From Bacteroidales bacterium UBA3684 (GTDB lineage: Bacteria; Bacteroidota; Bacteroidia; Bacteroidales; P3): a stretch of DNA of 21,257 bases. Of the stretch, positions 1 through 21,257 are shown piece after piece. The notes under the pieces were generated by a model. The model was not told the DNA's origin and did not search any database. It saw only the letters and a program-made list of their open reading frames with translations. Within the stretch, counting starts at the first letter, position 1; every line of letters starts with the position of its first letter. Made by a program: the position numbers and the translations under genes. The stretch lies in assembly GCA_002372855.1 (NCBI GenBank), contig DFIZ01000056.1, forward strand, positions 422 to 21,678. The letters are read 5' to 3'.

Positions 1-1044
1 GGCATGGGCATTGACAAACCCGATGTCCGCTGCGTCATCCATCTCGACATCCCATCCACCATCGAAGCCTACTTCCAAGAGGCCGGCCGGGCCGGGCGCG
101 ACGGCAACAAGTCATACGCCATCATGCTCTACGACGACACCGACATCGACACCCTGCGCTCCAACTTCGAATCCTCCTACCCCACACCATCCTACATCTC
201 CAACGTCTACAAAGCACTCTGCAACTACTACCGGCTACCCATCGGCTCTGGCGAAGACTGCCAGTTCGACTTCGACATCGAAGCCCTCTGCAACACCTAT
301 CGGTTCAAACTGGTCGACTTCTTCAATGCCGCCCGCATCCTTGAGCGCGAAGGTCTCATCTCCATCCCCGACCGCACCGATACCGAATCGCGCGTCCACA
401 TACCCGTCTCGCGCGACGAAATCTACCGTTTCCAAGTCTCGCAGGAACCCCGCTACGCCAACCTCCTCACCCTCATGCTGCGCCTGTACGGAGGCCTTTT
501 CTCCGACTTCACACCCGTCTCCGAGCGCGAAATGGCCCGCCGTCTCTACCTCGACGAGCAGCAAGTCACCAACATGCTGCACCACATGCACGCCCTCAAA
601 ATCATCGACTACAAAGCCCGTTCCTCACGGCCCCAAATCATCTTCACCGCTCCACGCGTCAACGTTGAGCAACTTCCCCTTACCGAAAGCAACTACAACA
701 CCCTCAAGCAGCAAGCCGCCCAGCGGCTCGAAGCCATGCTCCACTACATCGGCTCCGACCAATGCCGCAGCACCGCCCTCCTCAACTATTTTGGCGAACA
801 GACACAACAGCCCTGCGGCCAATGCGACCACTGCCTGCAGCAGGCACACACCCAACAGGCCAATCCCGCCGACGAAACCCTCGGCAGCCAAATCATAGCC
901 CTGCTGAAGCAGCAGCCACTGCGGGCAGACCAAATCATGGAAAAAATACCCAGTATTGACGAGCGCACCCTACGCCGGGTGCTGCGCTCACTGGTCGACC
1001 AGCGCGCCGTGTCCATTAACCAGGCGCTCCAGTTCTTTGTATAA
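1..1044 (+). CDS. recQ: RecQ-family ATP-dependent DNA helicase, C-terminal part (5' end outside window)
   Basis: The reading frame is open from base 1, so the gene is cut by the window edge; about 347 residues are visible. It begins in helicase motif V (GMGIDKPDVR) and continues into motif VI (QEAGRAGRDG), the arginine-finger region of superfamily 2 helicases. The Walker A and DEAH motifs must lie upstream. The RecQ zinc-binding subdomain follows, with one Cys before the LLNYFGE segment and three more in PCGQCDHC near residues 270-280, then a winged-helix RQC region. No HRDC domain follows: the protein ends about 70 residues after the zinc cysteines, so this is a short RecQ. RecQ enzymes unwind DNA 3' to 5' in recombination and fork repair. 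The 3' end overlaps the convergent maf gene by 57 bases. Family assignment is secure; which RecQ paralogue it is cannot be decided. Confidence 0.95.
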   Translation, partial: GMGIDKPDVRCVIHLDIPSTIEAYFQEAGRAGRDGNKSYAIMLYDDTDIDTLRSNFESSYPTPSYISNVYKALCNYYRLPIGSGEDCQFDFDIEALCNTYRFKLVDFFNAARILEREGLISIPDRTDTESRVHIPVSRDEIYRFQVSQEPRYANLLTLMLRLYGGLFSDFTPVSEREMARRLYLDEQQVTNMLHHMHALKIIDYKARSSRPQIIFTAPRVNVEQLPLTESNYNTLKQQAAQRLEAMLHYIGSDQCRSTALLNYFGEQTQQPCGQCDHCLQQAHTQQANPADETLGSQIIALLKQQPLRADQIMEKIPSIDERTLRRVLRSLVDQRAVSINQALQFFV

Positions 1045-1623
1045 ACGGGCCACCGGCAGCCCCATCACATTATAGAAACAACCCTCTATGCGTTCAATCC
1101 CCACCATGCCTATCCACTCCTGTATGCCGTAGGCCCCAGCCTTGTCGAAAGGTTTATACACATCCACGTAATACTCCATCTCCTCCTCCCTCAACTTTCT
1201 GAAAGCCACATCGCACCTTTCTGTGAACGACACCGTGCTTTCGCTGCCGCGCAGCGTTACCCCGGTATAGACTTGATGCACCCTACCCGACAGGCTCCTC
1301 AGCATGGCCAGCGCCTCGTCGCGGCTGTGAGGTTTGCCCAACACCACCTCCTCATGCACCACCACCGTGTCGGCCGTCACCAACACCTCATCCGCATCCA
1401 GCGGTTCGCTATATCCCTCCGCCTTCTTGCGCGACAGCACCTCTGCCACCCTGCAAGCCTCCACGCCGTGGTCAACCGTCTCTTCCACATCAATGTCAAC
1501 CAGCCGACACGGCAGACCCAACTGCCCCAGCAACTCACGCCGACGTGGCGACTTAGACCCCAGCAACAACCTGCAGTCCATCCACGTCACCCTCGCCTCC
1601 TGTTCCTTCGCCCCGAAAGTCAT
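988..1623 (-). CDS. maf: Maf-family nucleoside triphosphate pyrophosphatase
   Basis: Encodes 211 residues. Seen: the N-terminal signature GSKSPRRRELL, the central TADTVV with the conserved acidic residue, the VYTGV segment and FDKAGAYGIQEW, all diagnostic of Maf. Family members hydrolyse non-canonical or modified nucleoside triphosphates to monophosphate and pyrophosphate in the cytoplasm (house-cleaning); which substrate class applies here cannot be read from the sequence. The chosen start lies 4 bases after the stop of the MORN-repeat gene, suggesting co-transcription. An in-frame ATG at 1581 (MDCRLLLGSKSP) would give 197 residues, closer to the usual family length, and is a real alternative. 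The 3' end overlaps the convergent recQ gene by 57 bases. Confidence 0.93.
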   Translation of the reverse strand: MTFGAKEQEARVTWMDCRLLLGSKSPRRRELLGQLGLPCRLVDIDVEETVDHGVEACRVAEVLSRKKAEGYSEPLDADEVLVTADTVVVHEEVVLGKPHSRDEALAMLRSLSGRVHQVYTGVTLRGSESTVSFTERCDVAFRKLREEEMEYYVDVYKPFDKAGAYGIQEWIGMVGIERIEGCFYNVMGLPVARLYKELERLVNGHGALVDQ

Positions 1624-1627
1624 CGTC

Positions 1628-2815
1628 TTAGCGTTTCTGCTCCTTCTTGGCAGTATTGTCCTGCATCGAGGTCATCTGCCCATCCTTGAATTCGGCCACA
1701 ACACCTTCGCGGCCATACTTGTCATACCAAATCCACTTGCCCTCCTTCTTGCCATGCACAAAGGTGCCAATCTCTTCAGGGGTGCCGGCGGTATTGTAAC
1801 GCTCATACTTGCCGTGGCGCTCGCCATTGACATAGTTCTCCGAAATCTCCACCTTGCCATTGGGGTGGAAGCGCACCGTGCGCCCATGCTGCAAGTCGTC
1901 GTGATAATTCATTTCGTAGCGTACACTGCCGTCATCATAGACTCCACGCCACAAACCCTCTTTGCGCCCGTTGTGGAAACTGCCGGTATAGTCCACCTTG
2001 CCGTCCTCATACCAGGCCGTCCAGGTGCCCTCCTCCTTGTCGTTCACATACTGGCCTTCGTGCAGCTTCTTGCCGCTCTCATACCAAGTGGTCCACAGCC
2101 CCTGCTTGTAGCCCTTGCTGTATTTCCCTTCACGCCATTTCTCGCCCGTCTCGTAATAATAGGTCCACACTCCTGTCTCCTCGCCTTCCGAGTAGTGTCC
2201 GCGGATGCCCAACTTGCCGTTGGTGCGCCAGTAGAAGAGCCACTCGCCCTCCTGTTCGCCGCGCACCAGCTGGCCTTCCTGGTCCTTCTTGCCGGTGGGG
2301 GTCCACCATGTGGCGGGGCCTTCCAGCTCGTCGTCGACGTATGTGCCTTCGAACTTCAGCTGTCCGTTCTCGTGCCATTCGCGCGTCTTGCCCTCGCGCA
2401 CACCGTCCACATAAGGCACCTCGTCCTTCTGCTGGCCGTTCTCATACCACGACACGAACATACCCACCTTTTTGCCATCCTCCACCTTCACCTCGCTCTG
2501 CCGCTTGCCGCTGGCATACCAGGTACGGCTCATGCCGCTGCCACTCATCACCATCTCCTCATGCTTCGTGCCGTCGTTGTAGAACGTGCGCCACACTCCG
2601 GTCTTGTGGCCCTGGCTGTCATACTTCCCTTGGCGGAACACCTTTCCGTTGGGGTGCCACCAAGTCCAGCTGCCAATATGCACACTGTCGTCATTCAACG
2701 TGCCCGACACATACAGCTGGTCGGGATGAGTGCGGTAAGCCTCTTCGTAATGAATCTGAGCCGCCGCCGTCAAGGTGCAGAGACTCATAAGGGCGATGAT
2801 GAATGTTCTCTTCAT
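1628..2815 (-). CDS. Secreted MORN-repeat protein
   Basis: Encodes 395 residues. A type I signal peptide (MKRTFIIALMSLCTLTAAA, cleavage likely before QIHYEE) has no lipobox Cys, so the protein is predicted periplasmic or exported. The rest is almost entirely about 14 tandem repeats of roughly 23 residues, of the form G-x-W-x-x-W-Y-x-x-G-K-x-x-x-x-G-x-Y-x-x-G-x-x-x, matching MORN/YwqK-like repeats (about residues 45-380). The tail is Lys/Glu-rich and disordered-looking. MORN repeats form elongated beta-hairpin ladders; in Bacteroidales such proteins are often annotated as YwqK-type antitoxins, which I consider an unreliable functional label for this exported form. It lies 108 bases downstream of the DUF4270 gene and 4 bases upstream of maf. 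I found no TAnnTTTG promoter directly upstream, so it may be read from the upstream gene. The molecular role is unknown. Confidence 0.88.
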   Translation of the reverse strand: MKRTFIIALMSLCTLTAAAQIHYEEAYRTHPDQLYVSGTLNDDSVHIGSWTWWHPNGKVFRQGKYDSQGHKTGVWRTFYNDGTKHEEMVMSGSGMSRTWYASGKRQSEVKVEDGKKVGMFVSWYENGQQKDEVPYVDGVREGKTREWHENGQLKFEGTYVDDELEGPATWWTPTGKKDQEGQLVRGEQEGEWLFYWRTNGKLGIRGHYSEGEETGVWTYYYETGEKWREGKYSKGYKQGLWTTWYESGKKLHEGQYVNDKEEGTWTAWYEDGKVDYTGSFHNGRKEGLWRGVYDDGSVRYEMNYHDDLQHGRTVRFHPNGKVEISENYVNGERHGKYERYNTAGTPEEIGTFVHGKKEGKWIWYDKYGREGVVAEFKDGQMTSMQDNTAKKEQKR

Positions 2816-2923
2816 AGCGATATATTCTCTTTGTTAGGTTTTTCGTTCATTATCCTGTCATCATGCGGTGCCAACTGCCGGGAGGGCTCAGTCCGTCCGC
2901 AGGCCGGGCAACCCCTCGGAGCG

Positions 2924-4201
2924 TCAGTCCGTATCCTTCTCCGAGTAGATAAACACCACCCGCACCGGGTTTTCCGTTTCCGTGCCGTTCAGCACCGTGC
3001 GGAATGCCGACGAGCGGCGGGCATCAAGATACAGCTCCGTGCCATAGTCGCGCCCTGTGCGCAGCAATTCCTGCAAGTGGCGGGTTATGCGCATCCTGTA
3101 GTAGTTGCCATCCTTGTGGTAGTAGCCGTCAAAACCAGTGTACGTGTAGGGGTTAGAGACCACATTGGCATCCGTCACCATAGTCAGCGTGCCGTCGTCC
3201 TCGCGCTTGTTGGCCAGTATGCGCACCGGGCGCTGCTCATCGGCCTCGGGGGCAACAGGCAACAGCAACTCTGCATGGTGGATTACCGCCCACGGGTGCT
3301 GCTGGCGGAAACTGTTGAGGAACGGCTGCATGTTCAGCCTCACACGGGTACCCCCCAGCGGCTCCAGATACAGGCGGCTGCCGCCCTCCAGCGAATCCTT
3401 CGGATGGCTGGCAATCCACTCTATGGGCGTGCCGCTATAGTCATGGACGAAATGCATGCTGTGGCCCGTCTCGCTGTTGATAGTGAATACATAGCGCAGC
3501 GAGTCGGCGTTCTCAGTATGGTAGAACAACGTCAGGCGTGTCTCGCTTGCCGAAAAGTCCACCGTCACCATCTTGTTCGAATTCTCAGCCAGCCGCAGAC
3601 TGAACCCTTTCACAATCTGCAAGAAATCGGCCGAGCTGCACGACTGCTTCAGCACCGGGTAGATGCTCTCGCGCATGCGCAGATTGAGGCTGTCGGCTAT
3701 GAAGGTCACCTCTTTGTCAAAAAAGCACACATTGCTCTCCTGCAGCCGCTGCGAAGCGTAGTTCACATGATAAGCCGTGTCCAGCAGCGTCTCGGCCAAC
3801 TGGTTGATGACAATATGCAGCCGCACCGGCGTCGAGTCCGGCACCGAGGGGTAGAGCGTGTCGACCACCAATGTCATCACCACCGAATCTATCACCACCT
3901 CGTCCGAAAGGTTGATACCGTTAGACCCCGCCACGGCAATCTGCGAATAGGTCACCGCCTGCACCTTGCCGAACTGCTCACTGCTGCAGTCGCCAAAGAT
4001 GCAATGGTCATAGCCTGCCGTCCACATCGAATCGTCATAAATCGTGCACGCCGTGACATAGGCCGTGTCGCGCGTGCCGTCATAGAGCGTGAAAGGGTCT
4101 TGCAGGTCAATCCCGAGGGGGGTTGCTTCCTCGGTACAGGCCACCGGCACCAGCAGCATAGCCAGCATGCCCAGCGGGAAAAAAAGTTTTTTCAAAGCCA
4201 T
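2924..4201 (-). CDS. DUF4270-family lipoprotein
   Basis: Encodes 425 residues. The N-terminus (MALKKLFFPLGMLAMLLVPVAC) is a lipoprotein signal with lipobox VPVAC, followed by TEEATPLGIDLQ, so the mature protein should be lipid-anchored in the envelope. The next region (VTACTIYDDSMW, then GDCSSEQFGKVQAVTYSQI, DSVVMTLV) and the later MQPFLNSF, HHAELLLPV and RITRHLQELLRTG segments fit DUF4270, a Bacteroidota-restricted family of large beta-rich lipoproteins of unknown function. This layout, immediately downstream of a short glycogen-synthase-like gene, is one I associate with Bacteroides-type genomes. Gap to that gene: 84 bases, holding a small GC hairpin (about 4236-4252) but no clear promoter, so the two are probably co-transcribed. 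Confidence 0.85.
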   Translation of the reverse strand: MALKKLFFPLGMLAMLLVPVACTEEATPLGIDLQDPFTLYDGTRDTAYVTACTIYDDSMWTAGYDHCIFGDCSSEQFGKVQAVTYSQIAVAGSNGINLSDEVVIDSVVMTLVVDTLYPSVPDSTPVRLHIVINQLAETLLDTAYHVNYASQRLQESNVCFFDKEVTFIADSLNLRMRESIYPVLKQSCSSADFLQIVKGFSLRLAENSNKMVTVDFSASETRLTLFYHTENADSLRYVFTINSETGHSMHFVHDYSGTPIEWIASHPKDSLEGGSRLYLEPLGGTRVRLNMQPFLNSFRQQHPWAVIHHAELLLPVAPEADEQRPVRILANKREDDGTLTMVTDANVVSNPYTYTGFDGYYHKDGNYYRMRITRHLQELLRTGRDYGTELYLDARRSSAFRTVLNGTETENPVRVVFIYSEKDTD

Positions 4202-4285
4202 ATAGATTCCTCTAAAATTTTAATACACATCGTTGCGGGCCGTAAGGCCGCTGCGGCATGGCGCAGCCCGCCGCCCCGGCTCCTA

Positions 4286-5110
4286 TCAATTATTCAAGGC
4301 ACTGCCGCACAGCGTCTCGTACATCTTGTTTATCTTGGCGTAGAACTCCGTGCGGTCCGGTATATAGTCCAGCACGTGGCGCTTGTTCTCCTTGGCAAAC
4401 TGCACCAGCTCCGGGTCCACATTGGGCGAGCTGATCACAATGCCGTTGGCATAAGTGATGGCCGCCTTCATCAGCGTCGGGTAATCCAGATTCTGATACA
4501 GGCGCAAATCCTTAGCCGTGGCCCCGTCGGCACGCATCTTCCGCTCCATATCCTCGGCAAACTTGCCCTTGAACCCGTCCGCCTCAAGCGACAGCACCGT
4601 CCTCGTGCCGGAGAAGAAAGCGTTCTCCTTGTTGATGCGGCGCAGGTAGAACGGCACCATGCCGCTGAACCAGCCCGAGAAATGAATCAGATGGGGCTGC
4701 CATGCCAACTTGCGTACCGCCTCCAGCGCTCCGCGCCCGAAAAAGAGAATACGCTCGTCGTTGGTGGGCTTCAGCATCCCCTTGCCGTCGAAAGTGTCGC
4801 CATATTTCACAAAATACTCTTCGTTGTCGATGAAATAGACCTGCAGCCGCGCCGTCGGGATCGAACCCACCTTGATGATAAGCTGGTGGTCGCAATTGTT
4901 CACTATCAGGTTCATGCCCGAAAGGCGGATTACCTCATGCAGCTGGTGCTTGCGCTCGTTAATGTCCGTAAACCGGGGCACAAACACCCTGATCTCACGT
5001 CCCAACTCCTGCGTATACTGGGGCAGGTAACGGTTCATCACCGTTGCCTCGTTCTCCTCCGAAAAAGGCATAACGCCCTGATTGATATAAAGAATTCTTC
5101 CTTTAGCCAT
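4286..5110 (-). CDS. Short glycogen/starch-synthase-like protein (GT5 N-terminal domain only)
   Basis: Encodes 274 residues, about half a normal GlgA. The fold signature of the GT5 N-terminal domain is visible: RILYINQGVMPF at the start, REIRVFVPRF, the QVYFIDNEEYF strand, then RILFFGRGALEAVRKL and HLIHFSGWFSGMVPFYL. The ADP-glucose-binding KTGGL motif expected near the N-terminus is replaced by a segment around SEENEATVM, and the C-terminal GT-B domain is absent. It is therefore unlikely to act as a conventional glycogen synthase. Bacteroidota commonly encode such short homologues; their role is not established. A TAnnTTTG element at 5138-5145 lies 28 bases upstream of the start, so this is the first gene of the leftward run with DUF4270, MORN and maf. 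Confidence 0.85.
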   Translation of the reverse strand: MAKGRILYINQGVMPFSEENEATVMNRYLPQYTQELGREIRVFVPRFTDINERKHQLHEVIRLSGMNLIVNNCDHQLIIKVGSIPTARLQVYFIDNEEYFVKYGDTFDGKGMLKPTNDERILFFGRGALEAVRKLAWQPHLIHFSGWFSGMVPFYLRRINKENAFFSGTRTVLSLEADGFKGKFAEDMERKMRADGATAKDLRLYQNLDYPTLMKAAITYANGIVISSPNVDPELVQFAKENKRHVLDYIPDRTEFYAKINKMYETLCGSALNN

Positions 5111-5137
5111 ACTTTAGTGTACACTATTTTGAGTGTG

Positions 5138-5145
5138 CAAAGATA
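5138..5145 (-). promoter_or_regulatory. Bacteroidales -7 promoter element of the GlgA-like gene
   Basis: On the minus strand this reads TATCTTTG, matching TAnnTTTG exactly. The predicted start of transcription would be a few bases downstream, leaving a leader of roughly 22-25 bases before the ATG at 5110. The -33 region has only a T-rich tract and no good TTTG. Confidence 0.65.
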
Positions 5146-5275
5146 CGGTTTTTTTTTTGATTATGAAGAAAAAAAGCTCGCTGCGCCGCCGCAGCACACA
5201 CCGTCCCCCAGCGGCGCGGCAACCCGCGCAAAACGCATTACTAACAGATTGTTAATAAAAAATACCGTTAAAAGT

Positions 5276-5306
5276 TTTGCCATCATCCGAAAATAATGTA
5301 TTTTTG
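5276..5306 (+). promoter_or_regulatory. recX promoter (-33 TTTG, 19-bp spacer, -7 TATTTTTG)
   Basis: TTTG at 5276-5279 and TATTTTTG at 5299-5306 are separated by 19 bases, a near-perfect Bacteroidales housekeeping promoter. The implied transcription start is about 5310-5313, which decides the recX start: the in-frame ATG at 5296 lies inside the promoter and cannot be used. Confidence 0.75.
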
Positions 5307-5310
5307 CATC

Positions 5311-5793
5311 ATGGTTCAGAATTTGTCAGAAGAAGAAATGTCGCTGTTAGCCAGGGCAGAACGCTACTGCGCCAACGAAGAGCAATGCCGCACTTCCGTC
5401 CGGAAAAAGCTGTGCGACTGGGGTGCTACCCCCGACTCATCGACCAAGATTGTCAACCGGCTCATCGACCAGGGGTTCATCGACGAGCGCCGCTACGCCC
5501 GCGCCTATGTCGCCTCCAAGCTGCGCAACCAGAAATGGGGACGGCTGAAAGTCATTTACCAGCTCCGTTCCAAGCAGGTGCCCCCCAAATTCATCACCGA
5601 AGCGCTGGCCGAAATCCCCGACGAGGAGTACCGCAACATCCTCCTCGACGTGGCCCGCACCAAGTGGGACACCTACACCCCCACCGAGCCTATCGCCAAA
5701 CGCCGGGCCAAACTGGTCACCTTCCTGGCCTCGCGGGGCTACGAATCGCCCGAAATCCAGGCCATGATCGCGGCCAACTACAACGGCGAATAG
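5311..5793 (+). CDS. recX: RecX-family regulatory protein
   Basis: Encodes 160 residues from the ATG at 5311. The protein is rich in charged helices with RecX landmarks: AERYCANEEQCRTSVRKKL, then LIDQGFIDERRYARAYV, KWGRLKVIYQLRSKQV and a C-terminal KLVTFLASRGYESPEIQAMI, i.e. the three-helix tandem repeats of the family. RecX binds RecA and limits filament growth. Start choice: the promoter ending at 5306 excludes the ATG at 5296; 5311 would give a practically leaderless message, while ATG 5338 (MSLLARAERYC), preceded by a purine-rich stretch, would give a leader of about 25 bases and an N-terminus closer to what I recall of Bacteroidales RecX. No recA is in the window. A strong terminator follows at 5861-5895. 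Confidence 0.9.
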   Translation: MVQNLSEEEMSLLARAERYCANEEQCRTSVRKKLCDWGATPDSSTKIVNRLIDQGFIDERRYARAYVASKLRNQKWGRLKVIYQLRSKQVPPKFITEALAEIPDEEYRNILLDVARTKWDTYTPTEPIAKRRAKLVTFLASRGYESPEIQAMIAANYNGE

Positions 5794-5860
5794 ACGCAGC
5801 CCCCAACAGCACACCCCAGGGCGGCCGAACCAGCCAGCCCTCTGAAATTGTCACCCCCTC

Positions 5861-5895
5861 AGTGCCGGATTCCACAGCCCGGCACTTCTTTTTTT
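5861..5895 (+). terminator. Intrinsic terminator after recX
   Basis: Perfect 8-bp stem AGTGCCGG (5861-5868) / CCGGCACT (5879-5886), 10-base loop, followed by a T-rich run (5889-5895 all T). It lies 68 bases after the recX stop. Confidence 0.85.
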
Positions 5896-6146
5896 CCACC
5901 CTTGCCGCACCCTCCGGCGCGGACGCCCGACGGCCTGCCGACCGCCCCCGGGCGGGGAACACGGGGTGGGCTCTTGGCCCGCTCGCTTGACGCTCCTGGC
6001 CCCTCATTCAAACCCCATTTCGTCCTCCGCCATGGGACAATCCGATTCCCGCAAACCGCGTCTGCGGGGTGGAGGAATCGGAGCAGCAGCCCCGGATGGG
6101 GCAGCCGGGACGGCGCGCGCTGGGATGCGCCGCCGGAATGTGACAT
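5896..6146. other. GC-rich non-coding stretch with several hairpins
   Basis: No convincing gene lies between the recX terminator and the 3' end of the SAM hydroxide adenosyltransferase gene. The stretch contains CCGCCC/GGGCGG around 5942-5955, a nine-base perfect inverted repeat TCCGATTCC (6041-6049) / GGAATCGGA (6074-6082) enclosing a second stem (CCCGCA / TGCGGG), and shorter stems nearer 6146 (GCCCC/GGGGC; GGCGC/GCGCC). No T-run follows these on the minus strand, so they are not canonical terminators of the leftward gene. The open frames across it look like compositional artefacts. It could be a structured 3' UTR, a small RNA or decayed DNA. Confidence 0.5.
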
Positions 6147-6944
6147 TCAGAGGAATTTGACCACAAAGGTCTCGCTGGTCTGCAGGTTGCAGAGCCCCGC
6201 GGCGTCGGCGTAGGGCATGGCCAGCTCCAGGTGGCCGGTGGAAGACACGGTCAGCATCGGCGACCGCACGGGCGAGGCGGTGGGGTTGGGTTCGATATAG
6301 GAGCTGACTATCCGGCTGATACGGAATTCGTGCACCTGCATCTCGAAGCGGCGCCCCTGGCGGTAGGATTCAAACTCGTCGAAGGTGATGTTGAGGTAGC
6401 AGTTGCCGTAGGTGTCGACATAGGCCACATAGACTTTGATGTAGTTGTCGAAGGTGGCGGTGACAAACGGGGTGGCCGGGCAGAGCGATTCGGCCGGGTA
6501 GCCCAACTCGGAGAGGGGGGTGCCCTGTGCCAGGAGGGAGGCGACTTTGCAGAAGAGGTCGCGGGCGGCGAAGTTCTGCGAGTCGGTGTCGAGCCAGATG
6601 CCGTCGATGACCACGGCCTTGTATTCCTTGCTGCCGAAGACGGCAGCGGGAAGGCCGTTGTCGGTGCAGATGAAATACTGCCCGCCGCACTCCGCGACTA
6701 TGAACGGGTGTTCCACACTCTGCGACGAGCAGACATCGATGATGTGGATGGTGCCGGGCGGGAAGTCGAAACAACTGTGCCTGACGACAAACGTGGCGCG
6801 GATGGTCTGGAAGACGGGGATGCCATGGGTAATGTCCACCACCTGCACCCCGGGAATGTAGGAATAGAGCTTTCCCTTCACGCTTCCGGCAAAGAAGTCG
6901 TTGTAACCCCAATCGGTGGTTAGTGTGACGATTGTTGAACCCAT
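6147..6944 (-). CDS. SAM hydroxide adenosyltransferase (DUF62 family)
   Basis: Encodes 265 residues from the ATG at 6944. The N-terminus MGSTIVTLTTDWGYNDFFAG, then VVDITHGIPVF, FPPGTIHIIDV and CTDNGLPAAVFG, are the conserved blocks of the SAM-dependent hydroxide adenosyltransferase/halogenase-like family, which splits S-adenosylmethionine with water to adenosine and methionine (cytoplasmic). The C-terminal part (about residues 160-265) fits the family's beta-barrel domain. Start choice: an in-frame ATG at 7061 would add 39 unrelated residues and lies upstream of the TATCTTTG promoter element at 7003-7010, so it is rejected; 6944 leaves a leader of about 55 bases. Divergent from sufC. Confidence 0.9.
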   Translation of the reverse strand: MGSTIVTLTTDWGYNDFFAGSVKGKLYSYIPGVQVVDITHGIPVFQTIRATFVVRHSCFDFPPGTIHIIDVCSSQSVEHPFIVAECGGQYFICTDNGLPAAVFGSKEYKAVVIDGIWLDTDSQNFAARDLFCKVASLLAQGTPLSELGYPAESLCPATPFVTATFDNYIKVYVAYVDTYGNCYLNITFDEFESYRQGRRFEMQVHEFRISRIVSSYIEPNPTASPVRSPMLTVSSTGHLELAMPYADAAGLCNLQTSETFVVKFL

Positions 6945-7002
6945 GGATAATATGTTATTTACGATGAATATGGGACGCGGCTCCCCTCTGGGTTTGCCGA
7001 TG

Positions 7003-7033
7003 CAAAGATACATATTTTTCCCGATATAGAAAC
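7003..7033 (-). promoter_or_regulatory. Promoter of the SAM hydroxide adenosyltransferase gene
   Basis: On the minus strand TATCTTTG occupies 7010-7003, with a GTTTC at 7033-7029 about 18 bases upstream as a partial -33 element. It fixes the gene start at 6944 rather than 7061. Confidence 0.65.
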
Positions 7034-7194
7034 CGCTTCCCGAAAAAATATATTTACTCACGCGCCTCCCTCATGCCGGGAAAAGATATTTTGCCAGCCT
7101 CTGTCCTCTCTCAAGGCAAGGCGGGTTTCTTATCGGGGGGTTATCGAATCTATCCAGCGGTGACGAGAATAATGATTATATGGCAAAAAAAACG

Positions 7195-7202
7195 TATCTT
7201 TG
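7195..7202 (+). promoter_or_regulatory. -7 promoter element of the sufC operon
   Basis: TATCTTTG matches TAnnTTTG exactly. The predicted leader is about 58 bases before the sufC ATG. No good TTTG is found 19-21 bases upstream, so the -33 half is weak, which would be compatible with an activator. Confidence 0.6.
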
Positions 7203-7265
7203 CTGGTTGAACAGGATTGTTCAGTTTGTAATATATATAAAATAATCAGACATTTAACTTACGAT

Positions 7266-8024
7266 ATGGCATTACTATCTATACGCAATTTGCACGCCTC
7301 GATTGGCGAGCGGGAGATTTTGAAGGGGGTGAACCTCGAAATCAACGCGGGCGAGGTACATTCCATCATGGGACCCAACGGCAACGGCAAGAGCACCCTG
7401 GCCGGAGTGATAGCCGGCAACAGCAAGTATACCGTCACTGAAGGCGAGGTAATCTACAAGGGGAAGAACATCCTTGACATGCCGGTGGATGTGCGCGCCT
7501 GCGAGGGCATTTTTCTCGGCTTCCAGTATCCTGTGGAGATTCCGGGGGTGAGCATCACCAACTTTATGCGCACGGCTGTGAACGAGCAGCGCAAATACCG
7601 CGGGCTGGACCCCCTCTCCGGCTCGGAATTCCTGAAGCTGATGGAGGAGAAGAAGAAGGTGGTGGAGATGACCACCAACCTGGCCAACCGCTCGGTGAAC
7701 GAGGGTTTCAGCGGCGGCGAGAAGAAGAAGAACGAGATTTTCCAGATGGCCATGCTCAACCCGACGCTGAGCATACTGGACGAGACCGATTCGGGCCTCG
7801 ACATCGACGCGCTGCGCATCGTGGCCGGCGGCGTCAACCAGCTGCGCTCGAAGGACAACGCCATCATCGTCATCACGCACTACCAGCGCCTGCTGGACTT
7901 CATCGTGCCCGACTTTGTGCATGTGCTCTACGAGGGCCGCATTGTCAAGACCGGCCCCAAGGAGCTGGCCCTGGAGCTGGAGGAGCGCGGCTACGACTGG
8001 ATCAAGAAGGAACTGGGAGAGTGA
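7266..8024 (+). CDS. sufC: SufC, Fe-S cluster assembly ATPase
   Basis: Encodes 252 residues, the normal SufC length. Seen: Walker A GPNGNGKST (about residues 35-43), signature FSGGEKKKNEI (where classical ABC proteins have LSGGQ), Walker B SILDETDSGLDIDAL and the H-loop VITHYQRLL. The FSGGEKKKNE and DETDSGLD forms are characteristic of SufC. SufC powers the SufBCD scaffold complex that builds Fe-S clusters in the cytoplasm. Start: an in-frame TTG at 7200 lies inside the -7 element, so ATG 7266 is chosen. The gene opens an operon with sufD, but sufB, usually adjacent, is missing here. A heptamer repeat array fills the 56-base gap to sufD. Confidence 0.97.
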   Translation: MALLSIRNLHASIGEREILKGVNLEINAGEVHSIMGPNGNGKSTLAGVIAGNSKYTVTEGEVIYKGKNILDMPVDVRACEGIFLGFQYPVEIPGVSITNFMRTAVNEQRKYRGLDPLSGSEFLKLMEEKKKVVEMTTNLANRSVNEGFSGGEKKKNEIFQMAMLNPTLSILDETDSGLDIDALRIVAGGVNQLRSKDNAIIVITHYQRLLDFIVPDFVHVLYEGRIVKTGPKELALELEERGYDWIKKELGE

Positions 8025-8029
8025 TATTC

Positions 8030-8080
8030 AGTGTTAAGTGTTCAGTGTTTAGTGTTTAGTTCTGTGTTCAGTGTTAAGTT
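8030..8080 (+). repeat. AGTGTTN heptamer array between sufC and sufD
   Basis: The array reads as four in-phase heptamers (AGTGTTA, AGTGTTC, AGTGTTT, AGTGTTT; 8030-8057), then AGTTC (8058-8062), then TGTGTTC and AGTGTTA (8063-8076), then AGTT directly before the sufD ATG. The last base of the unit varies. The same layout of four units followed by AGTT plus C or G brackets the four-helix-bundle gene at 18826-19244. Confidence 0.9.
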
Positions 8081-9007
8081 ATGATTAGAAAAGACCAACT
8101 TCCCGATATATGGGGCGACAGCTGGCGGCTGTCGTCCGAGGCCGACCCGCAACGGCTGCCCGTGCCGCGCGGTACGGAGGTGCGCGTGGTGGTGACGGAC
8201 AATCCCTGGCTCGTGGAGCAGATGGAGGGTCAGGCCCTCTGCTGCCCGCCGTCGGAGCTGCTGGAAATCGACATCGAAGAGGGGGCCAGCCTCGAGCTCT
8301 ACCGCCTGCAGGACTTCCACACCCCGCCGCAGGCTTTCACCGAGACCCGCATCACCCTCCGCCGCGACGCACGCCTGCGCATGTGCACCGTCACCCTCGG
8401 TGGCGGCCATGTGAGGAACAACGTCATTGTCCGCATGCAGGGCGAGGGGTGCGAGCTGACGGCCGACGGCCTCTACCTCATGGACCGCGAACAGCAGTGC
8501 GACAACTATATCTTCGTCGAGCATGCCAAGCCCCACTGCACGAGCCATACGCTCTACAAGGGCATTATCGACGATGCCGCCCGTGCGCGCTTCAACGGCC
8601 ACGTGCTGGTGCAGGACGGCGCCGTGAAGACCGAGGCCTGCCAGACCAACCGCAATATCCTCCTCACCGACAAGGCCCACGTCGACACGCGTCCCTTCCT
8701 GGAGATATACAACGACGATGTGAAATGCTCCCACGGCTCGACCATCGGCCAGCTGGACGAGCAGGCCCTCTTCTACCTGCAGACCCGCGGCATCAGCGAG
8801 CGCACGGCCATGACCATGCTCAGCTATGCTTTCTGCGACGAGGTGATTCGCGGCATCGGCATCGAGCGTCTGCGCGACACCGTGGGCGACATGGTGAAGA
8901 AGCGCCTCCACGGCGAGCTGACCTCCTGCGCCGACTGCGCCATTGCCTGCAAGAACCCCTGCAACGGCCCCGACGCACATTTCGACATTGATCCAAGCAA
9001 ACTGTAA
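8081..9007 (+). CDS. sufD: SufD-type Fe-S assembly scaffold protein (N-terminally short)
   Basis: Encodes 308 residues, clearly shorter than usual SufD (about 420-450). The beta-helix core of the SufB/SufD family is present: TLGGGHVRNN, ARFNGHVLVQDGAVKTEACQ, NRNILLTDKAHVDTRP, LEIYNDDVKCSHGST, then the C-terminal helical part IGQLDEQALFYLQTRGI. The N-terminal helical domain and the E-x-W-x-Y-T-x-like segment of typical SufD are missing, and the gene starts directly at the end of the heptamer array. The C-terminus carries four closely spaced cysteines (C-x2-C-x3-C-x3-C, about residues 283-293). SufD joins SufB and SufC in the scaffold complex. The next gene starts 4 bases after the stop. Confidence 0.93.
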   Translation: MIRKDQLPDIWGDSWRLSSEADPQRLPVPRGTEVRVVVTDNPWLVEQMEGQALCCPPSELLEIDIEEGASLELYRLQDFHTPPQAFTETRITLRRDARLRMCTVTLGGGHVRNNVIVRMQGEGCELTADGLYLMDREQQCDNYIFVEHAKPHCTSHTLYKGIIDDAARARFNGHVLVQDGAVKTEACQTNRNILLTDKAHVDTRPFLEIYNDDVKCSHGSTIGQLDEQALFYLQTRGISERTAMTMLSYAFCDEVIRGIGIERLRDTVGDMVKKRLHGELTSCADCAIACKNPCNGPDAHFDIDPSKL

Positions 9008-9011
9008 TGGA

Positions 9012-10880
9012 GTGAAACGAAGTGAAAAAGGAGTGAAAGGGAGTGAAAGGACAATACCGCAGCCTCGCACATTTGTCCTCTCTCTCCCTTTCGCTTCTTT
9101 TCGGACCCTCTCCCTTTTTGTAATCTTCCTGCTGCTCTCCGCTCTCCACTCTCCGTTCTCCACTCTCCAGGCCCAGTGCGGCGTCAAGGTGAAGAGCGGC
9201 GACGAGGACGCCATGCGCAGTGCCCTGGCCGAGATGGAACAGGGACACCTGCGCGAGGCTTCGCAGCAGATGCGCCGCGTGGCCCAGCGCAACCCCAAGG
9301 CTGCCGAGCCGCAGTTCTGGCTGGGGATGCTGGCGGTGCGCAACGGGTTCAACGCCACGGGTATCCGCAAGTACTTCACCAAGTGTATCGACCTCTGTCC
9401 GAACTATCCCAATGCCCTGGCGCACTACTACATGGGCATGATCTACTACACCGACGAGCGCTACGAGGAGGCCACGGCCGAGCTGGAGACCTACTTCCGC
9501 ATGGCCAACAACTGCGACGACAAGGCGCAGACGACTGTCTACGAGGAGGCGTCGGCCTACCTCCATTGGTCGCGGTTCCTGGGCGAGGCGGTGCTGAACA
9601 TGGCTCCGTTCGACCCCGAGCCGCTGCGAGGCGTCAGCACCAAGCGCAACGAGAATCTGCCCTTCATCACGCCCGACGGCCAGCGGTGCTACTACCTGCG
9701 CGAGATGCCGAAGAAGAAGGGCCCCACGTCGTTCACCGTGGACGACCTCGAGCAGCCGCGCTGGACCCTCTTCTGCAGCGAGTGGAAGGACAGCGCTTTC
9801 AGCGCCGGGCGCGAATTGCCGGCCCCCTTCAACCAAGGGAGTTCCGAGGGCGGGGTCAGCACGACGGCCGACGGCGACGTGCTCTATTTCTCGCGCATCA
9901 CCTACACCGGCGGATATGCCAACTGCGACCTGTATGTGGGCGAGTGGAAAACGCAGAGCGGGAAGTGGGAAGTGGAACGGTTGGGCAACAACATCAACGG
10001 CGACCGTACCTGGGAGTCGCAGCCCTCGGTGAGCGCCGACGGGCAGTGGCTCTACTATGCCTCCAACCGCAAGGGCGGTCAGGGCGGCACCGACATCTGG
10101 CGCTGCCACCGGCTGAAGAACGGCGACTGGAGCCGTCCCGAGAACCTCGGCAGCCGCGTCAACACCGCAGGCAACGAGAAATTCCCCTTCATCCATGCCG
10201 ACGGCCACACGCTCTATTTCGTCTCCGACGGCTGGCAGGGCTTCGGCGGATACGACGTCTATTTCATCGACCTTGCCGACGGCGATGCCCAGCCCACCAA
10301 CTTGGGCCTGCCCATCAACACCGAGGACGACGAGCTCTCCTTCGGCGTCACCGCCGACGGCACGCGGGCCTACTTCCCCGGAAGGGTCAAGTCGTCGCGC
10401 AGCAAGGACATCCTGGTCTTCGACCTCTATCCCGCCGCGCGGCCCGAGCCCATGCGCTGCTGCCACGTGCAGGTCGAATACTCCGGCCGGGAAAAGAGCG
10501 TCCGCAAGACCCTCATGCTCTCCAACCGCCGTGCCACGGCCCTCACCTTCGCCGAGGAGGGGCTGATGCCGGTCATCCTCTGCGCCACGGGCAAGACCTG
10601 GCGCGAGGGTGCCACGGTCACCCTGCAAGACAGTACCTCGGCCCTCGACCTGAAGCTCCTGCCCGGCAGCCGCCTGTCCGAACACGACGAGCTGCTGCTC
10701 GACGCCTGGGCCGAATGGCTCATCGACCATCCGCAGGTGCACGTCGCCGTGGAATGCCCCACGATGCCCGAGGCCAAGGCTGTGTGCGACTACCTGCGCA
10801 ACAAGAAAAAACTGCGTGCCGAGCGTCTTGAATGCCGCGGCGGCACCCAATATGTCAAACGCCAAATACGCCTGCTATGA
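9012..10880 (+). CDS. Exported TPR / PD40 beta-propeller protein with degenerate OmpA-like C-terminus (PorE-like architecture)
   Basis: Encodes 622 residues from GTG 9012, 4 bases after the sufD stop; GTG 9033 is an alternative, and ATG 8943 would overlap sufD by 65 bases. A long Arg/Lys-rich N-region leads to a hydrophobic signal segment (LSLFVIFLLLSAL, cleavage probably near LQAQ). TPR-like helices follow (about residues 55-170: HLREASQQMRRVAQRNP, ALAHYYMGMIYYTDERYEEA). Four or five WD40-like PD40 blades come next (ITPDGQRCYYL, TTADGDVLYFSRI, VSADGQWLYYASNRKGGQGGT, IHADGHTLYFVSDGWQGFGG, VTADGTRAYFPGR). The C-terminal 75 residues resemble an OmpA peptidoglycan-binding domain by length and secondary-structure pattern but lack the GHTD-type motif. 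It resembles PorE-class envelope proteins; a type IX secretion link is only a possibility. The gene end overlaps the ABC exporter start (ATGA). Confidence 0.8.
   Translation: MKRSEKGVKGSERTIPQPRTFVLSLPFASFRTLSLFVIFLLLSALHSPFSTLQAQCGVKVKSGDEDAMRSALAEMEQGHLREASQQMRRVAQRNPKAAEPQFWLGMLAVRNGFNATGIRKYFTKCIDLCPNYPNALAHYYMGMIYYTDERYEEATAELETYFRMANNCDDKAQTTVYEEASAYLHWSRFLGEAVLNMAPFDPEPLRGVSTKRNENLPFITPDGQRCYYLREMPKKKGPTSFTVDDLEQPRWTLFCSEWKDSAFSAGRELPAPFNQGSSEGGVSTTADGDVLYFSRITYTGGYANCDLYVGEWKTQSGKWEVERLGNNINGDRTWESQPSVSADGQWLYYASNRKGGQGGTDIWRCHRLKNGDWSRPENLGSRVNTAGNEKFPFIHADGHTLYFVSDGWQGFGGYDVYFIDLADGDAQPTNLGLPINTEDDELSFGVTADGTRAYFPGRVKSSRSKDILVFDLYPAARPEPMRCCHVQVEYSGREKSVRKTLMLSNRRATALTFAEEGLMPVILCATGKTWREGATVTLQDSTSALDLKLLPGSRLSEHDELLLDAWAEWLIDHPQVHVAVECPTMPEAKAVCDYLRNKKKLRAERLECRGGTQYVKRQIRLL
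9026..9101 (+). repeat. Long imperfect hairpin over the start and signal-peptide coding region
   Basis: Bases 9026-9053 pair with 9074-9101: a 28-bp stem with two G-U pairs and two mismatches and a 20-base loop. The left arm is built of GTGAAA units at 9012, 9022, 9033 and 9043, spaced 10-11 bases. It lies in the 5' coding part of the TPR/PD40 gene. Confidence 0.75.
9135..9169 (+). repeat. CTCTCCN heptamer array inside the signal-peptide coding region
   Basis: Five consecutive heptamers: CTCTCCG, CTCTCCA, CTCTCCG, TTCTCCA, CTCTCCA. As in the AGTGTTN arrays, the seventh base is the variable one. In frame it encodes part of the signal peptide around SALHSPFSTLQ. Confidence 0.85.
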
Positions 10881-12709
10881 AGTCCATGCGCCGCATACTG
10901 GCCTACCTGAAATATTTCCCCGCACAGGTGACACTCAACGTGCTTTTCAACCTGCTCCACATTCTGTGCAGTCTGGGTGCCTACGTGCTCATCATCCCCT
11001 TCGTGGAGCTGATGTTCGGCTTGAACGGTGTGCCCGAGGCCGAGCCGGAGCTGGCTTTCAACCAGAAGCAATTGGTGGATTGGGCTTTCTGGCACCTCTA
11101 CCAGTACAAGGCGGTGCACGGCATTTGGCCCTGCCTGCTCATCGTGGCCGGCGGCTACGTGGGCTGCTCGCTGCTGAGCAATTTCTTCCGTTTCATGGCC
11201 CAGGTGTTCCTCGGTCTTATCCGCAACGGCCTCATCGAACGCCTGCGCAACGACATCTACCACAAGGTGACCATCCTGCCCGTGGCGTTCTTCAACAACA
11301 AGCGCCGCGGCGACATCATGAGCCGCATGAGCAACGACATTGCCGACATGGAATGGTGTGTCGGGGTGTTGCAGTCGCTGGTGAAGGAACCCATCAACGT
11401 CGTGGTCTTTGCCGGCATACTGCTCTTTGTGTCGTGGCGGCTGTTTGTGCTTTTCCTGCTGGTGCTGCCGGTGGGGGTGTGGCTCATAGCCAAGATAGGC
11501 AGACGCCTGAAGCGCACCTCGCAGCGCGGGCAGAACGAGCTGGGGCGCATGGTGGCGGTGCTGGAGGAGTCGCTGGCGTCGCTCCGCGCCGTGAAATCCT
11601 TCGGCCGCGAGGCCGACCGCGAGGCCCAGTTTGCCGAGGTCAACGACAGCTACAGCCGCACCATGATCAAGGTGGCCCGTAGCCGCGAGCTGTCGTCGCC
11701 GCTGTCTGAAATTCTCGGTACCCTGGCGCTGGTCGTCATCCTCGTCATCGGTGGCTGGCAGGTCATCGACGGCTCCATCCAGCCTTCGGTGTTCATCTTT
11801 TTCGTCATCATCTTCGCACGCATCATTCCTCCGATACAGGCCATTGTACGCGCCTACAACACCATCCAGAAGAGCACCGCCTCGGCCGAGCGCTTCCTGG
11901 AGATTCTGGATGCCGACGAGGTTATCGTGGAGAAGCCTGATGCCCTCGTGCTGCAGGGCTTCGAGAAGGAGATCGAGTTTCGCGATGTGAGTTTCAGCTA
12001 CAGGGAGAGCGGTCCGTCCGATGCGTCGGACCTCATCCTCAAGCATATCGACCTCACCATCCCCAAGGGGAGCACGGTGGCCATCGTAGGCCCTTCCGGG
12101 GCGGGCAAAACCACCTTGGTGGACCTGCTGCCGCGCTTCTACGACTGCACCGGCGGCACCATCCTCTTCGACGGCCACCCCATCCTCGACCTCAACATCA
12201 ACTCGTTGCGGTCGCAGTTCGGCCTGGTGTCGCAGAACTGCATCCTCTTCAACGACACGGTGGCCAACAACATCGCCTTCGGCGCCGAGGGCTACAGCCT
12301 CGACGACATCAAGGCTGCCGCCCGTGTGGCCCATGCCGACGAGTTCATCGACCAGCTGCCGCAGGGCTACGACACCCCCATCGGCGACCGCGGGCTGAAC
12401 CTCTCCGGCGGCCAGCGCCAGCGCCTCAGCATTGCCCGCGCCGTGCTGCGCGACACCCCGGTGCTGATTCTCGACGAAGCCACCTCGGCGCTCGACTCCG
12501 AATCGGAGCGTGCCGTGCAGCAAGGCCTCGACGCTTTGATGAAAGGCCGCACCTCCATCGTCATCGCGCACCGCCTTTCCACCATCCGGCACGCCGATTC
12601 CATCGTGGTGCTCGACCATGGGCGCATTGTGGAGCAAGGCACTCACGACCAGCTCCTTGCCATCGGCGGACTCTACAAGAAACTTGTCGACATGCAGAGC
12701 TTTGTGTAA
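10877..12709 (+). CDS. ABC exporter, fused permease-ATPase (MsbA-like)
   Basis: Encodes 610 residues. The N-terminal half (about residues 1-340) is a six-helix exporter membrane domain with hydrophobic segments such as VTLNVLFNLLHILCSLGAYVL and VVVFAGILLFVSWRLFVLFLL. The C-terminal half is an ATPase domain: Walker A GPSGAGKTTL, Q-loop LVSQN, signature LSGGQRQR, Walker B VLILDEATSALD and H-loop VIAHRLST. The domain order fits homodimeric exporters of the MsbA/lipid type; substrate unknown. ATG 10877 overlaps the upstream stop (ATGA), indicating translational coupling; the in-frame ATG at 10832 lies inside the previous gene and adds an unrelated N-terminus. It ends the suf-led operon; the tRNA-Val promoter follows within 10 bases. 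Confidence 0.93.
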   Translation: MKSMRRILAYLKYFPAQVTLNVLFNLLHILCSLGAYVLIIPFVELMFGLNGVPEAEPELAFNQKQLVDWAFWHLYQYKAVHGIWPCLLIVAGGYVGCSLLSNFFRFMAQVFLGLIRNGLIERLRNDIYHKVTILPVAFFNNKRRGDIMSRMSNDIADMEWCVGVLQSLVKEPINVVVFAGILLFVSWRLFVLFLLVLPVGVWLIAKIGRRLKRTSQRGQNELGRMVAVLEESLASLRAVKSFGREADREAQFAEVNDSYSRTMIKVARSRELSSPLSEILGTLALVVILVIGGWQVIDGSIQPSVFIFFVIIFARIIPPIQAIVRAYNTIQKSTASAERFLEILDADEVIVEKPDALVLQGFEKEIEFRDVSFSYRESGPSDASDLILKHIDLTIPKGSTVAIVGPSGAGKTTLVDLLPRFYDCTGGTILFDGHPILDLNINSLRSQFGLVSQNCILFNDTVANNIAFGAEGYSLDDIKAAARVAHADEFIDQLPQGYDTPIGDRGLNLSGGQRQRLSIARAVLRDTPVLILDEATSALDSESERAVQQGLDALMKGRTSIVIAHRLSTIRHADSIVVLDHGRIVEQGTHDQLLAIGGLYKKLVDMQSFV

Positions 12710-12715
12710 TTTTAT

Positions 12716-12746
12716 TTTGCCATGTCCGAAAAAGTTCGTACTTTTG
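12716..12746 (+). promoter_or_regulatory. Promoter of tRNA-Val
   Basis: TTTG at 12716-12719 and TACTTTTG at 12739-12746, spaced 19 bases: a full match to the Bacteroidales consensus. The stretch 12719-12751 recurs with 31 of 33 bases identical on the minus strand at 15732-15764. Confidence 0.8.
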
Positions 12747-12780
12747 CACCCGCAAAGCACGAACGGAAAGTGCACAATTG

Positions 12781-12855
12781 GGAGTATAGCTCAGCTGGTT
12801 CAGAGCGCCTGCCTTACAAGCAGGAGGTCACTGGTTCGATCCCTGTTACTCCCAC
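12781..12855 (+). tRNA. tRNA-Val (anticodon UAC)
   Basis: 75 bases forming a complete cloverleaf. The acceptor GGGAGTA (12781-12787) pairs with TACTCCC (12848-12854), with discriminator A at 12855. The anticodon stem CCTGC/GCAGG encloses loop CTTACAA with anticodon TAC at 12816-12818, reading valine GUA codons. The T loop GGTTCGATCC is intact. CCA is not encoded. A run of eight T (12857-12864) follows directly and may end transcription. Confidence 0.97.
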
Positions 12856-12903
12856 TTTTTTTTCTTTATTCTGAACACCTTATAACATTATTTAAGAATT
12901 CAT

Positions 12904-12937
12904 TTTGCACTCCATTGAGAAAATAGTTGTACCTTTG
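12904..12937 (+). promoter_or_regulatory. Promoter of the Cys-rich lipoprotein gene
   Basis: TACCTTTG at 12930-12937 matches TAnnTTTG; TTTG at 12904-12907 is a candidate -33 with a slightly long 22-base spacer. The predicted leader is about 48 bases to ATG 12990. Confidence 0.65.
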
Positions 12938-12989
12938 CAATCGGTAATAAAAAGAAAATATTGTATAACAAATTAAAAATCAATCAGAA

Positions 12990-13436
12990 ATGAAGAAAGT
13001 TTTATCTTTTGTTGGCGCCGCCCTCTTTGTGGCTGCCATGACTGTTTCCTGCGGAAACAACAACACCGAGGCTACCGACAGCGTGTGCGACAGCACCGTT
13101 GAGAACGCTGCTTGCTGCGACGAGCAGGCTGCCCAGCCCGTCGAGGCCGTTGCCATGACCGATGCCGAGCACCAGGCCATGCTTGACGCCGCCGCCGAGG
13201 CCGGCCGTGCCAAATGCAACTGCTACAAGACCGACGCCGCCAGCGTCGAGTCTTGCATCAAGAGCATCCTCAGCCAGAGCTACGCTGCCTATCAGGACAA
13301 CGAGGAGTTCAAGGCCGCTATGGAAGCTGAGTTCAACAGCTGCGTGAAAGAGAAAGCCACTGCCGCCATCAAGGGTGCCGCCAACGAGGGTATCAAAGAG
13401 GGTGCCAAGGCTCTGTCCAACGCTCTGAAGAAATAA
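12990..13436 (+). CDS. Small Cys-rich lipoprotein, function unknown
   Basis: Encodes 148 residues; I do not recognise the family. Lipoprotein signal MKKVLSFVGAALFVAAMTVSC with lipobox TVSC, then a GNNNTEATDS linker. Eight cysteines including the lipid-anchored one: a pair in AACCDE, two in AKCNCYK, and single ones in SVCDS, ESCIK and NSCVK. The second half (about 85-148) is helical and ends with a Lys/Ala-rich amphipathic stretch. The cysteines could form disulfides or bind metal. Own promoter at 12930-12937 and own terminator at 13472-13509, so it is a single-gene unit. The N-terminal style resembles the 115-residue lipoprotein at 14604-14951. Confidence 0.85.
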   Translation: MKKVLSFVGAALFVAAMTVSCGNNNTEATDSVCDSTVENAACCDEQAAQPVEAVAMTDAEHQAMLDAAAEAGRAKCNCYKTDAASVESCIKSILSQSYAAYQDNEEFKAAMEAEFNSCVKEKATAAIKGAANEGIKEGAKALSNALKK

Positions 13437-13471
13437 GCATTCCGCTTCAGAAAAAGAAAACATTAATCTTT

Positions 13472-13509
13472 GACAGGCCTGCGCTCCGACGCCAGGCCTG
13501 TCTTTTTTT
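13472..13509 (+). terminator. Strong intrinsic terminator after the Cys-rich lipoprotein gene
   Basis: Perfect 10-bp stem GACAGGCCTG (13472-13481) / CAGGCCTGTC (13493-13502), 11-base loop, then seven T (13503-13509). Confidence 0.93.
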
Positions 13510-13528
13510 ATATGACACTGCACAGACA

Positions 13529-13933
13529 ATGAAACATACGCTTGTCCCACTTGCCGTTGTGGCTTTCCTCGCGGCATCGCTCTTTGGCTCCTGCCGGCAT
13601 GAGGGACGTCCCGCCGATGTGCTCGACGCCCCGCAGATGGTGGCCTTCCTGACCGACGCATACCTGCTCGAAGGATTCTACGCCGTCGAGACGCAGTATC
13701 GCTACGATGCCCTCTCGCCCGAGGTGCTCCGCGCCTACGACGACATTCTGTCCGCCCACCACCTTACCCGCGAGCAGGTGGAGCACAGTTTTGACTACTA
13801 TGCCAATCATCCGGACCTCTACCGTCCCATTCAGGACAGCGTCTTCGCCATTCTCGAGCGCCAGTCGGAGGCCGACACCGCAGCAGCGGCATCCAAGATA
13901 TCCAGTGTGTCGCCCACCTACCTGCAGATTTAA
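13529..13933 (+). CDS. DUF4296-family lipoprotein
   Basis: Encodes 134 residues. Signal MKHTLVPLAVVAFLAASLFGSC with lipobox LFGSC. The mature part matches DUF4296: MVAFLTDAYLLEGFY, then HLTREQVEHSFDYYANHP and a final helix PIQDSVFAILERQ; a helical family of small Bacteroidota lipoproteins of unknown function. The start lies only 19 bases after the T-run of the preceding terminator, too little room for a normal promoter; a weak AATCTTTG at about 13464-13471, just before that hairpin, is the only candidate, so expression may depend on read-through. Confidence 0.87.
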   Translation: MKHTLVPLAVVAFLAASLFGSCRHEGRPADVLDAPQMVAFLTDAYLLEGFYAVETQYRYDALSPEVLRAYDDILSAHHLTREQVEHSFDYYANHPDLYRPIQDSVFAILERQSEADTAAAASKISSVSPTYLQI

Positions 13934-13952
13934 ACATGATGGAAAATGAGAA

Positions 13953-13994
13953 AAGCCACGAATTATCTTTTTAGATAGTTCGTGGCTTTTTTTT
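13953..13994. terminator. Bidirectional terminator between convergent lipoprotein genes
   Basis: A 16-bp stem with one G-U pair: AAGCCACGAA plus TATCT (13953-13968) pairs with AGATA plus TTCGTGGCTT (13973-13988) around a TTTT loop. Eight T (13987-13994) follow on plus; four A precede it, giving a shorter T-run on minus. Confidence 0.92.
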
Positions 13995-14012
13995 ATTCCC
14001 TAGAATGGCGTA

Positions 14013-14534
14013 TCAATTGTTGCTTTTGTATTTGTCCATTATCTTTTCCTTGTTGACAGAGTTGGCGGGAATCTTATGTATGGTGGATGGGTCGACTGCT
14101 TTGCGTTCGATGTGTTTGTTGTTGGGCCTCATCATTGGAGGAAGATTGATTATGACATTGACAAGCCATTTGCCATCTTCAAGAATCACTGTCACGCTGT
14201 CGTCGATTTCCTTGATTGGGGTGCTTTTGTGGTAGTAGACCCTTGCTGTTGTGTCGGACAGCATGCGGGTATTATGGATGGTAATCGTGGCGGGACGGTT
14301 GGAATTGATGTATGCCGTATCGGTATTTGCCAAAATGAAGTTAAACACGGGAATGGTATTTTCGCGGGTTTGACTGCTGGCATAGGGAATTGCGTCGTCA
14401 ATCAAGTAGTTGCCCATTGCATCTAGGTAGCCTTGCGCTACGGATTCAATTTCTTTCGTCGCAGTATTATTGGTGCAGGCCATGACCATTGTAAGAGCGG
14501 TAGCAATGGGCAAGAGTGTTTTCTTTATGCTCAT
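14013..14534 (-). CDS. Lipoprotein, possibly NTF2-like (DUF4878-type)
   Basis: Encodes 173 residues. Signal MSIKKTLLPIATALTMVMAC with lipobox VMAC. The mature region begins with a helix containing AQGYLDAMGNYLIDDAIPYAS and continues with beta strands (RPATITIHNTRMLSDTTARVYYH; DDSVTVILEDGKWLVNVI), the helix-then-sheet order seen in NTF2-like DUF4878 lipoproteins; this assignment is tentative. The C-terminus is Lys/Asn-rich. Codons are noticeably more AT-rich than in the neighbouring genes. It lies 20 bases downstream of a terminator hairpin with no recognisable promoter between them. Confidence 0.78.
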   Translation of the reverse strand: MSIKKTLLPIATALTMVMACTNNTATKEIESVAQGYLDAMGNYLIDDAIPYASSQTRENTIPVFNFILANTDTAYINSNRPATITIHNTRMLSDTTARVYYHKSTPIKEIDDSVTVILEDGKWLVNVIINLPPMMRPNNKHIERKAVDPSTIHKIPANSVNKEKIMDKYKSNN

Positions 14535-14554
14535 AGCGTTTCTTTTTATTGGTT

Positions 14555-14585
14555 AAAAAAAGCCCATGCATCTGCATGGGCTTTT
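14555..14585 (-). terminator. Intrinsic terminator of the leftward lipoprotein pair
   Basis: A 10-bp stem AGCCCATGCA (14561-14570) / TGCATGGGCT (14573-14582) with a 2-base loop. On the minus strand it is followed by seven T (14561-14555), 19 bases after the stop at 14604. Confidence 0.9.
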
Positions 14586-14603
14586 CTATTGAAGAAAGTT
14601 ATT

Positions 14604-14951
14604 TTAGAATTTGGGTTTCATGGTGTTTTTGCCAGTATTCTGAACTTTGGTGTCCACTTCTTTTTTGGCGGCAGCAGGAACCTCATTTTCATTAACGGTG
14701 GTGTTCACAACCTCTTTGGTAGCCTGTTTGGCAGCTTTCTTCACGGTCTGTTTGGCAGCCTTGGTGGCTTCCTCGACTACTACGGGAGTGGTATCGAGAA
14801 CCTCAGCGGGCTCGGCGATAATCTCTTCGGCAACCTGCTCGATAGGAGTGCTATCAATGGTGTCGGTGGTCTCAGTGCTGTTGTTGTTGCAAGCGGCAAC
14901 GGTCAAAGAAGCAACAGCGGCGATTGCCAAAAATTTGATGTTCTTTTTCAT
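14604..14951 (-). CDS. Small Ala/Lys/Thr-rich lipoprotein, function unknown
   Basis: Encodes 115 residues. Signal MKKNIKFLAIAAVASLTVAAC with lipobox VAAC, then NNNSTETTD. The middle is acidic (EEIIAEPAEVLDTTP) and then turns into an amphipathic helix of 11-residue character (EEATKAAKQTVKKAAKQATK), reminiscent of LEA-like or apolipoprotein-like helices. No enzymatic motif is seen. The start is 32 bases after the stop of the upstream lipoprotein gene, without a promoter in between, so it is the second gene of a two-gene unit. The lipobox region and Asn/Thr/Asp linker resemble those of the Cys-rich lipoprotein at 12990-13436. Confidence 0.8.
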   Translation of the reverse strand: MKKNIKFLAIAAVASLTVAACNNNSTETTDTIDSTPIEQVAEEIIAEPAEVLDTTPVVVEEATKAAKQTVKKAAKQATKEVVNTTVNENEVPAAAKKEVDTKVQNTGKNTMKPKF

Positions 14952-14983
14952 TTCCTATTAATATTTATTGTGGTTGATTATTC

Positions 14984-15673
14984 TTACTGAGCCTGAACAG
15001 CAAAGGCATAGTTGTTAAGAGCGAACTCCACGGGGATCTTGGAGGTTTCGGCATCGGCGGTGTTGTAGATGGACTGACGCTGGGCATCTTCGATAGCGCC
15101 CTGAGTGTTCCAATCCTGAACGGTGTAGCCGGCAGCCTCAAGAGCGGCGGTGAGGGCGTACTGCCATTCCATATAGTTGTAGAACACGAAGGAATAGTTG
15201 CAGGTAATGGTGTGGTTGGTGGCGTCAAAGCTACCAAAGTTGTAGTTGGGGATGTCGTCAATCTGATAGTCACCCATGGGGTTGCCATCGCTACCCTGAA
15301 GCATGCTTTCGTAGAAGAGCTCGACAGCATAGTTGGCGTTCTGGTAGAAGGCGCTGGGAGCCATCAAGCTTTCCCCGGTTTGATTGTTTCTACCAGCCAG
15401 GAAGGGGCAGACGAAGTAGGGGAATACAACCTCTTCATTGGACATGGAAACGGCGGCCTGGAAAGCGGACATGGCCCACTGACCTTGACTCTCATAAGCT
15501 TTGGCATCGACATAACCCCAGTTGTGGTTCTCATTGTTGACGTTGAGAGTGTAGGAACCATCAGCGGGAGTGTTGGGGGTGTTGGTGTCATCGTCCTTGT
15601 CCTTGTTGCAGGAAACCATAGTCAGGCTGCAAGCCATCAGGGCAATGCCCATGAATTTGAAAATGTTCTTCAT
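14984..15673 (-). CDS. Lipoprotein, function unknown
   Basis: Encodes 229 residues; family not recognised. Signal MKNIFKFMGIALMACSLTMVSC with lipobox MVSC, followed by an NKDKDDD acidic stretch that may act as a lipoprotein surface-export signal of the Bacteroidota type. The mature part is rich in aromatic residues and Asn/Gln (NNENHNWGYVDAKAY, VFPYFVCPFLAG, FVFYNYMEWQYAL), compatible with a beta-rich extracellular domain. The promoter at 15737-15744 shares a 33-base core with the tRNA-Val promoter and predicts a leader of about 58 bases. First gene of the unit with 14604-14951. Confidence 0.8.
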   Translation of the reverse strand: MKNIFKFMGIALMACSLTMVSCNKDKDDDTNTPNTPADGSYTLNVNNENHNWGYVDAKAYESQGQWAMSAFQAAVSMSNEEVVFPYFVCPFLAGRNNQTGESLMAPSAFYQNANYAVELFYESMLQGSDGNPMGDYQIDDIPNYNFGSFDATNHTITCNYSFVFYNYMEWQYALTAALEAAGYTVQDWNTQGAIEDAQRQSIYNTADAETSKIPVEFALNNYAFAVQAQ

Positions 15674-15736
15674 TGTTTGAATGTTTTTAGGTTAATAATT
15701 AATTGTTTACTAATTTTTCTGTTTAATATTTGGGTG

Positions 15737-15744
15737 CAAAAGTA
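15737..15744 (-). promoter_or_regulatory. -7 promoter element of the leftward lipoprotein pair
   Basis: On the minus strand this is TACTTTTG. The surrounding 15732-15764 repeats 31 of 33 bases of the tRNA-Val promoter region. The TTTG -33 element of the tRNA promoter is not conserved here. Confidence 0.7.
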
Positions 15745-15876
15745 CGAACTTTTTCCGATATGGCGATAATTTTTTTTTGAACTTGATATTATGGCGTTGA
15801 TGTATAGTGTTTTATGCGGTGTTAATTATTCTTAAGGAGGCCCGATACCATAGGTTGAAGGGCTTGAGGAGGGGTG

Positions 15877-16968
15877 TCATTGGCGCACATCGAGGGCGTC
15901 GCGGAGGGCGGAGGCCAAGAGCATGAAGGCCAGCACGACGAGCATGATGGCCACTCCCGGCAGCAGGGCCAGGTAGGCGCTGTCGAGGAGAATATATCCG
16001 TAGTTCTCCTTCACCATCATGCCCCACGACGGCATGGGAGGCTGCACGCCGATGCCGAGGAAGCTCAGGCCCGCTTCCAGCAGGATGGCACTGGCAAAGT
16101 TGCTGGCGGCAACCACCACCACGGCACCGACAATGTTGGGCAATATGTGGCGGAAAATGGTGCGGAAGGTGCTGTAGCCCAAGGCGCGTGTGGCCTCGAT
16201 GTATTCTTTCTCCTTGATGCTGAGCACTTCGCCGCGCACCACGCGGGCAATGTCGACCCACATCGTCAGCCCCACGGCGATGAATATCTGCCAGAAACCT
16301 TTGCCCAGCACGAAGGTGATGGCGATGACCAGCAGCACCGTGGGTATGGACCACACAACGTTGATGAGCCACAGGATGAGGTTGTCCACCCATCCGCCGT
16401 AGTAGGCCGCCAGGGCGCCGAGGGTGATGCCCAGCAGCAGGGCGATGACGATGGCTATGAAGCCCACGGAGAGGCTTACGCGCGAGCCAATCATGAGCAT
16501 CGACAGCACGTCGCGCCCGTAGCCGTCGGTGCCGAGGACGAAGGTGCGCTCCTCGACAGTGGCCTCCTTGGCGGCAACAACGATGGGGTCGCCGTTGTAG
16601 GGGGTGGCAATGATGCTGTCGCGCGCGTATCTATATTCTTTTATCGGCGTGGCGGTGTAGGGCAGGGGCTCGCCTTTCGCCATGCGGCGAAAGAGTGACG
16701 AGCGATGAGCGGCGAGTGATGGGTCGTCGACACACAGGAAGGTGGCTTTGGAGAAGGGTTTGAGCGTCGCCAGCTCAAGGTACTGCTGGTTGCAGTAGGG
16801 CGTGTGGTCGGGGGTGATGAGGTAGCCCAGAAGGGCCACGACAAAGAACAGCCCGATGACCGTCAGGCTGACAATAGCCAGGGGGTTGCGCAGGAAACGA
16901 CGCCGCGCCAGCCGGTCGAGCGAGCGGCCGGCCAGGTCGGTGGCGGTGCGTTTGCGGAAGAGGCGCAT
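15877..16968 (-). CDS. OppC/DppC-type ABC transporter permease
   Basis: Encodes 363 residues. An N-terminal helix (PLAIVSLTVIGLFFVVALLGYLI) is followed by an extracytoplasmic loop of about 80 residues, then FVLGTDGYGRDVLSMLMIGSRVSL, the hallmark of the OppC N-terminal boundary, several membrane helices and the coupling EAA loop EYIEATRALGYSTFRTIFRHILP. The family moves oligopeptides or related solutes with OppB, ATPases and a binding protein; none of these is in the window, so substrate and partners are unknown. It starts 15 bases after the DUF59 gene and is probably the last gene of the operon. A heptamer array (16693-16720) lies within the loop-coding part. Confidence 0.92.
   Translation of the reverse strand: MRLFRKRTATDLAGRSLDRLARRRFLRNPLAIVSLTVIGLFFVVALLGYLITPDHTPYCNQQYLELATLKPFSKATFLCVDDPSLAAHRSSLFRRMAKGEPLPYTATPIKEYRYARDSIIATPYNGDPIVVAAKEATVEERTFVLGTDGYGRDVLSMLMIGSRVSLSVGFIAIVIALLLGITLGALAAYYGGWVDNLILWLINVVWSIPTVLLVIAITFVLGKGFWQIFIAVGLTMWVDIARVVRGEVLSIKEKEYIEATRALGYSTFRTIFRHILPNIVGAVVVVAASNFASAILLEAGLSFLGIGVQPPMPSWGMMVKENYGYILLDSAYLALLPGVAIMLVVLAFMLLASALRDALDVRQ
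16693..16720 (+). repeat. GAGYGRY heptamer array within the OppC-type gene
   Basis: Four consecutive heptamers on the plus strand: GAGTGAC, GAGCGAT, GAGCGGC, GAGTGAT. The encoded residues on the minus strand (around SLAAHRSSL) show no peptide repeat, so the periodicity belongs to the DNA. Confidence 0.7.
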
Positions 16969-16983
16969 AGGGGCTGGCGGGGT

Positions 16984-17301
16984 TTACATGAATCCCAGTT
17001 CCACCTTCACCTCGTCGGGGATCATGTCCATGCTCCAGGGCGGGTCGAAGGTGAGTTCCACATCGACGTTCTTCACGCCGCTGATGTAGCTCACCATCTG
17101 TTTCACCTCCTGGAACATGTATTCGGCCTCCGGGCAGTCCGGAGCCGTCATGGTCATGAGGATGTGCACGTTGAGGTCGTCGTCGACCTCGACCTTGTAG
17201 ATGAGGCCCAGGTCGTAGATGTTCACCGGGATCTCGGGGTCGTAGATATTGCGCAGGCAGTTGACGACGGCGCTGTTGATGGTTTCTTTCGTGGGTTCCA
17301 T
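16984..17301 (-). CDS. DUF59/MIP18-family Fe-S assembly protein (SufT-like)
   Basis: Encodes 105 residues, the full length of the single-domain family. Seen: the N-terminal DPEIPVNIYDLGLIY, the TAPDCP motif with its conserved Cys, and DPPWSMDMI near the C-terminus. Members assist maturation of Fe-S proteins (SufT, MIP18) or belong to phenylacetate oxygenase (PaaD); the sufE neighbour supports the Fe-S role. The start overlaps the sufE stop by one base (TAATG), indicating translational coupling. Confidence 0.9.
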   Translation of the reverse strand: MEPTKETINSAVVNCLRNIYDPEIPVNIYDLGLIYKVEVDDDLNVHILMTMTAPDCPEAEYMFQEVKQMVSYISGVKNVDVELTFDPPWSMDMIPDEVKVELGFM

Positions 17302-17720
17302 TATTGTTTCATTTTATAGGCCAGGGCGTACATTTTCATCTGTTTGACCATGGAGGTGAGCCCGTTGGAGCGGGTGGGGGAGAGGTGTTCCTTGAGGCCT
17401 ATGGCGTCGATGAAGGCCAGGTCGGCGTCGAGGATGTCTTGCGGCGTCTGCCCGTCGAGGACGCGGATGAGGAGCGAAATGATGCCGCGGGTGATGACGG
17501 CGTCGCTGTCGGCGCGGAAGTAGAGGCGTCCGTCGCGCTGCTCGCAGCTGAGCCACACACGGCTCTGGCAGCCGCGGATGAGGTTGGCCTCGGTCTTGTC
17601 CTTCTCGTCGATGACAGGGCACTCCTTGCCCAGGTCGATAATGTAGGCGTAGCGGTCGAGCCATTCGTCGAAGTTGGCGAACTCGTCGATGATCTGTTGT
17701 TCTATTTCTTTGATGGTCAT
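17301..17720 (-). CDS. sufE: SufE, cysteine desulfurase partner and sulfur acceptor
   Basis: Encodes 139 residues, normal for SufE. Conserved blocks: the N-terminal helix with DEFANFDEWLDRYAYIIDLGK, EANLIRGCQSRVWL containing the sulfur-accepting Cys (about residue 51), RADSDAVITRGIISLLI, and GLKEHLSPTRSNGL. SufE accepts persulfide sulfur from the desulfurase SufS and passes it to SufB. It starts 19 bases after the Lpt-type permease stop and overlaps the DUF59 gene by one base. It is on the opposite strand and about 9 kb from sufC/sufD. Confidence 0.95.
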   Translation of the reverse strand: MTIKEIEQQIIDEFANFDEWLDRYAYIIDLGKECPVIDEKDKTEANLIRGCQSRVWLSCEQRDGRLYFRADSDAVITRGIISLLIRVLDGQTPQDILDADLAFIDAIGLKEHLSPTRSNGLTSMVKQMKMYALAYKMKQ

Positions 17721-17739
17721 TTCTGTATGCAGGGTTGTT

Positions 17740-18822
17740 TTATTTGGGTGCTTTGTAGATGAGCCAGGCGGCGGCGACGCTGAAGATAATCTGCGGCAGG
17801 AGCACTGCCATGAAGGGCGAGAGGTTGCCGTTGGTGGCGAATACGGTGGTGATTTTCATGAAGACGATGAACGAGAAGGCAATGGTGATGCCTATGGCCA
17901 GGTGCACGCCGATGCCGCCGCGGCTCTTGCGGGCGGCAATGGCCACTCCGATGAGTGTCATGACGATGATGGCCAGGGGGTTGATCAGGCGCTGCCAGAG
18001 CTCGATTTTGGCCGTCTTGACGGTGCCCGTGCCGCGCATCTCCTCGCGGTGTATGTAGTCGATGAGGTCGGGCGTGTTCATGGTCTCCACTCGGGTCGAC
18101 AGGAGGTTGAGGTCGTCGGGCGTAATGTCCAGCTTGACGTTGGCTTTGCCCTGGAAGCTGAAGGTTTCGCGGTGCAGGCTGTCGATGGTGCGCAGGCTGT
18201 AGCCCGAGCAGCGCCACAGCCCTTCGGCGGTGTCGTAGGTGATGTTGTTGGCCGTTTCGCGGCGCAGCAGACGCCCCTCGGGGTCGAGCTCCTCGCGGCA
18301 GAACATGAAGGCCTGCAGCTTCTTGACGTCATAGCTCTCGGCGTAGACCTGCACCCCGGGCTTGGCCTGGAAGTGGAGGTTGGAGTAGTAGTTGGTGGCC
18401 TTGGACTTGACGTACTCCTCCTCGAAAGCTATCAGGCGCTGGTTGGAGGAGGGTATGACGAAGTTGCCCAGCACAAAAACGACTATGGCCACAATGGCCG
18501 CGCCGTAGACATAGGGCCGCAGCATGCGCCCGTAGCGCACTCCGGAACTCAGGATGGCGATAATCTCGCTGTTGCCGGCCATCTTCGACGTGAAGAAAAT
18601 GACCGATATGAAGATGAACAGCGGACTGTAGAGGTTGACAAATCCCGGGATAAAGTTGAGGTAGTAGATGGACACCACCTGCCACAGCGTGGCGTGGTGC
18701 TCGAGGAATTTGTCCAGCTTCTCGCTGACGTCGAAGGTGATGACTATGATGATAATAAGGGCAAGCGCCAGAAGAAAAGTCTTCAGGTACTTGCCCAATA
18801 TGTAGCGGTCCAGTCGTTTCAC
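17740..18822 (-). CDS. LptF/LptG-family permease (YjgP/YjgQ)
   Basis: Encodes 360 residues from a GTG start. Topology fits LptF/G: N-terminal membrane helices (MKRLDRYILGKYLKTFLLAL; FIPGFVNLYSPLFIFISVIFF; AAIVAIVVFVLGNFVIP), a periplasmic beta-jellyroll region (about residues 130-260), and C-terminal helices (INPLAIIVMTLIGVAIAA; IGITIAFSFIVFM; LLPQIIFSVAAAWLIY). The segment SKMAGNSEIIAILSSGVRYGRML matches the conserved coupling region. The family forms the inner-membrane part of the lipopolysaccharide export machine; LptG is somewhat more likely than LptF, but I cannot decide. The GTG at 18820-18822 sits 3 bases from the end of a heptamer array; sufE follows 19 bases downstream. Confidence 0.9.
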   Translation of the reverse strand: MKRLDRYILGKYLKTFLLALALIIIIVITFDVSEKLDKFLEHHATLWQVVSIYYLNFIPGFVNLYSPLFIFISVIFFTSKMAGNSEIIAILSSGVRYGRMLRPYVYGAAIVAIVVFVLGNFVIPSSNQRLIAFEEEYVKSKATNYYSNLHFQAKPGVQVYAESYDVKKLQAFMFCREELDPEGRLLRRETANNITYDTAEGLWRCSGYSLRTIDSLHRETFSFQGKANVKLDITPDDLNLLSTRVETMNTPDLIDYIHREEMRGTGTVKTAKIELWQRLINPLAIIVMTLIGVAIAARKSRGGIGVHLAIGITIAFSFIVFMKITTVFATNGNLSPFMAVLLPQIIFSVAAAWLIYKAPK

Positions 18823-18825
18823 TTC

Positions 18826-18858
18826 AGTGTTAAGTGTTTAGTTTTTAGTGTTAAGTTC
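18826..18858 (+). repeat. Left AGTGTTN heptamer array (inverted partner of 19210-19244)
   Basis: Plus strand: AGTGTTA, AGTGTTT, AGTTTTT, AGTGTTA, then AGTTC. The four-helix-bundle gene stop (TAA, minus strand, 18840-18838) and its last six codons lie inside the array. Confidence 0.9.
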
Positions 18859-19209
18859 GGGCTGGCGCGGCGAAGTCTTTTTGGTCGTTGAAACCAGCAT
18901 TTTCACCAGTTCTTTACAATCGGAGACAAGTTTGTCGGCCGATGAGTTGTCCAGGTACTCTGACATTGAAAGCAACTTCAGCCAATATAGAGTCTCGTTG
19001 GCTTCTTTAAGTGCTATATACATCTTCGAGGAGAAATCGGCCATGCTTTGCGCCATATTGGCTTCCGCTATGTTTGCACCGATGCTGGTGCCGCATCGCA
19101 GAAGTTGTTTGGACATTACATATTCTCCTTTCTCGCGTAGATTTTTATATGATGACACTATATTAAGCGCGAACTCGAAACTCTTTTCTTTCAGAATGCT
19201 TTCGCCCAT
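18838..19209 (-). CDS. Four-helix-bundle protein (23S rRNA IVP / Avd-like family)
   Basis: Encodes 123 residues. Diagnostic pattern: SFEFALNIV, then EKGEYVMSKQLLRCGTSIGANIAEA, AQSMADFSSKMYIALKEANET and YWLKLL, i.e. the compact four-helix bundle related to proteins encoded in 23S rRNA intervening sequences and to the Avd accessory protein of diversity-generating retroelements. Members are basic and thought to bind nucleic acid; their role as stand-alone genes is unclear. No reverse transcriptase or variable repeat is in the window. The ATG directly follows one heptamer array, and the last codons (ELNTKN) and stop lie within the inverted partner array. Codons are more AT-rich than in the flanking genes, fitting acquisition. 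It sits between mutA (33 bases) and the Lpt-type permease (15 bases). Confidence 0.92.
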   Translation of the reverse strand: MGESILKEKSFEFALNIVSSYKNLREKGEYVMSKQLLRCGTSIGANIAEANMAQSMADFSSKMYIALKEANETLYWLKLLSMSEYLDNSSADKLVSDCKELVKMLVSTTKKTSPRQPELNTKN

Positions 19210-19244
19210 GTCAACTAAACACTAAACACTTACCACTAAACACT
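19210..19244 (-). repeat. Right AGTGTTN heptamer array (inverted partner of 18826-18858)
   Basis: Minus strand, from 19244 down: AGTGTTT, AGTGGTA, AGTGTTT, AGTGTTT, then AGTTGAC immediately before the four-helix-bundle ATG. The mutA stop codon TAG (19245-19243) shares its AG with the first heptamer. Confidence 0.9.
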
Positions 19245-21099
19245 ACAAAAGTTCTTTTTGGAACTTTTGCAAGCATTCTAGGATGTTGGTTTTCACGTGG
19301 ATGAACTCGTCGATGCCGTAGCCTTTGTAGGTGTCGACCATCTCCTTGGGGAAGCCTGCGAGGACGAGGCTCTTCACCTTGCCCTTGAGGGCGTCGCACA
19401 CGGGCTTGGTGAGCTCGGCGTACTCGTCGTCGCTCGAGCAGAGCACCACGATGTCGGCCTTGCTCTCCAGGGCGGCCTTGGCGCCTTCCTCGGGGGTGGC
19501 GAAGCCGGGATTGTCGATAATCTCGTAGCCGGCGACACCGAAGAAGTTCGTGGCGAAACCGGCACGGGCTTTGCGCATGGCGAGGTTGCCGTAGGTCAGC
19601 AGGAACACCTTCGGGCGTTTGCCACTCTTCTCGGTGGCCAGACGCAGGGCCTCGATGGGCTCGGCGCCGCGGTAGGGCTTGAGGGTGCGCACCTCGCTGC
19701 CCTGCTCGCAATGGCAGCAGCAGTGGCCTTCGTGCTGTATCTTGTCGCCCATCTTCTCCAGCAGGTTGGGATACTGGTTGGTGCCGAGGATGGTGGTCTT
19801 GCGGGTGGCGATGTTGAGGTCGCGCTGCCGGGCGGTCTTCTCCACCTCGTCCTGCACGTAGCCCTGGCGGATGGCCTTGCAGAAGCCGCCGAGCTCTTCC
19901 ACCTTCAGGAAGTGCTCCCAGGCGCCGCGGGCAATCTGGTCGGTGAGGTTCTCGATATAGTAGCTGCCGGCGGCGGGGTCGGCAATCTTGTCCATGTAGC
20001 TCTCCTCCTTGAGCAGCAGCTGCTGGTTGCGGGCAATGCGGTAGCCGAAGTCGTCGGCCTCCTTGTAGGCGTTGTCGAAGGGCAGCACGGAGATGCTGTC
20101 GGCGCCGGCGATGGCGGCGGACATGGCCTCGGTGGTCGAGCGCAGCATGTTGACGTAGGGGTCGTAGACCGACTGGTTCCAGGCGCTGGTGGTGGCGTGG
20201 ACGTAGAGTTTGTAGGCGCAGTCGCACTCGGGCTTGTACTGCTCCACAATCTTGCTCCACAGCAGGCGCGCGGCGCGAATCTTGGCCATCTCCATGAAGT
20301 AGGTGCTGCCGATGCCGACGTTGAGGACGATGCTCGTGGCCACGTGCTCCAGCTTGCAGCCGAGGTCCGTCAGGCGGGCCACCATCTCGTTGGCGGCGGC
20401 CAGCGAGAAGCCGAGCTCCTGCACGATGTTCGAGCCGGCGTTGTGCAGCAGGCTGCCGTGGACGGTCAGCACGCGGAACTTGGGCAGCGCCTCGTGGGCG
20501 TACTCCACCAGTTGCTTGGCCATCTGGAAGTCCTCGGCCTCGCCGCGGTGGAACTTGCCGTGCTTCAGGGCATAGCGGAAGAGGTCGAACTCGCACGAGC
20601 CGCAGAGCTCCTTCGGGTCGAAGCCCTGCTTCTGGGCGTACTCGACGTAAAGCTTCAGGAGCTGGAGGTAGTCCTCGGAGCACATGAAGTTGATGCTCAC
20701 GGCGTTGATGTAGATGCCCTTGAGCAGGGTGGCCATGTCGTCGAGGCTGTGGATGCCCTTGGTGCAGAAGCCGATCGACGTGGCGCCGCGCTCCACGGCG
20801 TCGAGGGCCACGCGGTTGGCCTCCTTGGGGTCGGCGATGTGGATGTCCTGGCGCACGTCCCACACGTTGTTGTCCGTGTGTTTGCCGCGCGTGTAGGGCA
20901 TCTGGCCGGGGTTGCTGTCGAGGTATTCGAGACCTTCGAGGTCTTCGGCACGGTAGTAGGGTTTCACCTTGAAACCTTCGATGGTGTGCCACACGAGTTT
21001 CTTCTCGTAGTCGGCCCCTTTGAGGTCCTTGATGATGGCTTCCTCCCATTTCTCGGTCGGGACGGGCGGGAATTCGCTGAACAATTTGTTGTCTTCCAT
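19243..21099 (-). CDS. mutA: Methylmalonyl-CoA mutase small subunit
   Basis: Encodes 618 residues from ATG 21099 (MEDNKLFSEFPPVPTEKWE). The TIM-barrel part contains LEGLEYLDSNPGQMPYTRGKH, the GSCEFDLFRYALKHGK block, LGFSLAAANEMVARLTDLG and DPAAGSYYIENLTDQIA, all typical of the mutase. The C-terminal flavodoxin-like domain (about 480-618) lacks the cobalamin-ligating DxHxxG motif, as expected for the non-catalytic small subunit; the large subunit MutB carries B12. Together they interconvert succinyl-CoA and methylmalonyl-CoA in propionate formation. The in-frame ATG at 21138 lies in the promoter element and is rejected. mutB, usually directly downstream, is absent there; the four-helix-bundle gene and its repeats follow instead. 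Confidence 0.95.
   Translation of the reverse strand: MEDNKLFSEFPPVPTEKWEEAIIKDLKGADYEKKLVWHTIEGFKVKPYYRAEDLEGLEYLDSNPGQMPYTRGKHTDNNVWDVRQDIHIADPKEANRVALDAVERGATSIGFCTKGIHSLDDMATLLKGIYINAVSINFMCSEDYLQLLKLYVEYAQKQGFDPKELCGSCEFDLFRYALKHGKFHRGEAEDFQMAKQLVEYAHEALPKFRVLTVHGSLLHNAGSNIVQELGFSLAAANEMVARLTDLGCKLEHVATSIVLNVGIGSTYFMEMAKIRAARLLWSKIVEQYKPECDCAYKLYVHATTSAWNQSVYDPYVNMLRSTTEAMSAAIAGADSISVLPFDNAYKEADDFGYRIARNQQLLLKEESYMDKIADPAAGSYYIENLTDQIARGAWEHFLKVEELGGFCKAIRQGYVQDEVEKTARQRDLNIATRKTTILGTNQYPNLLEKMGDKIQHEGHCCCHCEQGSEVRTLKPYRGAEPIEALRLATEKSGKRPKVFLLTYGNLAMRKARAGFATNFFGVAGYEIIDNPGFATPEEGAKAALESKADIVVLCSSDDEYAELTKPVCDALKGKVKSLVLAGFPKEMVDTYKGYGIDEFIHVKTNILECLQKFQKELL
19246..19269. repeat. Palindrome across the 3' end of mutA
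   Basis: A perfect 9-bp inverted repeat CAAAAGTTC (19246-19254) / GAACTTTTG (19261-19269) with a 6-base spacer covers the last codons of mutA, immediately next to the right heptamer array. No T-run follows on minus. Confidence 0.7.
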
Positions 21100-21135
21100 T
21101 ATATTGTATCGTTTATTTGTTTCTATTGTAAAAGG

Positions 21136-21143
21136 CAAAGATA
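21136..21143 (-). promoter_or_regulatory. -7 promoter element of mutA
   Basis: Minus strand TATCTTTG matches TAnnTTTG. The predicted leader is about 30 bases before ATG 21099. It probably drives the whole leftward run down to the OppC-type gene, since no other promoter was found in the short gaps. Confidence 0.65.
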
Positions 21144-21206
21144 CAAAAATTTTTTTACTTATGAAAAAAAATCGTCAAAAAATCTTTCCCCGCCTCCTCC
21201 CACCTC

Positions 21207-21235
21207 ATACCTACCCGATACCTACCCGAGAGGTA
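21207..21235. repeat. Tandem 11-mer upstream of mutA
   Basis: ATACCTACCCG occurs twice in direct tandem (21207-21217, 21218-21228); the second copy is followed by AGAGGTA, so TACCT and AGGTA also form a small inverted repeat. It lies about 65-90 bases upstream of the mutA -7 element. Confidence 0.65.
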
Positions 21236-21257
21236 CATAATTCGGCATTTCTTATAT

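Follow-up and report, generated by a model that had tools for sequence, protein, structure and literature searches.

The 123-codon gene that lies between mutA and an lptF/G-type gene in this stretch of Bacteroidales DNA, together with the two inverted tandem arrays around it, is best read as one copy of a widespread selfish repeat system, which would consist of a cassette and of gene-less arrays and be recognised by a pentameric four-helix protein; we put the probability of this reading at roughly 55%. The four-helix element between arrays is itself a real and recurrent unit, which some relatives have and others lack, and the observation is far more general than the initial annotation supposed. 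The window, that is the whole stretch of 21,257 nucleotides that was analysed, belongs to the 1.89 Mb genome of Bacteroidales bacterium UBA3684 (here G000), which is 79% complete.

The four-helix element in the window

The gene is located at 18838–19209 on the minus strand and encodes a 123-aa four-helix-bundle protein of the S23/IVP type (PF05635, 1e-28; TIGR02436, 2e-31), in the clade labelled GTSIGAN. The arm on its 3' side (18826–18857, plus strand) is made up of the units AGTGTTA, AGTGTTT, AGTTTTT and AGTGTTA followed by AGTT, carries AG on the inward strand and contains the gene's last codons and its stop. The arm on its 5' side (19213–19245, minus strand) reads AGTGTTT, AGTGGTA, AGTGTTT, AGTGTTT and AGTT, with 3 nt between it and the start codon. 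Compared over 32 nt each (18826–18857 and 19213–19244), the arms are 84% complementary and spaced 355 nt apart, and the inverted-repeat score of the locus is 39, compared with a maximum of 28 among 600 random windows. The bracketing of the gene by two inverted arrays, with its start abutting one of them and its last codons and stop inside the other, is as initially annotated. The description of each array as four AGTGTTN heptamers was right as to the number of heptamers and the AGTT that follows them, but two of the eight units (AGTTTTT and AGTGGTA) depart from the pattern.

The whole unit (18823–19245) fills the space between the lptF/G-type gene (17740–18822, minus strand; LptF_LptG, 7e-71) and mutA, a methylmalonyl-CoA mutase-like gene (19243–21138, minus strand; MM_CoA_mutase, 6e-144), exactly, as had been claimed of these two flanks of the insertion site, and its outermost unit on the mutA side starts in mutA's own TAG stop codon (19243–19245). 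The sole gene between the arms is the one matching PF05635, and no linked Y1 transposase is found there. The element does not lie in 23S rRNA, the only Rfam match in the window at the gathering threshold being a tRNA, and PADLOC and PHROG searches with the four-helix protein gave no match to a known defence or phage family.

That mutB does not follow mutA was seen correctly, but this is normal for the genus: mutA adjoins an lptF/G-type gene in all 30 loci inspected, the window's own included, and the missing neighbour is therefore not due to the element. A second methylmalonyl-CoA mutase-like gene, which is probably mutB, is found elsewhere in the same genome (G000:C42:9349-10892). It is ~30% identical to mutA over the matched pieces, and matches resembling it, in frames of ~720 aa, are also found in congeners.

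Recurrence of the architecture within and between genomes

Nine PF05635 genes were found in G000, eight of which have inverted tandem arrays on both sides. The array unit varies from copy to copy between 7 and 11 nt, with 7-nt units of AGTGTTN (window), GAGTTAA, GAATTAG, AATTAAA and GTGGAGA, and longer units of 8 nt (GGCTGAGT), 9 nt (AAGTTAGAG) and 11 nt (GGGAGTGA-type). Among control ORFs of at least 100 aa from 321.5 kb of the same genome, 3 of 190 passed the same inverted-arm test, the top-scoring one, with an inverted-repeat score of 281, being probably an insertion sequence as judged by that score; none of 30 small ORFs passed. No arrays are present around the ninth PF05635 gene (L008; G000:C8:9975-10286), a 154-aa variant whose protein may be a domesticated form or belong to a different subfamily.

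The architecture of a four-helix gene between inverted arrays is also widely distributed. PF05635 genes are present in 53 of 61 genomes (G000 and 60 relatives), with a maximum of 18 per genome, and a phylum-wide sample of 148 Bacteroidota genomes has them in 116. The initial annotation had proposed scanning related four-helix genes for flanking arrays, and such a scan found inverted arms at 98 of 110 loci, compared with 5 of 600 random windows at the same threshold; mismatched arm pairs reached it in 122 of 2167 cases. These 110 are the loci with usable flanks, mostly from Bacteroidales, together with seven named plasmids and one phage contig, leaving out L039 (equal to L003), L058 (equal to locus L033) and one of the two copies of L123, which has a flank of 34 nt. 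All seven plasmid loci passed (Nostoc, Bernardetia, Treponema, Dolichospermum, Anabaena, Chlorohelix and Planktothrix), these having been hand-picked from 25 plasmid records with a match, and the phage contig (L135), one of two phage records, did not reach the inverted-repeat threshold.

In named genomes, inverted arms were found at 62 of 80 loci in 14 named phyla, with a period of 7 nearly throughout, the 80 being the best of 578 relatives in a scan with a five-sequence alignment; the sole cyanobacterial and the sole archaeal locus among these best 80 failed, each having a flank cut by a contig end. Viral contigs gave 10 of 15 loci, some of the 15 being near copies of one another, and a wider Bacteroidota set of the 30 best loci gave only 18, the arrays there being shorter and more degenerate.

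Four-helix elements occur within defence and CRISPR loci on cyanobacterial plasmids. The element on the Anabaena cylindrica plasmid pANACY.01 (L133) lies between cas2 and cas1, and those on Planktothrix agardhii plasmids (L136, L260 and L261) lie between drmD, which one record annotates as a helicase, and a methylase-type gene downstream of it (pglX) in a DISARM-like operon.

Presence and absence at insertion sites

At one and the same locus the element is present in some genomes and absent from others. Of 41 genomes of the genus, G000 included, 39 have a match to mutA, and mutA-lptF/G junctions were compared for empty sites, as had also been proposed initially. Four of 30 junctions carry a four-helix element (the window, L041, L051 and L058), and 12 have a gap of at most 11 nt or an overlap, five of these being close kin that share nearly one junction. 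Clear remnants are seen at two junctions, in the form of both arms with a scrap of the four-helix gene (L047) and of a lone array of the 10-nt type (L052), and the other 12 have spacers of 24 to 145 nt, among which L049 and L055 may hold array scraps.

Identity among the four-helix proteins of the window element, L041 and L051 is 61–68%, and these three elements may represent one insertion followed by later losses. The protein of L058 (locus L033) is 24–26% identical to the other three and comes from another clade, which makes its insertion clearly a separate one, and the junction has thus been used by two elements at the least. A history of four independent insertions was considered and withdrawn on account of the identity among three of the four proteins and of the mutA-side arm of L041, which opens with window-like units although the dominant units differ among the elements at this junction.

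A second element, L034 in genome G020 (742 nt including arrays), corresponds to a gap of 31 nt in G016, with flanks that are 91–93% identical. Near it, the site of a gene-less array is empty in G016, occupied by one array in G026, and occupied by the same array with an adjoining hairpin in G020. At the L034 junction itself, G026 instead has ~1.8 kb without evident arrays (L162/L158, G026:C18:249562-251396), which on visual inspection resembles a restriction-modification gene pair. Comparisons with flanks 84–95% identical revealed no clear target-site duplication, the closest filled and empty pair having ~93% DNA identity. No strain-level empty site was seen on plasmids, the three Planktothrix plasmids all carrying the element and differing mainly in array length, mostly by whole units, with the gene almost unchanged; a search in Nostoc gave no clean empty site.

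Repeat period and core in relation to the protein

The period and core of the arrays are specific to clades of the protein. Among the 98 loci with clear tandem arrays, which were picked by tandem score and are a different set from the 98 loci with inverted arms, the period was 7 in 63, 8 in 16, 9 in 6, 10 in 6, 6 in 4, 11 in 2 and 12 in 1. On the protein tree, the period changes 16 times, compared with a shuffled mean of 31.6 and minimum of 26 (1000 shuffles, 96 labelled rows), and a division into 7 and other periods changes nine times, compared with 27.5 and a minimum of 20. The tree has 107 rows and few columns, with 46 of 104 inner branches open, and leaves out L008 and short rows. Part of this signal may come from arms that are inherited together with the gene; the sequences of the units are diverse within clades of constant period.

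Cores were scored for clades hand-picked from the tree. The 51 seven-nt elements of the scanned clade have an AGNNNNN core of 4.02 bits, compared with a null mean of 2.90 and maximum of 3.09 (40 permutations; L214, a near copy of L213, left out), and when their units are aligned by rotation, two positions are near-fixed (A 0.86, G 0.95) and five are far freer. With 15 permutations for each remaining clade, the core is RTKNNNA in the window's clade (33 elements; 5.15, null maximum 4.49) and TTANNGK in another (11 elements; 6.84, null maximum 5.13), whilst elements with a period of 8, 9 or 10 (5, 4 and 6 elements) have AGTTAA with a spacer of variable length (7.74, 7.30 and 9.59, compared with 6.06, 6.53 and 8.01). 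AG appears again in the mixed remainder of 17 elements, barely above the null (3.92 compared with 3.70), the core of the 6-nt clade (3 elements) is marginal (3.86, null 3.82), and the 8-nt MNNIAEG clade (6 elements) has no core beyond the null (5.02 compared with 5.27).

The core is also confined largely to one strand. Runs of at least four AG at a pitch of 7 were found on the inward strand at 81 of 110 loci (80 named and 30 from the phylum), compared with 11 on the outward strand and 78 of 1000 control windows taken from the outer parts of named loci, in a test that ignores repeat identity. On the inward strand, 89 of 98 elements have more G than C and two have less. Perfect copying of the order of units between the two arms was considered and has only modest support, with an identity of 0.87 compared with 0.81 when shuffled and p ≤ 0.05 in 7 of 80 cases, where 4 are expected. 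Copying of the array unit from the neighbouring stop codon is suggestive by eye and is not claimed here.

Gene-less arrays and their relation to the gene

The initial annotation took the arrays for the ends of a small mobile element. They do bound a unit that is present or absent between relatives, but they are not exclusive to the gene-bearing unit, because gene-less arrays are common, with 94 in 321.5 kb of G000, a genome with nine four-helix genes, and three in the window. Two findings had been named as speaking against the claim; one of them, arrays being common near unrelated genes, was made, and the other, a lack of empty sites, was not. The three gene-less arrays of the window, all in gaps next to genes at 7200–8024 and 8081–9007, have units resembling those of three of the eight G000 elements. 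The first (8030–8079, plus strand) lies between these two genes and has the AGTGTTN unit of the window arms, the second (9026–9050, plus strand) has a 10-nt unit, GGGAGTGAAA, like the 11-nt arms of element L001, and the third (9134–9169, minus strand) has the unit GTGGAGA, like the arms of element L007.

Across the sampled part of G000, 43 of the 94 gene-less arrays match the arms of the genome's own eight elements, compared with a mean of 13.5 and maximum of 25 for eight foreign elements, taken from other species (50 draws). The same comparison gave 86 of 199 arrays in G002 (foreign mean 57.3, maximum 83; 12 of 18 elements used), which is barely above the foreign maximum, and 12 of 47 in G011 (foreign mean 3.2, maximum 13; 6 of 7 elements used), which is not above it.

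The number of four-helix genes in a genome is tied to the number of gene-less arrays. Across 12 congeneric genomes, with kinship ignored, those with more PF05635 genes have a higher density of period-7 arrays and of arrays of period 8–10 (rho 0.90 for each). Period-7 density ranges from 0 (G015, G028, G003 and G017) to 32.5 per 100 kb (G002); G017, with four four-helix genes, has no period-7 array in 137.9 kb. These densities come from first or large contig stretches, which are not random samples, gene counts are from incomplete genomes, and period 7 was singled out after its dominance was known. The sampled stretches contain two four-helix hits, with one array within 500 nt, and dropping that array leaves the correlation unchanged.

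When a lower threshold was applied to the G000 sample, 22 of 112 gene-less arrays had an inverted partner within 2 kb, mostly 4–60 nt away, the 11-mer hairpins among them probably belonging to another system. The density of 11-nt arrays has no relation to the number of four-helix genes (rho 0.07, 12 genomes), and these arrays were therefore set aside as another system; 11-nt arms are nonetheless found in two four-helix elements. Palindromic hairpins of 11-nt arrays are abundant, for instance as pairs of AATCGAAGAAC with a loop of a few nt (G028 L292-L300; G000 L143:10091-10186, L146 and L148), and are apparently another repeat family. Tandem heptamers at many genomic places, as found here, are a feature of the short tandemly repeated repetitive (STRR) heptanucleotide sequences, which are intergenic and occur at many places per genome.

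Proposed mechanism and alternative explanations

In the reading favoured here, the system would have two parts, the first being the cassette, an S23/IVP four-helix gene between two convergent tandem arrays, mostly of 7-nt units, and the second a more numerous collection of arrays and array hairpins that lack the gene, many of which share their units with resident cassettes. The four-helix protein most likely reads the arrays. Its two nearest solved relatives, 2gsc (XCC0516) and 2rld, each contain five chains, and a title cited in PMC10053308 speaks of XCC0516 in terms of five four-helix bundles. A ring that binds a single strand with one core per subunit would fit a short core that recurs a handful of times on one strand at fixed pitch. 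We infer that the protein binds the array in single-stranded form, either as RNA or as DNA in a hairpin, with one core such as AG for each subunit at a fixed pitch, and that the array, as the recognition end of the element, thereby allows the protein to act in trans on gene-less arrays.

The positions outside the core would turn over quickly by slippage, whilst copying between the arms would preserve their complementarity; template switching between inverted arms can keep arms alike. The weakest step is the route by which new copies would arise, perhaps from the hairpin form through host replication or repair or some enzyme acting in trans; we know of no catalytic domain in the four-helix protein. 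Insertions would persist in intergenic gaps, with the stem removed from transcripts or tolerated in them, as in 23S rRNA intervening sequences, and in the predicted RNA fold of the element the arms are paired (z −5.15).

A different use of the same binding would make the protein an autogenous RNA regulator, a ring like that of TRAP, which is an analogue for rings that bind RNA, with the 5' array as the operator through which it shuts off its own translation, the gene-less arrays beside other genes as further targets and any mobility incidental. The 5' arm in the window does stop 3 nt short of the start codon, AG recurs at fixed pitch upstream of the gene on its sense strand, and most TAACTGA arrays of one genome have been reported within several nt upstream of start codons, with a post-transcriptional regulator proposed (MacGregor, 2015; PMC4679880). 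This explanation is unlikely, though it has a real chance of being right; it leaves unexplained the mirror-image 3' arm, the gain or loss, at a single junction, of elements from two protein clades, and the hairpins of gene-less arrays.

It is rather improbable that the arrays are spread by some other process and serve only as recombination ports, with four-helix genes hopping between arrays of like units by homologous recombination or gene conversion and the protein having no role in the arrays. The gene-less arrays do far exceed the genes in number, and the Planktothrix arrays gain or lose whole units between strains whilst the gene is nearly constant. Period and core nevertheless track the protein tree across phyla, and period-7 arrays amount to 0, 0 and 2.5 per 100 kb in G015, G028 and G008, where only one or two four-helix genes are found and these match weakly.

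The logic of hairpins with a linked gene is also that of the REPIN-RAYT system (PMC3116915), in which case a Y1 transposase would move the array hairpins in trans and the four-helix gene would be cargo. Y1_Tnp matches are found in 8 of 12 genomes; G000 has three, all of them away from the window element. A Y1 transposase is not required, however, because G013 (97% complete) has seven four-helix genes and arrays of period 7 and 8–10 but no Y1_Tnp, and core and period would not be expected to track the four-helix protein, which makes this explanation very improbable. The initial annotation's suggestion that the element transposes via an RNA which a reverse transcriptase copies in trans, the protein having a role like that of the Avd of diversity-generating retroelements, which resembles PF05635 (PMC10053308), is hardly credible and is not needed, since RVT_1 is found in only 26 of 61 genomes and is absent from G002 (98% complete), which has 18 PF05635 genes, as well as from G000, though the latter is 79% complete.

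A broader and more tentative generalisation, which is less likely than not, is that S23/IVP proteins would define a novel class of mobile repeats: a pentameric ring without enzymatic activity would read a pitch code, that is a core of 2–3 nt every 6 to 12 nt as set by the protein clade, and would thereby both build and spread tandem arrays; the intergenic heptamer repeats, convergent pairs and 23S rRNA intervening sequences found across bacteria might then be products of one protein family. No cause has so far been established for the heptamer arrays of cyanobacteria, xanthomonads, Beggiatoaceae and Bacteroidetes, and the S23/IVP protein, familiar from 23S rRNA intervening sequences, has had no function assigned to it. 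Linking the two gives each a testable partner, with the protein clade as a predictor of array period and core and the gene number as a predictor of array load, and makes the four-helix protein a possible driver of much of the tandem-repeat content of these genomes.

Comparison with known systems

Heptamer arrays, including convergent pairs, have been described in Xanthomonas, Nostoc, Beggiatoaceae and some Bacteroidetes (PMC4692102, PMC4679880). The Xanthomonas GGGAATC, Nostoc GGGGA(C/T)T and TAACTGA repeats are similar to the window arrays in being mostly intergenic tandem heptamers, and 70 and 75 convergent inverted pairs were reported in two Xanthomonas genomes (PMC4692102). General RNA-binding proteins were proposed as partners of the TAACTGA arrays (PMC4679880), and the term "four helix" does not occur in the available text of either article. 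Two four-helix genes are listed in a table of phage regions in PMC5524665, the accessible part of which makes no mention of repeats at those genes, and no paper linking the four-helix family to arrays outside rRNA was found in open-licence PubMed Central, preprints excluded. The Avd protein is similar in that it is said to resemble PF05635 (PMC10053308), but it works with a reverse transcriptase and template and variable repeats, and neither G000 nor G002 has an RVT_1 match.

The nearest system in logic is REPIN-RAYT, in which a gene is likewise associated with inverted repeats, the genome also contains hairpins from the same family of repeats that lack the gene, and a genome has several such families, each located close to one gene (PMC3116915). 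The RAYT protein is a Y1 transposase, however, whereas here the protein is a four-helix bundle in which no catalytic site is known, and the arms consist of tandem arrays with variable units.

The 23S rRNA intervening sequences share with the window element an encoded PF05635/S23-type protein and terminal inverted repeats which are predicted to be able to pair in RNA. That of Coxiella burnetii is 428 nt long, with one S23p ORF and terminal inverted repeats that form a 28-bp stem, and has two to three tandem copies of GACAGAT, depending on the strain, together with GACAGAA just before the start codon (PMC4990558). It differs from the window element in lying inside 23S rRNA, at one locus, and in being excised by RNase III, the window element lying between mutA and lptF/G, and its heptamers are described in the available text on the 5' side only, without other genomic sites or gene-less copies. 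Intervening sequences were proposed long ago to be mobile or to be remnants of transposition, as cited in the same article (PMC4990558), and GACAGAT, when rotated, has AG at a pitch of 7 as do the arrays described here; the Coxiella intervening sequence appears to be one member of the four-helix array system in an unusual place.
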